A stretch of 64,000 nt of DNA from Streptomyces agglomeratus (lineage in GTDB: Bacteria; Actinomycetota; Actinomycetes; Streptomycetales; Streptomycetaceae): positions 2,811,001 through 2,875,000 of the forward strand of contig NZ_MEHJ01000001.1 of NCBI RefSeq assembly GCF_001746415.1, written 5' to 3'. The notes under the pieces are model-generated. The model was not told the origin of the DNA and did no database searches. It saw only the letters and a list, made by a program, of their open reading frames with translations. Shown in pieces: positions 1 through 64,000 of the stretch (positions are counted from its first letter, which is position 1; the number at the start of each line of letters is the position of its first letter). The translations under genes were made by a program, and so were the position numbers.

Positions 1-677
1 CAAGGGCCGACGGGACCGCTCTCCACCACGTCGAGTTCCGCGCGCACGGCGTCGCGCCACCCGGACCACTCCACCGACTCCGCACCCGGCTGCACCCGCG
101 CCGCCTCCCGCAGCCGGTCGGCCGGTTCGCCCGGGGACAGGCCGGCGGGGAGCACGACGCCGAGCCGGGACAGTACCGCCATCAGCCCGAGCAGCCTGGC
201 CCTGCCGTCGGCGTCGGGGTCGGGCCGGGTGAGCGCCGCCAGGGATTCCATGTCCAGTACGGGGTCGAGCCCGAGCCGCGCCGCGAACGTACGCATCGCC
301 TCGTCCTCCCCCACCGGCGTGCCGTCCGCGAGCCATTCGTAACCGACCTGGCGGCGGAAGCCCGAAGCGAGCGTGAAGCCGGTGCGGTCGGCGTCCCACC
401 AGAGGGCGAGAACCGGCCATGTGACGCCGACGGCGAGCGCCGTGGCCCAGCCCGCCAGCACCCGGTCGACCGGTTCGCCGTCGTCCAGCCACGGTTTGCC
501 CTCGGGAACGACGACGCTCCAGCGCCCCGCCGGGGCGGAGCCGCTCGCGTCGCAGGCCGGTGCCAGGAGCAGCCGCTCCCGCAGCAGATGGGCCGCCGGG
601 CGTACCGCCTCCGGCTCGGCCCCGCACAGCAGCAGTGCTCCCACGGGGCCCGAGCCGTATCCGGATGTCGCGTTCAT
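1..677 (-). CDS. Hypothetical protein, 3' end outside window
   Basis: An open frame runs from an ATG at 677 off the left edge, giving about 225 visible residues with normal Streptomyces codon bias. It has no signal peptide, membrane segment or recognisable catalytic motif. The protein is soluble, rich in Trp, Leu and Ala, and acidic towards the end seen here. It is divergent from the DUF4097-PadR operon, and the short gap between them carries the palindromic operator at 745-800. I do not recognise the family and assign no function. Confidence 0.75.
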   Translation of the reverse strand, partial: MNATSGYGSGPVGALLLCGAEPEAVRPAAHLLRERLLLAPACDASGSAPAGRWSVVVPEGKPWLDDGEPVDRVLAGWATALAVGVTWPVLALWWDADRTGFTLASGFRRQVGYEWLADGTPVGEDEAMRTFAARLGLDPVLDMESLAALTRPDPDADGRARLLGLMAVLSRLGVVLPAGLSPGEPADRLREAARVQPGAESVEWSGWRDAVRAELDVVESGPVGP

Positions 678-744
678 GCCCTCACGCTAGGGCACTTTGC
701 CCCCTGGTGGCGCGTATGAGTGGGCCGCTCGCGCCGTCGGCGCC

Positions 745-800
745 TTGACTTCGCAAGTCCGCGATATATCGTGTTTCTGGAAAGACGCGATATGTTGCGT
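745..800. promoter_or_regulatory. Promoter with palindromic operator for the PadR operon
   Basis: A -35-like TTGACT (745-750) is followed 16 bases later by TATCGT (767-772). A perfect 10-bp palindrome CGATATATCG (762-771) overlaps this -10. A second imperfect palindrome with ACGC and GCGT arms lies at 785-800. AT-rich ATAT-centred palindromes are typical PadR-family boxes, and the operon encodes a PadR protein, so autoregulation is inferred. Confidence 0.6.
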
Positions 801-826
801 CCGTCCAGCCAGATCGGGGAGGACAC

Positions 827-1696
827 ATGACAGAGCCGGCATGGGCGGTCGCCGAGCCGCGAAAGCTCACCTTCGAAGACCCGGTGACGGCGCTCCAGGT
901 GCGCATCGTCAACGGAACCGTGAACGTCGTCGGCGTCGAGGAGGGCCCGGCCCGCCTCGAAGTGACGGAGATCGACGGCCCGCCGCTGACCGTGACCCAT
1001 CAGGACGGCACCCTCACCGTCACGTACGAGGACCTGCCCTGGAAGGGCTTCCTCACGTGGCTCGACCGCAGGGGCCCGCAGCGCAGCGCGGTGGTCTCCC
1101 TCGCGGTCCCCGTGAACTCCTCGGTGGCGGTCGGAGTCATCGGCGCGGGCGCCGTCGTCTCGCGCATCGGGGGACGTACGGACGTACGCGGCGTCACCGG
1201 TGACATCACGCTCGTCGGCCTCTCCGGCGCCGTGCGCGCCGACACCGTCGCGGGCGGCGTGGAGGCGCAGGGCGTCACCGGCGAGCTCCGCTTCCACTCC
1301 GTATCGGGGGACCTGACCGTCGTCGACGGCTCGGGAACGTCCGTACGGGCGGACTCCGTCAGCGGCGACATGGCCGTCGACGTCGACCCCGCCGGGAAGC
1401 CGGCCGACATCTCCCTCACCTCGGTCTCGGGCGAGGTCGCCATCCGGCTGCCGCACCCGGCCGACGCCACGGTCGAGGCGAACACGGCGAGCGGCTCCGT
1501 CTCCAACGCCTTCGAGGACCTGCGGGTCAGCGGGCAGTGGGGAGCGAAGCGGATCACCGGCACCCTCGGGACGGGCAGCGGCCGGCTGCGCGCGACGACC
1601 GTGTCCGGCTCCATCGCCCTGCTCCGCCGCCCGCCGGCCGGTGCGGACCCGTACGAGACGGACCCCGAAGCCCCGGCCGACAAGAAGGTGCTCTGA
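827..1696 (+). CDS. DUF4097-family beta-strand repeat protein
   Basis: 289 residues starting at an ATG with a GGGGAGGA ribosome site just upstream. From about residue 90 to 270 the protein is a run of short beta-strand repeats with the pattern VSGDxxxxxVSG, typical of the DUF4097 (toast-rack-like) family, which forms a beta-helix or beta-solenoid. No signal peptide or membrane segment is visible, so it is probably cytoplasmic. Its stop lies one base before the PadR gene, so the two are co-transcribed and probably co-translated. DUF4097 proteins often sit with PadR or PspC-like envelope-stress genes, but the biochemical role is unknown. Confidence 0.85.
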   Translation: MTEPAWAVAEPRKLTFEDPVTALQVRIVNGTVNVVGVEEGPARLEVTEIDGPPLTVTHQDGTLTVTYEDLPWKGFLTWLDRRGPQRSAVVSLAVPVNSSVAVGVIGAGAVVSRIGGRTDVRGVTGDITLVGLSGAVRADTVAGGVEAQGVTGELRFHSVSGDLTVVDGSGTSVRADSVSGDMAVDVDPAGKPADISLTSVSGEVAIRLPHPADATVEANTASGSVSNAFEDLRVSGQWGAKRITGTLGTGSGRLRATTVSGSIALLRRPPAGADPYETDPEAPADKKVL

Positions 1697-1697
1697 C

Positions 1698-2711
1698 ATG
1701 CCCCCCGTTTTCGCCCACGGCCGACTGCGCCTGTACCTCCTCAAGCTGCTCGACGAAGCCCCGCGCCACGGTTACGAGGTGATCCGGCTCCTGGAGGAGC
1801 GCTTCCAGGGCCTGTACGCCCCGTCCGCCGGCACCGTCTACCCCCGCCTCGCCAAGCTGGAGGCCGAGGGCCTGGTCACGCACGCCACCGAGGGCGGCCG
1901 CAAGGTCTACTCGATCACCGACGCGGGCCGCGCCGAACTGGCGGGCCGCGGCGGCGAGCTGGCCGACCTGGAGCTGGAGATCCGCGAGTCGGTCTCCGAG
2001 CTGGCCGCCGAGATCCGCGACGACGTACGCGGCGCCGCGGGCAACCTGCGCCGCGAGATGCGGGCCGCGGCCGGCGAGACCCGGCACCGGACCGTCCCGG
2101 GCGAGGGCGCCGGGTCGCCGCCCAAGGCGGGCGACTGGGAGAGCGCGTTCGGCGACAGCGAGGCGTGGCAGGCGGCGAAGGAGGAGCTGCGCAGGGCCAG
2201 GCAGGAGTGGAAGGAGCAGGCCCGGCGCGCGAAGGACGAGAGCCGCCGCGCCCGCGAGGACGCGCAGGAGGCGCGCCGCCAGGCCAAGGAGGCCCAGGAG
2301 AAGGCGCAGGAGAAGGCGCGCGAGCAGATGCAGCGGATCGCGCAGCAGGTGCAGGAGCAGGTGCAGGACCGGTTCGCGCGGGGCGACTGGCCGAAGGGGG
2401 TACGGGACGGCCTCGCCGAGATCACCAGGCAGTTCGGCTTCCTCGGCCGCACGTCGCAGCCGGCCGGGACCCCGGCCGAGGTCACGGTCGACCGGGCGGA
2501 CCCGCCGCCTCCGGCGCCCGAATGGGCCCAGGAGCCGCCGTCCGGCGACCCGGCGCGGGACCTGGACCGCCTGCTGGACCGCTTCCGCGACGACGTCCGC
2601 GACGCGGCCCGCGACCACGGCGTGACGGAGGACCAGCTCCGCGAGGCACGCCGCCACCTGTCCACGGCGGCGGCCCACCTGTCCGCACTTCTGCAAGGGC
2701 CGAAGGTCTAG
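1698..2711 (+). CDS. PadR-family transcriptional regulator with long coiled-coil tail
   Basis: 337 residues. The ATG at 1698 follows the upstream TGA by one base; longer in-frame starts would overlap that gene. Residues 5-95 form the PadR winged helix (LLDEAPRHGYEVI, then GTVYPRLAKLEAEGLV and the wing VYSITDAG). Ordinary PadR proteins end after about 110-190 residues. Here a highly charged Ala/Arg/Glu-rich segment (about 100-240) is strongly predicted to be coiled coil, followed by a Pro-rich linker and another helical region. It probably represses its own operon through the palindromes at 745-800. The coiled coil may mediate oligomerisation or sensing; the ligand is unknown. Confidence 0.88.
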   Translation: MPPVFAHGRLRLYLLKLLDEAPRHGYEVIRLLEERFQGLYAPSAGTVYPRLAKLEAEGLVTHATEGGRKVYSITDAGRAELAGRGGELADLELEIRESVSELAAEIRDDVRGAAGNLRREMRAAAGETRHRTVPGEGAGSPPKAGDWESAFGDSEAWQAAKEELRRARQEWKEQARRAKDESRRAREDAQEARRQAKEAQEKAQEKAREQMQRIAQQVQEQVQDRFARGDWPKGVRDGLAEITRQFGFLGRTSQPAGTPAEVTVDRADPPPPAPEWAQEPPSGDPARDLDRLLDRFRDDVRDAARDHGVTEDQLREARRHLSTAAAHLSALLQGPKV

Positions 2712-2774
2712 GACAGACAGACAAATAGACAGACAGACAGACAGGCAGACAGGCAGACAGGCAGACAGGCAGAC
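2712..2774. repeat. Tetranucleotide AGAC/AGGC microsatellite
   Basis: Immediately after the padR stop there is a run of ACAG/GACA units with interspersed AGGC units, about 60 bases long and with only one interruption (AAAT). Such a low-complexity tetranucleotide run stands out in a GC-rich Streptomyces chromosome. Confidence 0.9.
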
Positions 2775-2962
2775 CGGACTCCGGGGCCGGGGTCACCCCC
2801 CGGCCGATGTCCGGCCCTTCGCCCCTCCGGCGCTCAGTGGGGGGGCCGGGGCGGCGGTCGCGGTGCGGGAAGGTGCGGACGGCGGAAACGCCGCCGGCAC
2901 CCGTGCCCCACCACCGCACCCCGCACCCCGCGCCCCCGACGGCGGCCGTCCGGGCGGCCCCC

Positions 2963-3541
2963 TCAGCCCGTCCCGGCCGCGCCGGAACCGCCCGAACCGC
3001 CGGACAGGGCCTGTTCCACCGCCCCGTACGTCGCGCCGTACTCGGTCAGCACGTCCGCCACCGCCCCCGGCTGCACCGTCAGCGCCAGCAAGAGGTGCTC
3101 GTCGCCGATCTGCCGGTCGCCCCGGCCCAGCGCGACCCGCAAGGACTTCTCCAGTACGGCCTTCGCCTGCGGCGTGAAGGGGCGGTGCCCCGTCCTCAGA
3201 CCGCGCCGCGCCCCGCGCCCGGACTGGAGCGCGCCCTGTCCGTGCGTCTCCTCCACCTTCGAGACGATCTCCGTGACGTCGATGCCGATACCGGCCAGCG
3301 CCTCCTGGTCCGCCTTCGACATCCCGCCCAGGCGCCGCACGTCGGCCAGCGACCGCGCCACCGCTTCGCGCTGTCCGGCGACTCCCAGGGAGGTGAGGGC
3401 GACGGACGAGCGCGTGCCGTCCTGGCCCAGCAGGGCCAGCAGCATGTGCTCTTCGGTCACCGAGTCCGCACCCGCCTGCTGCGCCTGGACGACCGCGCCC
3501 TTCACCACACCCCGCGCACTCTTCGTAAACCGCTCGAACAT
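2963..3541 (-). CDS. Clp N-terminal (ClpC-like) double-repeat protein
   Basis: 192 residues from the ATG at 3541, which overlaps the TGA of the upstream HTH gene by one base (TGATG), so translation is coupled. It contains the two Clp-N repeats found at the N terminus of ClpA/ClpC: residues about 1-60 (FTKSARGVVKGAVVQAQQ, EEHMLLALL) and about 115-170 (FTPQAKAVLEKSLRVA, DEHLLLALT). There is no AAA+ ATPase domain. Such stand-alone Clp-N proteins are common in actinobacteria. They may act as adaptors or competitors for ClpC substrates or for phospho-arginine marks, which is inferred from the fold. A Gly/Ser tail ends the protein. Confidence 0.85.
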   Translation of the reverse strand: MFERFTKSARGVVKGAVVQAQQAGADSVTEEHMLLALLGQDGTRSSVALTSLGVAGQREAVARSLADVRRLGGMSKADQEALAGIGIDVTEIVSKVEETHGQGALQSGRGARRGLRTGHRPFTPQAKAVLEKSLRVALGRGDRQIGDEHLLLALTVQPGAVADVLTEYGATYGAVEQALSGGSGGSGAAGTG

Positions 3542-3750
3542 CAACGCCTCCCGTACTTCTTGTGGACGGCCTGCCGGCTGACGCCGAGTTCGGCCGCGAT
3601 CTCCTGCCACGACCAGCCCTTGGCGCGGGCACTTCTCACTTGCACGGCTTCGAGCTGCTCCAGCAGCCGCCGCAGGGCTACGACGGCGCGCAGCCCCACC
3701 CGGGGGTCCTGGTCACCCGCCCGCTGGGCGAGATCCGTTGCATCGGTCAT
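3541..3750 (-). CDS. Small helix-turn-helix DNA-binding protein
   Basis: 69 residues. The C-terminal half is a clear helix-turn-helix (GWSWQEIAAELGVSRQAVHKKYGRR), with a short helical region before it. It is the first gene of a two-gene operon with the Clp-N protein. The ATG at 3750 was chosen because a strong promoter places its -10 only seven bases upstream, which implies a leaderless mRNA. Paired inverted repeats cover the promoter, so this protein is the obvious candidate autorepressor. Longer in-frame extensions upstream run into the promoter and are not credible. Confidence 0.85.
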   Translation of the reverse strand: MTDATDLAQRAGDQDPRVGLRAVVALRRLLEQLEAVQVRSARAKGWSWQEIAAELGVSRQAVHKKYGRR

Positions 3751-3752
3751 GT

Positions 3753-3799
3753 GCGTCAACCTACATTGACACCCGTCGGCTGTCAACGTTGGTTGACGC
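3753..3799 (-). promoter_or_regulatory. Promoter and double operator of HTH/Clp-N operon
   Basis: On the minus strand TTGACA (3786-3781) and TAGGTT (3763-3758) are 17 bases apart. Two copies of GTCAA-N6-TTGAC (3755-3770 and 3782-3797) cover both elements, with centres 27 bp apart. The whole block is a long interrupted palindrome with GCGTCAACC/GGTTGACGC at its ends. The predicted start of transcription coincides with the ATG at 3750. Confidence 0.7.
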
Positions 3800-5192
3800 C
3801 TGGAGCGGCGGTGACCGTCACGGAGATCCGCGCGCCCGCCCGGGCGTGGACGCGCCCGCCGTCCACCCACGCCGGCCCGCTCACCCGTACGCGCCAGTCC
3901 CGGGCGCGCGAGGGCAGCGACAGCTCGGTGGGGCCGCCGCGCCCGGAAGCGACGTACGACAGGCGGTAGGTCCGCGTGGCCGGGTCGTACGACTCCGAGC
4001 GCACCCGGCCGGCGACCGCGGGCGCGTACGGCGACGCCGTCTGCTCCTTGTTCGTACGGAACTCCCCCGCCGCGTCCACCGCGCAGTAGCCGCCGCCGTA
4101 GCACCACACATAGCCCGCCCAGCCCGAGCTGTAGCGGTTCATGGACGCCAGGGCGTCGCGGTAGAAGAGGCCCATGCGGGGGAGCGCGGTGTTGAGCGGT
4201 CCCCACTCGCCCACGACCACCGGCACGCGGTGCTCCTCGGGGTACGCGGTGACGGCGGCCTCGTACGACTCGATCCAGCCGGCCGCCGGGTCGTAGTCGG
4301 CGCCCGCCTCCATGGCGGTGTTGTAGAAGTGCGGCGCGTACACGACCTTCGGGTCCTTGATCTTCCCGAGACCGGTGGGCACGCCCTCGCCCACGATCGG
4401 GGTGGGTTCGACGAACACCCAGTTGTCGCGGTCCACCGACCGCACGGCGTCAGCGAGACGGTTGTGCATCGGCGTGATCTGGTCGCGCTCGATGCGCCGG
4501 GCGGCCGTGGGCAGGTCCTCGCCCTCCCTCAGCTCACCCATCGGCTCATTGATCAGGTCGTACCCGAGCACGGCCGGATGGTCCCCGAAGCGGTCGGCGA
4601 GCACCCGCCACATGGCCGCCTGGGCACGCTGGAGGTCCGCGTCCTCGTAGAGATGCGTGAAGGCGCGCTGCACGGCCGGCTGGAAGTACTCGGAGAACCA
4701 GTCGTCCGGGTTCGGTGTGAACGGCAGCCCGTCGGTACGCGTCGCCCACTCCGGGATACCGCGGTGCCCGAAGGCCGGGCCGAAGACGTCCTGGTGGGCG
4801 TCGACGAGCACCTGGATGTCGTACCTGTGCGCCCAGTCCAGGATCCGCTCGATCTTCCGGAGGTACGCCGCGCTGTACTGCCCGCGCCGGGGCTCCAGGT
4901 CGTCCCAGAAGATCAGGAGCCGGGCGAAGTTGAAACCGCGGGCGCGCAGGTCGCGGAAGTGCCGCTCGGTGACGGCGGACAGCGCCTTGTCGCCCCGGTT
5001 CGTCTTGTCCTCGACGTTCCAGCCGCGCAGCGTGAGGACGCGGCCGCGGTCGTCGGTGAGACGGGGAACCGTGTCACCGCCGCCGTGACGTTCTCCGCCG
5101 CCCGCTTCTCTCGCACCGGCCGCCGGGGCGAGGGCCCCGGTGACCAGTGCGACCGTACAGACGAAACCGCAGATGCCTCTGAACGTTCGCAC
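3783..5192 (-). CDS. Secreted GH5 glycosidase, endoglycoceramidase-like
   Basis: About 469 residues. The GTG at 5192 has a GGAGG ribosome site 7 bases upstream; a GTG at 5198 is also possible. The N terminus is a Sec signal peptide with a hydrophobic core (VCTVALVTGALAPAAGA). The body is a GH5 (beta/alpha)8 barrel, with LTDDRGRVLTLRGWNVEDK near residue 50, the acid/base glutamate in DLINEPMGE and the nucleophile glutamate in VGEWGP. A C-terminal beta domain of about 80 residues follows, as in endoglycosylceramidases. The likely role is hydrolysis of glycosphingolipid-like or other beta-glycosides outside the cell. Its stop codon lies inside the promoter of the downstream HTH operon. Exact substrate specificity cannot be read from sequence. 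Confidence 0.85.
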   Translation of the reverse strand: MRTFRGICGFVCTVALVTGALAPAAGAREAGGGERHGGGDTVPRLTDDRGRVLTLRGWNVEDKTNRGDKALSAVTERHFRDLRARGFNFARLLIFWDDLEPRRGQYSAAYLRKIERILDWAHRYDIQVLVDAHQDVFGPAFGHRGIPEWATRTDGLPFTPNPDDWFSEYFQPAVQRAFTHLYEDADLQRAQAAMWRVLADRFGDHPAVLGYDLINEPMGELREGEDLPTAARRIERDQITPMHNRLADAVRSVDRDNWVFVEPTPIVGEGVPTGLGKIKDPKVVYAPHFYNTAMEAGADYDPAAGWIESYEAAVTAYPEEHRVPVVVGEWGPLNTALPRMGLFYRDALASMNRYSSGWAGYVWCYGGGYCAVDAAGEFRTNKEQTASPYAPAVAGRVRSESYDPATRTYRLSYVASGRGGPTELSLPSRARDWRVRVSGPAWVDGGRVHARAGARISVTVTAAPGVNQR

Positions 5193-5252
5193 GAACACCC
5201 CTCCAGCACGTCGACGCGTACCGGAGAGGCAATCAGCAGAACTGACGCACCA

Positions 5253-6218
5253 TCAAGAGTTTGTCAGCACGATCTTTCCGAAAAGCTCGCCGCCCGCCAT
5301 GCGCTCGAAGCCCTCGCGGGCCCGGTCCAGCGGCAGCACTTCGTCGATGACCGGGCGTACGCCCGTCGCCGCGCAGAAGGACAGCAGGTCTTCCAGCTCG
5401 TCCTTGGAACCCATCGTCGAGCCGACGACCTTGAGCTCCAGGAAGAAGATCCTGTTCAGCTCGGCGGACGGCGGGTTCGGGCCGCTCGTCGCACCCGAGA
5501 TGACGAGGGTGCCGCCGGGGCGCAGCGACTTCACGGAGTGCGACCAGGTGGCCGCGCCGACGGTCTCGATCACCGCGTCTACCCGCTGCGGCAGCCGCGC
5601 GCCGGGCTCGAACGCCTCCACCGCGCCCAGCTCGACGGCCCGCTTGCGCTTGGCCTCGTCGCGGCTGGTCGCGTACACGCGCAGCCCCGCCGCCTTGCCG
5701 AGCACGATCGCGGCGGTCGCGACACCGCCGCCGGCGCCCTGGACGAGGACGGTGTCACCCGGGCGTACGCCCGCGTTCGTGAACAGCATCCGGTACGCCG
5801 TGAGCCAGGCGGTCGGCAGGCAGGCGGCCTCGGCGAACGACAGTTCCCTGGGCTTCGGCAGCACGTTCCACGCGGGGACGGTGACCTGCTCGGCGAAGGT
5901 GCCCTGGTACTTCTCGGTCAGGATCGAGCGCTTCTCGCGCGGCCCGACGCCGTGGCCGGTCTCGCCGATGACGGAGTGCACGACGACCTCGTTGCCGTCG
6001 GCATCGATGCCGGCGGCGTCGCAGCCGAGGATCATCGGCAGGGCCTCCTCGCCGAGACCTACCCCGCGCAGCGACCACAGGTCGTGGTGGTTGAGGGAGG
6101 CGGCCTTGACGGTGACGGTGGTCCAGCCCGGTTTGACCTCGGGCGCGGGCCGCTCGCCCAGCTCAAGTCCGTTGAGGGGCTGGTCACGGTCGATGCGGGC
6201 GGCGTAGGCAGCGAACAT
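5253..6218 (-). CDS. Zinc-binding dehydrogenase / quinone oxidoreductase (MDR family)
   Basis: 321 residues from the ATG at 6218 (MFAAYAARID). It is a medium-chain dehydrogenase/reductase: GroES-like N-terminal half with SLNHHDLWSLRG and GCDAAGIDADGNEV, then an NADP-binding Rossmann half with the glycine motif VQGAGGGVATAAIVLG. The structural-zinc cysteine cluster is absent, so it looks like the quinone-oxidoreductase/NADPH-reductase branch rather than a true zinc alcohol dehydrogenase. It probably reduces an enone, quinone or aldehyde with NADPH in the cytoplasm. It is separated from the upstream malic enzyme by a strong terminator and is probably transcribed alone. Confidence 0.85.
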   Translation of the reverse strand: MFAAYAARIDRDQPLNGLELGERPAPEVKPGWTTVTVKAASLNHHDLWSLRGVGLGEEALPMILGCDAAGIDADGNEVVVHSVIGETGHGVGPREKRSILTEKYQGTFAEQVTVPAWNVLPKPRELSFAEAACLPTAWLTAYRMLFTNAGVRPGDTVLVQGAGGGVATAAIVLGKAAGLRVYATSRDEAKRKRAVELGAVEAFEPGARLPQRVDAVIETVGAATWSHSVKSLRPGGTLVISGATSGPNPPSAELNRIFFLELKVVGSTMGSKDELEDLLSFCAATGVRPVIDEVLPLDRAREGFERMAGGELFGKIVLTNS

Positions 6219-6354
6219 GACCATGACGATAGGGCGGTCCGACGCACGACGGAACCACGCACGGGTGTGACACGCGTCGCTCACACGAGCGGTGAAGCGC
6301 GCCCGTGGCGCCACCCGGCGCACCCCACCGGGCTCCCGCCCCCGGAAAGCCGAA

Positions 6355-6393
6355 GGGCCGCGCCGCCCCCTCGCGGAGGACGCGGCGCGGCCC
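6355..6393 (-). terminator. Hairpin terminator after malic enzyme
   Basis: Perfect 12-bp arms GGGCCGCGCCGC (6355-6366) and GCGGCGCGGCCC (6382-6393) with a 15-base loop lie 21 bases past the malic enzyme stop. There is no U-tract, as is usual in Streptomyces. Confidence 0.75.
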
Positions 6394-6413
6394 GTACGGG
6401 CGGAGCGGGAGCG

Positions 6414-7637
<1,224 letters not shown>

Positions 7638-8159
7638 TTGTTTTACCCCTTAAGTCTTCATCAGTTGAGGGTGGCCGCTCCTGGTTGAGGAGGGGTGGGC
7701 GGGCACCGCGTACGTTCCCTGCGCCGGCGGTTGGCCCGCCCTGACAGAGAGGAGGTACGTACGCGCGGGCGCGCCGCACACGCGCCCTGAGCCCCGGATG
7801 AGGGGTGTAACCGTCTTTTCTACCTGATCGACGGCATCACCGACGAGCCCGTATCGCTTCGGAGACACGACTCATGCGTGCATGTGGGGACAAGTCCGTT
7901 TGACGGCATGATTCGGATCCATATGACGAGACGGACCGGAGATTTTCCGGCCGAAAAGGCAGTACTCAACAGAAGGTCCGGCCTTGATGTACCGGCCTGT
8001 TGAGATTCGGGGGTCACCCGTTACCCGATTTTGACATGACTGGAGCCCTGAATGGGCTAGTCCGAATGGCAAGATGCCGTAATCACACGAGGTCGCGATA
8101 CTCGAAGTAGTGTGCCCGGCCTCCCAGGCCACTCCCCTTTCCCGCCGGAGGAACCAACC
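7638..8159. other. Intergenic region between divergent malic enzyme and ABC transporter
   Basis: About 520 bases without a convincing gene. Base composition is noticeably AT-richer from about 7900 to 8100 than in neighbouring genes, as expected for a promoter region. Small open frames here lack ribosome sites and codon bias. It must hold the promoters of both divergent units, but I could not place a confident -35/-10 pair. Confidence 0.6.
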
Positions 8160-9116
8160 ATGACCGCACGCAACACCCGTCGTACGACCGCCACCAAGTC
8201 CAGGACAGCCGCGGTCGGCGCGATCGCGGTCGCCGGTGCTCTGCTGCTCGCCGGCTGCGGTGACCAGACCGGCTCCGGCTCGGGCACCGAGGAAACCAAG
8301 GGCACGAAGTCGTCCAGCGCCCCGCTCTTCGACAAGCTGCCCAAGAAGTACCAGGACGCCGGCGTGATCAAGGTCGGTACGGACGCCGCCTACGCTCCGA
8401 TGGAGTACGAGGAGGGCGGGAAGATCGTCGGCATCGACCCCGACATCGCCGCCGCTCTCGGCAAGGAGCTCGGTGTCGAGTTCAAGTTCACCAGTGGCAC
8501 CTTCGACGGTCTGATCACGTCGCTGAACACCGGTCGCCAGGACATCGTCATGTCGGCCATGAGCGACACCAAGGCCCGCCAGGAGGGCCTGGACGACAAG
8601 GGCAAGAAGGCCGGCAAGGGCGTCGACTTCGTCGACTACTTCAACTCGGGCGTCTCCCTGCTGGTCAAGAAGGGCAACCCGGAGAACATCAAGTCCCTGG
8701 ACGACCTCTGTGGCAAGAAGGTCGCCGTCCAGCGCGGCACGATCTACGAGGACACCTTCAAGGACCAGGCCAAGAAGTGCGGCAAGGAGAAGCTTGAGAT
8801 CTCGTCGTTCGACACCGACGCCGAGGCGCAGACCCGCGTGAAGATCGGCGGCGCCGTTGCCGACCTGAACGACTACCCGGTCGCGGCCCACATCGCGAAG
8901 ACCGCGGGCGGCGGCAAGGACTTCGAGGTCACCGGCGGCCAGATCGGCGCCGGCCCGTTCGGCATCGCCGTGAACAAGGACAACACGGAGCTGCGTGACG
9001 CCATCAAGGCGGCTCTGGACGCGATCATCAAGAACGGCGAGTACGAGAAGGTCCTGGAGAAGTGGGACGTCAAGGACAGCGCCGTCACCGAGGCGACCGT
9101 CAACGCCGGCAAGTAA
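8160..9116 (+). CDS. Polar amino acid ABC transporter, substrate-binding lipoprotein
   Basis: 318 residues; ATG at 8160 with GGAGGAA upstream. The N terminus is a lipoprotein signal with lipobox LLLAGC (Cys about 31), so the mature protein is anchored on the outer face of the membrane. The rest is a bacterial SBP family 3 domain: VIKVGTDAAYAPMEYEEGGKIVGIDPDIAAALGK is cut here as the first lobe, and FDGLITSLNTGRQDIVMSAM is a characteristic motif. It probably binds glutamate, glutamine, aspartate or a related polar amino acid. It is first in a three-gene operon followed by one permease and one ATPase. Confidence 0.92.
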   Translation: MTARNTRRTTATKSRTAAVGAIAVAGALLLAGCGDQTGSGSGTEETKGTKSSSAPLFDKLPKKYQDAGVIKVGTDAAYAPMEYEEGGKIVGIDPDIAAALGKELGVEFKFTSGTFDGLITSLNTGRQDIVMSAMSDTKARQEGLDDKGKKAGKGVDFVDYFNSGVSLLVKKGNPENIKSLDDLCGKKVAVQRGTIYEDTFKDQAKKCGKEKLEISSFDTDAEAQTRVKIGGAVADLNDYPVAAHIAKTAGGGKDFEVTGGQIGAGPFGIAVNKDNTELRDAIKAALDAIIKNGEYEKVLEKWDVKDSAVTEATVNAGK

Positions 9117-9160
9117 GTCACGGCGTTCTCGCCCCAAGCGTTCACTGAAGGGCAGTCACA

Positions 9161-10129
9161 GTGACTGACAAGTTCGACAAGGCGCCCGCCGAAGAGCCCC
9201 CCGAGGATTCTCCGGCCGCCAAGGCGGAAGCCACCCCCGCTTCCACCGCTCCCCCCGAGCAGATCAAGGCCATCCCGGTACGGCACTGGGGCCGCTGGGT
9301 CTCCGGCGTGATCGTGGTCGCGCTGCTCGGCACGCTGATCTACGCGTTCTCGCAGGGCAACGTCCAGTGGGACACGGTCGGGGACTTCATCTTCGACCAG
9401 CGGATCATCGAGGGCATGGGCCGCACGCTGCTGATCAGCGTGCTGTCGATGGCCATCGGCCTGGTCCTGGGTGTCGTCTTCGCGGTCATGCGACTGTCGA
9501 AGAACCCCGTCACCGGGGCAGTCGCGTGGCTGTACATCTGGTTCTTCCGCGGCACGCCCGTGTTCGTCCAGCTGCTGCTGTGGTTCAACCTCGCCTTGAT
9601 TTTCCCGATCCTGAACATCGGGTTCTACAAGGACGAGATGGTCGACGTCATGACCCCGTTCATGGTCGCCCTGCTGGGCCTGGGCCTGAACGAGGGTGCC
9701 TACATGGCGGAGATCGTCCGTGCGGGCATCCAGTCGGTCGACGAGGGCCAGACCGAGGCGGCGCACGCGCTGGGCATGAAGAACAGCAAGACCATGCGCC
9801 GCGTGGTGCTGCCGCAGGCGATGCGGGTGATCGTGCCGCCGACCGGAAACGAGTTCATCAACCTGCTCAAGACGTCGTCCCTGGTCGCGGTCGTGACGTA
9901 CGTGGACCTGACACGAGCGGCGCAGAACATCGGCTCCACGTCCTTCGCCGTGATGGAGATGCTCCTCGTGGCCTCCGTCTGGTACCTGGTCCTGACCAGC
10001 ATCTTCAGCGTCGGCCAGTACTACCTGGAGCGCCGTTACGCACGGGGCTCCCTGCGGACGCTGCCGCCGACTCCGTGGCAGAAGGTCAAGCGCAACCTGA
10101 CGTCCTTCTCCAGCCCGAGGGGGGCATGA
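9161..10129 (+). CDS. Polar amino acid ABC transporter permease
   Basis: 322 residues from a GTG at 9161. A Pro/Ala-rich cytoplasmic N-terminal extension of about 45 residues precedes the HisM/GlnP-type permease with five to six membrane helices. The EAA coupling loop reads [22 protein letters not shown], which contacts the ATPase. The domain is of the his/glu/gln/arg/opine class, so together with the SBP it imports a polar amino acid. A single permease gene suggests a homodimer. The gene lies 44 bases after the SBP gene and its stop is one base before the ATPase start. Confidence 0.92.
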
Positions 10130-10130
10130 C

Positions 10131-10892
10131 ATGACCGCCATGGTGAAGGCCGAGGGCGTACACAAGTCCTACGGCGCCGCCCACATCCTCAAGGGCATCG
10201 ACCTGGAGGTCGCCCCGCGTGAGGTGTTCTGCCTGGTCGGCCCGTCCGGCTCCGGCAAGTCCACGTTCCTGCGGTGCATCAACCACCTGGAGCAAATCAA
10301 CGCCGGCCGGCTCTCGGTCGACGGCCGGCTCGTGGGTTACCGCGAGAAGGGCGACAAGCTCTACGAGCTGAAGGACAGCGAGGTCGCGGCGCACCGCCGG
10401 GACATCGGCATGGTCTTCCAGCGCTTCAACCTCTTCCCGCACATGACGGCGCTCGAAAACGTCATGGAGGCCCCGATCCAGGTCAAGGGCGAGGCGAAGG
10501 CGGTGGCCCGCGCGCGGGCCGAGCGTCTGCTGGACCGCGTCGGCCTGGCCGACAAGTCCAAGAACTACCCGTCGCAGCTCTCCGGCGGCCAGCAGCAGCG
10601 TGTGGCGATCGCCCGCGCGCTGGCCATGGAGCCGAAGCTGATGCTCTTCGACGAGCCGACGTCGGCGCTCGACCCCGAGCTGGTGGGCGACGTGCTCGAC
10701 GTCATGCGCGGTCTCGCCGAGGACGGCATGACGATGATCGTCGTCACGCACGAGATGGGCTTCGCCCGTGAGGTCGGCGACGCGCTGGTCTTCATGGACG
10801 ACGGCGTGGTGGTCGAGGCGGGCAACCCGCGCGACGTACTGACGAACCCGCAGCACGACCGCACGAAGGCGTTCCTGTCGAAGGTTCTCTAG
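10131..10892 (+). CDS. Polar amino acid ABC transporter ATP-binding protein
   Basis: 253 residues, the usual length of GlnQ-type ATPases. Walker [10 protein letters not shown] is at 37-45, the signature is [16 protein letters not shown], Walker B is [14 protein letters not shown], and the switch histidine is in VVTHEMGFA. It energises the permease encoded directly upstream. The ATG follows the permease stop by one base, implying translational coupling. The operon ends at the strong terminator at 10900-10947. Confidence 0.95.
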
Positions 10893-10899
10893 CGGTTGG

Positions 10900-10947
10900 G
10901 AGAGAGGCGGTACGGACCTCCGGGTCCGTACCGCCTCTCTCGTTTTT
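10900..10947 (+). terminator. Strong Rho-independent terminator of the ABC operon
   Basis: A perfect 19-bp stem (10900-10918 with 10923-10941) and a 4-base loop is followed directly by GTTTTT, starting 8 bases after the ATPase stop. It is a textbook intrinsic terminator, rare in this genome, and also faces the convergent methyltransferase gene. Confidence 0.95.
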
Positions 10948-10958
10948 CCGGCCTTGGC

Positions 10959-11735
10959 CTACTTCACCGCCAGCACCAGCGCGTCCGACGGTGAGCGCCA
11001 CACCGTCCGCGCCTCCCCGAAGCCGCCGGCCTCGCGCAGCGTCCGCCCGTGCCACGCGGCGCTCGGGGTGTCGCCGTCCGCGTGCTCGCCGTAGATCTCG
11101 AAGCGCCTGGCGGTCGGCTCGGCCAGTACGGGGTCCTTGGCGGCCAGGGCCCACCACTCGGCCCAGTCCAGCGCCCCATCGGCTTTGGCGCGGTCCATGT
11201 GGGCGTGGCGGTGGGCGCGCTCGGCCGCGTTGATGCGCGGGGTGCTCTCGTCGATCATGTGGTCGGCGTTCATGAAGACGCCGCCGTCGCGCACCAGGCC
11301 GCCGAGCTGCCCGTACAGGGTGGTGAGGTCGTCGCTGTGCAGCCAGTGCAGCGCCGTGGCCGTGAGGACGGCGTCGTACGACGCGTACGGCAGCGCACGG
11401 GTCCAGTCCGGGTCCTTCAGGTCGGCCGTCACGAAGGTGACCCGCCCGTCCCCGTCGAAGTACCCGCGCGCGATGGCGAGGAGCGCCGGGTCGAGATCGA
11501 CCCCGGTACTGGTGGCCTTCGGGAACCGCTTGAGCAGCCGGTCCGTAATACTTCCCGTACCGCAGGCCAGATCCAGGACCCGCGGCTCGGGGCCGACCAG
11601 CGCCTCGACCATGTCGAGCATCACCCGGAACCGCTCCTCGCGGTCCGGCATGTACCACTCCTGCTGCCGGTCCCAGCTCTCCTGCCAGGCCGCCCAGTCC
11701 GTGCGCGCCGCCATTCCCAAGCCCGTCTCCGCCAT
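10959..11735 (-). CDS. Class I SAM-dependent methyltransferase
   Basis: 258 residues from the ATG at 11735, which has a GGAGGAG site 6 bases upstream; a longer frame lacks this. Motif I is VLDLACGTGSITDRLLKRFP, with the acidic SAM-ribose residue in TGVDLDPALL and VTADLKDPDW as motif III. The fold is the Methyltransf_25/12 type. The substrate cannot be told from sequence and the gene is isolated between convergent and divergent neighbours, so it may act in secondary metabolism, detoxification or quinone-like modification. Confidence 0.85.
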   Translation of the reverse strand: MAETGLGMAARTDWAAWQESWDRQQEWYMPDREERFRVMLDMVEALVGPEPRVLDLACGTGSITDRLLKRFPKATSTGVDLDPALLAIARGYFDGDGRVTFVTADLKDPDWTRALPYASYDAVLTATALHWLHSDDLTTLYGQLGGLVRDGGVFMNADHMIDESTPRINAAERAHRHAHMDRAKADGALDWAEWWALAAKDPVLAEPTARRFEIYGEHADGDTPSAAWHGRTLREAGGFGEARTVWRSPSDALVLAVK

Positions 11736-11821
11736 CAGAACTCCTCCGCTCCGTTCCGTAATACCCTCGAAGCACAAACAGCCATTACGCAGACCCTAGA
11801 CCGCCCTCGTAAGGACTACAA

Positions 11822-12451
11822 GTGGAACTGGCCTATTACTCGGACTACGCCGTGCGCCTGGTCAACAGCGAGGAGCCGGCCCGCAACAAGGACACCCTCA
11901 CGTCGGTGGAAGCGGTCAGGTCGCTCTTCGGCGGCAACGCGTCGGCGGCCCGGCGGGCGACCGACGCGGACGTCACGCGTTTCCGTTCCGTACGGGGCCG
12001 CCTGCGCGCGATCTTCGAGGCGGCGGACGGGGGCGACGAGACCCTCGCCGTCGACCTGCTGAACTCCCTGCTGATGGAGTTCCCGGTCAGCCCGCAGATT
12101 TCGGGCCACGAGACGCGCAAGGAGGACGGCCGCCCGGACTGGCACATGCACCTCGCCGACCACCCGTCCAACGCGACGGCGGGGTACGCCGCCATCGCCT
12201 CGATGGGCCTGGCCTTCCACCTGACCGAGCACGGGGCGGACCGCCTCGGCCTGTGCCAGGCGCCGCCGTGCCGCAACGCCTACCTCGACACCTCGACCAA
12301 CCGCTCGCGCCGCTACTGCTCGGACCGCTGCGCGACCCGTGCCAACGTCGCCGCCTACCGGGCCCGCAAGCGCCTGGAGACCGACCGGTCGGCGAATACG
12401 GGCCGTACGGCGGACAGCAGCCAGGAGAGCACCACCACGGCCGACCGCTGA
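11822..12451 (+). CDS. CGNR zinc-finger protein
   Basis: 209 residues from a GTG at 11822. The N-terminal domain (about 1-130) is the ABATE domain that precedes CGNR fingers. The C-terminal zinc finger (about 140-185) is CQAPPCRNAYLDTSTNRSRRYCSDRC, described here in parts: Cys pairs CQAPPC and YCSDRC flank the DTSTNRSRR loop. It is probably a nucleic-acid-binding regulator, inferred from the finger. The gene is divergent from the methyltransferase, with an 86-base gap. Its last 97 bases overlap, on the opposite strand, the end of the sodX gene. Confidence 0.88.
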   Translation: MELAYYSDYAVRLVNSEEPARNKDTLTSVEAVRSLFGGNASAARRATDADVTRFRSVRGRLRAIFEAADGGDETLAVDLLNSLLMEFPVSPQISGHETRKEDGRPDWHMHLADHPSNATAGYAAIASMGLAFHLTEHGADRLGLCQAPPCRNAYLDTSTNRSRRYCSDRCATRANVAAYRARKRLETDRSANTGRTADSSQESTTTADR

Positions 12452-12780
12452 CGCCCGTCCCGGATCGGGCGGTACCGGGCGCGGACGCGTCCCAGGATCA
12501 GCTCGGGGGGCACCGCCCCGAACGCCCGGCTGTCCACGACCTCGGCGTCCGGATTGTCGCCGAGCACCCACCAGCCGGCCCCCCGCCGGTCCACCAGCCG
12601 CTTCACGATGAGCAGATCCTGCTGGAGGGGATGGCGCAGAACGGCCACGTCCCCCGGCCGCAGTACCGCTCCGTAGTGCACCAGCAGCTGATCCCGGTGC
12701 CGCAGTGTCGGCACCATGGAAAGTCCCGTCACTTCGGCGACCCCGAACATCGCGGTCGGATCCCGCCCTTGATCCACCAT
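12355..12780 (-). CDS. sodX: Nickel superoxide dismutase maturation protease
   Basis: 141 residues. The ATG at 12780 has GGGAGG six bases upstream and gives the typical SodX length. It is an S26 signal-peptidase-like enzyme: catalytic serine in TGLSMVPTL, lysine in LLIVKRLVDR and the box VLGDNPDAEVVDSRAFG. In Streptomyces SodX removes the short propeptide of pro-SodN so that the mature N-terminal His can bind nickel. It is encoded divergently from sodN, 144 bases away. No membrane helix is clear at the N terminus, consistent with a cytoplasmic protease. The 3' end overlaps the convergent CGNR gene by 97 bases. Confidence 0.9.
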   Translation of the reverse strand: MVDQGRDPTAMFGVAEVTGLSMVPTLRHRDQLLVHYGAVLRPGDVAVLRHPLQQDLLIVKRLVDRRGAGWWVLGDNPDAEVVDSRAFGAVPPELILGRVRARYRPIRDGRQRSAVVVLSWLLSAVRPVFADRSVSRRLRAR

Positions 12781-12924
12781 CCGGCACCTCCCGGTCCGAT
12801 CCTCCACCAGTCCCATACTGACCCTGGACTTTTGACCTAAGCCCATGGGGGCACCCGCGAAAACAGGTCTCTCACGGAGTAATGTCCCCCCTGAGAAGAC
12901 GATCACGAGGAAGGAAGCTCTTAC

Positions 12925-13320
12925 ATGCTCTCCCGCCTGTTTGCCCCCAAGGTGAAGGTCAGCGCACACTGCGACCTGCCCTGCGGCGTGTACGACCCGG
13001 CCCAGGCCCGCATCGAGGCCGAGTCGGTCAAGGCCACGCAGGAAAAGATGCAGGCCAACGACGACGCGCACTTCCAGGCGCGCGCCACAGTCATCAAGGA
13101 GCAGCGCGCGGAGCTCGCCAAGCACCACGTTTCGGTGCTGTGGAGCGACTACTTCAAGCCCCCGCACTTCGAGAAGTACCCGGAGCTGCACCAGCTCGTC
13201 AATGACGCCCTCAAGGCGCTCAGCGCCGCGAAGGCTTCGACCGACCCCGCGACGGGCCAGAAGGCGCTGGACTACATCGCCCAGATCGACAAGATCTTCT
13301 GGGAGACCAAGAAGGCCTGA
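12925..13320 (+). CDS. sodN: Nickel-containing superoxide dismutase
   Basis: 131 residues. After a 14-residue propeptide (MLSRLFAPKVKVSA) the mature protein starts with the nickel hook HCDLPCGVY, where His1, Cys2 and Cys6 bind nickel. The remainder is the four-helix bundle of Ni-SOD, a hexamer in the cytoplasm that dismutates superoxide. The divergent sodX gene encodes the processing protease. A GAAGGAAG ribosome site precedes the ATG. In S. coelicolor the nickel regulator Nur controls sodN indirectly through a small RNA from sodF mRNA that pairs with the sodN 5' leader; the target region here would be about 12885-12925, but sodF is not in this window. Confidence 0.97.
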   Translation: MLSRLFAPKVKVSAHCDLPCGVYDPAQARIEAESVKATQEKMQANDDAHFQARATVIKEQRAELAKHHVSVLWSDYFKPPHFEKYPELHQLVNDALKALSAAKASTDPATGQKALDYIAQIDKIFWETKKA

Positions 13321-13371
13321 CCCGGCCGAGGCTCTCCGGCCCGCCCTCGCGCGGGTACGACGCCCACGTGC

Positions 13372-13434
13372 CCGCACCCGGTCCGCAGACCGCCTACCCC
13401 GGCGGCCCCTGACGGAGCGGGTGCGGTCTTCTTT
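13372..13434 (+). terminator. Probable sodN terminator
   Basis: CCGCACCCG (13372-13380) pairs with CGGGTGCGG (13418-13426), and AGACCGC (13387-13393) pairs alternatively with GCGGTCT (13423-13429). The structure is followed by TCTTTT. It overlaps the stop of the convergent ATP-grasp gene. Confidence 0.6.
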
Positions 13435-14272
13435 TCCCGGGCCCTGCCCCGGCCGGGGCGGTGCCGGGCCGCCAGAACGGCCGGTCGCGCTCCGTGAGTC
13501 GCGCGCGTGGGCCCGCGCCGCGCAGGACGACGTCGAGTGCGCGGTCGGGATCGGCGGCGTAACAGTTGCTGAACCAGGCCATGTTGGCCTCGACCACGGC
13601 CCATTCCCCGGCCGGGCCGCCCGCGGGCGTGCGCAGCAGGCCGACGTCCACCACCACCGCGCTGGGCAGCGTACGGCCGCAGGCGGTGAGCAGGCGCTCC
13701 GCGAAGTCCATGACCGTGCCCCGGTGGCGGTGTCCGTCCAGGGGCGCCGCGTCGAGCTGTCCGAAGGTGGCGTACTGCGAGCCCGTGCGGACCTCCCCGT
13801 CGAGGACGAACAACCGGAACTCGACCTTCCACGTCACTACGTCACTGATGAGCACGCTTGTGTCCGGTGCGAGCCCGCCGGGCAGGCAGTGCCCGTCGGC
13901 GTACACCCCGGCCGGGAAGCTCTTGTCCCTCGGTGGCTTCACGAACATGGGGCGCCTCAGACGTCGCGCCGTCTCCAGGGTCCCCGTGGTGACATGTCTC
14001 CGCGTGAACTCTCCGGGCAGGGCGGACAGCCACTCGTCGGCCGGCTCCAGGGGCGCGACCGAAAGGTCGTCGGCGACCCTCGCCGCGAACAGCGGGCCGC
14101 CGTAGTAATGACCGCCCTCCCGTTCCCCCGCGAAAGGCGTCCCACCGGGGACGGCGAGTGTCACGACGTCCATCCCCCTGCGTCCGGCCGCCGCCGAGAG
14201 CAGCTCCCGGGTCGGGCTGTACCGCGGTGCCACCGCCAGAAAGTCACGCTGCGTCCCAGTCACAGGCGCCAT
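13394..14272 (-). CDS. ATP-grasp domain protein
   Basis: 292 residues from the ATG at 14272 (MAPVTGTQRDFLAV). The layout is that of the ATP-grasp fold (DUF4343-type): RPMFVKPPRDKSFPAGVY supplies the nucleotide-binding lysine, VVTWKVEFRLFVLDGEV the central strand, and SAVVVDVGLL plus WAVVEANMAWFSNCYA the metal-binding Glu and Asn. Members ligate a carboxylate to an amine or thiol using ATP; the partner substrate is unknown. The frame is convergent with sodN and divergent from the secreted HNH gene. The C-terminal 30 residues are low-complexity. Confidence 0.8.
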   Translation of the reverse strand: MAPVTGTQRDFLAVAPRYSPTRELLSAAAGRRGMDVVTLAVPGGTPFAGEREGGHYYGGPLFAARVADDLSVAPLEPADEWLSALPGEFTRRHVTTGTLETARRLRRPMFVKPPRDKSFPAGVYADGHCLPGGLAPDTSVLISDVVTWKVEFRLFVLDGEVRTGSQYATFGQLDAAPLDGHRHRGTVMDFAERLLTACGRTLPSAVVVDVGLLRTPAGGPAGEWAVVEANMAWFSNCYAADPDRALDVVLRGAGPRARLTERDRPFWRPGTAPAGAGPGKRRPHPLRQGPPG

Positions 14273-14411
14273 GGTGCCGCCCGCGCTCCGGTTCCGCCTC
14301 CGCATTCCGCCGCGCACCCGTGCGGGTGATTCGTGGGGGCTCCGCGGCGTGTCCGGGTGACAGGTGCCGCTAGTACTGGTCCGTCCGTCCGTACGAGATG
14401 GAGGGATCCGT

Positions 14412-15077
14412 ATGCGCAAGCTCACGTCCCTGGTGCCCGCACTCCTCGCCGCCGCCGCGGTCGTCGTCGGGGCGGCGCCCGGCGCCGGCGCCGCTCCCGG
14501 TGACACGGTCACCACGACAGTCGAGAAGGTCATCGAGAGCCTGCCGGTCGCGGCCGAGGACAGCGCCGGGTACAGCGCGGGGAGGTTCAGGCACTGGACC
14601 GATCCGGACCAGGACGGCTGTGACACCCGCGCCGAGGTGATCATCGCGGAGGCGACCACTCCGCCCGCCGTCGACGGGCGGTGCACCATCACGGGAGGTG
14701 CGTGGCACTCGTACTACGACAAGAAGGACCACTTCGGTGCCGGAGCCCTCGACGTCGACCATCTGGTGCCGCTCGCCGAGGCGTGGCGCAGCGGAGCGTC
14801 GGCGTGGACCGACGAGGAACGGGAGCGGTACGCGAACGACATGGGCGACCCGCGCGTGCTCGCCGCAGTCACGGCCTCCGAGAAGCGCCGCAAGGGCGAC
14901 AGGGATCCGGCGCGGTGGGAGCCGTCCGACGACAGTGCCGACTGCCGGTACATCGCCGAGTGGGCCGCGGTGAAGGCGCGTTGGAAGCTGTCCGTGGACT
15001 CCGACGAGCTGGCGGCGATGCAGAACATGGTCGTGGAGTGCCAGACGGAGGAGATCACGTACGAGCTGGCCCTCTGA
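14412..15077 (+). CDS. Secreted HNH-type (DUF1524/GmrSD C-terminal-like) nuclease
   Basis: 221 residues from the ATG at 14412. Residues 1-28 form a Sec signal peptide (LVPALLAAAAVVVGAAPGAGA). The mature protein has the DUF1524 HNH layout: CDTRAEVII, a GxWxSYYD segment, the metal-binding ALDVDHLVPLAEAWRSGAS with DH as catalytic residues, and NLxA-like VLAAVTASEKRRKGDRDP. The HNH fold cuts nucleic acids with a single metal ion. Secretion suggests an extracellular nuclease for nutrient scavenging or competition, which is inferred. Cysteine pairs could form disulphides outside the cell. Confidence 0.88.
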   Translation: MRKLTSLVPALLAAAAVVVGAAPGAGAAPGDTVTTTVEKVIESLPVAAEDSAGYSAGRFRHWTDPDQDGCDTRAEVIIAEATTPPAVDGRCTITGGAWHSYYDKKDHFGAGALDVDHLVPLAEAWRSGASAWTDEERERYANDMGDPRVLAAVTASEKRRKGDRDPARWEPSDDSADCRYIAEWAAVKARWKLSVDSDELAAMQNMVVECQTEEITYELAL

Positions 15078-15088
15078 GGCGACCCCGG

Positions 15089-16291
15089 TCAGGCCGTCAG
15101 CTCCTCCTCCAGCCAGGTCTTGCCCCGCGTACGCGCCGTCAGGCGTACGCCCGTCAGCAGCGGGGCGAGACGCTCGGCCTCCGTGCGTACGGCGGCTTCG
15201 GCGTCCCGGCCCACGTCCTCCAGGAAGCGGCAGACGATCTCCCCGGTGGCGTCCTGGGCCCAGCCGCCGACGATCCGGCCGTTCCACCACAGGGAGGGGC
15301 CGATGTTGCCCGCGCGGTCGAAGAGACGAAGGGCGTGCTCACCCAGATACCAGTCGCGGGCGTGCCAGCCCATCGGCGTCGAGTCCAGGGCGGGCAGCAG
15401 CGCGGCCCAGGGCGCGGGGGCGGGCGTCGGATCGAGGTCGTCGGCGAGCAGCAGGCCGGTGCCGCCGCCCTCCAGGTCGGCCTCGACCGGGCGCAGCTCG
15501 GCCAGGACCCGCTTGACCTGCGTCTTGGTCCAGCCCGTCCACCAGCGCAGGTCGTCGGCCGTGCCGGGACCGAACGTGCGCAGCCAGCGCCTGGCCAGCT
15601 CCGTCTCGGCATCCCGGGTGTCCGGTTCGGGCAGGCCGTCCGGACACCACCGGGTCAGTGGTGACCAGCGGTACTGGTGGGACGTCCACGATCCGCGCGG
15701 CCTGCCCCGTACGGCGAGCCCTTCGGCGGCGAGCAGGAGCAGCAGGCGGCTGGCGACCTTCTGCCAGCCCTCGTAGGACTTGCCCTTCGACAGTACGAGC
15801 TCGGTGCTCAGCCGTGGGTCGGCGGCCGCCAGTTCCGCGGCCGTGATCTCGCCCCCGGCCTCCAGGGCGTCGAGCGCGGCCCGCTCGGCCCCGGCGAGCC
15901 ACTCCTCGGTGCCGGCGGCGTCGGCGGCCACGCCCGCGGCCGAAAGGAGTTGCAGCAGCAGGCGGCGCTCCCGTGCGGCCAGCGCGCGGGAGCACGCGGC
16001 CTGGATCACCGGGGCGACGTCGAGGGACGTGACGAAAACGGTGCGCCGCATGCCGAGCAGCCGCAGCAGTGAGCGGTCTTCGTACAGCGCGCGCTCGACG
16101 TCCGCGACGCCGCCCGCCTTCATCCGTACCAGCGCCCCGAGGTGGACGGACGACGGGTCGGTGCCGTGCAGCGCCACCAGGTCGCGCGCCACCTCCACCG
16201 GGTCGTCCGCCCTGGACTCCGCCGCCAGCCGGTGCCGCCGTGCCAGCCGTGCCCGCCGCTCGGCCGTTTCCATGCTCACACGTGTCACCAT
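15089..16291 (-). CDS. AlkZ-like winged-helix DNA glycosylase family protein (HTH_42)
   Basis: 400 residues from the ATG at 16291. It belongs to the YcaQ/AlkZ (HTH_42) family of winged-helix proteins, of which characterised members unhook DNA interstrand crosslinks. Visible are DDPVEVARDLVALHGTDPSSVHLGAL (shown split by function: the position of the AlkZ QxQ catalytic motif is LHGTD here), a RTVFVTSLDVAPV segment, and the C-terminal IVGGWAQDATGEIVCRFLEDVG. Because the QxQ glutamines are not conserved, glycosylase activity may be changed or lost. The gene is convergent with the HNH gene and sits 11 bases upstream, on the same strand, of the reductase gene's stop. Confidence 0.82.
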   Translation of the reverse strand: MVTRVSMETAERRARLARRHRLAAESRADDPVEVARDLVALHGTDPSSVHLGALVRMKAGGVADVERALYEDRSLLRLLGMRRTVFVTSLDVAPVIQAACSRALAARERRLLLQLLSAAGVAADAAGTEEWLAGAERAALDALEAGGEITAAELAAADPRLSTELVLSKGKSYEGWQKVASRLLLLLAAEGLAVRGRPRGSWTSHQYRWSPLTRWCPDGLPEPDTRDAETELARRWLRTFGPGTADDLRWWTGWTKTQVKRVLAELRPVEADLEGGGTGLLLADDLDPTPAPAPWAALLPALDSTPMGWHARDWYLGEHALRLFDRAGNIGPSLWWNGRIVGGWAQDATGEIVCRFLEDVGRDAEAAVRTEAERLAPLLTGVRLTARTRGKTWLEEELTA

Positions 16292-16302
16292 GGAAAGGGA
16301 CC

Positions 16303-17184
16303 TTATCCGGCCAAGTGCCGATAACTGTCCGGGTTTTCGCGAAGGAACTCGGCGAACGTCGTGGCCGGGCGGCCGGTCAGGCGGGGGACGTCGTCGGAGA
16401 CGGCCTCCATCTCGCCGTTGGCCATGGCCTCGTACGAGGACACCCAGCCCTGCACCTCCCACGGCTCGGCCTTGTACACGGCCCGTGAGGCGTACGCCTC
16501 CTCACGCGTCTGCGGCACGTAACTGATCGCGCGGCCCGTGGCCCGGCTCAGCTCCCGCGTGATCTCGGCGAAGGACAGGGCCTGGGGGCCGGTCAGTTCG
16601 TACGTGGCGCCGTCGTGGCTGTCGAGGCCCTCCAGCTCGGCGAGCAGTACGGCGGCCGCCGCGTCCGCGATGTCCTCGTGCGCGACGGCCGAGACGCGTC
16701 CTTCCCCGGCCGGGCCGCGGATGACGCCGTCCTTGCCGGTCATCGCGGGGAGCGCGGCCTGGTAGAAGCTGTCGCGCAGGAAGGTGTGGCGTACGCCGGT
16801 GGAGCGGATGTACTGCTCGGTGTGCCAGTGGTCGCGGGCGAAGGTGAAGGTCGCGTCGGGCGCCGCGCCCAGGAGGGACACGTACACGATCCGTTCCGCG
16901 CCCGCCGCGAGGGCCGCGTCCACGGCGGTCTTGTGCTCCCGCACCCGCCCGGGGGCCTCGTGCGCCGAGACGAGGAAGAGCGTTCCGGCGCCGTCCACCG
17001 CGGCGCGCATCGCCTCCGCGTCGCCGTAGGAGGCGGGGGGCGCCTTGACCGCGCCGGGCAGCTCGGGCAGCCGGGCGGGGTCGCGGCCGAGGAGGAGCTG
17101 CGAAACACCGGCGCCGGCGAGACGGCGTGCGACACGTCCGCCGATCCGGCCGCTCGCTCCGGTGACGGCGATTGCTGGGGTCAT
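16303..17184 (-). CDS. NmrA-like NAD(P)-binding reductase (atypical SDR)
   Basis: 293 residues. The N-terminal Rossmann motif is VTGASGRIGGRVA (7-19), followed by RDPARLPELPG, FLVSAHEAPG and YVSLLGAAPDA. The catalytic YxxxK of classical SDRs is absent, which fits the NmrA/QOR2 group of atypical SDRs that reduce quinones or sense the NADP redox state. The ATG at 17184 is 90 bases from the end of the LysR gene, and the downstream AlkZ-like gene starts 11 bases after the stop, so the three may form one unit. The physiological substrate is unknown. Confidence 0.85.
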   Translation of the reverse strand: MTPAIAVTGASGRIGGRVARRLAGAGVSQLLLGRDPARLPELPGAVKAPPASYGDAEAMRAAVDGAGTLFLVSAHEAPGRVREHKTAVDAALAAGAERIVYVSLLGAAPDATFTFARDHWHTEQYIRSTGVRHTFLRDSFYQAALPAMTGKDGVIRGPAGEGRVSAVAHEDIADAAAAVLLAELEGLDSHDGATYELTGPQALSFAEITRELSRATGRAISYVPQTREEAYASRAVYKAEPWEVQGWVSSYEAMANGEMEAVSDDVPRLTGRPATTFAEFLRENPDSYRHLAG

Positions 17185-17274
17185 GAGGGGGTGTCCTTTG
17201 CTGCCGCTCTTGCGTCTTACGTCGCTGTGGGACGGCGGTGGCGACCGTCCTGGTGGCGACCGTCCCCTACACCC

Positions 17275-18339
17275 TCAATGGCCCCCGGCCGGGCAGCATT
17301 CCTTCGTACGGCCATTGGCACCATCGGAGCGGACGAAAGGACCCGGTCGGCCGGGCCCGCGTACGCCCACCTCGCCGCACGCCGGCGCGCTCGCCGCCGG
17401 CAGCGGACTCTCGTTGCGCAGCAGCCACTGCCGGTAGCCGGGCGCCCGCATCGCCGCCTCGCGGTACGCGGCCTCCAGATCGGCGTACACGCCTGCCGCC
17501 CCGGTGAAACCCGGCCGCCAGACGAGCAGCAGCCGTACGGCCAGCGGGTCGCCCCGCAGCGGGCGGATCGCCATGTCGTCGCGCGGTCCCGAGGTCGGCT
17601 GGCAGGGGGCGACCGCCTCGCCCATCACGATCAGGGACGTCGCCGTGTGGTAGTCCCCGCGCAGAACGGGCGGGTCGAGACCGGCCGCGGCGAACACGCG
17701 CCGCACGCCCTCCCATTCGCCGTCCACCGTGGGGTCGACCATCCACCGGTCGGTGGCCAGGTCGGTCAGCTCCACCACGGACCCGCCGGCCGCCGGATGG
17801 TCGCGCGACATCGCGATGAACTGCGGCTCCCGCTCGACCAGTACGCGCTGTTCGAGGCCCGCCGGCATCCGCAGCGCGGAGCCCTCCACCTCGTGCACGA
17901 AGGCGACATCGAGCTGCCCGGCCGCGAGCAGCCGCAGCAGCGTATGGGCCGATACGTCGACATGGAGCGAGGTGGCGGACTCCGGCAGCCGCGTCCGCAG
18001 TCTGCGCAGCCACCCTCCGATGACCCGGCTGGCGGTGGCTCCGATCCGCAGGTGCGGGTCTTCCGAGGAACGGACGGCGGCCGCTCTCGCATCGGCCACC
18101 AGCGCGCTCATCTGCTCGACGAGGGGGCGCGCCCTGCTGAGCACCGCACGCCCCAGCGGCGTCGGACGGCAGCCGGTGCGCTCGCGCGAGAACAGCTCCG
18201 CGCCCAGCGCGTTCTCGATACGGCGGAGCTGCGTGGTCAGCGACGGCTGGCTCATCCCGAGCGTACGGGCGGCCTTGTGCAGGCTGCCGGTGTCGGCGAT
18301 GGCGCACAACGCGCGAAGGTGCCTGACCTCAAGCTCCAT
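17275..18339 (-). CDS. snpR: LysR-family regulator adjacent to snapalysin
   Basis: 354 residues. The N-terminal HTH (MELEVRHLRALCAIADTGSLHKAARTLG is split here as helix 1 and turn; recognition helix MSQPSLTTQLRRIE) is typical of LysR regulators, followed by the two-lobed effector domain. About 40 extra residues extend past the usual C terminus and are Pro/Gly-rich. It is divergent from the snapalysin gene, 195 bases away. In S. lividans and S. coelicolor the LysR protein encoded divergently from snpA activates it, so the same role is inferred. The inducing ligand is not known. Confidence 0.87.
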   Translation of the reverse strand: MELEVRHLRALCAIADTGSLHKAARTLGMSQPSLTTQLRRIENALGAELFSRERTGCRPTPLGRAVLSRARPLVEQMSALVADARAAAVRSSEDPHLRIGATASRVIGGWLRRLRTRLPESATSLHVDVSAHTLLRLLAAGQLDVAFVHEVEGSALRMPAGLEQRVLVEREPQFIAMSRDHPAAGGSVVELTDLATDRWMVDPTVDGEWEGVRRVFAAAGLDPPVLRGDYHTATSLIVMGEAVAPCQPTSGPRDDMAIRPLRGDPLAVRLLLVWRPGFTGAAGVYADLEAAYREAAMRAPGYRQWLLRNESPLPAASAPACGEVGVRGPGRPGPFVRSDGANGRTKECCPAGGH

Positions 18340-18534
18340 ACCCCGACCCTAAGGCGGGCCGCCCGGGGCACACCAGACGCCATAAGCACAGGAATCACCG
18401 CTGATTCGGCGGAGCCGGGGCGGGTGATGCGCTCGTGCTATCACCGGCTGGCATCATCCCCGGCCGGACCTCCGGACCCGACACTCTCCCTACCCAACCG
18501 TTTGACATGAACGGAACGAGTAGGAGCCCCCCAC
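18340..18534. promoter_or_regulatory. Divergent promoter region snpR-snpA
   Basis: A 195-base region between the LysR gene and the protease gene. It must contain the LysR operator by family precedent. The stretch about 18375-18410 is AT-richer and has T-N11-A type half-sites, but I could not single out one site. Confidence 0.5.
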
Positions 18535-19179
18535 ATGAACATGCGGCACCCAAGAACCCTCCTCACCACCGCTCTCGGCCTCGGCCTCGCCGCCGCGACG
18601 CTCGGCGCCGTACCGGCGACGGCGGCGCCCTCGGCCTCGGCCTCGAACAACTCGTACGTCACGTACGAGAAGTCCAAGGAGAACGCCGCCGCCAACAAGG
18701 CATTCTTCGACGCCGTGAAGAAGTCGGTCGCCGAGAAGCGCGCCGCCAACCCCGGCGCCCTGGCCGTCACGGTCGTCTACTCCGCGGCGAGCGCGCCGAG
18801 CTTCCGCACGCAGATAGCCAGGAGCACCCAGATCTGGAACAGCTCCGTCACCAACGTGAAGCTCCAGGAAGGCTCCAACCCGGACTTCGTCTACCGGGAG
18901 GGCAATGACCCCCGCGGCTCGTACGCCAGCACCGACGGCCACGGCAGCGGGTACATCTTCCTCGACTACCGCCAGAACCAGCAGTACAACTCGACCCGCG
19001 TCACCTCCCACGAGACCGGCCATGTGCTGGGTCTGCCCGACCACTACTCGGGCCCATGCAGCGAGCTGATGTCGGGCGGCGGCCCCGGCACGTCCTGCCA
19101 GAACGCCACCCCCGACCAGCGCGAGCGCAACCGCGTCAACCAGTTGTGGCAGAACGGCTTCGCCCCGGCCGCTTCCTGA
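18535..19179 (+). CDS. snpA: Snapalysin, small secreted neutral metalloprotease (M7)
   Basis: 214 residues. Residues 1-31 are a Sec signal peptide ([17 protein letters not shown]), followed by a short propeptide and the M7 catalytic domain. The zinc motif [11 protein letters not shown] (159-169) is the HExxHxxGxxD of metzincins, and the methionine turn reads CSELMSGG. Two cysteines around it can form the disulphide known in snapalysin. It hydrolyses milk proteins and peptides with Tyr/Phe at P1' outside the cell. Transcription is probably activated by the divergent LysR protein. Confidence 0.95.
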
Positions 19180-19226
19180 CCGGAAGCGGCCGTCTCCTGC
19201 CGGATGCACGCCCCGCAGGCCCCTCG

Positions 19227-19976
19227 CTAGCCCGTCGCTTCCGCGGCGAGCGGGGTCTGCGGGACCACCGGGACCGGTGGGGCGGCCGAGTCCGCCCGCA
19301 CGTACGGGAACGCGCCGCGGTATCCCGTCCCCGGCCCCCCGGCCGGCCTGCGCTCGAAGTCCGCGCACGCCCAGGTCTCCTGTACGAACCCGGACCGCTC
19401 GTCCCACAGCTCGAACAGCTCGTCCTTGCCCGCGACCGCCCGGTACTTCTCCTTGGCCCCCCGGAAGCAGGCGAGATTCCCGAACAGACCGCCCGCGGCG
19501 GGGTGGTAGTCGGAGAAGGCGCAGGAGATGCAGGACCGCAGGTACGCGCCGGGCGGCAGCCGTCGCTGGATGACCGTCAGAGCGTGCTCGAAGTCGTGCT
19601 CCGCCCGCTCCGACTCGTACGCCGCGCCGTCGAAGTGCAGGGTCAGAGCCAGATGTTCGCGGTCGAGGCCGCCTGCCGGAAGCGGCCTGCCCAGCGCGAG
19701 CAGGCAGCTGAGGGTGGCCCGGTGGACCCGCCCGTCGGCGTACACGGGCATCGGGATGTCCCATTCGAGTACGCAGTCGCACAGCGAGCCGCCCGACAGC
19801 GCGAACCCCGCCCCCTCGGGCGGCGGCCCGGCCGCCGGGTCCAGCGCGTCGAAGCTGTCGCCCTCGAAGTCCACTCCCCTGATGCGGGTACGAAGCCGCT
19901 GTCCGTCCGCCGCTATGCGGACGGCGACGGAACCCTCACGGTCGCGGTACCAGCCGGCCCATGGCTCTCCTGTCAT
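19227..19976 (-). CDS. Conserved actinobacterial protein (DUF6304-like)
   Basis: 249 residues from the ATG at 19976 (MTGEPWAGWYRDR). It has no signal peptide or membrane segment. A beta-rich N-terminal half is followed by a cysteine-containing region SCISCAFSDYHPAAGGLFGNLACFR around residue 170, noted here as CISC and ACF, which could bind metal. The protein resembles the actinobacterial DUF6304 group, from memory of similar proteins and not a search. The gene runs in the same direction as the DHFR-like gene 49 bases upstream. No function can be assigned. Confidence 0.7.
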   Translation of the reverse strand: MTGEPWAGWYRDREGSVAVRIAADGQRLRTRIRGVDFEGDSFDALDPAAGPPPEGAGFALSGGSLCDCVLEWDIPMPVYADGRVHRATLSCLLALGRPLPAGGLDREHLALTLHFDGAAYESERAEHDFEHALTVIQRRLPPGAYLRSCISCAFSDYHPAAGGLFGNLACFRGAKEKYRAVAGKDELFELWDERSGFVQETWACADFERRPAGGPGTGYRGAFPYVRADSAAPPVPVVPQTPLAAEATG

Positions 19977-20025
19977 GAGCGGGACTTTAGCCCGTTCGGG
20001 CGTCCACACCCGAACAGCCCCGGCG

Positions 20026-20607
20026 TCAGCGCTTCTTGCTGTACGTCAGCACGAGCGTGCCGTTGTCGAAGCTGCGGGTGGACTCGAGTTCGAAGTCGAA
20101 CACCCGGAACTCGGCGGAGAACACCGGGACGCCGGAGCCCACCACGATCGGGTACACCTTGAGGACCAGCTCGTCGATCTCCTCCATGAGCTGCGCGGCG
20201 AGATTCGCCCCGCCCGCCAGGTAGATCCCGAGCCCGCTCTCCTCCTGCTTGAGCTCGCGCACCTTGGCGGCGACATCACCGGAGACGACCTCGACCTCGG
20301 GGTCGATCGCCTTGTCGACGCTGCGCGACACGACGTACTGGCGCAGGTGCTTGTACGGACTGGTGATGCCCGCTTCCAGCGCCGCGTCGTACGTCGCGCG
20401 CCCCTGGAGCATGGTGTCGAAGTGCCTGTTCTCCAGGTCGTCGACACCGAGATGCTGCCGCACGTGCGTCGGGAGGCATTCGGGATACTCGCCGATGAAG
20501 AAGTCCTTCACGAGGGACTCGCTCACCGGATAGAAGTCGTGGGTGCCGTCGGGCGCCGCGATGAAACCGTCGATGGACATACCGACGAAATACGTGAGCT
20601 TGCGCAA
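20026..20607 (-). CDS. Dihydrofolate reductase family (RibD C-terminal-like) protein
   Basis: 193 residues. A TTG at 20607 is the likely start because GAGG lies 6 bases upstream and the frame immediately yields LRKLTYFVGMSIDGFIAAPDG, the usual N terminus of this family. Further motifs are a MLQGRATYDAA segment, GIYLAGGANLAAQLM (NADPH-binding glycine turn) and KVYPIVVGSG. These proteins reduce small heterocycles or act in resistance; the true substrate is unknown. A 42-bp near-perfect palindrome lies 52-93 bases upstream of the start and is the obvious operator. Confidence 0.85.
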   Translation of the reverse strand: MRKLTYFVGMSIDGFIAAPDGTHDFYPVSESLVKDFFIGEYPECLPTHVRQHLGVDDLENRHFDTMLQGRATYDAALEAGITSPYKHLRQYVVSRSVDKAIDPEVEVVSGDVAAKVRELKQEESGLGIYLAGGANLAAQLMEEIDELVLKVYPIVVGSGVPVFSAEFRVFDFELESTRSFDNGTLVLTYSKKR

Positions 20608-20658
20608 ACTGATCCTCTGGTCGTAAGGAAGGTCCGCGGCGGCCGACCGACCGGGCGC

Positions 20659-20700
20659 CGCAACCACTACAGGTAGAGTGCTCTATCCGTAGTGGTTGCG
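20659..20700. promoter_or_regulatory. 42-bp near-perfect palindrome, candidate operator
   Basis: Arms CGCAACCACTAC (20659-20670) and GTAGTGGTTGCG (20689-20700) enclose a second inverted repeat TAGAG-TG-CTCTA (20674-20685). Such nested symmetry is typical of TetR/MarR-type operators. It precedes the DHFR-like gene. Confidence 0.75.
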
Positions 20701-20761
20701 CAAGGCCCTTTTTCCGCGCCGAAGTTGAGCGGCGCACCGCCGGGCGAAGGCCCCGCCGGCG

Positions 20762-21355
20762 TCAGCGCACGGGCTCGCGCCACATGGGCCACATGTGGGG
20801 GCCGTCGGGGAGGTCGACCGTACGGCCGGTGAAGGCGAACCCGAGCCGCTCGTACAGCTTGCCGCTCCGCTCGCTGCTCGCCTCCAGGTAGGCCGGTACG
20901 CCGTCACGGTCGCAGCGGTCGAGGACGGGCCGGATCAGCGCCGTGCCGAGCCCTTCGCCCTGGCGGTCCGGGGAGACGCCGATGAGCAGCAGGTACGCGT
21001 GCGCCCGGTCGTGCGGATGCGCCTCGCCCGTGAGCCGGCCGACGAGCTCGGCGCGTTCGTTGTCCGGATCGGCGGCCTCCCTCATCCGTACGGGAGTGTC
21101 GTCCTCCTCATCGGGCGGCCCGGCCGGCACCTGGAGCCACAGGGCCGCGGCCGATCCGTCCTCGGTCATGTCGACCCGTCCCTCGCGCAGGGCCACGTCG
21201 AGGAAAACGCCGAGGAACGTGCCGTGCACGCGGGCGCGGTGCGCCCGGTCGGGGAAGACCCAGCTGCTCACCGGGTCGTCCATGAAGGCCGCGTCCAGCA
21301 GCCGTACGAGCGCCTCACGGTCGCCCTCCCCCGCCTGTCGTATGTCCACGCCCAC
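20762..21355 (-). CDS. GNAT-family N-acetyltransferase
   Basis: 197 residues from a GTG at 21355 with AGAGG eight bases upstream. The GNAT acetyl-CoA motif A is LIGVSPDRQGEGLGTALI (Q/RxxGxG/A present as RQGEGLG), followed by ASSERSGKLYERLGFAFTG as motif B. The N-terminal part carries DIRQAGEGDREALVRLLDAAF. It resembles the Streptomyces puromycin/arylamine-type GNAT proteins in layout, but the substrate cannot be specified. It is transcribed towards the DHFR-like gene, with the palindrome between them. Confidence 0.87.
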   Translation of the reverse strand: MGVDIRQAGEGDREALVRLLDAAFMDDPVSSWVFPDRAHRARVHGTFLGVFLDVALREGRVDMTEDGSAAALWLQVPAGPPDEEDDTPVRMREAADPDNERAELVGRLTGEAHPHDRAHAYLLLIGVSPDRQGEGLGTALIRPVLDRCDRDGVPAYLEASSERSGKLYERLGFAFTGRTVDLPDGPHMWPMWREPVR

Positions 21356-21502
21356 GGTTGTGGCCTCTTCTCTCCGGGATCCGGATGATCCGTCGTACGA
21401 ACTGACGTACCAGATCCTAGAGTTGACGCCCGGACGCCGACGGGCGCCCGGGGTTTCCCCCGGGCGCCCGCCCACAGCACGTACTCCGCCAAGCCCGTTC
21501 AG

Positions 21503-21543
21503 CGCGTCAGCGCGTCAGCACGTCAGCACGTCAGCACGTCAGC
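21503..21543. repeat. 8-bp tandem repeat CGCGTCAG/CACGTCAG, five copies
   Basis: Five consecutive octamers (two CGCGTCAG, three CACGTCAG) occupy the first 40 bases downstream of, and including, the stop codon of the polyprenyl synthase gene on the minus strand. Confidence 0.9.
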
Positions 21544-22588
21544 GGGTTCTCCGGGTCACGAACTCGGCGAGCGACAGAAGGTCGCCGGCCGCCGCGAGGT
21601 CCGGAACCGCGCGGGAGAGGTGCTGCACGGCCTGGGCCATACGGTCCGCCGCGTGCCCCTGGGCCCAGTCACGCCCGCCCGCCCGGTCGACGGCGTCGGC
21701 CGCGCGCCGGACGGCGGCCGCGTCCAGCGGCCCGGCGTACAGGGCGGCCAGCTCGGCCGCGGCCTCGGTGTCCGAGGTCAGCGCCGCCACGACCGGGAGG
21801 GACTTCTTGTGGGCCACCAGATCGGCGCCCGCAGGCTTCCCCGTGTGGGACGGGTCGCCCCAGATCCCGATCAGGTCGTCGATGAGCTGGAACGCCAGCC
21901 CCGCCTCCCTCCCGAAGGCGTCCATGGCCGCGACCTCCTCGTCGTCCGCGCCCGCGTAGAGCGCGCCGAGGGCGCACGCGCAGCCGAGCAGGGCTCCCGT
22001 TTTCGCCTCGGCCATGGTCAGGCATTCGTCGAGCGACACCTCCCCCGGGCCACGCCGCTCGAACGCGCAGTCCGCCTGCTGTCCCGCGCACAGCTCGATG
22101 ACACAGGCGGCGAGCCGCGCCGACGCCCTTGCCGCCGCCGGGTGCGGGTCCTCCGCGAGCAGCCGCAGGGCGAGGGCGCACATGGCGTCCCCGGCGACGA
22201 TGGCGTCCGGTACGCCGAACACCGTCCAGGCCGTGGCCCGGTTTCGGCGCGTCGGGTCCTCGTCGATGACGTCGTCGTGGAGCAGCGTGAAGTTGTGCGC
22301 GAGCTCCACGGCGGCCGCGGCCCGAACCGCCCGGCCCGGGTCCCCGCCGAGCGCCTGGGTGGCGGCCAGGACGAGTGCGGGCCTGATCGCCTTGCCCGAC
22401 TGCCCCTCGGCGGGTGTGCCGTCGGCCCGCTCCCAGCCGAAGTGGTACATCGCGATCCGCCGTATGGACCCCGGCAGGCTCTCCACTCCCGTGCGCAGCT
22501 GCGGGTCGACGGTCCTGCGGGTGCGTTCGAGGAGGGCCGCCGCCTCTTGCCCCTCGGTGGCGGCCGCTTCCGCTCTGGTCATCGTCAC
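21539..22588 (-). CDS. Polyprenyl diphosphate synthase, putative encapsulin cargo
   Basis: About 349 residues. The GTG at 22588 has GGAGG eight bases upstream; the ATG at 22582 is an alternative. The trans-isoprenyl diphosphate synthase motifs are intact: first aspartate-rich LLHDDVIDEDPTRRNRATAW (DDxxD) and second QLIDDLIGIWGDP, with GKAIRPALVLAATQALGG as substrate helix. It condenses IPP with an allylic diphosphate; chain length is not readable. It starts 70 bases after the family 2B encapsulin shell gene on the same strand, matching the known class of two-gene encapsulin operons with polyprenyl transferase cargo. The N terminus before the catalytic fold is short (about 30 residues), so a long disordered targeting region is not evident. 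An 8-bp repeat starts at the stop codon. Confidence 0.9.
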   Translation of the reverse strand: MTMTRAEAAATEGQEAAALLERTRRTVDPQLRTGVESLPGSIRRIAMYHFGWERADGTPAEGQSGKAIRPALVLAATQALGGDPGRAVRAAAAVELAHNFTLLHDDVIDEDPTRRNRATAWTVFGVPDAIVAGDAMCALALRLLAEDPHPAAARASARLAACVIELCAGQQADCAFERRGPGEVSLDECLTMAEAKTGALLGCACALGALYAGADDEEVAAMDAFGREAGLAFQLIDDLIGIWGDPSHTGKPAGADLVAHKKSLPVVAALTSDTEAAAELAALYAGPLDAAAVRRAADAVDRAGGRDWAQGHAADRMAQAVQHLSRAVPDLAAAGDLLSLAEFVTRRTR

Positions 22589-22658
22589 GGTCACTTCCTC
22601 CAGCAGTGCTTGTACGGTGCTCCCCCGGGAACACGGACCGCCTGGGTGAGTGCCGGGC

Positions 22659-24071
22659 TCAGCGCCACCTGCCGATCTCGACGTTCTCCAGGACCCCGAG
22701 CGCGTCCGGCACGAGCACCGCCGCCGAGTAGTACGCCGTGACCAGGTACCGGATGATCGCCTGCTCGTCGATGCCCATGAAGCGCACGGACAGGCTCGGC
22801 TCGATCTCGTCCGGGATGCCGCTCTGCTGGAGTCCGACGACGCCCTGCTCGGCCTCGCCGGTACGCATGCAGATGATCGAGGTCGTACGGGCGTCACTCA
22901 CCGGGATCTTGTTGCACGGGAAGATGGGGACACCGCGCCAGGTGGGCACCCGGTTGCCGCCGATCTCGATGCTTTCCGGGTTCAGACCGCGCTTGTTGCA
23001 CTCGCGGCCGAACGCGGCGATGGCGCGGGGGTGGGCGAGGAAGAGCTTGGAGCCGCGCCGCCGCGACAGCAGCTCGTCCATGTCGTCCGGGCTCGGCACG
23101 CCGTCGTGCGGCTGGATGCGCTGCCCGTAGTCGCAGTTGTGGAGCAGTCCGAACTCACGGTGGTTGATGAGCTCGTCCTCCTGGCGCTCGCGCAGCGCCT
23201 CCACGGTGAGCCTCAACTGCTGCTCGGTCTGGTTCATCGGCTGGTTGTAGAGGTCCGCGACCCGGCTGTGGACCTTCAGTACGGTCTGCGCGACGCTCAG
23301 CTCGTACTCGCGCGGCGCCGCGTCGTAGTCGACGTACGTGTGCGGGACGACGGGCTCGCCGACGTGGCCCGCGGACAGGTCGATCGGCGCCTCGCCGTAC
23401 TTGTTGGTGCGCTGGCGGGGCAGCGACCGTACGCGCGTGAGGTGATTGCGCAACGTTTCTGCTCGATCGGCGAGCGTCATGACGGACTGGCGGGACAGCG
23501 TGAGGACCGTGCACGCGGTCGCGGCGCGGACCGTGCACGCCCAGGTGTCTTCCTCCTCGACGAGCGCCTGGTCGCCGAAGTAGGCCCCGTCGGCGAGGAC
23601 TCCGAGGACCGCCTCGTCGTCGTACGCCCCGTCGGCGACCTTCTCCACCCTGCCGTGCGCCAGCAGATAGACCGTGTCCGCGGCATCACCGGCGGCCGCG
23701 ATCACGTCTCCCGCCGCGTACTCCCGCTGCTCGCACCGCTGGGCCAGCTCGGCCAGCACCCCCTCGTCGCCGTACGTCCTGAGCGCCGGCAGCTCGTTCA
23801 GCTCGCCGGGAATGACCTCGACGCGCTCCCCGGTCTGTACGAAAGTCACCCGCCCGTCGCCCACCGCGTAACTGAGCCGCCGGTTCACCCGGTACGTACC
23901 GCCCTGGACCTGGACCCACGGCAGCATCCGCAGCAGCCACCGCGAGGTGATCTCCTGCATCTGCGGTGCGGACTTGGTGGTGGTCGCCAAGTTCCGCGCT
24001 GCGGCCGTACCGAGACTCTGCTGCGGCTGCGCCTGCTGTTCGCGGATCTCGGAACCTGCCTCGACCGACAT
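22659..24071 (-). CDS. Family 2B encapsulin nanocompartment shell protein with cNMP-like domain
   Basis: 470 residues. Older annotation calls such proteins Crp-like or nucleotide-binding, but the layout fits family 2B encapsulins: an N-terminal arm (1-45), the start of an HK97-type fold, an inserted cyclic-nucleotide-binding-like domain (about 100-215; [20 protein letters not shown] and [15 protein letters not shown]) and the remaining HK97 shell domain ending in [18 protein letters not shown]. There is no HTH. In the phosphate-binding cassette the usual conserved Glu and Arg are Asp and no Arg, so cAMP binding is doubtful. The shell would assemble in the cytoplasm and enclose the polyprenyl synthase encoded next. 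Divergent from a PGRP amidase. Confidence 0.88.
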
Positions 24072-24322
24072 CTGACTCCCTCTCGATCATGTGCTGAGCT
24101 GCGCCGAAAAGCCTCGCAGGCCGGAGAGTGACGGCGCCATTACACAAAAGAGTGTGACTAGATCACCGGTTGGCGGGGCAGGTCGCACGGCGCCGAGGTC
24201 ACGCACCTGTGCGCGAGATGACCGAATCGGCTCGCACGCTGTCCGAACGGATAGCCGGGACAGCGGAGTTCGGGTACAAGCAGCGTTACGAGATGATGCG
24301 CGACTCACCTAAGGAGGCGGCC

Positions 24323-24913
24323 ATGGCCTCACCCATGTCCGCGAGCAGATTCCTCGACGTACTGAGAGACGAAGGCATCCACGTCGTCCAGGTCGGCGAC
24401 TGGCGAACCCACAACCGCAACCACATGGGCCCTTGGGGCCCTGTGCACGGCGTGATGATCCACCACACCGTCACCTCAGGCACCTCCAAGACCGTACGTA
24501 TCTGCCGCGACGGCTATCCCGGCCTCCCCGGTCCGCTCTGCCACGGCGTGATCGCCAAGAGCGGCTCGGTCCATCTGGTCGGGTACGGCCGCGCGAACCA
24601 CGCGGGGATGGGCGACGACGACGTGCTGCGGGCCGTCATCGCCGAGCGGGCGCTGCCGCCCGACAACGAGTCGAACACCGACGGAAACCGGCACTTCTAC
24701 GGCTTCGAGTGCGAGAACCTCGGGGACGGCGACGACCCCTGGCCCGGGGCTCAGCTCGAAGCCATCGAGCGGGCGGCGGCCGCGGTCTGCCGGCACCACG
24801 GGTGGAACTCCCGTTCGGTGATCGGTCACCTGGAGTGGCAGCCGGGCAAGATAGACCCGCGCGGCTTCTCCATGAACACCATGCGCGCCAGGATCCAGGA
24901 GCGCCTCGCGTAA
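24323..24913 (+). CDS. PGRP-type N-acetylmuramoyl-L-alanine amidase without signal peptide
   Basis: 196 residues. The ATG at 24323 follows a perfect AAGGAGG site by five bases, so longer upstream frames are rejected. The Amidase_2/PGRP fold is visible: GVMIHHTVTSG (first zinc His), GPLCHGVIAKSG, GRANHAGMG, FYGFECENLGDGDD and GHLEWQPGKIDPRGF (second zinc His and basic/acidic residues). It would cut the bond between MurNAc and L-Ala of peptidoglycan. No signal peptide or anchor is seen, as in phage endolysins. It has no holin next to it; its neighbour is the divergent encapsulin gene. Confidence 0.9.
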   Translation: MASPMSASRFLDVLRDEGIHVVQVGDWRTHNRNHMGPWGPVHGVMIHHTVTSGTSKTVRICRDGYPGLPGPLCHGVIAKSGSVHLVGYGRANHAGMGDDDVLRAVIAERALPPDNESNTDGNRHFYGFECENLGDGDDPWPGAQLEAIERAAAAVCRHHGWNSRSVIGHLEWQPGKIDPRGFSMNTMRARIQERLA

Positions 24914-24972
24914 CGCCTGCGGTGTCCGTGGCCCCCCGTGGCCCGTGCGGCACCGGTGGCGACAATGGGAGC

Positions 24973-25956
24973 ATGACCCCCGAAGCGCTCGACCTCTCCC
25001 GGCTGCGGCCGCGGCTGCCGTCGCCGCTGTGGCCGGCCGAGGACGAGCGCTTCACCCGTCGCGGCCTGCGGCTGCTGCTCAAGCGCGACGATCTGATCCA
25101 CCCGGACCTGCCGGGCAACAAGTGGCGCAAACTGGAGCCGAACCTGCGGGCGGCGGCGGGGCGCACGGTGCTGACGTTCGGTGGCGCGTACTCCAACCAC
25201 CTGCGGGCGACGGCCGCGGCCGGGCGCCTGCTGGGCTTCGCGACGGTCGGCGTCGTACGCGGCGACGAGCTGGCGGGCCGGCCCCTGAACCCCTCGCTGG
25301 CGCGGTGCGCGGCGGACGGCATGCGGCTGCACTTCGTCGACCGGACGACGTACCGCGCCAAGGCCGAGCCCGGCGTGCTCGCCGCCCTCGTGTCCGAGGC
25401 GGTGCCCGGCGCGGCGCCTGAGAGCGTCTGCGTCGTCCCCGAGGGCGGCAGCAACGCCCTCGCCGTGCACGGGTGCGTCGCACTCGGGCGGGAGCTCCGG
25501 GACGCCGCCGATGTCGTGGGGGTCGCCTGCGGCACCGGAGGCACCGTGGCCGGCCTGGCGGCGGGCCTGGGGCCCGGGCAGCGGGCCATCGGCTTCCCCG
25601 TACTCAAGGGCGGCTTCCTCGGTGACGGCATACGCACGCTCCAGCACGCCGCCTTCGGCGCCCCCGCCGGCGACTGGACGCTGGACGACCGCTTCCACTG
25701 CGGCGGTTACGCCCGTACCACCCCGGAACTCGAAGCGTTCGCCGCGGACTTCGAAGAACGGCACGGGCTGCCCGTGGAGCGGCTCTACGTCGCGAAGATG
25801 CTGTACGGGCTGACCACGCTCGCCACGGAGGGCGCCTTCCCGCCCGGCACCACCCTCGCGGCCGTCGTCACGGGACGGCCGGACTCCGCCGAACCGGCCC
25901 CCGCCCGGTCTGCCTCCCCTCGGCCCGGCTCCCCTCAGCCCGGCTCCGCGCGGTAG
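24973..25956 (+). CDS. PLP-dependent D-cysteine desulfhydrase / ACC deaminase-like enzyme
   Basis: 327 residues from the ATG at 24973. It is a fold-type II PLP enzyme: the Schiff-base lysine lies in LPGNKWRKLEPN (about 50), the cofactor-ring stacking segment is GGAYSNHLRATAAAG and the glycine loop for the phosphate is GTGGTVAGLAAGLG. This is the ACC deaminase/D-cysteine desulfhydrase family; bacterial members without the ACC-specific residues usually degrade D-cysteine to pyruvate, sulphide and ammonia. The two activities cannot be separated by eye. The C-terminal Pro/Ser-rich tail overlaps the convergent antiporter gene by 22 bases. Confidence 0.87.
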   Translation: MTPEALDLSRLRPRLPSPLWPAEDERFTRRGLRLLLKRDDLIHPDLPGNKWRKLEPNLRAAAGRTVLTFGGAYSNHLRATAAAGRLLGFATVGVVRGDELAGRPLNPSLARCAADGMRLHFVDRTTYRAKAEPGVLAALVSEAVPGAAPESVCVVPEGGSNALAVHGCVALGRELRDAADVVGVACGTGGTVAGLAAGLGPGQRAIGFPVLKGGFLGDGIRTLQHAAFGAPAGDWTLDDRFHCGGYARTTPELEAFAADFEERHGLPVERLYVAKMLYGLTTLATEGAFPPGTTLAAVVTGRPDSAEPAPARSASPRPGSPQPGSAR

Positions 25957-27533
25957 GCCGCCGCCTCCTCCAGGTCCAGCCTGCGCATCAGGTTGCGCAG
26001 CATCTCGTCGTCGATGCGCCGCTGGTCCCGCAGTTCCACGAAGACCGCCCGTTCCGCGGCAATCATCTCCCCCGCGAGGCGCCGGTACGTGTCGTCCGCC
26101 GATTCCCCGGTCTCCTGGTTGACGGCGCCGAGCCGTTCCCACACGGCGTTGCGCCGCCTCTCCAGAACGGTCCGCAGCCGGTCCGCGAGCGGCTGCGGCA
26201 GGGCGTTCCGCGGATCGGCGAGCAGCTCCTCCAGCCGCGCTTCGGCGGCCGCCGAAGCCTCGCTCTGGGCCTGCGCCTCGGCGAGCGTCTCGGCGTACAC
26301 ATCGCGTCCGGGCATCTTCAGCAGACGGATGAGCGGCGCCAGAGTGAGCCCCTGCACGACCAGGGTGGCGATCACCGTCGTGAAGGTGAGGAAGAGGACG
26401 AGGTTGCGCGCGGGGAACGGCTCGCCCTGCCCGAGGGTCAGCGGGATGGAGAAGGCGATCGCGAGGGACACCACGCCGCGCATCCCCGCCCACCCGACGA
26501 CCACGGGCGAGGCCCAGGTGACGCCCGGCTCGCGCTCGCGCACGCGCCGCGAGAGCACCCGCGGCAGGTACGTCGCCGGGAACACCCACACGAAGCGCGC
26601 CACCACGACCGCCACGAACACGGCGAACGCGTACCAGACGGCCTCACCGCCCCCATAGGGGCCGAGCCCGCGCAGGACGTACGGCAGCTGGAGCCCGATC
26701 AGCGCGAACACGACCGATTCGAGGATGAAGGACACCATCTTCCAGACCGCGTGCTCCTGGATCCGGGTGGCGAAATCGACCTGCCAGGAGCGGTGCCCCA
26801 GGTAGAGGGCTACGACGACGACGGCGAGCACCCCGGAGGCGTGCACGTGCTCGGCAGCGGCGTACGCCACGAAGGGGATCAGCAGGGAGAGGGTGTTCTG
26901 GAGCAGTGGCTCCCTCAGGTGCGTACGCAGCCAGTGCAGCGGCACCATGAGCAGCAGTCCCACCCCCACCCCGCCGACCGCCGCGACGGCGAACTCCGCG
27001 ATCCCGCCGGCCCAGCTGGCGCCCTCGCCGGCCGCGGCCGCCAGCGCCACCTTGAAGGCGGTGATGGCGGTCGCGTCGTTCACCAGGGACTCGCCCTGGA
27101 GGATCGCGGTGATGCGCGGCGGCAGTCCGAGCCGGCGGGCGATGGCGGTGGCCGCCACCGCGTCGGGCGGCGCGACGACCGCGCCGAGGACCAGCGCGGA
27201 CGTCAGTGGGAGCCCGGGAACGACGAGATACGCGAAGTATCCGACGACCACGGTCGCGAACAGCACGTAGCCGACCGACAGGAAGGCGACGGGCCTGATG
27301 TTCGCCCGCAGATCGAGGTACGAGCTGTCCACGGCGGCCGTATACAGGAGGGGCGGCAGCAGCAGCGGCAGCACGATGTCCGGGCTCAGCGTGTAGTCCG
27401 GCACGCCCGGGATGTACGTCGCCGCGAGCCCGGCGGCGACCAGCAGCAGCGGGGCCGGTACGGGCGTCCTGCGGGCGGCGCCCGCGACCACCGCACTCCC
27501 CGCGATCAGGACCAGCAGTGGCAATGCGTCCAT
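25935..27533 (-). CDS. Na+/H+ antiporter, CPA1 family
   Basis: 532 residues from the ATG at 27533. About 12 hydrophobic helices occupy residues 1-410, with the CPA1 signature acidic residues in VAPPDAVAATAIARRLGLP and the ND motif in ESLVNDATAITAFKVAL, which form the ion site. A 110-residue charged cytoplasmic tail (Ala/Arg/Glu-rich, helical) follows. It exchanges Na+ (or K+) for protons for pH and salt homeostasis. The start faces the divergent UBP zinc-finger gene only 48 bases away, so promoters overlap. Confidence 0.92.
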   Translation of the reverse strand: MDALPLLVLIAGSAVVAGAARRTPVPAPLLLVAAGLAATYIPGVPDYTLSPDIVLPLLLPPLLYTAAVDSSYLDLRANIRPVAFLSVGYVLFATVVVGYFAYLVVPGLPLTSALVLGAVVAPPDAVAATAIARRLGLPPRITAILQGESLVNDATAITAFKVALAAAAGEGASWAGGIAEFAVAAVGGVGVGLLLMVPLHWLRTHLREPLLQNTLSLLIPFVAYAAAEHVHASGVLAVVVVALYLGHRSWQVDFATRIQEHAVWKMVSFILESVVFALIGLQLPYVLRGLGPYGGGEAVWYAFAVFVAVVVARFVWVFPATYLPRVLSRRVREREPGVTWASPVVVGWAGMRGVVSLAIAFSIPLTLGQGEPFPARNLVLFLTFTTVIATLVVQGLTLAPLIRLLKMPGRDVYAETLAEAQAQSEASAAAEARLEELLADPRNALPQPLADRLRTVLERRRNAVWERLGAVNQETGESADDTYRRLAGEMIAAERAVFVELRDQRRIDDEMLRNLMRRLDLEEAAAYRAEPG

Positions 27534-27581
27534 CGGTTTTCCGTCCGCCCTCTTCCTCGCCCACGCCGTAACCTGGCCATC

Positions 27582-27842
27582 ATGAACGAGTGCCCGCACG
27601 TCGCCACACTGCCGCACCCCGAACCGGTCCCGCTGAGCGACACCTGCCGGGAGTGTCTGGCGGCCGGCAGCCACCCCGTCCAGCTGCGGCTGTGCCTGGA
27701 GTGCGGCCATGTGGGGTGCTGCGACTCGTCGCCGTACCGGCACGCGTCCGCGCACGCCAAGGAAGAGGGTCACCCGGTGGTGCGCAGCTTCGAGCCCGGG
27801 GACGACTGGCGCTGGTGCTACGAGGACGGTTCGATCGTCTGA
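27582..27842 (+). CDS. UBP-type zinc-finger protein
   Basis: 86 residues. The protein is little more than a ZnF-UBP domain: CRECLAAGSH, LRLCLECGHVGCCDSS, then HASAHAKEEGHPVVRSFEPG and DDWRWCYED, giving the Cys/His set for three zincs. In eukaryotes this domain binds the C terminus of ubiquitin. In actinobacteria small versions are widespread with no proven partner. It is divergent from the antiporter gene and upstream of the sigH operon. The name is from the fold; no function is assigned. Confidence 0.9.
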   Translation: MNECPHVATLPHPEPVPLSDTCRECLAAGSHPVQLRLCLECGHVGCCDSSPYRHASAHAKEEGHPVVRSFEPGDDWRWCYEDGSIV

Positions 27843-28078
27843 CGCGTGGGTACGTCAACCCGGCGCCGGTTGTTTCCAATTGGGCGCCGCAGACCCCTAG
27901 CCACTGTGCGTACTCATATGCTTACCATGAGTGACAGGCCCGGGTGGGGGCCCCGGCGACAGGGCAGAATGGATCGCGATAGCGTCACCGGCGAACGACG
28001 TAATCGAACGACGTACCGCGCGGCTTCGGGGGCTTCCCCCGGACCCCCGAAAGAGCTTGTGCCACCTTGGAGGTGAGG

Positions 28079-28492
28079 GTGTCCCAGATCGCAGGCGAGC
28101 CCGGGACCCAGGACTTCGTGGAAGTCCGGCTGCCCGCTGCAGGTGCCTACCTGTCCGTGCTGCGTACGGCCACGGCCGGACTCGCGGCGCGCTTGGACTT
28201 CACCCTCGACGAGATCGAGGATCTGCGCATCGCGGTCGACGAGGCGTGCGCGATCCTGCTCCAGCAGGCCGTGCCCGGTTCCGTCCTCAGCTGTGTCTTC
28301 CGGCTCGTCGAGGACTCACTCGACGTCACCGTCTCGGCCCCCACCACCGACGGTCGCGCACCGGAGCGCGACACCTTCGCCTGGACGGTGCTGTCGGCAC
28401 TCGCGGGCAAGGTGGATTCCACGGTCGCGGAGGACCGTACGGTCACCATCAGCCTGTACAAACAGCGCGGCGCGGGACCCGGGCCGGCGTGA
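28079..28492 (+). CDS. ushX: Anti-sigma factor of SigH
   Basis: 137 residues from a GTG at 28079 with GGAGGTGAG upstream; this gives exactly the length of the S. coelicolor orthologue (also called PrsH/RshA). It is an HATPase_c (RsbW-like) anti-sigma factor with the N box DLRIAVDEACAILLQQA around residue 50. It binds and holds sigma-H, and is expected to be countered by an anti-anti-sigma protein not present in this window. The last four bases overlap the sigH GTG (GTGA), so the pair is translationally coupled, which fixes their stoichiometry. Confidence 0.92.
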   Translation: MSQIAGEPGTQDFVEVRLPAAGAYLSVLRTATAGLAARLDFTLDEIEDLRIAVDEACAILLQQAVPGSVLSCVFRLVEDSLDVTVSAPTTDGRAPERDTFAWTVLSALAGKVDSTVAEDRTVTISLYKQRGAGPGPA

Positions 28493-29532
28493 GGAACGGG
28501 GACGGGCCGGTGCGCAACGAGGAGCTCAGCCCACAGGCGCCGAGGGAAGGGCGCGCGGTCCCGGCCGGGGAGGCCGGGACGGCTCCCTCACCCGCGGGCA
28601 TCCCAGAGCAGCAGGCCCGGCCCCACCCGGTCGACGAACCGGTGGCCTCCGGGCCGGTGGTCGACAGACCGGTGGACGGCCTGGTGGGCACGGTGGCGGC
28701 GGAGCAGGCAGAGCGGGCGGGCCATATGAGCGAGCAGGGACAGCACTCCACGGAGCGGGAACACGGGCGCCACGACCCGCACGACCGCAGCGGCGCGCGG
28801 GCTCTCTTCATCGAGCTGCGCAAGCTGCCGGACGGATCGCCCGAGAAGGCGGAGCTGCGCAACCGGCTGGTGCGCATGCATCTGCCTCTCGTCGAGCACC
28901 TGGCCCGCCGCTTCCGCAACCGCGGCGAGCCGCTCGACGACCTCACCCAGGTCGCCACGATCGGCCTGATCAAGTCGGTGGACCGGTTCGATCCGGAGCG
29001 CGGCGTCGAGTTCTCGACGTACGCCACTCCGACCGTCGTCGGTGAGATCAAGCGGCACTTCCGCGACAAGGGCTGGGCCGTACGGGTGCCCCGCCGGCTC
29101 CAGGAGCTGCGTCTTTCGCTCACGACGGCCACGGCCGAGCTCTCCCAGCAGCACGGCCGGTCCCCGACCGTGCACGAGCTGGCCGAGCGCCTGGGCATCT
29201 CCGAGGAAGAGGTCCTGGAGGGCCTGGAGTCCGCCAACGCCTACAGCACGCTCTCGCTGGACGTACCGGACACCGACGACGAGTCCCCGGCCGTCGCGGA
29301 CACCCTGGGCTCCGAGGACGAGGCGCTGGAAGGCGTCGAGTACCGGGAGTCACTGAAACCGCTCCTGGAAGACCTTCCACCGCGCGAGAAGCGCATCCTG
29401 CTGCTGCGTTTCTTCGGGAACATGACGCAGTCGCAGATCGCCACGGAGGTCGGCATCTCGCAGATGCACGTCTCCCGGCTGCTGGCACGGACGCTCGCGC
29501 AGCTCCGCGAGAAGCTCCTCGTCGAGGAGTAG
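28489..29532 (+). CDS. sigH: Stress-response RNA polymerase sigma factor SigH (SigB/F type)
   Basis: 347 residues from the GTG at 28489 that overlaps the anti-sigma stop. The first about 95 residues are a disordered acidic, Pro-rich extension. Conserved regions follow: region 2 with LDDLTQVATIGLIKSVDRFDPERG and EFSTYATPTVVGEIKRHFRDKGW (each cited in part), region 3 with RSPTVHELAERLGI, and region 4 with QSQIATEVGISQMHVSRLLARTL. It directs stress and osmotic responses and morphological development. An in-frame ATG at 28726 could give a shorter form; several SigH forms are reported in S. coelicolor. Confidence 0.94.
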   Translation: MRNGDGPVRNEELSPQAPREGRAVPAGEAGTAPSPAGIPEQQARPHPVDEPVASGPVVDRPVDGLVGTVAAEQAERAGHMSEQGQHSTEREHGRHDPHDRSGARALFIELRKLPDGSPEKAELRNRLVRMHLPLVEHLARRFRNRGEPLDDLTQVATIGLIKSVDRFDPERGVEFSTYATPTVVGEIKRHFRDKGWAVRVPRRLQELRLSLTTATAELSQQHGRSPTVHELAERLGISEEEVLEGLESANAYSTLSLDVPDTDDESPAVADTLGSEDEALEGVEYRESLKPLLEDLPPREKRILLLRFFGNMTQSQIATEVGISQMHVSRLLARTLAQLREKLLVEE

Positions 29533-29544
29533 CCCGACCGCCGA

Positions 29545-29621
29545 GTCGATACGGGTCGATACGGGTCGATACGGCGGTTACGGCCGCCCCGAGTGATTAC
29601 GGCGGTTACGGCCGCCCCGAG
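29545..29621. repeat. Two nested tandem repeats after sigH
   Basis: GTCGATACGG occurs three times in a row (29545-29574). It runs into two copies of a 23-base block with period 28 (29571-29593 and 29599-29621), each containing the small hairpin GGCGG-TTAC-GGCCGCC. The block begins 12 bases after the sigH stop. Confidence 0.9.
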
Positions 29622-29642
29622 CGGTGACCCGCGGCGCTGTCG

Positions 29643-30074
29643 CTACGCGTCGCGGGGACCGCGAATGCCCAGCGCCCGGTTCGTCTCGGGATTGACCAGC
29701 AGGACCAGCGAGGCCACCGCCACCACCGCCAGCGCGATACCGGCCGGGATCAGCAGGGAACCCTCGGAGCGCAGCAGGGTCCAGGCGACCGGCAGCGCCA
29801 TGATCTGGGTGATGATCGCGGGCCCGCGGCTCCACGCGCGGCACTTCATCAGCCCCCGCGCCGCCAGCAGCGGCAGCAGCGCCAGGACGAGCAGCGTCAG
29901 GCCGCCCATCTCCGCCTGCTCGGGCTTGTCGGGGCTGCCGAGCAGCCCCATCACGAGCATGTACGCGCCACCGGCGACCAGGGCCAGGCCCTCCAGCGCG
30001 GCGAGCCCCGCCGCGGCGGTCAGCCGGCTGGGGCGGGGGTCGGCGGCGGGTTCGGGAGTCTGCTCATTGCTCAC
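29643..30074 (-). CDS. Small integral membrane protein
   Basis: 143 residues from a GTG at 30074 (VSNEQTPEP). After a 25-residue polar, Pro-rich N terminus there are four hydrophobic segments: ALEGLALVAGGAYMLVMGLLG, GGLTLLVLALLPLLAARGLM (trimmed), AIITQIMALPVAWTLLR and IPAGIALAVVAVASLVLLV. The layout occurs beside the diacylglycerol kinase gene in Streptomyces. No catalytic motif is seen and the function is unknown. It is divergent from the lipid kinase gene (74 bases) and convergent with sigH. Confidence 0.82.
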   Translation of the reverse strand: MSNEQTPEPAADPRPSRLTAAAGLAALEGLALVAGGAYMLVMGLLGSPDKPEQAEMGGLTLLVLALLPLLAARGLMKCRAWSRGPAIITQIMALPVAWTLLRSEGSLLIPAGIALAVVAVASLVLLVNPETNRALGIRGPRDA

Positions 30075-30147
30075 CCCAGCAGCGTAACCGCCCGCCCCGG
30101 CGGACCAGGTCTGGGCCAGGTACGACCCACTGGGTAGTCTGGCGCCC

Positions 30148-31116
30148 ATGCGTGCACTCCTCGTGGTCAACCCGGCAGCTACCACCACCAGCGCACGCAC
30201 CCGCGATGTCCTGATCCATGCCCTGGCCAGCGAGATGAAGCTGGAAGTCGTGACGACCGAGTACCGCGGGCACGCCCGCGATCTGGGCCGGCGGGCAGTG
30301 GAGAGCAAGGACATAGAGCTGGTCGTGGCGCTCGGCGGCGACGGCACGGTCAACGAGGTCGTCAACGGTCTCCTCCACGAGGGCCCGGACCCGGAGAGGC
30401 TTCCGCGCCTCGCGGTGGTCCCGGGCGGTTCCACCAATGTCTTCGCCCGCGCCCTCGGCATTCCGAACGACGCGGTCGAGGCGACCGGCGCCATTCTGGA
30501 CGCGCTGCGCACGCGCAGCGAGCGCACGGTCGGTCTCGGTCTGGCGGCGGGTACCCCGGGTACGGAGGACGAATCAGTTCCGGCCCGCTGGTTCACGTTC
30601 TGCGCGGGATTCGGATTCGACGCCGGAGTGATCGGCCGGGTCGAGCAGCACCGGGAGCGAGGAAAGCGTTCGACGCACGCCCTCTATGTGCGCCAGGTGG
30701 TACGCCAGTTCCTGAGGGAGCCGCACCGCTTGCAGGGCCTGATCACGCTGGAGCGCCCCGGTCACGACCCGGTCGAAGATCTCGTGCTGTCCATAATCTG
30801 CAACACCTCCCCCTGGACCTACCTGGGCAATCGCCCGATGTACGCGTCCCCGGAGGCTTCCTTCGACAAGGCCCTGGACGTGCTCGGGCTGAGCAAGCTG
30901 TCCACCCCCGCCGTGGCCCGTTACGCGACCCAGTTGCTGACCTCGACGCCCGAGCGCGGGCCGCACGGTAAACATGCGGTGACATTGCACGACCTGACCG
31001 ACTTCACCTTGCATTCGAAGGCCCCACTGCCCTTCCAGATGGACGGTGACCACCTGGGGCTGCGTACGAGCGTGACGTTCACAGGCGTTCGCCGTGCACT
31101 GCGTGTGATTGTGTGA
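30148..31116 (+). CDS. Diacylglycerol / lipid kinase
   Basis: 322 residues. The DAGK catalytic domain shows VVNPAATTTSARTRDVL, the nucleotide-binding GGDGTVNEVVNG (about 70-81) and PGGSTNVFARALG. The C-terminal beta-sandwich half contains the DGxxL-like MDGDHLGLRTSVTF. It phosphorylates diacylglycerol (or a related lipid) with ATP to give phosphatidic acid. It sits between a membrane protein and wblE, as in other Streptomyces, and ends 317 bases before wblE. Confidence 0.9.
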   Translation: MRALLVVNPAATTTSARTRDVLIHALASEMKLEVVTTEYRGHARDLGRRAVESKDIELVVALGGDGTVNEVVNGLLHEGPDPERLPRLAVVPGGSTNVFARALGIPNDAVEATGAILDALRTRSERTVGLGLAAGTPGTEDESVPARWFTFCAGFGFDAGVIGRVEQHRERGKRSTHALYVRQVVRQFLREPHRLQGLITLERPGHDPVEDLVLSIICNTSPWTYLGNRPMYASPEASFDKALDVLGLSKLSTPAVARYATQLLTSTPERGPHGKHAVTLHDLTDFTLHSKAPLPFQMDGDHLGLRTSVTFTGVRRALRVIV

Positions 31117-31433
31117 GCGGAAGGTGCAAAAGTCCTTTAACTCGAACGTACGGGCTGGGTTACACCCCATAGAAGTACGGCTGTGACCTACCCGACACCG
31201 AGGAATCAAAAAAAACTTTCCAGAAGGGGTTGTATCCGCTGCCGAGGTTTGGGAATCTCTACATGGCGATCGGGACGGCCCGCAACACCAGCCTCCACTG
31301 AAAGCCAGAACCCCTCCTCCACACAGGACCCACACCAGGCAACTGGCAGTCGGCCCTTCACTTGCGGGGGGATTCGTGAAAGCGTTCACATTCACAAGCA
31401 ACGTGCTTGTAATACCAAGGAGAGGTAGCAGCC
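31117..31433. promoter_or_regulatory. wblE upstream region with two palindromes
   Basis: 317 bases that contain an A8 run (about 31208-31215), unusual here. Two adjacent palindromes, GTGAA-N4-TTCAC (31376-31389) and ACAAGCA-N3-TGCTTGT (31394-31410), end 24 bases before the wblE ATG. They may be an operator or a 5'-leader structure. Confidence 0.55.
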
Positions 31434-31691
31434 ATGGACTGGCGTCACAACGCCGTTTGTCGTGAGGAAGACCCGGAGCTGTTCTTCCCCATCGGCAACA
31501 CCGGTCCTGCGCTGCTGCAGATCGAGGAAGCCAAGGCCGTCTGCCGCCGCTGCCCCGTCATGGAGCAGTGCCTGCAGTGGGCGCTCGAGTCCGGCCAGGA
31601 CTCCGGCGTCTGGGGTGGCCTCAGCGAGGACGAGCGCCGCGCGATGAAGCGCCGCGCCGCTCGCAACCGGGCGCGTAACGCGACCGCCTGA
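31434..31691 (+). CDS. wblE: WhiB-family iron-sulfur protein WblE
   Basis: 85 residues. The four cluster cysteines are present (C9 in VCREED and CRRCPVMEQC), with the GVWGGL turn and a basic C-terminal tail RRAMKRRAARNRARN for DNA contacts. This matches WblE of Streptomyces and WhiB1 of mycobacteria, which bind a [4Fe-4S] cluster and partner with region 4 of the principal sigma factor; it is normally essential or nearly so. AAGGAGAGG lies just upstream of the ATG. A strong hairpin at 31801-31832 ends the transcript. Confidence 0.95.
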   Translation: MDWRHNAVCREEDPELFFPIGNTGPALLQIEEAKAVCRRCPVMEQCLQWALESGQDSGVWGGLSEDERRAMKRRAARNRARNATA

Positions 31692-31800
31692 ACCACCACC
31701 CCGCACGAGCCTGAGCTTGGCGGCGCGTACAGCGCGTACGCACCACCCGCCCCGAGCCGCAGCGCGCAGTACCCCCGATGCGCTTAGCAACGTGAGCTTT

Positions 31801-31832
31801 GAGCCCCGGACCGTACCCTCGGTCCGGGGCTC
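31801..31832 (+). terminator. Terminator between wblE and sensor kinase
   Basis: Perfect 12-bp arms GAGCCCCGGACC and GGTCCGGGGCTC with an 8-base loop, followed by GCCGCTTTT. It lies between two convergent genes and could serve both. Confidence 0.85.
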
Positions 31833-31900
31833 GCCGCTTTTCCGCCCGCCGCTCCGCCCGCTCGCGGTTCCGCCCGGCCGCTCTTCCGTCCGACCCGGTG

Positions 31901-33376
31901 TTACTTGTCGGCGCTGACGGGTACGTCGAGTACCACCCGGGTGCCGCCGGCGGGACCCGGGACCATGTCGAACGTCCCTCCCAACTCACCCTCCACCAGC
32001 GTCCGTACGATTTGCAGACCGAGGTTGCCCATGCGCTTCGGGTCGAATCCCTCGGGCAGTCCGCGGCCGTCGTCCTGCACGGTGATCAGCAGCCGGGCGT
32101 CCTTGCGGTCGCCGCCGCGCACCGCCGCCACCTCGACCGAACCGTGGTCCGCCGGCCCGAAGGCGTGCTCCAGCGCGTTCTGCATGATCTCGGTGAGAAC
32201 CATCGCGAGGGGCGTGGCGACCTCGGCGTCGAGTATCCCGAAGCGGCCCGTGCGACGGCAGTTGACCTTGCCCGGCGAGATCTCGGCGACCATCGCGATG
32301 ACCCGGTCGGCGATCTCGTCGAACTCGACGCGCTCGTCGAGGTTCTGTGAAAGCGTCTCGTGGACGATCGCGATCGAGCCGACCCGGCGCACCGCCTCGT
32401 TGAGTGCCTCGCGACCCTTCTCGGAGTCCATCCGGCGCGCCTGGAGCCGCAACAGGGCCGCCACCGTCTGGAGGTTGTTCTTCACCCGGTGGTGGATCTC
32501 CCGGATGGTCGCGTCCTTGGTGATCAACTCGCGCTCGCGGCGGCGCAGTTCCGTCACGTCCCGGCACAGTACGAGTGAACCGATGCGGGTGCCCTTGGGC
32601 TTCAGCGGAATCGCGCGCAGCTGGATGACGCCGCTGCTCCCCTCCACCTCGGTCTCGCGCGGGGCGTAGCCGCTGGCCAGCTTGACCAGGGCTTCGTCCA
32701 CCGGACCGCGGGACGGTGCCAGTTCGGCGGTCGCCTGGCCGAGGTGGTGGCCGACGAGGTCGGAGGCGAGGCCGAGACGGTGGTACGCGGACAGGGCGTT
32801 CGGCGACGCGTACTGGACGATGCCGTCCGCGTCGAGCCTGATCAGCCCGTCGCCGGCGCGCGGAGAGGCGTCCATGTCGACCTGCTGGCCGGGGAACGGG
32901 AAGGACCCGGCGGCGATCATCTGGGCCAGGTCGGAGGCGCTCTGGAGGTACGTCAGCTCCAGGCGGCTGGGGGTGCGCACGGTCAGCAGGTTCGTGTTGC
33001 GCGCGATGACGCCGAGGACGCGGCCTTCGCGGCGTACGGGAATGGACTCGACCCGGACCGGGACCTCCTCCCGCCACTCGGGGTCGCCCTCGCGCACTAT
33101 CCGGCCCTCGTCGAGGGCGGCGTCGAGAAGCGGGCGGCGGCCGCGCGGGACCAGGTGGCCGACCATGTCGTCCTGGTAGGAGGTGGGGCCGGTGTTGGGG
33201 CGCATCTGCGCGACGGAGACATAGCGGGTCCCGTCAAGCGTGGGAACCCACAGGACGAGGTCGGCGAAGGAGAGGTCGGAGAGCAGCTGCCACTCCGAGA
33301 CCAGCAGATGGAGCCACTCGAGGTCGGTTTCACTCAGAGCGGTGTGCTGGCGGACGAGGTCGTTCATGGAGGGCAC
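31901..33376 (-). CDS. PdtaS-type sensor histidine kinase (GAF-PAS-HisKA_2)
   Basis: 491 residues from a GTG at 33376; an ATG at 33367 is an alternative. The N-terminal GAF domain (about 1-145; LHLLVSEWQLLSDLSFADLV) and a PAS domain (about 175-280; DADGIVQYASPNALSAYHR) precede a HisKA_2 dimerisation helix with the phosphorylated His in REIHHRVKNNLQTVAALLRL (split here) and an HATPase with NALEHAF, DDGRGLP and GNLGLQIV. It is cytosolic, with no membrane segment, like mycobacterial PdtaS, whose partner is an ANTAR RNA-binding regulator. No response regulator gene is nearby. A dre-like site lies 217 bases upstream. Confidence 0.92.
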   Translation of the reverse strand: MPSMNDLVRQHTALSETDLEWLHLLVSEWQLLSDLSFADLVLWVPTLDGTRYVSVAQMRPNTGPTSYQDDMVGHLVPRGRRPLLDAALDEGRIVREGDPEWREEVPVRVESIPVRREGRVLGVIARNTNLLTVRTPSRLELTYLQSASDLAQMIAAGSFPFPGQQVDMDASPRAGDGLIRLDADGIVQYASPNALSAYHRLGLASDLVGHHLGQATAELAPSRGPVDEALVKLASGYAPRETEVEGSSGVIQLRAIPLKPKGTRIGSLVLCRDVTELRRRERELITKDATIREIHHRVKNNLQTVAALLRLQARRMDSEKGREALNEAVRRVGSIAIVHETLSQNLDERVEFDEIADRVIAMVAEISPGKVNCRRTGRFGILDAEVATPLAMVLTEIMQNALEHAFGPADHGSVEVAAVRGGDRKDARLLITVQDDGRGLPEGFDPKRMGNLGLQIVRTLVEGELGGTFDMVPGPAGGTRVVLDVPVSADK

Positions 33377-33709
33377 GTGTGCGAGCGTACCTTCGCTCCG
33401 GCAACCCCATGGCCGCGGCGCCTGGGAGGGACCCTCAGCCCTCCTGGCACCGCAGCCCGGAGCTGCTCCGGCCGTGCGCGGGTGTGCGGTCCCGCGCGGC
33501 CGTCAGAGGCCACGACGCAGTCAGGGCAGAGAGCGCCGGTGCCTCGGTCCACCCTCCTGTGCGGGGAGGATGGAGGCTTTACCTGTACATTGTGGACTAG
33601 ACCATTACGTTGTGTCTATGGCCGTGCAGGGTCAGATTATCTGCCGGAGGCCGCACTCGGCCACGCGTGCGTCACCGCCGTCCCGGCGGCCCCTCGCGCA
33701 CACCGGGCG
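33377..33709. other. Intergenic region upstream of sensor kinase
   Basis: 333 bases between the SIS-gene stop and the kinase start. The short frames here lack ribosome sites and codon bias. The only strong signal is the dre-like palindrome at 33593-33604, set in an AT-richer stretch from about 33580 to 33640. Confidence 0.6.
33593..33604. promoter_or_regulatory. DasR-responsive element (dre), upstream of sensor kinase
   Basis: TGGACTAGACCA matches the dre core TGGTCTAGACCA at 11 of 12 positions. It lies 61 bases from the start of the intergenic region's SIS end... more exactly, 106 bases past the SIS stop and 217 bases before the kinase start. Confidence 0.6.
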
Positions 33710-34756
33710 TCAGTGGGTCTCGGTGACCTTCGCCAGGGCGCGCGGGGCGTCCGGGTCCTGCCCCCTGGCGATCGTCACCTCGTACGCCAAGAGCTGGAGC
33801 GGCAGGATCTCCAGGACCGGCTGGAGCTCCTCGGGGACGTCTTCCAGCGAGAGTACGAAGCCCGCCGAGGCCGCCTCCACCTGCGCCGCCGGGCCGATCA
33901 CCACCAGGTCGGCGCCGCGGCCCCGCAGCCGGTCGAGGACGGGCTGGAGGGCCTCGCCGCCCCTGCCGGCCGTGACGACGGCGATGACCGGGGAGATGTT
34001 GTCGACCATGGCGAGCGGGCCGTGCAGCAGATCGGCGCCGGAGTAGGACAGGGCGGGGATGTAGCTCGTCTCCATGAGCTTGAGCGCCGCCTCCTTGGCC
34101 GTCGGATAGCCGTAGCCGCGCGAGGTGATGACCATGCGGTCGGCGAACCGGTAGCGGCCGGCGAGCTGCCTGACCTCCGCCCGGCGCGCGAGGATCCCGT
34201 CAGCCAGGGCGGGGAGGACCGCCGCCGCCGACCCGTCGCCGCCGCGCAGACCGTCGGCGAAGAGGTAGAGCGCGAGCAGGGAGGCGGTGTACGTCTTGGT
34301 GGCCGGGAGGGCCTTCTCCGGGCCTGCCAGGATGTCGATGTGGTACTCGCTGACCGCCGCCAGCGGGGAGTCCGCGTTGTTGGTCACCGCGAGCGTGATC
34401 GCACCGGCCTGCCGGGCCGCCCTGGTGGACGCCACGAGGTCGGGCGAGCCGCCGGACTGGCTGACCGTGACGACGAGAACGTCCCTGAGGTCGGGGCGCG
34501 CCCCGTACGCCGTCGTCGTCGACATGGACGTCAGCCCGCACGGCAGACCGAGCTGGATCTCCAGCAGGTACTTGGCGTAGAGGGCCGCGTTGTCCGACGT
34601 ACCGCGCGCGGCGAGCAGGACGAAGCGCGGGCTTCTCGCGGCGACGGCCCGGGCGGTCTCGCGGATCCGCGGGGCGCCGGCTTCGAGGATCCGGCGCAGG
34701 ACCTGGGGCTGCTCAGCGATTTCGGCGGACATCATCCTGCCGGGCAGTTCGACCAT
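33710..34756 (-). CDS. SIS-domain sugar-phosphate isomerase/deaminase (AgaS/GlmS-like)
   Basis: 348 residues from the ATG at 34756, which has GGAGG eight bases upstream. Two SIS domains are seen: the first with FVLLAARGTSDNAALYAKYLLE and VVTVSQSGGSPDLVASTRAA, the second with MVITSRGYGYPTAKEAALKLMET (each quoted in part). This is the glutamine-independent relative of GlmS that isomerises or deaminates amino-sugar phosphates. It is divergent from nagB and shares the dre at 34865-34876, so it is expected to be repressed by DasR and to join glucosamine-6-phosphate metabolism. The exact reaction is not determined. Confidence 0.88.
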   Translation of the reverse strand: MVELPGRMMSAEIAEQPQVLRRILEAGAPRIRETARAVAARSPRFVLLAARGTSDNAALYAKYLLEIQLGLPCGLTSMSTTTAYGARPDLRDVLVVTVSQSGGSPDLVASTRAARQAGAITLAVTNNADSPLAAVSEYHIDILAGPEKALPATKTYTASLLALYLFADGLRGGDGSAAAVLPALADGILARRAEVRQLAGRYRFADRMVITSRGYGYPTAKEAALKLMETSYIPALSYSGADLLHGPLAMVDNISPVIAVVTAGRGGEALQPVLDRLRGRGADLVVIGPAAQVEAASAGFVLSLEDVPEELQPVLEILPLQLLAYEVTIARGQDPDAPRALAKVTETH

Positions 34757-34864
34757 GCTCGGTGCCTCCAAAAAGGTGACGATCGGCGCCTCTCAGTCGA
34801 CCATGGAACGGCGGGGATCCGCATGGTGAAGACGCCCCGGCGCGGGGCTTCGGCTCTGCTAGAT

Positions 34865-34876
34865 TGGTCTATACCA
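34865..34876. promoter_or_regulatory. dre site in the nagB / SIS divergent promoter
   Basis: TGGTCTATACCA matches the dre core at 11 of 12 positions. It lies 36 bases before the nagB GTG and 109 bases before the SIS ATG. Confidence 0.88.
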
Positions 34877-34911
34877 CAATCGGCTCCCCCTCTCAGATCG
34901 GCAGGCTCAGC

Positions 34912-35697
34912 GTGGAAGTTGTCATCGTTCCGGACGCCAGAACGGGCGGCGAGCTCATCGCGGCGGCCATCGGCCGGCTGCTGAGCCACAAGCCCGACGC
35001 GTTGCTCGGCGTGGCCACCGGTTCCTCCCCGCTGCCCATCTACGAAGCCCTGACGGCCAAGGTCCGCGCGGGCGAGGCCGACCCGTCCCGTGCCCGGATC
35101 TGCCAGCTCGACGAGTACGTCGGCCTGCCCCCCGGCCACCCCGAGTCGTACCGCTCCGTCGTGCTGCGCGAGGTCGTGGAGCCGCTCGGCCTGACGGAGT
35201 CCTCGTTCATGGGGCCCGACGGCTCCGCGGAGGACATCGAGGGGGCGTGCGCGGCGTACGACCGCGCGCTCGGCGAGGCCGGCGGCGTGGACCTCCAGCT
35301 GCTCGGGATCGGCACCGACGGGCACATAGGCTTCAACGAGCCGTGCTCCTCGCTCGCCTCCCGCACGCGCATCAAGACGCTGACCGAGCAGACCCGTGTC
35401 GACAACGCGCGGTTCTTCGACAACGACATCGACCAGGTGCCCCACCACGTCATCACCCAGGGCATCGGCACCATCCTGGAGGCCCGCCACCTGGTGCTGC
35501 TCGCCACCGGTGAGGGCAAGGCCGAGGCCGTCGCGCAGACCGTGGAGGGCCCGGTCGCGGCGCTCGTACCGGCCTCCGCCCTCCAGCTGCACCCGCACGC
35601 GACCGTCGTGGTCGACGAGGCGGCGGCGTCCAAGCTGAAGCTCGCCGACTACTTCCGGGCGACGTACGCGGCCAAGCCGGCCTGGCAGGGTCTGTAG
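34912..35697 (+). CDS. nagB: Glucosamine-6-phosphate deaminase
   Basis: 261 residues from the GTG at 34912 (VEVVIVPDAR); an upstream TTG lies inside the dre and is rejected. Conserved motifs are VATGSSPLPIYEAL, ICQLDEYVGL (catalytic Asp), GIGTDGHIGFNEP (catalytic His and general-base region) and TQGIGTILEARHLVLLATGEGKA (quoted in parts). It converts glucosamine-6-phosphate to fructose-6-phosphate and ammonia, the last step of GlcNAc catabolism, and in Streptomyces its substrate is the ligand that releases DasR. It is convergent with dasD, with a hairpin between them. Confidence 0.96.
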   Translation: MEVVIVPDARTGGELIAAAIGRLLSHKPDALLGVATGSSPLPIYEALTAKVRAGEADPSRARICQLDEYVGLPPGHPESYRSVVLREVVEPLGLTESSFMGPDGSAEDIEGACAAYDRALGEAGGVDLQLLGIGTDGHIGFNEPCSSLASRTRIKTLTEQTRVDNARFFDNDIDQVPHHVITQGIGTILEARHLVLLATGEGKAEAVAQTVEGPVAALVPASALQLHPHATVVVDEAAASKLKLADYFRATYAAKPAWQGL

Positions 35698-35711
35698 CGG
35701 TCCGCTGGACG

Positions 35712-35751
35712 GACGAAGTGCCGAGGTCCCCCCGGGCCCCGGCACTTCGTC
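35712..35751. terminator. Bidirectional terminator nagB-dasD
   Basis: Perfect 12-bp arms GACGAAGTGCCG (35712-35723) and CGGCACTTCGTC (35740-35751) with a 16-base loop, between two convergent genes. Confidence 0.85.
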
Positions 35752-35779
35752 GTACCGCCGCACGCCGGCGACGGGGGCG

Positions 35780-37318
35780 TCAGGCGCCGGCGATGGCCTC
35801 CGCGGCTGCCCGGCCGCACACCCGCGAGGCGCCGTGCGTCGCGATGTAGAGCGCCCCGCGCGCCTGGGCCTGCGGCACGCCCATCTCCACGACGACCGTG
35901 TCGGGCCGGGCGGCGGTGAGTGTCTCCAGCGCGACCGCCATCCACGGGTGGCGGTGGGCGTCGCGCACGACCGCGACGATGCGCCGGTCCCCCGCGGCCC
36001 CGATCACCTGCTCCGGCGTGCAGTTCTCGCTGCCGTACGTGCCTGTCGTGGTGCCCGGAAGCAGGCGAGCGAGCTCGGCGGCCACCCCCCACGGCGTCTC
36101 GTCACCGACGGCGATGTTCGCGACCGGGGAGAAGGAAGCGACGTACGGGGCGGACGTGACGGGCTCGAAACCGGCGCTCCGCGTGATCCGCAGCGCGCGC
36201 CGCGCGGCCACCAGACCGACCGCGTCGGGCGCACCCGCGCCCGGGCTGGGCGCGGTCCCCTCCTGTGAAGCCGCGCCCGGCCCGGGAGCCCCCCGGGCCC
36301 CCCTGGTCTCACTCGTCCAGCTCGCGAGGGCGCGCACGCGCGCGGCCGCGTCGGCCAGCCGTTCCTCCGGCAGTACGCCGTCCCGCACGGCCGCGACCAG
36401 CGCGTCGCGCAGCCGCAGTACGGTCCCGTCGTCCGCCAGTCCGCCCCCGACGCAGATCGCGTCGGCGCCGGCGGCGATCGCCATGACGCTGCCGCGCTCG
36501 ATTCCGTACGTCGCGGAGATGGCCTGCATCTCCATGCCGTCGGTGATGATCAGCCCGTCGTAGCCGAGCTCCTCGCGGAGCAGACCGGTGAGGATCCGCG
36601 GGCTCAGAGTGGCCGGACGGGACGGGTCGAGCGCAGGAAGCAGGATATGCGCGCTCATGACAGATTTGGAGCCCGCCGCGATCGCGGCCCGGAAAGGCAC
36701 CAGCTCACGGGCGTGCAGTGTGTCCAAATCCACGTCGATACGGGGCAGCGCGTGGTGCGAGTCGACGGCGGTGTCGCCGTGCCCGGGGAAGTGCTTCGTG
36801 CACGCGGCGACACCGGCGGCCTGGAGACCTTCGACGTACGCCGCGGTGTGCCGGGCCACGAGGTGCGGGTCGGCGCCGAAGGAACGTACGCCGATGACCG
36901 GATTGCCCGGGTCCGAGTTGACGTCGGCGGACGGCGCCCAGTTGAGGTTGACCCCGCATTCGGCCAGTCTGCGGCCGAGTTCGCGGGCGACGTCCCTGGT
37001 CAGGCCGGTGTCGTCGACGGTGCCGAGCGCGAGGTTGCCGGGGAACGAGGAGCCGTGACGGACCTCCAGGCGGGTGACGTCGCCCCCCTCCTCGTCGATC
37101 GCGACGAGCACGTCGTCACGCTCGGCACGCAACTGCGCGGTGAGCGCCGCCAGTTGCGCCGGGGAGGTGATGTTGCGGCCGAAGAGGCCGACCGAGGTCA
37201 GACCTTCGCCGACACGCCGCAGCAGCCAGTCGGGGGCGGTGGCGCCTTCGAAACCGGGCTGGAGGACGGCCAGGGCGTCGCGGGTCAGCGTGTCCGTGGG
37301 GCTTACGAGTGTCGTCAT
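35780..37318 (-). CDS. dasD: Beta-N-acetylglucosaminidase, GH3
   Basis: 512 residues. The GH3 N-acetylhexosaminidase barrel shows DEEGGDVTRL, KHFPGHGDTAVDSHHALP (the His of the GH3 acid/base dyad; quoted in part) and the nucleophile Asp in LIITDGMEMQAIS. A C-terminal alpha/beta domain follows. No signal peptide is seen, consistent with cleavage of imported chitobiose to GlcNAc inside the cell. It lies 7 bases after dasC, at the end of the dasA-dasB-dasC-dasD unit; in S. coelicolor dasD can be transcribed somewhat separately. DasR control is inferred from the operon. Confidence 0.93.
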   Translation of the reverse strand: MTTLVSPTDTLTRDALAVLQPGFEGATAPDWLLRRVGEGLTSVGLFGRNITSPAQLAALTAQLRAERDDVLVAIDEEGGDVTRLEVRHGSSFPGNLALGTVDDTGLTRDVARELGRRLAECGVNLNWAPSADVNSDPGNPVIGVRSFGADPHLVARHTAAYVEGLQAAGVAACTKHFPGHGDTAVDSHHALPRIDVDLDTLHARELVPFRAAIAAGSKSVMSAHILLPALDPSRPATLSPRILTGLLREELGYDGLIITDGMEMQAISATYGIERGSVMAIAAGADAICVGGGLADDGTVLRLRDALVAAVRDGVLPEERLADAAARVRALASWTSETRGARGAPGPGAASQEGTAPSPGAGAPDAVGLVAARRALRITRSAGFEPVTSAPYVASFSPVANIAVGDETPWGVAAELARLLPGTTTGTYGSENCTPEQVIGAAGDRRIVAVVRDAHRHPWMAVALETLTAARPDTVVVEMGVPQAQARGALYIATHGASRVCGRAAAEAIAGA

Positions 37319-37325
37319 GGCGGCG

Positions 37326-38204
37326 TTATCCCTTCACTGCGCCGGCCGTCAGACCTGCGGCCATCTTGCGCTGGACGAGGAGGAAGAGGATCACGATGGG
37401 GACGGCCATCATCGTGGCGCCGGCCATCATCGGGGCGTACTCGGTGCCGTTCTTGGTGGTGAAGTTGCCGAGCCAGACGGTGGCGGTCTGGTTCTGCTGG
37501 CTCATCAGCATCAGCGCGTACAGGTACTCGTTCCACGCCTGGATGAATCCGTAGACGGACGTGGCGACCATCCCGGGGGCCAGCAGCGGGAAGACGACCC
37601 GGACGAAGGCGCCGGTGCGCGTGCAGCCGTCGACCATGGCCGCCTCTTCCAGCTCCTTCGGGATGTTCACGATGAAGCCGCGCAGCGTCCACACGGTGAA
37701 GGGGAGGACGAAGGTCAGATACGTGACGATCAGGCCGGTGAGCTTGTCGTACTGACCCAGCTCGTTCAGGAGCAGGAAGACCGGGATGATCATGGCGACC
37801 AGCGGCACCATCTGGACCGCGAGGATGCCCACGATCACGATCTTGCGGCCCCGGAAGGCGAACCGGGAGATGGCGAGCGCGGCGAGCATGCCCAGCACGA
37901 TGCCGATGAGGACCACGACGGACGAGACGGCAAGGCTGCGCCCGACCGGACCCCAGAAGTCGGCGACGTCGAACGCCCGCCGGAAGTTCTCCAGGGTGAA
38001 CGGCCTCGGGAAGAACTGCGGGTCGGGGTCGATCGCGTCCTTGGCGGGCTTGAACGCCGTGTTGAGCATCCAGTAGACCGGGAAGCCCATGACGACGAAG
38101 ACCAGCAGGCCGACGGCGTTCCAGCCGGCCTTGCCCTTCCTGCCCCTGCGGGAACGGCTCTTGGGGCGCTGGACGGCAGCGGGAGCCGCGGTGGTCGAGG
38201 TCAC
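37326..38204 (-). CDS. dasC: Chitobiose ABC transporter permease DasC
   Basis: 292 residues from a GTG at 38204 that overlaps the dasB stop by four bases (GTGA). A basic N terminus is followed by six membrane helices of the MalG type. The coupling EAA loop is EEAAMVDGCTRTGAFVRVVFP. It pairs with DasB to form the channel for (GlcNAc)2. No ATPase gene is in the operon; in Streptomyces the multitask ATPase MsiK energises this transporter. Codon bias and gene order agree with the dasABC locus. Confidence 0.95.
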   Translation of the reverse strand: MTSTTAAPAAVQRPKSRSRRGRKGKAGWNAVGLLVFVVMGFPVYWMLNTAFKPAKDAIDPDPQFFPRPFTLENFRRAFDVADFWGPVGRSLAVSSVVVLIGIVLGMLAALAISRFAFRGRKIVIVGILAVQMVPLVAMIIPVFLLLNELGQYDKLTGLIVTYLTFVLPFTVWTLRGFIVNIPKELEEAAMVDGCTRTGAFVRVVFPLLAPGMVATSVYGFIQAWNEYLYALMLMSQQNQTATVWLGNFTTKNGTEYAPMMAGATMMAVPIVILFLLVQRKMAAGLTAGAVKG

Positions 38205-39214
38205 TCCACCTCTCCGATCTTGAGCATCTGACGCATGTAGACGGCGACCACACCCAGCAGCAGGAGCACGGTGACCAGGGCGATGGCGGAGCCGCCCGAG
38301 TAGTCGTTGACGACGAACGCCTTCTGGTACGAGTACGTGGTGAGCAGCTGGAACTCGGCTTCGGGGTTGCCGCCGCGCATCACGAAGACCTGCGGGAAGA
38401 CGCCCATGTCCCAGATCACCGAGAGGGTGGTCAGCATGACGATGATGGGCTTGAGGATCGGCAGGGTGACCCAGCGGAAGACGCCCCACGCACCGGCGCC
38501 GTCGAGCCGGGCGGCCTCTTCCATCTCCTTGGGGACCTGGGTGAGACCGGCGCTCAGGGTGATGACCACGAAGGGCACCGCGCCCCACACGACCAGCAGC
38601 GTGATCACGGCGAGTCCCTGCGTGCCGCTGGCGAACCAATTGTGGCCGGCCATCTCGACCCCTGGCAGCTTGCTCAGCAGCCAGTTGAGTACGCCGTAAT
38701 CAGTGTCGAAGATCCACTTGAAGATGGCGGTGGCCACGATGATGGGCATGCCCCAGCTCGCCACCAGGGCGATGCTGATGAGCGCCTTCACCCAGCCGGA
38801 CACCCGCTGCATGAGCAGGGCGATCAGCATGCCGAGCACCATCGTGAGGACGACCGCGCCGGCCGTGAAGACGACGGTGCGTACGACGACCGCCCAGAAC
38901 TCGCCGTCCCCCAGGATGGCGCTGAAGTTCTTGAACCCCACCCACTCGGCGTCCTTGAAGCCCCACAGCTCCGACTTGCCGAAGCTCTGGAAAGAGAGCG
39001 TGACCAGCCGTACCAGCGGATAGCCCATGACGAGCAGGATGATCAGCAGGCAGGGGGCGAGCAGCGCCCACGGCACGGCGGCGCTGCCGGCTGTCCGCTT
39101 TCTGACAGTCTTTCCGGTCCCTGTGGACCCCCCGGGAAGTCCCGCCCCGTTCCGTGGTGATGGCGACGGCCGCGTCGGCGGCACCTTGGCGGTGGTTGTC
39201 TCTGCGGCACTCAT
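38201..39214 (-). CDS. dasB: Chitobiose ABC transporter permease DasB
   Basis: 337 residues. A 40-residue Pro/Ser/Gly-rich cytoplasmic N terminus precedes six membrane helices of the MalF/UgpA type (ALLAPCLLIILLVMGYPLV is the first). The EAA loop is EMEEAARLDGAGAWGVFRWVTLP. It forms the translocation pore with DasC. It lies 80 bases after dasA, separated by a strong hairpin at 39250-39289 that probably reduces its expression relative to the binding protein. Confidence 0.95.
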   Translation of the reverse strand: MSAAETTTAKVPPTRPSPSPRNGAGLPGGSTGTGKTVRKRTAGSAAVPWALLAPCLLIILLVMGYPLVRLVTLSFQSFGKSELWGFKDAEWVGFKNFSAILGDGEFWAVVVRTVVFTAGAVVLTMVLGMLIALLMQRVSGWVKALISIALVASWGMPIIVATAIFKWIFDTDYGVLNWLLSKLPGVEMAGHNWFASGTQGLAVITLLVVWGAVPFVVITLSAGLTQVPKEMEEAARLDGAGAWGVFRWVTLPILKPIIVMLTTLSVIWDMGVFPQVFVMRGGNPEAEFQLLTTYSYQKAFVVNDYSGGSAIALVTVLLLLGVVAVYMRQMLKIGEVE

Positions 39215-39249
39215 CGCGCGCTCCTCACAGCTCCCTCTCCGTACTGCGG

Positions 39250-39289
39250 GCGGGCAGGGCCCCGCCGGAAGCGGCGAGGCCCTGCCCGC
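39250..39289 (-). terminator. Attenuating hairpin between dasA and dasB
   Basis: GCGGGCAGGGCC (39250-39261) pairs perfectly with GGCCCTGCCCGC (39278-39289), with extra pairing inside the loop. It starts 6 bases past the dasA stop. Such hairpins after binding-protein genes stabilise the upstream mRNA and partly terminate transcription. Confidence 0.8.
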
Positions 39290-39294
39290 TCAGG

Positions 39295-40575
39295 TCACTT
39301 GGTGTTGATGACCTTGTCGATCTCGGCGTCGGCGGCCTTCGCGGCGGCCTCGACCGACTTCTTGCCGGTGCCGATCTCCTTGAGCATGGTCTGGAGGATC
39401 TTGGCCTTCTCGACCTGGCCCCAGCCGGGAGCGGTGGGAACGAACCAGCTGGACGCGGCGGCGGTGGCCGGGACAGCGGTCGCCGGGTCGGACTTCAGGG
39501 GCTCCAAGTCCGACTTGTTGTTGGGGAGGTTGCCCTTCGCGACGAGGCCCTTCTGGCCCTCGGCGCCGGTGAACGCGTTGATCCACTCACCCGCGACGGC
39601 CTGAGCGTCGGACTTGACCGGAACGGCCAGGTCCGAGCCGCCGAGGAAGACCGGGAGGTTCTTGCCGGACGGGCCGGGCATCACGAAGTTCTCGATCTTG
39701 TCGGCCAGCTTGCCGACCTTGTCGTTCTTCGGGTCGGCGGCGGTCCCGCCCTCCCAGGCGGCGGCGAACATCGTCGCGGCCTTGCCCTGGCCGAAGACGA
39801 TCGGGCGGTCGGCCTCGTCCTTGGTCTTGTCGGCGTGCATGTACGCGTCGAGGACCTTCTTGTACTCACCCAGGCCCTTGAGGGACTCCGGCGAGGACAG
39901 GTTGGACTTCCACTGGTCGCCGCTCTGTTCGGCGATGGAGCCGCCGGCGTCGTAGACGAACGACATGGCCGCGTACCAGTCGGGCGACGGCTGGTACCAG
40001 GCGCTGAACTTGTCGCCCTTCTTCTTCTGGATCTTGTCCAGGGCGGAGGTGAGCTCCTTGTACGTCTTCGGCGTGGCCTTGACGCCGGCCTCGGCGGCGA
40101 TGTCCTTGCGCCAGGTGCCGACACGGCCACCGGCGTAGTACGGCACACCGTAGGTCTTGCCCTCGTACGTGACGGACAGCTTGAGGCCGTCCAGCCACTC
40201 GTCCGACTTCTCGAACTTCGACGGGTCGATCTCGGCGAACGCGCCGGTGGCCATGTAGCCGACCATCTCGGAGTTGCCCATCTCGACCACGTCCGGAGCC
40301 TTGTCCGTGGCGAGTACGGCGTCGAGCTTGGCGTTCTTGTCCGGCCAGCCGTAGTACTCGTGCTTGATCTTGATGCCCGGGTACTTCTTGACGATCGCGT
40401 CGTCGGCCGCCTTGACCAGCTCGGGCCAGTTGTTCTGGGCGTCGACCGTGAGCCAGACGGTGAGCTCCTTGGGCTTCGCCTTGTCGCCGCCGCCCGTGCT
40501 CTCCGAGCCGCCACATGCGGCAATGCTGACCATCATGCCCGCGACGCCTATCGCCGCGATGAGCTTGCGCTTCAC
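39295..40575 (-). CDS. dasA: Chitobiose/GlcNAc-oligomer binding lipoprotein DasA
   Basis: 426 residues. The signal peptide ends in the lipobox VSIAACGG (Cys about 21), so it is a membrane-anchored extracytoplasmic binding protein. The mature part is a family 1 sugar-binding fold (ELTVWLTVDAQNNWPELVKA is the start; PVFLGGSDLAVP near the end). DasA binds N,N'-diacetylchitobiose and passes it to DasB/DasC. It is the first gene of the operon, divergent from dasR, with two dre sites between them. In S. coelicolor dasA is strongly repressed by DasR and affects development. Confidence 0.96.
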   Translation of the reverse strand: MKRKLIAAIGVAGMMVSIAACGGSESTGGGDKAKPKELTVWLTVDAQNNWPELVKAADDAIVKKYPGIKIKHEYYGWPDKNAKLDAVLATDKAPDVVEMGNSEMVGYMATGAFAEIDPSKFEKSDEWLDGLKLSVTYEGKTYGVPYYAGGRVGTWRKDIAAEAGVKATPKTYKELTSALDKIQKKKGDKFSAWYQPSPDWYAAMSFVYDAGGSIAEQSGDQWKSNLSSPESLKGLGEYKKVLDAYMHADKTKDEADRPIVFGQGKAATMFAAAWEGGTAADPKNDKVGKLADKIENFVMPGPSGKNLPVFLGGSDLAVPVKSDAQAVAGEWINAFTGAEGQKGLVAKGNLPNNKSDLEPLKSDPATAVPATAAASSWFVPTAPGWGQVEKAKILQTMLKEIGTGKKSVEAAAKAADAEIDKVINTK

Positions 40576-40663
40576 GCCACCCTCCTCAGGATGCCTGCAA
40601 CCCCCCTGCCCACCGCGAAGACTTACGACAAGTACTGCCCGGGGGTGGGACCTTGGTCTTTAA

Positions 40664-40675
40664 TGGTTTAGACCA
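40664..40675. promoter_or_regulatory. dre site 1 in dasA-dasR intergenic region
   Basis: TGGTTTAGACCA matches the dre core at 11 of 12 positions, 89 bases upstream of the dasA start. Confidence 0.88.
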
Positions 40676-40687
40676 GTACCGGGAGCT

Positions 40688-40699
40688 TGGCCTAGACCT
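40688..40699. promoter_or_regulatory. dre site 2 in dasA-dasR intergenic region
   Basis: TGGCCTAGACCT matches the dre core at 10 of 12 positions. It is 24 bp from site 1, about two helical turns, so two DasR dimers could bind on one face. Confidence 0.75.
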
Positions 40700-40858
40700 T
40701 TAGGGGTGTCAAGGGTGTATAAGAAGGGCTCTCGCGTCCGTTATCGGACCGACACCTGAGCAAGGGCGACGACCTTCGACAAGGCCGTGCCACCATGTGA
40801 GCCGCGACAGTCGGAGGAGCCGGTGACGGCAGCAGCACAGAAGTCGGGAAGGCGGGTC

Positions 40859-41629
40859 ATGGCCACGGACGGGGGCGGCACGGAGGCCGAGGGCACGGCG
40901 GCGGCGGCGACGCGCACCGCGCGCGTGCCCAAGTACTACCGGCTCAAGCGGCATTTGCTGGATATGACGGAGACCCTGCCGCCCGGTACCCCGGTACCGC
41001 CGGAGCGGACTCTGGCCGCCGAGTTCGACACCTCTCGTACGACGGTGCGCCAGGCGCTCCAGGAGCTGGTGGTCGAGGGCCGGCTGGAGAGGATCCAGGG
41101 CAAGGGCACGTTCGTGGCCAAGCCCAAGGTCTCGCAGGCGCTGCAACTCACCTCGTACACGGAGGACATGCGGGCACAGGGCCTGGAGCCCACCTCCCAG
41201 CTCCTGGACATCGGTTACGTCACCGCCGACGACACGCTCGCCGGGCTGCTCGACATCTCGCCGGGCGGCCGGGTCCTGCGGATCGAGCGGCTGCGGCTGG
41301 CGAGCGGCGAGCCGATGGCGATCGAGACGACCCACCTGTCGGCGAAGCGCTTCCCGGCGCTGCGCCGCTCGCTCGTGAAGTACACCTCGCTCTACACGGC
41401 GCTGGCGGAGGTGTACGACGTACGGCTGGCCGAGGCCGAGGAGACGATCGAGACGTCGCTGGCCACCCCGCGCGAGGCCGGGCTGCTCGGTACGGACGTG
41501 GGCCTGCCGATGCTGATGCTGTCCCGGCACTCGATCGACGGCAACGGCGAGCCGGTGGAGTGGGTGCGCTCGGTCTACCGCGGCGACCGCTACAAGTTCG
41601 TGGCGAACCTGAAGCGGCCGACGGAATGA
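40859..41629 (+). CDS. dasR: GntR/HutC-family master regulator DasR
   Basis: 256 residues. The ATG at 40859 has GAAGG six bases upstream and gives the length of known DasR proteins (about 254); a GTG at 40823 is possible. The winged helix at about 25-90 reads [34 protein letters not shown] and [14 protein letters not shown], and a UTRA effector domain follows. DasR represses chitin/GlcNAc uptake and many antibiotic genes until glucosamine-6-phosphate is bound. It is divergent from dasA with dre sites between. The last ten codons plus the stop are duplicated 96 bases downstream. Confidence 0.96.
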
Positions 41630-41631
41630 CG
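41599..41631 (+). repeat. Direct repeat copy 1 (dasR 3' end)
   Basis: 33 bases that encode the last codons and stop of dasR; identical to 41695-41727. Confidence 0.95.
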
Positions 41632-41694
41632 GACTGACGCGACGGCACTCCCAGCGCGGCCGGGGGTCCGGGGGTCGCTCCCGGGACAGCACGG

Positions 41695-41727
41695 CGTGGC
41701 GAACCTGAAGCGGCCGACGGAATGACG
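41695..41727 (+). repeat. Direct repeat copy 2 (duplicated dasR 3' end)
   Basis: Exact 33-base copy of 41599-41631, offset by 96 bases and including a second copy of the dasR stop. It is outside any gene and looks like the scar of a tandem duplication. Confidence 0.95.
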
Positions 41728-41753
41728 CGGGCCTGACACGAAGGAGCTCCGGT

Positions 41754-41782
41754 ACGGCCCTGACCTGCAATGGTCGGGCCGT
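41754..41782 (+). terminator. Probable dasR terminator
   Basis: ACGGCCCTGACC (41754-41765) pairs with GGTCGGGCCGT (41772-41782) with one U-G pair and a 6-base loop, downstream of the duplicated dasR end. Confidence 0.65.
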
Positions 41783-41880
41783 GTCCGTACCGATATGCGG
41801 ACAGGGGGTTACGGACGACGGTCACAGCACCTAGATTTCGCGCACGTTACGAGAAAGATCGCGCGAGGGGACGGATCGTC

Positions 41881-44100
41881 ATGCCGGAGCCGCAGTCGAC
41901 AACGCCAGCCCAGGGAAAAGGGGCCCTGTCCCCGAAGTCCATAGCCATCTGGGCCTCGGTGGCCCTGGTGGGCGCCATCGCCTGGGCCGTACTCGCCCTC
42001 TCGCGCGGTGAAGAGGTCTCCGCCGCCTGGATGCTGGCGGCGGCCCTCGGCTCGTACGCCATCGCGTACCGCTTCTACTCGCGCTTCATCGCCCACCGCG
42101 TCCTGAAGGTCGACAAGAACCGGGCCACACCCGCCGAGCGGCTCGACAACGGTGTCGACTTCCACCCCACCGACCGCCGCGTCCTGTTCGGCCACCACTT
42201 CGCCGCCATCGCGGGCGCGGGTCCGCTGGTCGGTCCCGTACTGGCCGCGCAGATGGGCTACCTGCCCGGCACGATCTGGATCATCGTCGGCGTCATCCTC
42301 GCCGGCGCCGTCCAGGACATGGTGACGCTCTTCTTCTCCACCCGGCGCGACGGCCGCTCGCTCGGCCAGATGGCGCGGGACGAGATAGGACCGTTCGGCG
42401 GCGCGGCCGCCCTGGTCGCCGTCTTCGCCATCATGATCATCCTGCTGGCGGTGCTCGCCCTGGTGATCGTGAACGCGCTCGCGCACTCGCCGTGGGGCGT
42501 CTTCTCCATCGGCATGACCATCCCGATCGCCCTGTTCATGGGCGTCTACCTGCGCGTCCTGCGTCCCGGCCGGGTCAGCGAGGTCTCCGTCATCGGCGTC
42601 GCGCTGCTGCTGCTCGCGATCGTCTCGGGCGGCTGGGTCGCGGAGTCCTCGTGGGCGGACACCTTCACGCTGGAGCCGGGCACGCTCGTCATCTGGATGA
42701 TCGTGTACGGCTTCCTCGCCTCGGTCCTCCCGGTGTGGCTGCTGCTGGCGCCGCGCGACTACCTCTCCACCTTCATGAAGGTCGGCACGATCGGGCTGCT
42801 CGCCCTCGGCGTCTTCATAGCGCTGCCGACGATGAAGATGCCCGCCGTCACCGACTTCGCGACCAGCGGCACCGGGCCGGTCTTCGCCGGCTCGATGTTC
42901 CCGTTCGTCTTCATCACCATCGCCTGCGGCGCGCTCTCCGGCTTCCACTCCCTGGTCTCCTCCGGCACCACGCCGAAGATGGTCCAGAAGGAGACACAGA
43001 TCCGGATGATCGGCTACGGCGCGATGCTGACCGAGTCGTTCGTCGCGGTGATGGCCATGATCACGGCCTGCATCATCGATCCCGGCCTGTACTTCGCCAT
43101 CAACTCCCCCGTCGGCGTCGTCGGGGACAGCGTCCAGGCGGCGTCCGAGGCGGTGACGAACCTCGGCTTCTCCATCTCGCCCGAGGCGCTGGCCCAGGCC
43201 GCGAAGGACGTCGAGGAGCAGAGCCTGCTCTCGCGCACGGGTGGCGCGCCGACCTTCGCGCTCGGCATGTCGGAGATCTTCTCGGCCGTCGTCGGCGGTA
43301 CCGCGATGAAGGCTTTCTGGTACCACTTCGCAATCATGTTCGAGGCGCTGTTCATCCTCACCACGGTGGACGCGGGCACGCGCGTCGGACGCTTCATGCT
43401 CCAGGACATGCTGGGCAACGTCTACAAGCCGTTCCGCCAGGTCAGCTGGAAGCCCGGTGTCTGGTTCGCCAGCGCGGTCGTCGTCGGCGGCTGGGGCTAC
43501 TTCCTGTGGGTCGGCGTGCACGACCCGCTGGGCGGCATCAACCAGCTCTTCCCGCTGTTCGGCATCGCGAACCAGCTGCTGGCCGCCGTCGCCCTCGCCG
43601 TCTGCACCACGCTGCTCGTGAAGTCCGGCCGCCTGAAGTGGGCGTGGGTCACCGCGGTGCCGCTCGCCTGGGACGTGGCGGTCACGCTCACCGCGAGCTG
43701 GCAGAAGATCTTCTCGGACGACGTGAAGGTCGGCTTCTTCGCCCAGCGCGACAAGTACCAGGCCGGCATCGACGCGGGCCAGGTGCTGCCGCCCGCCAAG
43801 AACATGGACCAGATGCACACCGTCGTCACCAACTCGACCGTCGACGGCGTGCTGTGCGCGCTCTTCGCGGTCCTCATCGTGGTGGTGCTCGCGGACGCCG
43901 GCCGGGTCTGCCTCAAGGCGATCCGCGACCCCGAGAGCGTCAAGCTCCACGAGGCGCCGTACGTCGAGTCCAAGCTGGTCGCCCCCGCCTCGATCATCGC
44001 CACCAAGGAGGAGAAGGCCGAACTGGTCGCCGCCGGCGTCGGCCCGGAGGGCGGCAACCGCAAGGAGACGGCGGCCGCCGGGACGGGGACGCCGGAATGA
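41881..44100 (+). CDS. cstA: Carbon starvation protein CstA, pyruvate/peptide transporter
   Basis: 739 residues from the ATG at 41881. It has about 16-18 hydrophobic helices over residues 25-690, with family motifs FGHHFAAIAGAGPLVGP, GFHSLVSSGTTPKMV and TTVDAGTRVGRFMLQD. A charged cytoplasmic tail ends the protein. CstA-type carriers (also BtsT) import pyruvate or peptides during carbon limitation. The stop overlaps the start of the small partner gene (ATGA), as in other CstA operons. A dasR-linked position invites a check for carbon-source regulation, but no dre was found in its promoter. Confidence 0.94.
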   Translation: MPEPQSTTPAQGKGALSPKSIAIWASVALVGAIAWAVLALSRGEEVSAAWMLAAALGSYAIAYRFYSRFIAHRVLKVDKNRATPAERLDNGVDFHPTDRRVLFGHHFAAIAGAGPLVGPVLAAQMGYLPGTIWIIVGVILAGAVQDMVTLFFSTRRDGRSLGQMARDEIGPFGGAAALVAVFAIMIILLAVLALVIVNALAHSPWGVFSIGMTIPIALFMGVYLRVLRPGRVSEVSVIGVALLLLAIVSGGWVAESSWADTFTLEPGTLVIWMIVYGFLASVLPVWLLLAPRDYLSTFMKVGTIGLLALGVFIALPTMKMPAVTDFATSGTGPVFAGSMFPFVFITIACGALSGFHSLVSSGTTPKMVQKETQIRMIGYGAMLTESFVAVMAMITACIIDPGLYFAINSPVGVVGDSVQAASEAVTNLGFSISPEALAQAAKDVEEQSLLSRTGGAPTFALGMSEIFSAVVGGTAMKAFWYHFAIMFEALFILTTVDAGTRVGRFMLQDMLGNVYKPFRQVSWKPGVWFASAVVVGGWGYFLWVGVHDPLGGINQLFPLFGIANQLLAAVALAVCTTLLVKSGRLKWAWVTAVPLAWDVAVTLTASWQKIFSDDVKVGFFAQRDKYQAGIDAGQVLPPAKNMDQMHTVVTNSTVDGVLCALFAVLIVVVLADAGRVCLKAIRDPESVKLHEAPYVESKLVAPASIIATKEEKAELVAAGVGPEGGNRKETAAAGTGTPE

Positions 44101-44300
44101 CGCTGACGGACGTTCGGCGGGCGGCGGGCCGGATCCGCTGGTACGTCCGCGAGCTGACCGGCGAGTCGGCGTACGACCGGTACGTCGCCCACGCGCGCTC
44201 CTGCGACCCCGGGGCGCCGGTGATGACCCGCCGCCAGTTCGAGCGCAGCCGCACGGACGCCCGCGAGGCGGACCCCCGCGAGGGCTTCCGCTGCTGCTGA
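44097..44300 (+). CDS. YbdD/YjiX-family small protein, CstA partner
   Basis: 67 residues from an ATG that overlaps the cstA stop by four bases. Family motifs are WYVRELTGESAYDRYVAH, MTRRQFERSRTDAREADP and a C-terminal cysteine pair RCC, usually seen in YbdD-like proteins. These proteins are almost always encoded next to CstA/BtsT and are thought to assist the transporter. It ends in a hairpin terminator at 44311-44349. Confidence 0.93.
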   Translation: MTLTDVRRAAGRIRWYVRELTGESAYDRYVAHARSCDPGAPVMTRRQFERSRTDAREADPREGFRCC

Positions 44301-44310
44301 ACGGTCGCCC

Positions 44311-44349
44311 ACGGGCCGCCGCGCCCCATTCGGGGGTACGGCGGCCCGT
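44311..44349 (+). terminator. cstA operon terminator
   Basis: Perfect 11-bp arms ACGGGCCGCCG (44311-44321) and CGGCGGCCCGT (44339-44349), loop 17 bases, 11 bases after the stop. Confidence 0.8.
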
Positions 44350-44354
44350 CGGCG

Positions 44355-44743
44355 TCAGCGCACCCACTCCTTCAGGGCTTGGGTCTCCAGGGTGAGTTCG
44401 ACCGGGCCGGGCAGCGCCACCGGCTTGCCGAACGGGACGGTGTGCGCGTTCTCGTACGAAGGCATCACTGGGCGCGAGTGAGCCGTCGGGGCGCGCGGCC
44501 CTTGCGGTACGCCTGCACCTTCAGCCCTTGGTCCGGATGGAGCCACAGCTCGGGACGAGACTGCAAGCAGATGCGCGTCAGCCACTGAATGATTCACCCG
44601 TGGTCCCCGTCCGGAACAACCCTGCTCCTCAGCCGCCCGTCGATGAGCTCCAGACGCACGCCCTCGGTCGTGCGGGCGAGTATGCGCGTGGCCTCGTCGA
44701 ACTCTTCGGGGAGCAGGTGGGGCCGGCCGGCGACAGCTGTCAT
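44355..44743 (-). pseudogene. Broken Uma2-family (DUF820) gene
   Basis: The start is intact: ATG at 44743, AAGGAGG upstream, and the Uma2-like N terminus MTAVAGRPHLLPEEFDEATRI, TEGVRLELIDGRL (cited in part). A TGA at 44596-44594 replaces the usual Arg after PDGDHG. Reading on in the same frame gives IIQWLTRICLQSRPELWLHP and QGLKVQAYRKGRA, which belong to the family, then a frameshift (PDGSLAPSDAF continues in another frame). The middle third is deleted and a third frame gives the C terminus HTVPFGKPVALPGPVELTL, ending at 44355. Three lesions make it a decaying pseudogene. Intact relatives are restriction-like endonuclease folds of unknown role, common in Streptomyces. Confidence 0.85.
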
Positions 44744-44811
44744 GGGGCGTACCTCCTTGTGCTCACGACGATAGCGGCGCCCTGTGACAACTGCGGTCCC
44801 CTTCCCGCGTG

Positions 44812-44859
44812 ACACAACATGTGGGGGGTGCATCATCCAACCGCCCCCACATGTATGCT
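44812..44859 (+). promoter_or_regulatory. Two NrdR boxes and -10 of the nrd operon
   Basis: ACACAACATGTGGGGG (from 44812) and CCCCCACATGTATGCT (ending 44859) are related palindromes whose ACATGT centres lie at 44817-44822 and 44849-44854, exactly 32 bp apart, about three helical turns. That is the standard NrdR-box geometry. TATGCT (44854-44859) in the second box is a plausible -10. Confidence 0.85.
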
Positions 44860-44867
44860 CATGCTCG

Positions 44868-44993
44868 CTGTCGCCGCAGGGGAATCCGGTGTGAATCCGG
44901 AACTGTCCCGCAACGGTGTGATCGGTGTGCTTTTGTGCACCCGGGAGTCCGAAGACCTGCCGACGGTGTATCCGGCTCGACCGAACCGGATAC
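44868..44993 (+). ncRNA. Cobalamin (B12) riboswitch with terminator-like hairpin
   Basis: The conserved B12 elements appear in order: CAGGGGAATCCGGTGTGAATC (shortened) from about 44876, CCGCAACGGTGTGATC near 44908, and the B12 box AGTCCGAAGACCTGCC at 44946-44961. Next comes a perfect hairpin GTATCCGG (44968-44975) with CCGGATAC (44986-44993), probably the expression platform. In S. coelicolor this riboswitch turns off the class Ia RNR operon when B12 is present, leaving the B12-dependent NrdJ. The coding start is at 45120. Confidence 0.95.
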
Positions 44994-45119
44994 CGACACG
45001 TCCGGGCCTCGCGGTTGGGCCGGTGGACGCTACGCGGTGTGCCGCCCTCGACGGGTGACGTGTGCCCGTACGCCCCCGCTCCCCCGCCGGCCCCGCGCCG
45101 AGCGAGGGAGAGCACCCCT

Positions 45120-47480
45120 GTGACCATCGCGTCAGCCGATCCGGCCACTGCCACGGAATCGACGGAGCCGTCCGACGGGCCCGGAGCCGGGACCGCACTG
45201 CTGCGGACCCTCACCGACCTGACCGCCGACCTCCCCGACACCGACCCGGGCAGAGTCGCCGCGGCCGCCCTGCGCGGCCGCAACGCGGCGTCCGACGCGG
45301 CAGAGCTGCGGGGCCTCGCCACCGACGCCGCCGCCGGGCTGATCTCCGAGGACCCGGCGTACTCCCGCCTCGCGGCCCGCCTGCTGACCCGTACGATCCG
45401 GGACGAGGCGGCGACGCAGGGCGTCCGTACGTTCTCCGAGTCGGTGTCCGTCGGCCACCGCGAGGGCCTGATCGCCGACCGCACGGCCGACTTCGTGAAC
45501 GCCCACGCGGCCCGCCTCGACGCGCTGGTCGACCAGGACGCCGACGACCGCTTCGGCTACTTCGGACTGCGCACGGTCTACAGCCGCTACCTCCTGCGCC
45601 ACCCCATCACCCGTCAGGTCATCGAGACCCCGCAGCACTTCATGCTGCGCGTGGCGTCCGGCCTCGCCAAGGACGACTCCCCCCCGGCCGCCGACGAGGT
45701 CGCCGCGCTGTACCGCCTGATGAGCCGCCTGGACTACCTGCCGTCGTCGCCGACGCTGTTCAACTCCGGTACGCGCCACCCGCAGATGTCGTCCTGCTAC
45801 CTGCTGGACTCGCCGCTCGACGAGCTCGACTCGATCTACGGCCGCTACCACGAGGTCGCGCGCCTCTCCAAGCACGCCGGCGGCATCGGCCTCTCGTACT
45901 CCCGCATCCGCGCCCGCGGCTCCCTGATCCGCGGCACCAACGGTCACTCGAACGGCATCGTCCCCTTCCTGCGCACCCTCGACTCGTCCGTCGCCGCCGT
46001 GAACCAGGGCGGCCGGCGCAAGGGCGCGGCCTGCGTCTACCTGGAGACGTGGCACGCGGACATCGAGGAGTTCCTGGAACTGCGCGACAACACGGGTGAG
46101 GAGGCGCGGCGTACGCACAACCTGAACCTCGCGCACTGGATCCCCGACGAGTTCATGCGCCGCGTCGACGCGGACGCCGACTGGTCGCTGTTCTCGCCCT
46201 CCGACGTTCCCGAGCTCGTCGACCTGTGGGGCGACGCGTTCGACCAGGCGTACCGCAAGGCGGAGGCCGACGGCCTGGCCCGTACGACCATTCCCGCGCG
46301 CCAGCTGTACGGCCGGATGATGCGCACCCTGGCGCAGACCGGGAACGGCTGGATGACGTTCAAGGACGCGTCGAACCGTACGGCGAACCAGACCGCCGAG
46401 CCCGGCTCCGTCGTCCACTCCTCGAACCTGTGCACCGAGATCCTGGAGGTCACTGACGACGGCGAGACGGCCGTCTGCAACCTCGGCTCCGTCAACCTCG
46501 GTTCGTTCGTTCTCGGGAACGGCGAGATCGACTGGGAGCGGCTGGACGAGACCGTCCGCACGGCCGTCACCTTCCTCGACCGCGTCGTCGACATCAACTT
46601 CTACCCGACCGAGCAGGCCGGCCGCTCCAACGCCAAGTGGCGTCCGGTGGGCCTGGGCGCGATGGGTCTCCAGGACGTCTTCTTCAAGCTGCGCCTGCCC
46701 TTCGACTCGGCCGAGGCCCGCGACCTGTCCACGCGGATCGCCGAGCGCATCATGCTCGCCGCGTACGAGGCGTCCTGCGACCTCGCCGAGGTCAGCGGCC
46801 CGCTCCCGGCCTGGGAGAAGACCCGCGCGGCGCGCGGCGTCCTGCACCCCGACCACTACGGCGTCGAGGTCACCTGGCCGGAGCGGTGGGACGCGCTGCG
46901 CGCCCGTATCGCGAAGACCGGCATGCGCAACTCCCTGCTCCTCGCGATCGCGCCGACCGCGACCATCGCGTCCATCGCGGGCGTGTACGAGTGCATCGAG
47001 CCGCAGGTCTCCAACCTCTTCAAGCGCGAGACGCTCAGCGGTGAGTTCCTCCAGGTCAACGCGTACCTGGTGGAGGACCTGAAGAAGCTCGGCGTCTGGG
47101 ACGCCCAGTCCCGCGAGGCGCTGCGCGAGTCCAGCGGCTCGGTGCAGGGCTTCAGCTGGATCCCCGAGGAGGTACGGGCCCTGTACCGCACCGCGTGGGA
47201 GATCCCGCAGCGCGGTCTGATCGACATGGCGGCGGCCCGTACGCCGTACCTCGACCAGTCGCAGTCCCTGAACCTCTTCCTGGAGACGCCGACCATCGGG
47301 AAGCTCTCCTCGATGTACGCCTACGCGTGGAAGAAGGGGCTGAAGACGACGTACTACCTGCGCTCGCGCCCCGCGACCCGCATCGCCCGCGCGGCCGGCT
47401 CCGGCGCGGCTGCCGCGGCCCCCATCCCCGTACAGCAGGCCCCGCCGCCCCGACGCGGACGCGATCGCCTGCTCCCTTGA
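45120..47480 (+). CDS. nrdA: Ribonucleotide reductase class Ia alpha subunit, C-terminal frameshift
   Basis: 786 residues as read, from a GTG at 45120 with GGGAG nine bases upstream. Barrel motifs are intact: SGTRHPQMSSCYLLD (Cys for substrate reduction), SSNLCTEI with the thiyl-radical Cys about 438, NLGSVNLGSF, and the PTATIASIAGVYECIEPQ loop (partial quote). Near the end the frame shifts in the run GCCGCCCC (47444-47451): the read-through ends in a Pro/Arg tail at TGA 47480. Removing one C restores the family C terminus AIACSLENPESCEACQ and ends at TAA 47511, two bases before nrdB. That tail carries the CxxC that thioredoxin reduces. It is either a real mutation, recoding, or a sequencing error. 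Confidence 0.9.
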   Translation: MTIASADPATATESTEPSDGPGAGTALLRTLTDLTADLPDTDPGRVAAAALRGRNAASDAAELRGLATDAAAGLISEDPAYSRLAARLLTRTIRDEAATQGVRTFSESVSVGHREGLIADRTADFVNAHAARLDALVDQDADDRFGYFGLRTVYSRYLLRHPITRQVIETPQHFMLRVASGLAKDDSPPAADEVAALYRLMSRLDYLPSSPTLFNSGTRHPQMSSCYLLDSPLDELDSIYGRYHEVARLSKHAGGIGLSYSRIRARGSLIRGTNGHSNGIVPFLRTLDSSVAAVNQGGRRKGAACVYLETWHADIEEFLELRDNTGEEARRTHNLNLAHWIPDEFMRRVDADADWSLFSPSDVPELVDLWGDAFDQAYRKAEADGLARTTIPARQLYGRMMRTLAQTGNGWMTFKDASNRTANQTAEPGSVVHSSNLCTEILEVTDDGETAVCNLGSVNLGSFVLGNGEIDWERLDETVRTAVTFLDRVVDINFYPTEQAGRSNAKWRPVGLGAMGLQDVFFKLRLPFDSAEARDLSTRIAERIMLAAYEASCDLAEVSGPLPAWEKTRAARGVLHPDHYGVEVTWPERWDALRARIAKTGMRNSLLLAIAPTATIASIAGVYECIEPQVSNLFKRETLSGEFLQVNAYLVEDLKKLGVWDAQSREALRESSGSVQGFSWIPEEVRALYRTAWEIPQRGLIDMAAARTPYLDQSQSLNLFLETPTIGKLSSMYAYAWKKGLKTTYYLRSRPATRIARAAGSGAAAAAPIPVQQAPPPRRGRDRLLP

Positions 47481-47513
47481 GAACCCCGAGTCCTGCGAGG
47501 CGTGCCAGTAATC

Positions 47514-48536
47514 ATGAGCGAAAACGCTGCAATCTCTAAAAACCTTCTCGACCCGGGCTTCGAGCTGACGCTGCGTCCCATGCGCTACCCGGACTTCTAC
47601 GAGCGCTACCGGGACGCGATCAAGAACACGTGGACGGTGGAGGAGGTCGACCTCCACTCGGACGTCACGGACCTCGCCAAGCTCTCGCCGGGCGAGCAGC
47701 ACATGATCGGCCGGCTGGTCGCGTTCTTCGCGACGGGCGACTCGATCGTCTCCAACAACCTCGTGCTGACGCTCTACAAGCACATCAACTCCCCCGAAGC
47801 GCGCCTCTACCTCTCGCGCCAGCTCTTCGAGGAGGCCGTGCACGTCCAGTTCTACTTGACGCTGCTCGACACCTACCTGCCCGACCCGGACGACCGCGCG
47901 GCGGCGTTCGACGCGGTGGAGGAGATCCCCTCGATCCGCGAGAAGGCGCAGTTCTGCTTCAAGTGGATGGACTCGGTCGAGAAGATCGACCGCCTGGAGA
48001 CGCAGGCCGACCGCCGCCGCTTCCTGCTGAACCTGATCTGTTTCGCGGCGTGCATCGAGGGCCTGTTCTTCTACGGCGCGTTCGCGTACGTGTACTGGTT
48101 CCGTTCGCGGGGCCTGCTGCACGGCCTGGCGACGGGTACGAACTGGGTGTTCCGCGACGAGACCATGCACATGAACTTCGCGTTCGAGGTCGTGGACACC
48201 GTCCGCAAGGAGGAGCCGGAGCTCTTCGACGACGCTCTCCAGCAGCAGGTCACGGACATGCTGAAGGAGGCCGTCGAGGCGGAGCTCCAGTTCGGCCGCG
48301 ACCTGTGCGGTGAGGGCCTGCCCGGCATGAACACCGAGTCGATGCGCGAATACCTCCAGTGCGTCGCCGACCAGCGGCTGGAGCGCCTCGGCTTCCCGCC
48401 GGTGTACGGCTCGCAGAATCCGTTCTCCTTCATGGAGCTCCAGGGCGTGCAGGAGCTGACGAACTTCTTCGAGCGCCGCCCGTCGGCGTACCAGGTCGCG
48501 GTAGAGGGCTCGGTCGCCTTCGACGACGACTTCTAG
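47514..48536 (+). CDS. nrdB: Ribonucleotide reductase class Ia beta subunit
   Basis: 340 residues from the ATG at 47514 (MSENAAISKNLL), two bases after the restored nrdA stop. The di-iron ligands are visible in LFEEAVHVQFY, IEGLFFYGAF and FRDETMHMNFAF (ExxH pairs). The radical Tyr region lies between helices as usual. It generates and holds the tyrosyl radical for NrdA. The operon is controlled by NrdR and B12. A strong hairpin at 48579-48617 follows. In S. coelicolor nrdS is on the same strand after nrdB; here nrdS follows but a minus-strand small gene lies between. Confidence 0.95.
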   Translation: MSENAAISKNLLDPGFELTLRPMRYPDFYERYRDAIKNTWTVEEVDLHSDVTDLAKLSPGEQHMIGRLVAFFATGDSIVSNNLVLTLYKHINSPEARLYLSRQLFEEAVHVQFYLTLLDTYLPDPDDRAAAFDAVEEIPSIREKAQFCFKWMDSVEKIDRLETQADRRRFLLNLICFAACIEGLFFYGAFAYVYWFRSRGLLHGLATGTNWVFRDETMHMNFAFEVVDTVRKEEPELFDDALQQQVTDMLKEAVEAELQFGRDLCGEGLPGMNTESMREYLQCVADQRLERLGFPPVYGSQNPFSFMELQGVQELTNFFERRPSAYQVAVEGSVAFDDDF

Positions 48537-48578
48537 ACCGCCGTCGGACCGCGAGCGGGCGGTCGCGCCTGGCGTCGT

Positions 48579-48617
48579 GAAGGACCGTGCCCCACCAGCC
48601 GGTGGGGCACGACCTTC
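48579..48617. terminator. nrdAB terminator
   Basis: Perfect 11-bp core arms CGTGCCCCACC (48586-48596) and GGTGGGGCACG (48601-48611) with a 4-base loop, extended by GAAGG/CCTTC beyond a small internal loop. Confidence 0.88.
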
Positions 48618-48679
48618 GCGGCGCCGTTCGGCTTCTCGGGGGTCTTCGGGCCGCCGTCGGGGCACCGCTCGCAGAGGGT

Positions 48680-48898
48680 TCACCTGCCGGCCGGTGACAG
48701 CACGTCCGCCGCGACGGACCGCCTCACCGGCCGCCGTCCCGGGGCGCTGCGGATGGTCTCGGACCGACGCGGGCGGGGGTTCTCGGCCTGCCTGAGCTGC
48801 CGGTCGATCCGGCGTTCCCTGGCGTGGCCGATGAAGGACGGGAGGGTGACGAGAGTGAAGACGACGAGGACCGCGAGGTAGTTCAAGAAGGTTTCCAT
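48680..48898 (-). CDS. Small single-pass membrane protein
   Basis: 72 residues from the ATG at 48898. One hydrophobic segment near the N terminus (FLNYLAVLVVFTLVTLPSFI) is followed by a highly basic tail rich in Arg and Pro. No known domain is seen. It is divergent from nrdS (83 bases between the starts) and transcribed towards the nrdB terminator. It is inserted between nrdB and nrdS relative to the classical nrdABS order. Coding is supported by the phase of GC3 and a plausible membrane helix; no function is assigned. Confidence 0.65.
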   Translation of the reverse strand: METFLNYLAVLVVFTLVTLPSFIGHARERRIDRQLRQAENPRPRRSETIRSAPGRRPVRRSVAADVLSPAGR

Positions 48899-48980
48899 GG
48901 CGTCCACTCTGGTCTTCGGGGCCAAGAAAAGTCAGTGGCAGGACTGTCATGGAACCTCGAATTACTGCCACACTGCACGC

Positions 48981-49949
48981 ATGCTGAAAAACGTTGCCGT
49001 GGCACTCGTCGACGGAGTCAACCCCTTCGAACTCGGCGTCATCTGCGAGGTGTTCGGGATCGACCGCAGCGATCAGGGACTTCCCGTCTACGACTTCGCC
49101 GTCTGCGCCGCAGAGCCCGGCCCGATAGCCGCCCGTTCGGGCGCCTTCTCCCTCTCCGTGCCGTACGGTCTCGAACGGCTGGAGAGCGCCGACCTCATCG
49201 CCGTTCCCGCCGACCAGCACTGCGAGGCCCGCACCTATCCCGAGCCGCTGCTCGACGCCCTGCGCCGCGCCGTCGACCGGGGCGCGCGGGTGCTGAGCGT
49301 CTGCTCGGGCGCGTTCGTGCTGGGGGCCGCGGGACTGCTGGACGGGCGGCGCTGCACCACCCACTGGCGGCATTCCGCCGAGCTGGCCCGCCGCCACCCG
49401 CGAGCGAAGGTCGAGCCCGACGTGCTGTACGTCGACGAGGGCTCGGTCATCACATCGGCCGGGACCGCCGCCGGGATCGACGCCTGCCTGCACCTCGTCC
49501 GCCAGGAGCACGGGTCCGAGGTCGCCAACACCATCGCCCGCCGCATGGTCGTCCCGCCGCACCGCGACGGAGGCCAGGCGCAGTACATCGAGCGTCCGCT
49601 CACGCACGTGCGCTGCGACACGGTGGGCGGGGTGCTGGGCTGGATGGAGCGGCATATGGACCAGGAGATGACCGTGGAGCAGCTGGCGGAACGGGCGCAC
49701 ATGTCGCCCCGGACGTTCGCGCGCCGCTTCCTCCAGGAGACGGGCACGACGCCGTACCGGTGGCTGCTGCGCCAGCGGGTGCTGCTCGCGCAGGAGTTGC
49801 TGGAGGCGACGGACGACACCGTGGACGCGATCGCGGGCCGCGCGGGGTTCGGGAACGCGGCGGCTCTGCGTCATCAGTTCGTACGGTCACTGGGGACGAC
49901 GCCGAACGCGTACCGCCGTACGTTCCGGGGACCGGCACTGGCCGCCTGA
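48981..49949 (+). CDS. nrdS: AraC-like regulator of the nrd locus (DJ-1/PfpI + HTH)
   Basis: 322 residues from the ATG at 48981 (MLKNVAVALVDG), the same length as S. coelicolor NrdS. The N-terminal two-thirds is a DJ-1/PfpI-like fold (FELGVICEVFGIDRS, SVCSGAFVLGAAGLLDGRR in part; the nucleophile-elbow Cys is present), and residues about 225-315 are the AraC double HTH with MTVEQLAERAHMSPRTFARRF and DAIAGRAGFGNAAALRHQF. It was described as the third gene of nrdABS with no effect on RNR essential function. Here it appears to have its own promoter because a terminator and a divergent gene precede it. A hairpin lies 17 bases after its stop. Confidence 0.92.
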   Translation: MLKNVAVALVDGVNPFELGVICEVFGIDRSDQGLPVYDFAVCAAEPGPIAARSGAFSLSVPYGLERLESADLIAVPADQHCEARTYPEPLLDALRRAVDRGARVLSVCSGAFVLGAAGLLDGRRCTTHWRHSAELARRHPRAKVEPDVLYVDEGSVITSAGTAAGIDACLHLVRQEHGSEVANTIARRMVVPPHRDGGQAQYIERPLTHVRCDTVGGVLGWMERHMDQEMTVEQLAERAHMSPRTFARRFLQETGTTPYRWLLRQRVLLAQELLEATDDTVDAIAGRAGFGNAAALRHQFVRSLGTTPNAYRRTFRGPALAA

Positions 49950-49966
49950 GAGCAACCCTTCACAGG

Positions 49967-49998
49967 GCTGCCGTGCGTTCCGGGGAACGCACGGCAGC
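49967..49998 (+). terminator. Hairpin after nrdS, first unit of the palindrome array
   Basis: Perfect 15-bp arms GCTGCCGTGCGTTCC (49967-49981) and GGAACGCACGGCAGC (49984-49998) around GG. Very stable and positioned as a terminator, though a 2-base loop means the RNA tip must open. Confidence 0.75.
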
Positions 49999-50195
49999 GG
50001 CTCCCTGGAACGCTCGAAAGACGTTCTCGGGAACGCTCGGTTTCGGTTCCGGGGAAGCAAAGTCGACGTTCCCGGGAACGCTCGGTTTCGCTTCCCGGGA
50101 ACACACAGCCGACGTTCCTGGGAGCGCTCGGTTTCAGTTCCGGGGAGCGCCCGCTCGACGTTCCCGAGAACGCCCACTCGACGTTCCGCGGAACG
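49967..50195. repeat. Array of about ten TTCC/GGAA palindromes with 23-bp period
   Basis: Palindromes of the form CGTTCC-N2-GGAACG or close variants are centred near 49982, 50006, 50028, 50051, 50073, 50096, 50119, 50142, 50165 and 50188. Units 50067-50080 (CGTTCCCGGGAACG) and 50182-50195 (CGTTCCGCGGAACG) are perfect 14-bp palindromes. Spacers often read CTCGGTTTC or CTCGA. The array fills the gap between two convergent genes and stops 3 bases before the DD-peptidase stop codon. Confidence 0.92.
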
Positions 50196-50197
50196 CG

Positions 50198-50938
50198 TCA
50201 GGAGACGCCGCAGCTCGACGCCGACCAGAAGCGGCTCGCGCGGTGGTCGACGTGGGTGTGGTCGCTGTGGCCCGGGTAGCCCGGACCGAGGATGCCGTTG
50301 AAGCCGTGGTTACGGGCCTGCTTGGCCAGGGTGCACAGGGAGTGCGGGCCGGCCCCGAGGTCGGCGGCGTCGCCGTACAGGTGGCGGCTGCCGCTCGCCC
50401 CGCCGACCGCGTCGTTGCACGCGTGCGACCGGAAGCCGCTGGTCACGGTGACGGGCTGGTCGCCCAGCGCGTGGCGCAGGGCTTCCAGCTTCCACATGGT
50501 GCGCAGGGCGTTGGACTTGGCCGTGGCGGCGCTCACCGCGCCGCCCTCCCAGGTGCTGTTGCAGTCGTTGAGTTCGGCGTAGGTGAAGTGGACGGGCGTG
50601 CAGTCGTCGTCCTGGAGCGCGTAGAGCTTGCTGAAGGTGGCGCTTCCCGCGACGCCGTCCGCGGCGATCCCGTACGCGGACTGGAAGCGCTTGACGGCGG
50701 CCGTGGTGGCGGGGCCGTAGTCGCCGTCGATGGCGAGCACCGCGCCGTATCCGGGGTAGCCGCCGAGCCGGATCTGGAGCTGGGTGACGTCGGCTCCGGT
50801 GGCGCCCTGGGAGAGGGTGCGGGACCAGGTGTAGCAGCCGTCGGCGTGCGCGGTGCCGGCGGTGGCGACCATACCGGCCAATCCGGCAACCATGAGCATG
50901 ACAAGACAGAGGACGGTTCTCGCCGTACGTCGGAGCAT
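50198..50938 (-). CDS. Secreted zinc D-Ala-D-Ala carboxypeptidase (M15) with peptidoglycan-binding domain
   Basis: 246 residues. A Sec signal peptide (1-32) is followed by a PG_binding_1 domain (about 38-110; ATGADVTQLQIRLGGYPGYG, IDGDYGPATTAAVKRFQ) and an M15A peptidase domain (about 120-246). Zinc ligands appear as SRHLYGDAADL (HxxxxxxD) and HTHVDHR. It resembles the Streptomyces albus G DD-carboxypeptidase, which trims the terminal D-Ala of stem peptides. It acts outside the cell on peptidoglycan. The 23-bp palindrome array begins directly at its 3' end. Confidence 0.92.
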   Translation of the reverse strand: MLRRTARTVLCLVMLMVAGLAGMVATAGTAHADGCYTWSRTLSQGATGADVTQLQIRLGGYPGYGAVLAIDGDYGPATTAAVKRFQSAYGIAADGVAGSATFSKLYALQDDDCTPVHFTYAELNDCNSTWEGGAVSAATAKSNALRTMWKLEALRHALGDQPVTVTSGFRSHACNDAVGGASGSRHLYGDAADLGAGPHSLCTLAKQARNHGFNGILGPGYPGHSDHTHVDHRASRFWSASSCGVS

Positions 50939-51115
50939 GGGACCTCCATACCGAGAAGCGCGGAAACGCGGAAGCGCGGAGCGCCAGAGCAGTGGCCGCG
51001 GGGGGCACGCCCGAGACTGACGGGCTGGCGGACGCGCGTCAACAGGGCGACTGCCGAAGTCATTTGTCGGACCAATGGCAGTAATGGCAGTCGCCCCGCG
51101 GCAAGACGGAGGACG

Positions 51116-51748
51116 TCAGTCGTTGGGGACGGTCTCGTAGCGCGCTGTGCCCTCGGCCATCTGCTTCAGCGCCTCCTTGCGGTCGCGCTTCGACAGGCGG
51201 TCGATGTACAGGTAGCCGTACAGGTGGTCCGTCTCGTGCTGGAGGCACCGGGCGAAGTAACCGGTGCCGCGCACCTTGATCGGGTTGCCCTGGGCGTCCT
51301 GGCCACGGACCACGGCGTAGTCGGGGCGGGCCAGTTCGGCGTACGCCGTCGGGACCGACAGGCAGCCCTCGTTGGACTCGTCGAGCTGGCGCCGGTCCTG
51401 CGGAAGCTCCTCCAGGACCGGGTTGCAGACCACACCGACGTGGCGCACACCGTCGTCGTCCGGGCAGTCGTAGACGAAGACCTTGAGGTCGACACCGATC
51501 TGGTTGGCGGCCAGGCCCACGCCCTCGGCCGCGCGCTGGCTGGCGAACATGTCGTCGATCAGCGCGGCGAGCTTGTCGTCGAACTCGGTGACGTCCTTGC
51601 ACTCCTTGTGGAGGACCGGGTTCCCGACGACGGTGATGGGGCGGGCGGTGCCGCGCTCGCGGTACGCCTGCTCGCGCTCCTCGGTGTTCTCCGTGTCCAC
51701 GACGAACCCGTCGTTGATCTCCTGCTGGTCCGTCTCCTGCTGCGCCAT
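51116..51748 (-). CDS. def: Peptide deformylase
   Basis: 210 residues. All three deformylase motifs are intact: [17 protein letters not shown] and QHETDHL (metal-binding HExxH). An N-terminal extension of about 35 acidic residues precedes the catalytic domain. It removes the formyl group from nascent proteins at the ribosome. Genomes of Streptomyces carry several def paralogues, so this one need not be the essential copy. Its start is 116 bases from the TPR gene's stop, and it is transcribed towards the carboxypeptidase. Confidence 0.95.
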
Positions 51749-51864
51749 GTCCGCCGTACGCCTTCCTCAAAACCCCGAATACCGAATCCGATGCCCGTAC
51801 AGCCTACGGGCAGCCCGGGGGCAGGTTTCAGCAGACCGTTCAACCGGACCGGCCGGCCGGCCCG

Positions 51865-52851
51865 TCAGCAGACCTCTTCGAGATCCCGCCACTCGCGGCT
51901 GTCGGGGTTGTCGGCGACCCACCCGTCGAGCAGCCCGCGCACCAGTCCGGCGGGCGCCGCGATGCCGCACTCGCGCTCGGGCAGCCACAGCTCACCGGCG
52001 CCGGCCGTGCGGTGCCCGAGCGGCCCGGGGTGTCCGGGCTCGCTGTGGTCGTGCGGGTCGAGGTGCTCGCCGTCGCCCTCGTCGCTGGGCATCTGCGACT
52101 CGGAGCAGGACCGGCAGAGCAACCGTACGGACGACGACCAGTCCTCGGCGGCGAACCCCGCGTCTGCGGCCAGCCGCTCCAGGGCGTCCCGGTCGGCCTC
52201 GGTGGCGGCTTCCAGGAGCACCACCCAGGTCGGCACGGGCGACGGCGCCCACAGCTCGATCTCGTCGAACACGGGGAACGACGGGCCGGCGGCGATGACG
52301 CGCTCGCCGTGCGGCACACCGTCGTGCAGGACGACCTCGCCCCAGCGCCGCCCGGACGACGGCAGCGGGATCGACAGCACCTCGATCCGCGCCGGGTCGA
52401 GCCTGCGGCCCCATACCACCTCGGCCTCGCCCTCCGGTGAGAGGCGGACGGCCGCGCTGCCCAGCTCCATGCCGTGCGGCTCGCCGCTCTCGGTGGGCTC
52501 GCCCGGCACCTTCAGGCCGTACGCCTGCCAGGCGCGGCGGGCCAGCGGCCAGTCCTGGAGGGCGGTGGCCGCGATCCCGACGTTCCACCAGTCCGGGGCT
52601 CCGGTCTCCCGGTCGAGGAGCGCGACAGCGCGCAGCCCGGCGGAGCGCGCCTGCTCCCAGTCGTGCCGGAACTTGTGCAGCAGCGCCAGGTTGAACCAGG
52701 ACTCGGACAACCAGGGTTCGAGGTCCGCCGCGCGTGTCAGCAGAGCCCCCGCGTCCTCGTACCGACCGTCACCGATCAGCGTGAACGCGCGGTCGGTGGC
52801 CTGCCGCCACGAGGCGGATGGCCGATGCCGTACCTTCCCGAAGATCTTCAC
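51865..52851 (-). CDS. Tetratricopeptide-repeat protein
   Basis: 328 residues from a GTG at 52851 (VKIFGKVRHR). Residues about 10-110 hold two to three TPR-like helical hairpins (AFTLIGDGRYEDAGALLTRA, NLALLHKFRHDWEQARSAGL, GIAATALQDWPLARRAWQ). The rest is a mixed alpha/beta region of unknown fold with a Cys pair in LLCRSCSES and a His/Asp-rich loop (HLDPHDHSEPGH) that could bind a metal. This pattern is conserved in Streptomyces as an uncharacterised protein. It is probably cytosolic; the partner is unknown. Confidence 0.85.
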   Translation of the reverse strand: MKIFGKVRHRPSASWRQATDRAFTLIGDGRYEDAGALLTRAADLEPWLSESWFNLALLHKFRHDWEQARSAGLRAVALLDRETGAPDWWNVGIAATALQDWPLARRAWQAYGLKVPGEPTESGEPHGMELGSAAVRLSPEGEAEVVWGRRLDPARIEVLSIPLPSSGRRWGEVVLHDGVPHGERVIAAGPSFPVFDEIELWAPSPVPTWVVLLEAATEADRDALERLAADAGFAAEDWSSSVRLLCRSCSESQMPSDEGDGEHLDPHDHSEPGHPGPLGHRTAGAGELWLPERECGIAAPAGLVRGLLDGWVADNPDSREWRDLEEVC

Positions 52852-52966
52852 GATTCCCGCCTGTCCCGCCTGCCGGTCGCTGAAGGTCAGTCCCCCCGGA
52901 CGCCCTCTTGTTCCTCTTCTTCGCATCCAACCATGCCGGGTCGGAGGGCCGCTCATTACCCATGGG

Positions 52967-54265
52967 TTACCCAGGTGGGGACGGGGTCAGACCGCCCCGG
53001 GACAGGACACGCGCCAGGGATTCCACGACCTCGGGCTGATAGTCGCGGCCGGTGCCCAGACGCAGCTGCTCCAGGGCGCTGAGCGGCCCGCCCAGTCCAC
53101 CTCCGCTTTCCCCCGAGAGATCGTCGTATGCGTTGACGGCGCGGACGATACGGGCGGAAAGCGGCTGCTCACGGTAGGGGTCGGCCTGCCGCTCGACGAC
53201 CACGGCGACCTCGGCCGGGACTCCGGTCTGGCGCACGACCGCTCCCCCGAGCAGGGCGATACGGCGCTGCTCGGCGGGCGGGAGCGAGGCGGTGGCGCCT
53301 CCCTGCACCGGGTCGAGCAGGGAGAGCTGTCCGATGTCGTGCATCAGCGCCGCGTACTCCAGAACCGTGAGGTCGGGCTCGGAAAGCCCCAGCTCACGCC
53401 CCACGGCGCGGCTGAGCTGGGCGACGCGGCGGGCATGGCCCTGCGGGGTGTAGCCGGCGATCTCGGTCGCGCGGGCGAGCGAGGTGATGGTCTGGCGGTA
53501 CGTCGTACGCACAGCGGCGTACCGGCGGGAGGACAGCTGCGTGAGCAGCAGTGGTACGCAGAAGACGGGCAGCGCCCAGAGCCCGGCGACGGCGACGCCG
53601 AGCGCCATGACGGCCCCGGTGGCGCAGACGGCCGAGCCGATGCCGAGCAGCGCCCGCAGCTCGTCGCGGAGCAGCGGCCCGTACGGGTAGCCGGTACGGG
53701 CGCGGGCCATGACGGCGGCGAGGACGGCGTCGCACAGGGCCGTGAGCACGAGCAGGAGGGCGAGGAGGAGGGCGTGGTACGGGCCGTGGCCGATCCACTT
53801 GCCCCACAGTCCGGAGTTGTAGAGCGGCTGGAAGCACACGGCGGCGAAGGCGACGGTGAGGACGCGGCGCACGACGTGGTCGAGGGCGGGCCCGTGCCCG
53901 GCGGCGACGTGGGGCACGGCGCCGGCGAGGGCGCCCGCGACGACCACGGCGACGACCTGGAGGACTCCGTGGGTGGTGGGCTGACCCGCGTTCTGACCGA
54001 GCAGGGCGTAAGCCAGGGCCCCGGCCGCGCCGAGCGGGGCCGGTTCGCGCTGGGCGGGCAGAGCGGCCGGACCGCTGCGTACACCCCACCGGGACAGCTC
54101 CCCGACGGTGATGAGCGCGCCGAAGGCGAGGGCGATGCCGGGTTCGGTGATCCCGTGCCAGAGGGTGTCGCCGAGGGCCCAGGCGGTGACCGCGGCGGCG
54201 ACGCAGTACACGAGCGCGAGGGCGCAGGCGGGCCTGTGCCCCCTCACCCGGCACACCCCGTCCAC
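52967..54265 (-). CDS. Membrane HD-domain phosphohydrolase with degenerate GYP motif
   Basis: About 432 residues. The GTG at 54265 has GGGGGAAAG eight bases upstream; the GTG at 54247 is equally possible, so the start is uncertain. Seven to eight membrane helices fill residues 15-230, then a cytoplasmic HD domain with RRVAQLSRAVGRELGLSE and the metal HD in ALMHDIGQLSLL. The HD-GYP signature HHExxDGxGYP is missing (VVERQADPYREQ at that place), so it may be an inactive or a differently specific paralogue of the intact HD-GYP protein next to it. Both are transcribed towards def. Confidence 0.8.
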   Translation of the reverse strand: MDGVCRVRGHRPACALALVYCVAAAVTAWALGDTLWHGITEPGIALAFGALITVGELSRWGVRSGPAALPAQREPAPLGAAGALAYALLGQNAGQPTTHGVLQVVAVVVAGALAGAVPHVAAGHGPALDHVVRRVLTVAFAAVCFQPLYNSGLWGKWIGHGPYHALLLALLLVLTALCDAVLAAVMARARTGYPYGPLLRDELRALLGIGSAVCATGAVMALGVAVAGLWALPVFCVPLLLTQLSSRRYAAVRTTYRQTITSLARATEIAGYTPQGHARRVAQLSRAVGRELGLSEPDLTVLEYAALMHDIGQLSLLDPVQGGATASLPPAEQRRIALLGGAVVRQTGVPAEVAVVVERQADPYREQPLSARIVRAVNAYDDLSGESGGGLGGPLSALEQLRLGTGRDYQPEVVESLARVLSRGGLTPSPPG

Positions 54266-54509
54266 CGAGGGGTCTTTCCCCCGGCCGGCCCTTCCCGCCG
54301 GGGCACTGCCCGGCTCCGCCGCGCGGCGACCACGCCCGGCGAACACCTGCGGGCCCGCGGTGGCCGCGGGCGGCGGCAGCCGGCCCGTCCGGCGCTCGGG
54401 GACATGCCCGGAGCGTGTCCGGGGCCCGAGGGCTGCCCCGGTTCGGGAGCGGGCGGGGTGGGCAGCATCCCCGCGGGGCGCGTACGGGACGCCACCACGC
54501 CGGCCGTGC

Positions 54510-55943
54510 TCACTCGGACCGGCCCGGTGCCTGCGGCCGGCCCACGGCACCGGCGGGCGCGGCCGACCCCTCGCCCGCACCGGACGTGTCGCCCCCACGC
54601 GGTGGCGGGACGTTTCCTCTCGGGTCGGTCTGTTCGTCCGAAGTGACCCGGACGTGCCAGCCGTGGCGGGCCAGCGCCCTGGTCAGCGCCTGCACCATCC
54701 GTGGGTCGAACTGCGTTCCCGCGCACCGCTCCAGCTCCCGCACAGCCGTCGCCACCGGCCGCGCCCGCCGGTACGACCGCGTCGACGTCATCGCGTCGAA
54801 CGCGTCCGCGACCGCGACGACCCGCGCGAACTCCGGGATCTGCCCCCCGGCCAGCCCGTACGGATAACCGCTTCCGTCCAGCCGCTCGTGGTGGTGCAGG
54901 ATCGCCGCCCGCGCCTCCCCGAGGAATCCGATGCCCCGGACCATCTCGTGCCCGTACTCCGGATGCAGCTCGATGACGCGACGCTCCTCCGGTGTCAGCG
55001 GTCCGTCCTTGCGGAGCAGCCGCGTCGGCACGCCGAGCTTGCCGACGTCGTGCAGGATTCCGGCGAAGCGCAGGCCCTCGACGCGGTCCTCCTCCATGCC
55101 GAGTTCACGCGCGATCATGACGGAGGCCCGGCCGACCCGTTCGCTGTGCCCGCGCGTGTACTGGTCCTTGAGGTCGACCGCCTGCACGAGGGCGCGGATC
55201 GTCGCCTGATGGGCGGCGCGCTCGCGGTGGTACTGCGCGAACACCCAGCAGGAGATGTACATCGGCAGGAGCACGAAGAGCGCGGCGAGCGGCCCGTACG
55301 GACTGCGCCAGAGCACCGCCGTCATCAGCCCCGCCAGCCCCTGCACGCAGTGCGGCGGGACGGAGCGCAGCAGCAGCCCGCGCCAGGCGGTGCGCGCGGG
55401 CAGCCGCTCGGCGGTGGCGAGGATGCCGCCGTCGAGTGCGGTCAGGACCAGGCAGAACCCGAGGACGGCGGCCCCGGCGGGCAGCAGGACGTACGGAAAA
55501 TCGGGCACGGCCTGCGACGGCCCGAGGCCGCCCGCGCCGCCTCCCAGCGCGGCGCCGCCGTCGAGGTGGGCGCAGATGTGCGCCGCGCACCACGCGGCGA
55601 GCGCCAGCTGCGCCGCCCGCCAGACCCGCCGGACCGCGCGCGGGCGCTGCTCGACATGGCCGACGAGCGCGCCGGGTACGGCGACGAGTGCGGCGGCCGG
55701 AGGCGGCAGGAGCAGTACGGCGGCGAAGAGCACCGGGAAGAAGGAGCCCGCGCCGACCCGTACCGCGCTGACGAGAAAGGGCCGGCGCCCGAGCAGTTCG
55801 CAGCCCGCGCAGAGCGCCGCGAGGAGCGCGGCGGTCCTCCAGGGGACACCGGCGCCCGGCCACAGGGCGGGGAGCGTACAACAGGCGGCCGCGAGCAGCA
55901 CGCACAGGATGTACGCGCGCGCCGCCACCGAAAGGGCTCTCAC
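54510..55943 (-). CDS. Membrane HD-GYP phosphohydrolase, candidate cyclic-dinucleotide phosphodiesterase
   Basis: About 477 residues from a GTG at 55943 with AGGAG seven bases upstream; a GTG at 56039 lies in the rsrA hairpin and is unlikely. Residues 10-260 have seven to eight hydrophobic segments and the C-terminal 180 residues are an HD-GYP domain: RGHSERVGRASVMIARELG, GILHDVGKLGVP, and the full HHERLDGSGYPYGL. A Ser/Gly/Pro-rich tail follows. Metal-binding residues are intact, which is consistent with cyclic-di-GMP phosphodiesterase activity, but this is inferred. It lies directly downstream of sigR-rsrA. Confidence 0.87.
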   Translation of the reverse strand: MRALSVAARAYILCVLLAAACCTLPALWPGAGVPWRTAALLAALCAGCELLGRRPFLVSAVRVGAGSFFPVLFAAVLLLPPPAAALVAVPGALVGHVEQRPRAVRRVWRAAQLALAAWCAAHICAHLDGGAALGGGAGGLGPSQAVPDFPYVLLPAGAAVLGFCLVLTALDGGILATAERLPARTAWRGLLLRSVPPHCVQGLAGLMTAVLWRSPYGPLAALFVLLPMYISCWVFAQYHRERAAHQATIRALVQAVDLKDQYTRGHSERVGRASVMIARELGMEEDRVEGLRFAGILHDVGKLGVPTRLLRKDGPLTPEERRVIELHPEYGHEMVRGIGFLGEARAAILHHHERLDGSGYPYGLAGGQIPEFARVVAVADAFDAMTSTRSYRRARPVATAVRELERCAGTQFDPRMVQALTRALARHGWHVRVTSDEQTDPRGNVPPPRGGDTSGAGEGSAAPAGAVGRPQAPGRSE

Positions 55944-56020
55944 CAGCTGGCTCCTGTTGTCCCGGTCCGCCCGCCACCATGCGTGCGCCACGCTAGCGAG
56001 TTGAGCGGGTCCGGAGACGA

Positions 56021-56065
56021 CGAAGCGGCCGATTAGCACCTTCGAGTGATAATCGGCCGACTTCG
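56021..56065. terminator. Inverted repeat downstream of rsrA
   Basis: CGAAGCGGCCGATTA (56021-56035) pairs with TAATCGGCCG-A-CTTCG (56050-56065) with one bulged base. It lies 20 bases past the rsrA stop and separates it from the HD-GYP gene. Confidence 0.8.
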
Positions 56066-56084
56066 TGACAAGCGGGCGGGGAGG

Positions 56085-56411
56085 CTACGCCTCGCGGGCG
56101 GCGGCCGGCAGATCGGGCGCCGCCGTGGCCGTGACGTCCTGCTCGGGGACGGCCTGCCCCGACCGGATCAGGTCGATGCGCCCCATGACCTTGGATCGCA
56201 GGTCCGCCGGTACGTCGTCACTGCCGCAGCAGCGCTTCACCAGCTTCTTCACGGCCTGTTCGAGGCCGTACTTCTCCAGACACGGCGAGCACTCCTCGAA
56301 GTGCACTTCGAACTTGGTGCAGTCGCTGTCAGGCATCTCGTGGTCGAGGAACTCGTAGAGATGATCCAGGACCTCTGAGCAGTCAGTCTCGTGCGGCTCT
56401 CCGCAGCTCAT
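56085..56411 (-). CDS. rsrA: Redox-sensing zinc anti-sigma factor RsrA
   Basis: 108 residues; S. coelicolor RsrA has 105. The zinc and redox motif HFEECSPC (H-x3-C-x2-C) is present, with an extra Cys in HETDC and the RCC pair near residue 60. In reduced form zinc-RsrA binds sigma-R; disulphide stress ejects zinc and releases the sigma factor. The start overlaps the sigR stop by four bases (ATGA), coupling their translation. The C-terminal Ala/Asp-rich tail is not conserved. Confidence 0.97.
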
Positions 56412-57235
56412 GAGCCCGAACCTTTCCCGTCGTTCGACTCTCCGGCACCCGCCGGAACCAGCCCGCGGTCGCGCGCGTAGTCCTCGAGCATGCCGCGCAG
56501 CTGGCGGCGGCCCCGGTGCAGCCGGGACATCACCGTACCGATGGGTGTACCCATGATGTCCGCGATCTCCTTGTACGCAAAGCCCTCTACATCCGCGAGG
56601 TAGACCGCGATGCGGAACTCCTCGGGGATGGCTTGCAGCGCGGACTTGACGTCCGAGTCGGGCAGGTGGTCGAGCGCCTGCGACTCGGCGGAGCGCAGGC
56701 CGGTCGACATGTGCGACTCGGCGCGCGCGAGCTGCCAGTCCTCGATCTCCTCGGCGCCGCTGCGCTGAGGTTCCCGCTGCTTCTTCCGGTATGTGTTGAT
56801 GAAGGTGTTCGTCAGAATGCGGTAGAGCCACGCCTTCAGATTCGTACCTTCACGGAACTGGTGGAAGGACCCGTACGCCTTGGCGTACGTCTCCTGCACC
56901 AGGTCCTCCGCATCGGCCGGATTGCGCGTCATGCGCAGCGCGGCCGAGTACATCTGGTCGAGGAAGCCCAGGGCATCACGCTCGAAACGCGCGTTGCGTT
57001 CGACGGTGCTCTCCTCCGCCGCCTGGCCGCCGTCGTCGGTCCCTGTGTCGGTCCCAGTGACCGGACCCACCTCCTCCAACGCCGTGGCGGGGCCGAATGC
57101 GGACCCGCTCGAATCGGAGGATAGACGACGATCCTGCCCGGCCGCCGCCCGACGAGGGGCGGTCTTGGCCGCGGTGAGCACCGTCCACTCCAGGTCAGCG
57201 GTGTTCGAGCGGCTCGGGCAGATGGTCGATCCCAT
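56408..57235 (-). CDS. sigR: ECF sigma factor SigR (thiol-oxidative stress), long form
   Basis: 275 residues from the ATG at 57235 ([10 protein letters not shown]), the unstable long isoform sigma-R'. The stable form starts at the GTG at 57070 ([10 protein letters not shown]), exactly 55 residues later and preceded by a GAGGAGGT site, the same offset as in S. coelicolor. Region 2 is [17 protein letters not shown] and [19 protein letters not shown] (in part), and region 4 is [28 protein letters not shown] (in part). It controls the thioredoxin, mycothiol and protease genes after disulphide stress. The sigma-R-type promoter at 57286-57312 drives the long transcript. Confidence 0.96.
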
Positions 57236-57285
57236 GCGACGGACTCCCTCTCCACGTACGTGCGGTGTATGTCGACGCACGCAAT

Positions 57286-57312
57286 AACAGAGGTGCCGCG
57301 CTCATCATTCCC
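57286..57312 (-). promoter_or_regulatory. sigRp2, sigma-R-dependent autoregulatory promoter
   Basis: GGGAAT (57312-57307) and GTT (57288-57286) are exactly 18 bases apart, the sigma-R consensus. The predicted start lies about 45-50 bases upstream of the sigma-R' ATG at 57235. Confidence 0.92.
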
Positions 57313-57383
57313 GGCGTCCGCCGATGATCAGCATTCCCGGCGTCGCCGATGACCAGCATTCCCGGCGTCCGCCGATGATCAGC
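57307..57383 (-). repeat. Three tandem 25-26 bp repeats each carrying GGGAAT
   Basis: Units 57307-57332, 57333-57357 and 57358-57383 are near-identical, with one base missing and one substitution in the middle copy. The last unit contains the hydrolase stop codon (57379-57381), while the first ends with the real sigRp2 -35 element. So the -35 sequence is present three times. Confidence 0.95.
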
Positions 57384-58011
57384 GAAGTCCGCCGATCCAG
57401 CCGCCGACGGCGTCCGTGATCGTCGCGACCACCTCTTCGGGGGTGCTTCCCGCCTTCTTCGGTACGGCGAACCCGTGATCCGCGTGGGGGATCTCCACCA
57501 GTTCGTACTCTCCGCCGGGGAATTCCGCGGGCTTGCCGAAGGGATCGTTCCCGCCCTGTACGACCAGCGTGGGGACACCGGCGCCCAGCAGCTCCCCCGC
57601 CCGGGACTTCTCCGGCCGGCCGGGCGGGTGCAGCGGGAAGCTGAGCGCGAGGACGGCGTGCGCGCCGAGACCGGCGGCGGTGCGGCACGCGACACGCGCC
57701 CCGGCGCTGCGCCCGCCGGAGACGACCGGCAGCCCCCGCCCGGCCAGCGCGGGCCACAGCCCGTGCCAGCCCGCGTCCAGCGTCTTGGGCGCGGGGGCCA
57801 CCTTCTTCCCGGCCACCCTCCAGGGCTGCTCCACCAGGGCAACGGTCACCCCGAGCGGGGGCAGCGCGGCGGCGAGCCCCTGGAGGTCCCGCGCCCCGAT
57901 CCCACCGCCGGCGCCGTGGCTCACGGCCAGGACGATCCAGGGCGCCTCGGCTTCGGCCCAGGTGATGCGCGCCCGGCCTGCCTCTGTCTCCACGGTTTCG
58001 CTGTGCGTCAC
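57379..58011 (-). CDS. Alpha/beta hydrolase (dienelactone hydrolase/KANL3-like)
   Basis: 210 residues. The nucleophile elbow is SGGRSAGARVA (GxSxG), the acid is in VVQGGNDPFGKP, and the catalytic His is in HADHGFAVP. The oxyanion region is AVSHGAGGGIGARDLQ. The fold is the small alpha/beta hydrolase group; the substrate is unknown. It is upstream of sigR on the same strand, and its 3' end has been duplicated twice to form the 26-bp repeat array. The ATG at 58011 is 55 bases from the end of the SRAP gene. Confidence 0.87.
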   Translation of the reverse strand: MTHSETVETEAGRARITWAEAEAPWIVLAVSHGAGGGIGARDLQGLAAALPPLGVTVALVEQPWRVAGKKVAPAPKTLDAGWHGLWPALAGRGLPVVSGGRSAGARVACRTAAGLGAHAVLALSFPLHPPGRPEKSRAGELLGAGVPTLVVQGGNDPFGKPAEFPGGEYELVEIPHADHGFAVPKKAGSTPEEVVATITDAVGGWIGGLR

Positions 58012-58065
58012 GCGCCCATCCTGCGCCCGCGCCGCCGGGTCCTCAAAAGTCCCACGCCCATCACC

Positions 58066-58881
58066 TCAGAACAGCGTCTCCACCTCCGGCGCCGCCAGCT
58101 CCTCCAGCAGCTCGGGCCCGTTGTTGCGCACGTTGCTGACGGCCGTGGCCACCGGGTACGCCCGCATCAGTCCGCCCGGCGGCGGCGCCAGCAGTTCCCG
58201 TACCTCCTCGACGTCCGTACGGGCCGGATCCAGCCACGCGTCCCACCGGTCCCGCGTCAGCATGAGCGGCATCCGGGGGTGGATGTCGGCCAGCGAGCCG
58301 GGCCCGGTGGCCGGGGCGACCGCCAGCGGCGACTTCTCGGCCTCGGTGGTGATCACGGAGCAGGTCACCCACCACGCCTGCGGATGCCCCTCCGGCAGCG
58401 TCGGGTCGCGCCAGAAGTCGTACAGCCCGGCCATCGCCATGACCGACCCGTCCGCCGGGGCAACGAAGTACGGCTGCTTCCGCGGCCGCTTCTTCTTCCC
58501 CTCCTCCTCAAGCTGCCGCTCCTGCGCGCCGGTGACCCACTCGTAGTAGCCGTCGGCCGGAATGAGGCAGCGGCGCGAAGCGAAGGGCTGCCGGAACGAC
58601 GGCCGCTCGTGCACCGTCTCCGCCCGCGCGTTGATCATCCGCGCCGCACCCTCGGGCGACCTCGACCACGACGGGACGAGCCCCCACTTCAGCGTCCTCA
58701 GCTGCCGAACCGGACCGTCCTGCGGCGCGTCCTTCACAGGACGCTCCAGGACGACGTGGACCTCCTTGGTGGGCGCCACGTTCCAGTCCGGGGCGAGCGC
58801 CTCCTTGGGGTCCCACTTCCGCACATCGAAGAGCCCGACGAGATCCTCGGGCCGCCGGCTCGCTGCATACCGTCCGCACAT
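58066..58881 (-). CDS. SRAP/HMCES-family abasic-site protein (SOS response-associated peptidase)
   Basis: 271 residues. The catalytic Cys2 (MCGRYA, exposed after Met removal), NARAETV, ADGYYEW with the conserved Glu, and HPRMPLML with the His are all present, so it should form the thiazolidine crosslink to abasic sites in single-stranded DNA. It protects replication forks and self-reverses. A Lys/Arg-rich loop (EEEGKKKRPRKQ) is inserted near residue 130. It is divergent from the M50 protease gene, with the starts 50 bases apart. Confidence 0.95.
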   Translation of the reverse strand: MCGRYAASRRPEDLVGLFDVRKWDPKEALAPDWNVAPTKEVHVVLERPVKDAPQDGPVRQLRTLKWGLVPSWSRSPEGAARMINARAETVHERPSFRQPFASRRCLIPADGYYEWVTGAQERQLEEEGKKKRPRKQPYFVAPADGSVMAMAGLYDFWRDPTLPEGHPQAWWVTCSVITTEAEKSPLAVAPATGPGSLADIHPRMPLMLTRDRWDAWLDPARTDVEEVRELLAPPPGGLMRAYPVATAVSNVRNNGPELLEELAAPEVETLF

Positions 58882-58930
58882 AAGTGCCAGACTGCCACGA
58901 CTGCCCAGACCTCAAGGAGCCGCCCGGAAC

Positions 58931-59644
58931 ATGGACACCACCCAGCTCGGCGACCTGTGGGACCGCCTCTTCGGTACGCAGCCGGATCCCGACCAGTGGC
59001 TCGTGATCGCGACGGCCCTCGCCGCACTCGCCGTCGTCGTCCCGCACGCCGTCTGGCGGGTGGCGCGCAACGCCATCACCATCGCGCACGAGGGCGGTCA
59101 CGGCCTGATCGCCCTGCTCACCGGCCGGAGCCTGGACGGCATTCGACTGCACTCCGACACCAGCGGCCTCACCGTCAGCCGGGGCAGGCCGACCGGCATC
59201 GGCATGATCCTCACGGCCGCCGCCGGTTACACCGCCCCCTCGCTCCTGGGTATCGGCGGCGCCTGGCTGCTCGCCTCGAACCGCATCACGCTCTTCCTGT
59301 GGATAGCGACGGCCCTGCTGCTCGCGATGCTGGTGATGATCCGCAACGCGTACGGCGCCCTCACCGTGATCGTCACCGGCGCCGCCTTCCTCCTCATCTC
59401 CTGGCTGACGACGCCGCAGGTGCAGGCGGCGTTCGCGTACGCCGCCGTCTGGTTCATGCTCATCGGTGGCGTACGGCCCGCCTTCGAGCTCCAGGCCAAG
59501 CGCCGTCACGGCGGCGCCCCGGACTCGGACGCCGACCAGCTGTCGCGACTCACGCACGTACCGGCCCTGGTGTGGCTGCTCTTCTTCCACACGGTGTCGG
59601 TGTGCGCACTGCTCGGCGGCGGCCGGTGGCTGCTCGGGCTGTGA
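58931..59644 (+). CDS. M50 (site-2-type) membrane metallopeptidase
   Basis: 237 residues from the ATG at 58931. It has five to six membrane helices. The zinc motif HEGGH (HExxH) is in IAHEGGHGLIALLTGR in the second helix. The second M50 motif (NxxPxxPLDGG) is not obvious, so it belongs to the minimal M50B-like group. Such proteins cleave substrates within the membrane; the substrate is unknown, although sigma-R-linked proteolysis would be a natural idea. A minisatellite follows its stop. Confidence 0.85.
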   Translation: MDTTQLGDLWDRLFGTQPDPDQWLVIATALAALAVVVPHAVWRVARNAITIAHEGGHGLIALLTGRSLDGIRLHSDTSGLTVSRGRPTGIGMILTAAAGYTAPSLLGIGGAWLLASNRITLFLWIATALLLAMLVMIRNAYGALTVIVTGAAFLLISWLTTPQVQAAFAYAAVWFMLIGGVRPAFELQAKRRHGGAPDSDADQLSRLTHVPALVWLLFFHTVSVCALLGGGRWLLGL

Positions 59645-59687
59645 GGGCCGCCGACGGCCGGCTGCCCGGAGCGCGAGAGCCGCGAGT

Positions 59688-59775
59688 GCGGTGAGGGTCA
59701 CGAGTGCGGTGAGCGCCGTGCGTGCCGTGAGTGTGGTGAGCGCCATGCGTGCCGTGAGTGCCGTGAGTGCCGTTG
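59688..59775. repeat. GTGAG/GCCGTG minisatellite
   Basis: About 90 bases built from GTGAG, GTGC and GCCGTG units. A 25-base block at 59709-59733 recurs with one change at 59736-59760 (period 27). It lies between the M50 stop and the aroA promoter region. Confidence 0.85.
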
Positions 59776-59880
59776 GCGGCTGTTACCGCCCGTCGGCGTA
59801 CGGACACCGCTGAGTTACGCCCCGGTTTCAGCGTATTTGATCAAGATCCGGGTTCGCCGCGAACCACTAAAGTGATGGCC

Positions 59881-61224
59881 ATGACCGAAAGCTCCGTGCA
59901 CCCCGCCCTCTGGCCCGCCCCGCGCGCGGGCGAAGCCGTCGACGCGACCGTCACCGTGCCCGGATCGAAATCGGTCACCAACCGCGCTCTCGTCCTCGCC
60001 GCCCTCGCCGCCGAGCCCGGATGGCTGCGCCGCCCGCTGCGTTCCCGCGACACCCTGCTGATGGCCGACGCCCTGCGCGCCATGGGCGTGGGCATCGAGG
60101 AGACCGTCTCGTCCAGCTCGTCGGCCACCGCCGAGCTCAACGGCTCGGGCGAGGCGTGGCGCGTCATCCCCGCCGGGCTGCACGGCCCCGCCACGGTCGA
60201 CGTCGGCAACGCCGGCACCGTGATGCGCTTCCTGCCGCCCGTCGCGGCGCTCGCCGACGGCGACATCCGTTTCGACGGCGACCCCCGTTCGTACGAACGC
60301 CCCCTCGGCGCCGTCATCGAGGCCCTGCGCACCCTCGGCGCCCGTATCGACGACGACAGCCGGGGCGCGCTCCCGCTGACCGTGCACGGCAGCGGCGCGC
60401 TGGACGGCGGAGCGGTCGACATCGACGCGTCGTCGTCCTCGCAGTTCGTCAGCGCGCTCCTGCTGTCCGCGCCGCGCTTCAACCAGGGCGTGGAGGTGCG
60501 TCACACCGGCGCCACCCTCCCGTCCATGCCGCACATCCTGATGACCGTCGACATGCTGCGCGCGGTCGGCGCCCAGGTCGACACCCCGGAGTCCGGCGGC
60601 GAGCCGAACGTCTGGCGGGTCTCCCCCGGCGCCCTGCTGGGCCGCGATCTGACCATCGAGCCCGACCTCTCCAACGCGCAGCCGTTCCTCGCCGCGGCCC
60701 TGATCACCGGCGGCCGCGTCACGATCCCCGACTGGCCGGAGCGCACCACCCAGCCGGGTGACGCGCTGCGTGAGATCTTCACCGAGATGGGCGGTTCCTG
60801 CGAGCTCACCGAGCAGGGTCTGACGTTCACCGGTACGGGTACGGTCCACGGCATCGACGTGGACCTCGGCGACGTCGGCGAGCTGACCCCGGGCATCGCG
60901 GCGGTCGCCGCCCTGGCCGACTCCGAGTCCGTCCTGCGCGGCGTGGCGCATCTGCGGCTGCACGAGACCGACCGGCTGGCCGCTCTCACCCGTGAGATCA
61001 ACGCCCTCGGCGGCGACGTCACCGAGACCGAGGACGGCCTGCGCATCCGGCCGCGCCGCCTGCACGGCGGGACCTTCCACACGTACCACGACCACCGCAT
61101 GGCGACGGCGGGCGCGATCATCGGGCTCGCCGTGAAGGACGTACAGATCGAGAACGTGGCGACCACCGCGAAGACACTGCCCGACTTCCCGCAGATGTGG
61201 ACCGGAATGCTCGACGGAAACTGA
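59881..61224 (+). CDS. aroA: 3-phosphoshikimate 1-carboxyvinyltransferase (EPSP synthase)
   Basis: 447 residues from the ATG at 59881; an ATG at 59875 is possible. EPSP synthase motifs are [36 protein letters not shown] (substrate and PEP loop), [12 protein letters not shown], PEPYKVxx region and the acidic catalytic [12 protein letters not shown], then [11 protein letters not shown]. It condenses shikimate-3-phosphate with PEP in the shikimate pathway and is cytosolic. It probably forms a unit with rsgA, which begins 15 bases after its stop. The N-terminal loop GNAGT resembles class I glyphosate-sensitive enzymes. Confidence 0.96.
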
Positions 61225-61239
61225 CGGGGCCCTGACGAC

Positions 61240-62250
61240 ATGCGCCGCTACGGCAAGAACCCCGACGAGGACGACATCCGGATCCGCCCCAACCGCAAGG
61301 GCAACCGGCCTCGGACCCATACCCGCCCCAAGCACGAGGACGCCGTCGAGGGCTTCGTCCTGACCGTCGACCGGGGCCGCATCACGTGCCTGGTCGACGA
61401 CCGTACGGTCATCGCGATGAAGGCACGCGAGCTGGGCCGCAAGTCCGTCGTCGTGGGCGACCGGGTCGCCATCGTCGGCGACCTGACGGGCGACAAGGAC
61501 ACCCTGGCCCGCATCGTCCGGGTGGAGCCGCGCCGCTCGGTGCTGCGCCGTACCGCCGACGACGACGATCCGTTCGAGCGGGTGGTCGTCGCCAACGCCG
61601 ACCAGCTGGCGATCGTCACGGCCCTGGCCGACCCCGAGCCGCGCCCGCGCATGATCGACCGCTGCCTGGTGGCGGCGTACGACGCCGGGCTCGAACCTCT
61701 CCTCGTACTGACCAAGTCGGACCTGGCGCCGGCGGACCAGCTGCTGTCCGCCTACCGTCCCCTCGGCGTCCCGTACATCGTGACCAGCCGCGAGGACCTG
61801 GCGAACGGGGCGGCGACCGAGCTGGTGCGCAAGCACCTCCAGGACAAGGTGACGGCGTTCGTCGGCCACTCGGGCGTCGGGAAGACGACGCTGGTCAACA
61901 CGCTGGTGCCGGAGGACCTGTGGCGTACGACCGGCGTGGTCAACGCGGTCACCGGCCGCGGCCGGCACACCACCACGTCGGCGCTCGCGCTGCCGCTCAC
62001 GGGGGTCGACGGCTGGGTGATCGATACGCCCGGTGTCCGTTCCTTCGGGCTGAACCACGTGGATCCCTCACGCGTCATCCTCGCCTTCCCCGACCTCGAA
62101 CCGGGAACGGAGGGCTGCCCGCGCGGTTGCAGCCACGACGAGGCGGAGTGCGCGCTGGACCAGTGGGTGGCCGACGGTCACGCCGATCCGGCCAGGCTCG
62201 ACTCGCTGCGCCGTCTGCTCGCGACGCGGGAGCGGCGCGAAGGCGACTGA
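61240..62250 (+). CDS. rsgA: Ribosome small-subunit GTPase RsgA
   Basis: 336 residues. The N-terminal OB domain (about 30-95) precedes a circularly permuted GTPase with the order G4 (LTKSD), G1 (GHSGVGKTTLVN), G2/G3 (RGRHTTTSALAL, DTPGVRSFGL). The C-terminal zinc-binding CPRGCSHDEAEC is intact. It checks assembly of the 30S decoding centre before subunit joining. The ATG at 61240 is 15 bases from the aroA stop. A basic Arg/Lys-rich N-terminal tail should aid rRNA binding. Confidence 0.95.
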   Translation: MRRYGKNPDEDDIRIRPNRKGNRPRTHTRPKHEDAVEGFVLTVDRGRITCLVDDRTVIAMKARELGRKSVVVGDRVAIVGDLTGDKDTLARIVRVEPRRSVLRRTADDDDPFERVVVANADQLAIVTALADPEPRPRMIDRCLVAAYDAGLEPLLVLTKSDLAPADQLLSAYRPLGVPYIVTSREDLANGAATELVRKHLQDKVTAFVGHSGVGKTTLVNTLVPEDLWRTTGVVNAVTGRGRHTTTSALALPLTGVDGWVIDTPGVRSFGLNHVDPSRVILAFPDLEPGTEGCPRGCSHDEAECALDQWVADGHADPARLDSLRRLLATRERREGD

Positions 62251-62339
62251 TCACGCCGCGTTTACGTCTGCGGGCCCTCAATGGGGGCATAATCCACCAA
62301 GTCAGACGAAGCAGTCACCGACGCTGGAGGAAACCGACC

Positions 62340-62663
62340 ATGGCGTGGCTGCTGGTGATGGTGGCGGGACTGCTGGAAACCGGCTTCGCGGTCTGCCTGA
62401 AGCTATCCCACGGGTTCACCAGACTCTGGCCCACGGTCGCGTTCTGCGCCTTCGCGCTGGGCAGCTTCGGCCTGTTGACGCTGGCGCTGCGCAGGCTCGA
62501 CGTGGGGCCGGCGTACGCGGTGTGGACGGGCATCGGCGCCGCGGGCACCGCGATCTACGGGATGATCTTCCTCGGCGACATGGTCTCCACGCTCAAGCTG
62601 ATCTCCATCTCACTGGTGATCATCGGCGTCATCGGCCTCCAGCTCTCGGGCTCGGCCCACTGA
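62340..62663 (+). CDS. SMR-family efflux protein, Gdx/SugE-like
   Basis: 107 residues from the ATG at 62340 with GGAGGAAA upstream. Four membrane helices; the essential Glu13 is in AGLLETGFAVCLKLSHGFTRLWP and the fourth-helix motif is GPAYAVWTGIGA. The HGFTRL and AYAVWTGIGA signatures are like guanidinium exporters (Gdx/SugE) rather than EmrE. It probably works as a homodimer that exchanges guanidinium or a small cation for protons. The last 35 bases overlap the convergent TetR gene. Confidence 0.88.
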   Translation: MAWLLVMVAGLLETGFAVCLKLSHGFTRLWPTVAFCAFALGSFGLLTLALRRLDVGPAYAVWTGIGAAGTAIYGMIFLGDMVSTLKLISISLVIIGVIGLQLSGSAH

Positions 62664-63306
62664 GCCCCGGACCGCCGCCGCCCGCCGTCCCGCCCGCCGC
62701 CCCGCCCAGAGCGGTCCGCAGTATCCGCGCGAAGTCGTCCCCCGACGCCGCGGGTGCCACGACGTACGACAGTGCGAGACGGACGGCCAGTTCACAGCGG
62801 TACGCGACGACCGCCGCCTCTTCCTTCGTACGACCCGTGCCGAGCGCGGCGAGCGACCTTTCCCGTACGGCCGCGACCAGTTCGGCGGCTCCCGGCGAGC
62901 CGGCGTCGGCGCGGCGCTGGGCAGGCACCGGGGACACCGCGGTCCCGAGGACGTAGCGGGCGGGGCCCGGTCCGGGCAGCCACTCGCCCCAGCAGCCGGT
63001 GAGCAGGGCGCGGACGAGCGAATTGGCGCGGGCGGCGCCGACGGTCCACTCGGCGACGGCCACGAGCCGGTCGTCGACGCCCGCCGGCCGCCCCGCCAGC
63101 GCCCGCTCCACACCGGTCAGGTACCCGTCCGCCTCACGCCGCACGAGCGCGCGGGCGAGACCGTCCTTGCTGCCGAACTCGTTGTAGAGGGTCTGCCGCG
63201 AGACCCGGGCGGCCGCGGCCACGTCCACCATCCGCACACCGGACCACGGGCGGCGCGCGAGCGCGGTGAGGGCGGCGTCCAGCAGGGCCTGTCGAGCTGT
63301 GGCCAT
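62629..63306 (-). CDS. TetR-family transcriptional regulator
   Basis: 225 residues from the ATG at 63306. The HTH is at about 20-50 (MVDVAAAARVSRQTLYNEFGSKDGLARALV), and the ligand-binding domain follows with no family-specific motif. The C-terminal Gly-rich tail (about 20 residues) overlaps the SMR gene on the opposite strand. It is divergent from hisN, with about 160 bases between the starts, and may control its own gene, the SMR gene or both. Confidence 0.88.
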   Translation of the reverse strand: MATARQALLDAALTALARRPWSGVRMVDVAAAARVSRQTLYNEFGSKDGLARALVRREADGYLTGVERALAGRPAGVDDRLVAVAEWTVGAARANSLVRALLTGCWGEWLPGPGPARYVLGTAVSPVPAQRRADAGSPGAAELVAAVRERSLAALGTGRTKEEAAVVAYRCELAVRLALSYVVAPAASGDDFARILRTALGGAAGGTAGGGGPGLSGPSPRAGGR

Positions 63307-63466
63307 CGCGTCGCCTCCCCGGCTCTGCTCCGCTTTCAGAGTTGACGCGCCGCGGGGCACTGTCAATGGCGCCCGGGCGGCGGTGCGGGGAGCGCGCGGA
63401 CGGGGGACCGCGCCCGCACAGCGAGACCGTGTGGTTCGCGCACAACACGGTCGATACTGTTCAGTC

Positions 63467-64000
63467 ATGCCCGACTATCACGATGATCTGCGCTTTGCCC
63501 ATGTCCTCGCGGACGCCGCGGACGCCACGACGATGGAGCGCTTCAAGGCTCTGGATCTCAAGGTCGAGACGAAACCGGACATGACACCGGTGACGGAGGC
63601 CGACAAGGCCGCCGAGGAGCTGATCCGCAGCCACCTGCACCGCGGCAGGCCGCGAGACGCCGTTCTGGGCGAGGAGTACGGGCTCCAGGGAACGGGCCCG
63701 CGCCGCTGGGTGGTCGACCCGATCGACGGTACGAAGAACTACGTGCGCGGCGTACCGGTGTGGGCGACCCTGATCTCCCTCATGGAAGCCGGCGAGCACG
63801 GTTTCCAGCCCGTGATGGGCGTCGTGTCCGCGCCGGCGCTGGGCCGCCGCTGGTGGGCGGCGAAGGGCGGCGGGGCGTACACCGGGCGCAGCCTCACCTC
63901 CGCGACCCGGCTCCACGTGTCCAAGGTCGACCGGATCGAGAACGCGTCCTTCGCGTACTCCTCGCTCAGCGGCTGGGAGGAGCGGGGCCGGCTCGACGGC
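63467..64000 (+). CDS. hisN: Histidinol-phosphatase, inositol-monophosphatase type (3' end outside window)
   Basis: 178 residues are visible. IMPase-family motifs are PVTEADKAAEELIRSHL, GEEYGLQGTG and the metal-binding WVVDPIDGTKNYVRGVPVWATLISL (quoted in part). Actinobacterial members of this branch act as histidinol-phosphatase (HisN) in histidine synthesis. The rest of the protein, including the last metal Asp, lies beyond the right edge. It is divergent from the TetR gene. Confidence 0.9.
   Translation, partial: MPDYHDDLRFAHVLADAADATTMERFKALDLKVETKPDMTPVTEADKAAEELIRSHLHRGRPRDAVLGEEYGLQGTGPRRWVVDPIDGTKNYVRGVPVWATLISLMEAGEHGFQPVMGVVSAPALGRRWWAAKGGGAYTGRSLTSATRLHVSKVDRIENASFAYSSLSGWEERGRLDG

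Follow-up and report, generated by a model that had tools for sequence, protein, structure and literature searches.

Shell and prenyl synthase genes at the locus

The window, i.e., the whole stretch of 64,000 nucleotides analysed (C1:2811001-2875000), lies in a 9.13 Mb genome and carries a shell gene followed by a prenyl diphosphate synthase (PT) gene, both on the reverse strand. The shell gene (22659..24071, −) is intact and encodes a family 2B encapsulin shell protein of 470 residues, and the likewise intact PT gene (21539..22588, −) encodes 349 residues from a GTG at 22588, its best start. These co-directional reading frames were located where the original prediction had placed them, with PT beginning 70 bases past the shell gene. 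The gap between them (22589..22658, −) contains the Shine-Dalgarno sequence GGAGGAAG (22594-22601) ahead of the PT start, and no terminator-like site was found in its 70 bases. The shell gene is the only intact one in the genome; a second was ruled out, and only a shell remnant was seen (L002/L050, G000:C1:7698827-7698985), a 79-residue frame in which 49 residues align at 61% identity with the 372-420 stretch of the window shell.

The Pfam matches of the shell protein were PF19307 (454 bits, residues 218-468) and PF00027 (65 bits, residues 116-202), and because these were the only two, it contains no HTH family, as expected from the earlier description of a 470-residue protein that has a cNMP-like insert but no HTH. 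The cNMP-binding-fold insertion (residues 116-202; 23466..23726, −) precedes the main shell domain (residues 218-468; 22668..23420, −). The predicted family 2B identity was borne out by the NCBIfam equivalog model encap_f2b (NF041163), which the protein passed with 778.4 bits (cut-off, 400), and by the solved chain 9bhu_A, which was matched over residues 1-469 (649 bits). The family 2A shell 6X8M was matched over residues 232-468. Homology to PF19307, 9bhu, and 6X8M thus assigns the protein an HK97-type shell domain; the AlphaFold model, based on an alignment of 24 close relatives, had a mean pLDDT of 42.8, and the assignment was made by homology alone. The domain order is the same in 9bhu, 9bhv, and 9bi0 and in the S. 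lydicus shells Sl-Enc2 and Sl-Enc1, which we take to be 9bje and 9bix, respectively, with near full-length matches of 594-649 bits. The S. lydicus pair is described as part of a putative xylulose kinase system (PMC12407261, accessible text), whereas in the window a lone shell gene is paired with a prenyl synthase.

The absence of the usual Glu and Arg from the cNMP phosphate cassette was also found as predicted, with Asp167 (23571..23573, −) at the Glu site and Trp177 (23541..23543, −) at the Arg site. Trp occupies the Arg site in all three of these related shells, whereas 9bhu retains the Glu that is Asp167 in the window shell. Two samples were compared: 46 shells taken from fetched loci after filtering by length and N-arm, the window's own among them, and 121 rows comprising the 120 closest database shells and the window shell. 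The Arg site is occupied by Trp in 39 of the 46 (4 gaps) and in all 121, and Glu alone was kept at its site in 16 and 20, respectively; the Glu and Arg pair occurred in none of the 46 or the 121. The window shell lacks the phosphate-cassette Glu and Arg of a functional cyclic-nucleotide-binding domain. Since their loss is common to the family, ligand gating particular to this locus, which had been suggested as a departure from described systems, was rejected. According to PMC12407261 (accessible text), cyclic nucleotides are not bound by family 2B cNMP-fold domains.

The prenyl synthase and its pairing with the shell

PT matched PF00348 (193 bits) and the NCBIfam model NF041169 (f2_encap_cargo4; 493.8 bits, cut-off 450), and its fold resembles that of 3nf2 (TM 0.90, 42% identity). 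The first Asp-rich motif, DDVID (22262..22276, −), and the second, DDLIGIWGD (21854..21880, −), contribute Asp104, 105, and 108 and Asp236 and 237, respectively, all invariant in 24 aligned PT sequences, the window's included; the enzyme is therefore intact, as proposed. It scored below threshold with both FPP and GGPP models and came nearest to a GGPP one.

The whole N-terminal extension of PT before the conserved core comprises 16 codons (22541..22588, −), with pLDDT < 50 at residues 1-8 only, and we found no cargo tag or motif in the protein. The N-terminal domain, disordered and 50-100 residues long, that has been described for encapsulin-linked PTs (PMC8346489, accessible text) is absent from the window PT. 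A misread start hiding such a domain was rejected: a stop codon lies two codons upstream of the match in L023, and the 16-residue length recurs in 27 of the 30 best-scoring Streptomyces loci (L028, L034, and L041 have 12, 24, and 68; the last probably reflects a wrong automatic start choice). In other genera, 11-13 residues precede the core at 9 of 9 PT loci, which lack that domain too. The short N terminus that had been pointed out is thus real, but it is not unusual. Among the lower-identity Streptomyces loci, by contrast with these lengths, 18 of 20 have 27-71 residues (automatic start choice). In a tree of 59 PT sequences, these 18 long-tailed rows and the short-tailed L189 formed one Streptomyces group (support 89/99), while the deepest branch separated off the nine rows from other genera, all of them short, and the short N terminus is thus probably the older state. 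The longer tails of this group (18 of the 20 loci L174-L193) are often Pro-rich, some with LERRxSI, and are perhaps a tag gained later.

A PF19307 shell was present in 384 of the 392 Streptomyces genomes drawn, and a PT relative at E <= 1e-60 in 390, paralogues counted. The shell adjoins PT at all of the 30 best-scoring Streptomyces loci (the window's own included) and at all of 20 lower-scoring ones (50/50 overall), which excludes chance pairing. In the accessible parts of two published surveys, the polyprenyl diphosphate synthase gene is the commonest neighbour of family 2b shell genes (PMC8049743, 2021), and 900 PT operons were counted (PMC8346489). With the pairing found genus-wide and already in print, the window locus is an ordinary example of a known shell-PT arrangement. 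The cargo label for PT is likewise already NCBI's own (f2_encap_cargo4); nothing in its sequence sets the window PT apart from the NF041169 proteins, whose cargo role is annotation.

Geosmin synthase, its tag, and its co-occurrence with shell genes

The geosmin synthase of the window genome (G000:C1:7256413-7258635) lies 4.42 Mb from the sole intact shell gene. Geosmin-synthase-like cyclases of shell operons are described as carrying the motif GPTGLGTSAAR between their cyclase domains and at the C terminus (PMC8346489, accessible text), and the window-genome enzyme has GPTGLGTSAAQ near its C terminus, differing in the final motif residue; a linker copy was not recognisable in it. NF041168 was its best match, with 1163.2 bits, short of the cut-off of 1200. 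A degenerate DNA pattern for TG[LF]GTxA matched one place in 9.1 Mb, the geosmin synthase gene; a reversed control pattern also gave 1 match, and the background is therefore approximately 1. A stricter pattern (final Arg, G/C-ending Ala codons) gave five matches and missed both the shell and the geosmin synthase gene.

Across 24 geosmin synthases from the window clade and its near relatives, mean identity to the commonest residue was 0.93 in the tag columns, compared with 0.81 in the columns preceding the tag, 0.47 in those following it, and 0.83 over the last 40 core residues; wherever both places are listed, these 24 genes lie away from the shell-PT locus. In the genus sample, the linker or tail carried the tag in 39 (strict) or 42 (loose) of 46 geosmin synthases, and one group has it in the linker, as GPGTSAADVGALLA. 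The tag pattern, which was written after the sequences had been seen and has the published consensus as its core, gave 82 matches in 75 geosmin synthase frames (62 with at least one; the 75 include duplicates, with 66 distinct), against 0.88 expected in shuffled sequences.

The tag GLGTSAAR resembles SLGTAAAR in the shell's own N-arm (15 residues, conserved in family 2B shells; 23973..24017, −), and a similar arm occurs in L134. When the 66 geosmin synthases were scored with a profile built from shell N-arms only, the best match fell in a flexible stretch, linker or tail, in 45 of them, such stretches making up 10% of residues; in a separate scoring, the best match overlapped the tag as defined here in 40 of 66. 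Shells entered the profile if they matched L.T.AAR and aligned over 380 residues, a filter that favours the motif; the rows lost were mainly fragments. Of 135 shell windows, that of the N-arm gave the highest count (control mean, 8.5), and because unrelated Gly-rich windows reached up to 35, composition explains part of the match. Family 2B shells with an N-arm of the SLATAAAR or SLTTAAAR type (SLGTAAAR in L129) were also observed in genomes without a detected geosmin synthase (L126-L130). Within the accessible text of the open literature on encapsulins and geosmin, we found neither loading in trans nor the resemblance of the cargo tag to the shell arm described.

In a draw of 296 genomes from the class, a family 2 shell was present in 73 of 73 geosmin-positive and 16 of 223 geosmin-negative genomes, or, counted by genus, in 17 of 17 and 6 of 88, respectively. 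Eleven of the 16 had only shells of a weaker score band, mostly in short frames, which we read as 2A-like, a label taken from score band and frame length and not from a 2A model; a 2B shell without a geosmin synthase was found in five class genomes (G423, G553, G576, G613, and G629). One of the 73 (G407) also had only a weaker-band shell, located beside its geosmin synthase; this shell gene (L119, G407:C12:466473-467198) lies in a 365-residue frame and aligns to window-shell residues 227-467 only. The draw of 392 Streptomyces genomes, used for the genus count in place of a set of 22 shell-positive ones picked by hand, comprised 377 genomes with both, 7 with the shell only, 1 with geosmin synthase only, and 7 with neither; two candidates were scored per genome, so that some geosmin synthases may have been missed. 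Fisher P values were 5e-54 (class) and 1e-10 (genus), kinship being ignored in both. The geosmin-only genome, G102, is in 1420 contigs, and five of the seven shell-only genomes hold a PT orthologue (G099, G266, G322, G331, and G382). Of the seven genomes with neither, the five that were looked at all keep other terpene synthases, with the tag in 0 of 10 readable ones (of 12). Among 29 terpene synthase loci in total, the sequence could be read in 25, of which two were tagged, in the shell-positive G266 and G274, each beside a shell gene. Many Streptomyces genomes hold further shells.

Outside Streptomyces, 34 of 42 geosmin-positive genomes have a shell gene no more than 10 kb from the geosmin synthase gene, or 33 without G621, which is linked only through a second geosmin synthase copy (46% identical). 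The corresponding count in Streptomyces was 1 of 31 genomes, where 19 of the 30 unlinked genomes have the two genes on different contigs. G284, one of the genomes that supplied the 24 geosmin synthases compared above, has an additional geosmin synthase located next to a second shell gene. Six of the eight exceptions in other genera were fetched (G598, G592, G488, G584, G599, and G637), and a shell lies beside a window-type PT in all six. Clusters of two shells, PT, and geosmin synthase were found at L122 and L134 (genomes G546 and G449; PT 49-51% identical), and at L142 (G470) PT and geosmin synthase are next to a shell truncated where its contig stops. A second prenyl synthase (31-35% identical) adjoins shell and geosmin synthase at six loci from other genera (L107, L109, L110, L111, L120, and L121); thus, two types of prenyl synthase occur beside shell and geosmin synthase.

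Shell and geosmin synthase genes are also neighbours in published clusters, as far as the accessible text of the sources goes. In cyanobacteria, the arrangement is geoA-cnb-cnb, in which the cnb genes are termed regulators (PMC7251104) and, in our reading, encode family 2B shells; in myxobacteria, encapsulins are described within geosmin clusters (PMC12224551). In the window genome, by contrast with both, the two genes are 4.4 Mb apart and the shell is paired with PT. Because the myxobacterial clusters are in print, the partnership of geosmin synthase and encapsulin is not new; what is new here is that it persists without linkage.

A proposed terpene compartment encoded at two loci

With a probability of roughly 0.55, we consider this locus to supply the shell of a terpene compartment together with the enzyme that makes its precursor; the tagged cargo, loaded in trans, would be the geosmin synthase encoded elsewhere. 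Sixty copies of the shell protein would assemble, and the GPTGLGTSAA tail of geosmin synthase could bind the inner face of the shell, at a site that perhaps also suits the look-alike N-arm SLGTAAAR. PT would make the allylic diphosphate used by geosmin synthase, farnesyl diphosphate, inside or at the shell, and geosmin-type products would then exit. The cNMP-fold domain, which in a solved relative lies outside over the two-fold pore, is not expected to respond to cyclic nucleotides. Farnesyl diphosphate is a product type of the enzyme class to which PT belongs. It is also the substrate of geosmin synthase (PMC8549240, accessible text). A more specific form, proposed for PT-linked shells of Streptomyces such as this one, is put forward tentatively, at rather less than even odds: the tag would copy the shell N-arm (SLGTAAAR vs. 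GLGTSAAR), a single site on the inner face would be contested by cargo and N-arm, and the untagged PT would feed the compartment.

The sole intact shell, the published tag, the co-occurrence, the linkage in other genera, the conservation of the tag, and the three clusters of shell, PT, and geosmin synthase together suggest such a split arrangement at the level of sequence. Against it stand the shells without geosmin synthase, G102, in which no shell was detected, the further shells of many Streptomyces genomes, which could take on the role there, the proximity of PT to a GGPP model, the degenerate tag in some enzymes, and the NF041168 score (1163 < 1200). Family 2B shells linked to PT are common across Streptomyces. 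If the arrangement is real, the parts of the protein compartment that produces a familiar bacterial odorant are spread over the chromosome, the neighbours of a shell gene are by themselves a misleading guide to its cargo, and a tag that copies the shell arm would suggest a way to tune loading.

PT itself could be loaded through its short N terminus, a surface of its fold, or its oligomer, which is compatible with geosmin synthase loading in trans and which we regard as rather unlikely: its place beside the shell at 50 of 50 genus loci, its f2_encap_cargo4 label, the longer Pro-rich tails of one Streptomyces group, and the frequency of polyprenyl diphosphate synthases next to family 2b shells (PMC8049743, accessible text) speak for it, whereas the window protein has no motif, 16 pre-core residues of which 8 are disordered, and none of the described domain of 50-100 residues (PMC8346489, accessible text). 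The original prediction of PT as cargo was deduced from the neighbourhood and agrees with NCBI's label, but PT has no tag, whereas the geosmin synthase of the genome has the published one. It is a serious possibility, albeit clearly short of an even chance, that the shell holds several tagged terpene cyclases, geosmin synthase being one of them, and this, too, is compatible with the split arrangement. Shell and PT orthologues are kept in 5 genus genomes without a detected geosmin synthase, and one cyclase of the window genome (L005/L053, G000:C2:319572-320162) has STGLPGGLGASAAHV in its N-terminal tail, as read by eye, so that it may be a second cargo loaded in trans. Likewise by eye, no GLGT-type tag is present in the genome's remaining three intact cyclases (L006-L008); in L006, a less close resemblance, GLTTSAAE, occurs early in the enzyme domain.

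Shell and geosmin synthase could instead be old traits of large-genome actinomycetes that share a lineage but no physical partnership in Streptomyces. This is improbable in our view, even though both Fisher tests ignore phylogeny, the two genes are unlinked in the window genome, and in another Streptomyces eshA lies in an operon with the 2-MIB genes under BldM while geoA is under WhiH (PMC8549240, accessible text). A mere common history fits poorly with the linkage seen in other genera (34 of 42 geosmin-positive genomes), with the joint absence in 7 genus genomes, the 5 examined of which keep other terpene synthases, and with the tag being the most conserved part of the geosmin synthase tail. 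The S. griseus shell EshA (SgEnc) is reportedly of family 2B, loads 2-methylisoborneol synthase through a disordered domain, and does not bind cAMP; its cargo gene is said to lie beside the shell gene, whereas in the window it is an untagged PT that does so.

Two further terpene cyclase loci of the window genome were noted. The L005/L053 product is a single-domain cyclase resembling the first domain of geosmin synthase, with no shell gene in the 16 kb fetched around it, and L009/L051 (G000:C1:8036752-8036985) is a terpene cyclase remnant with an internal stop codon.
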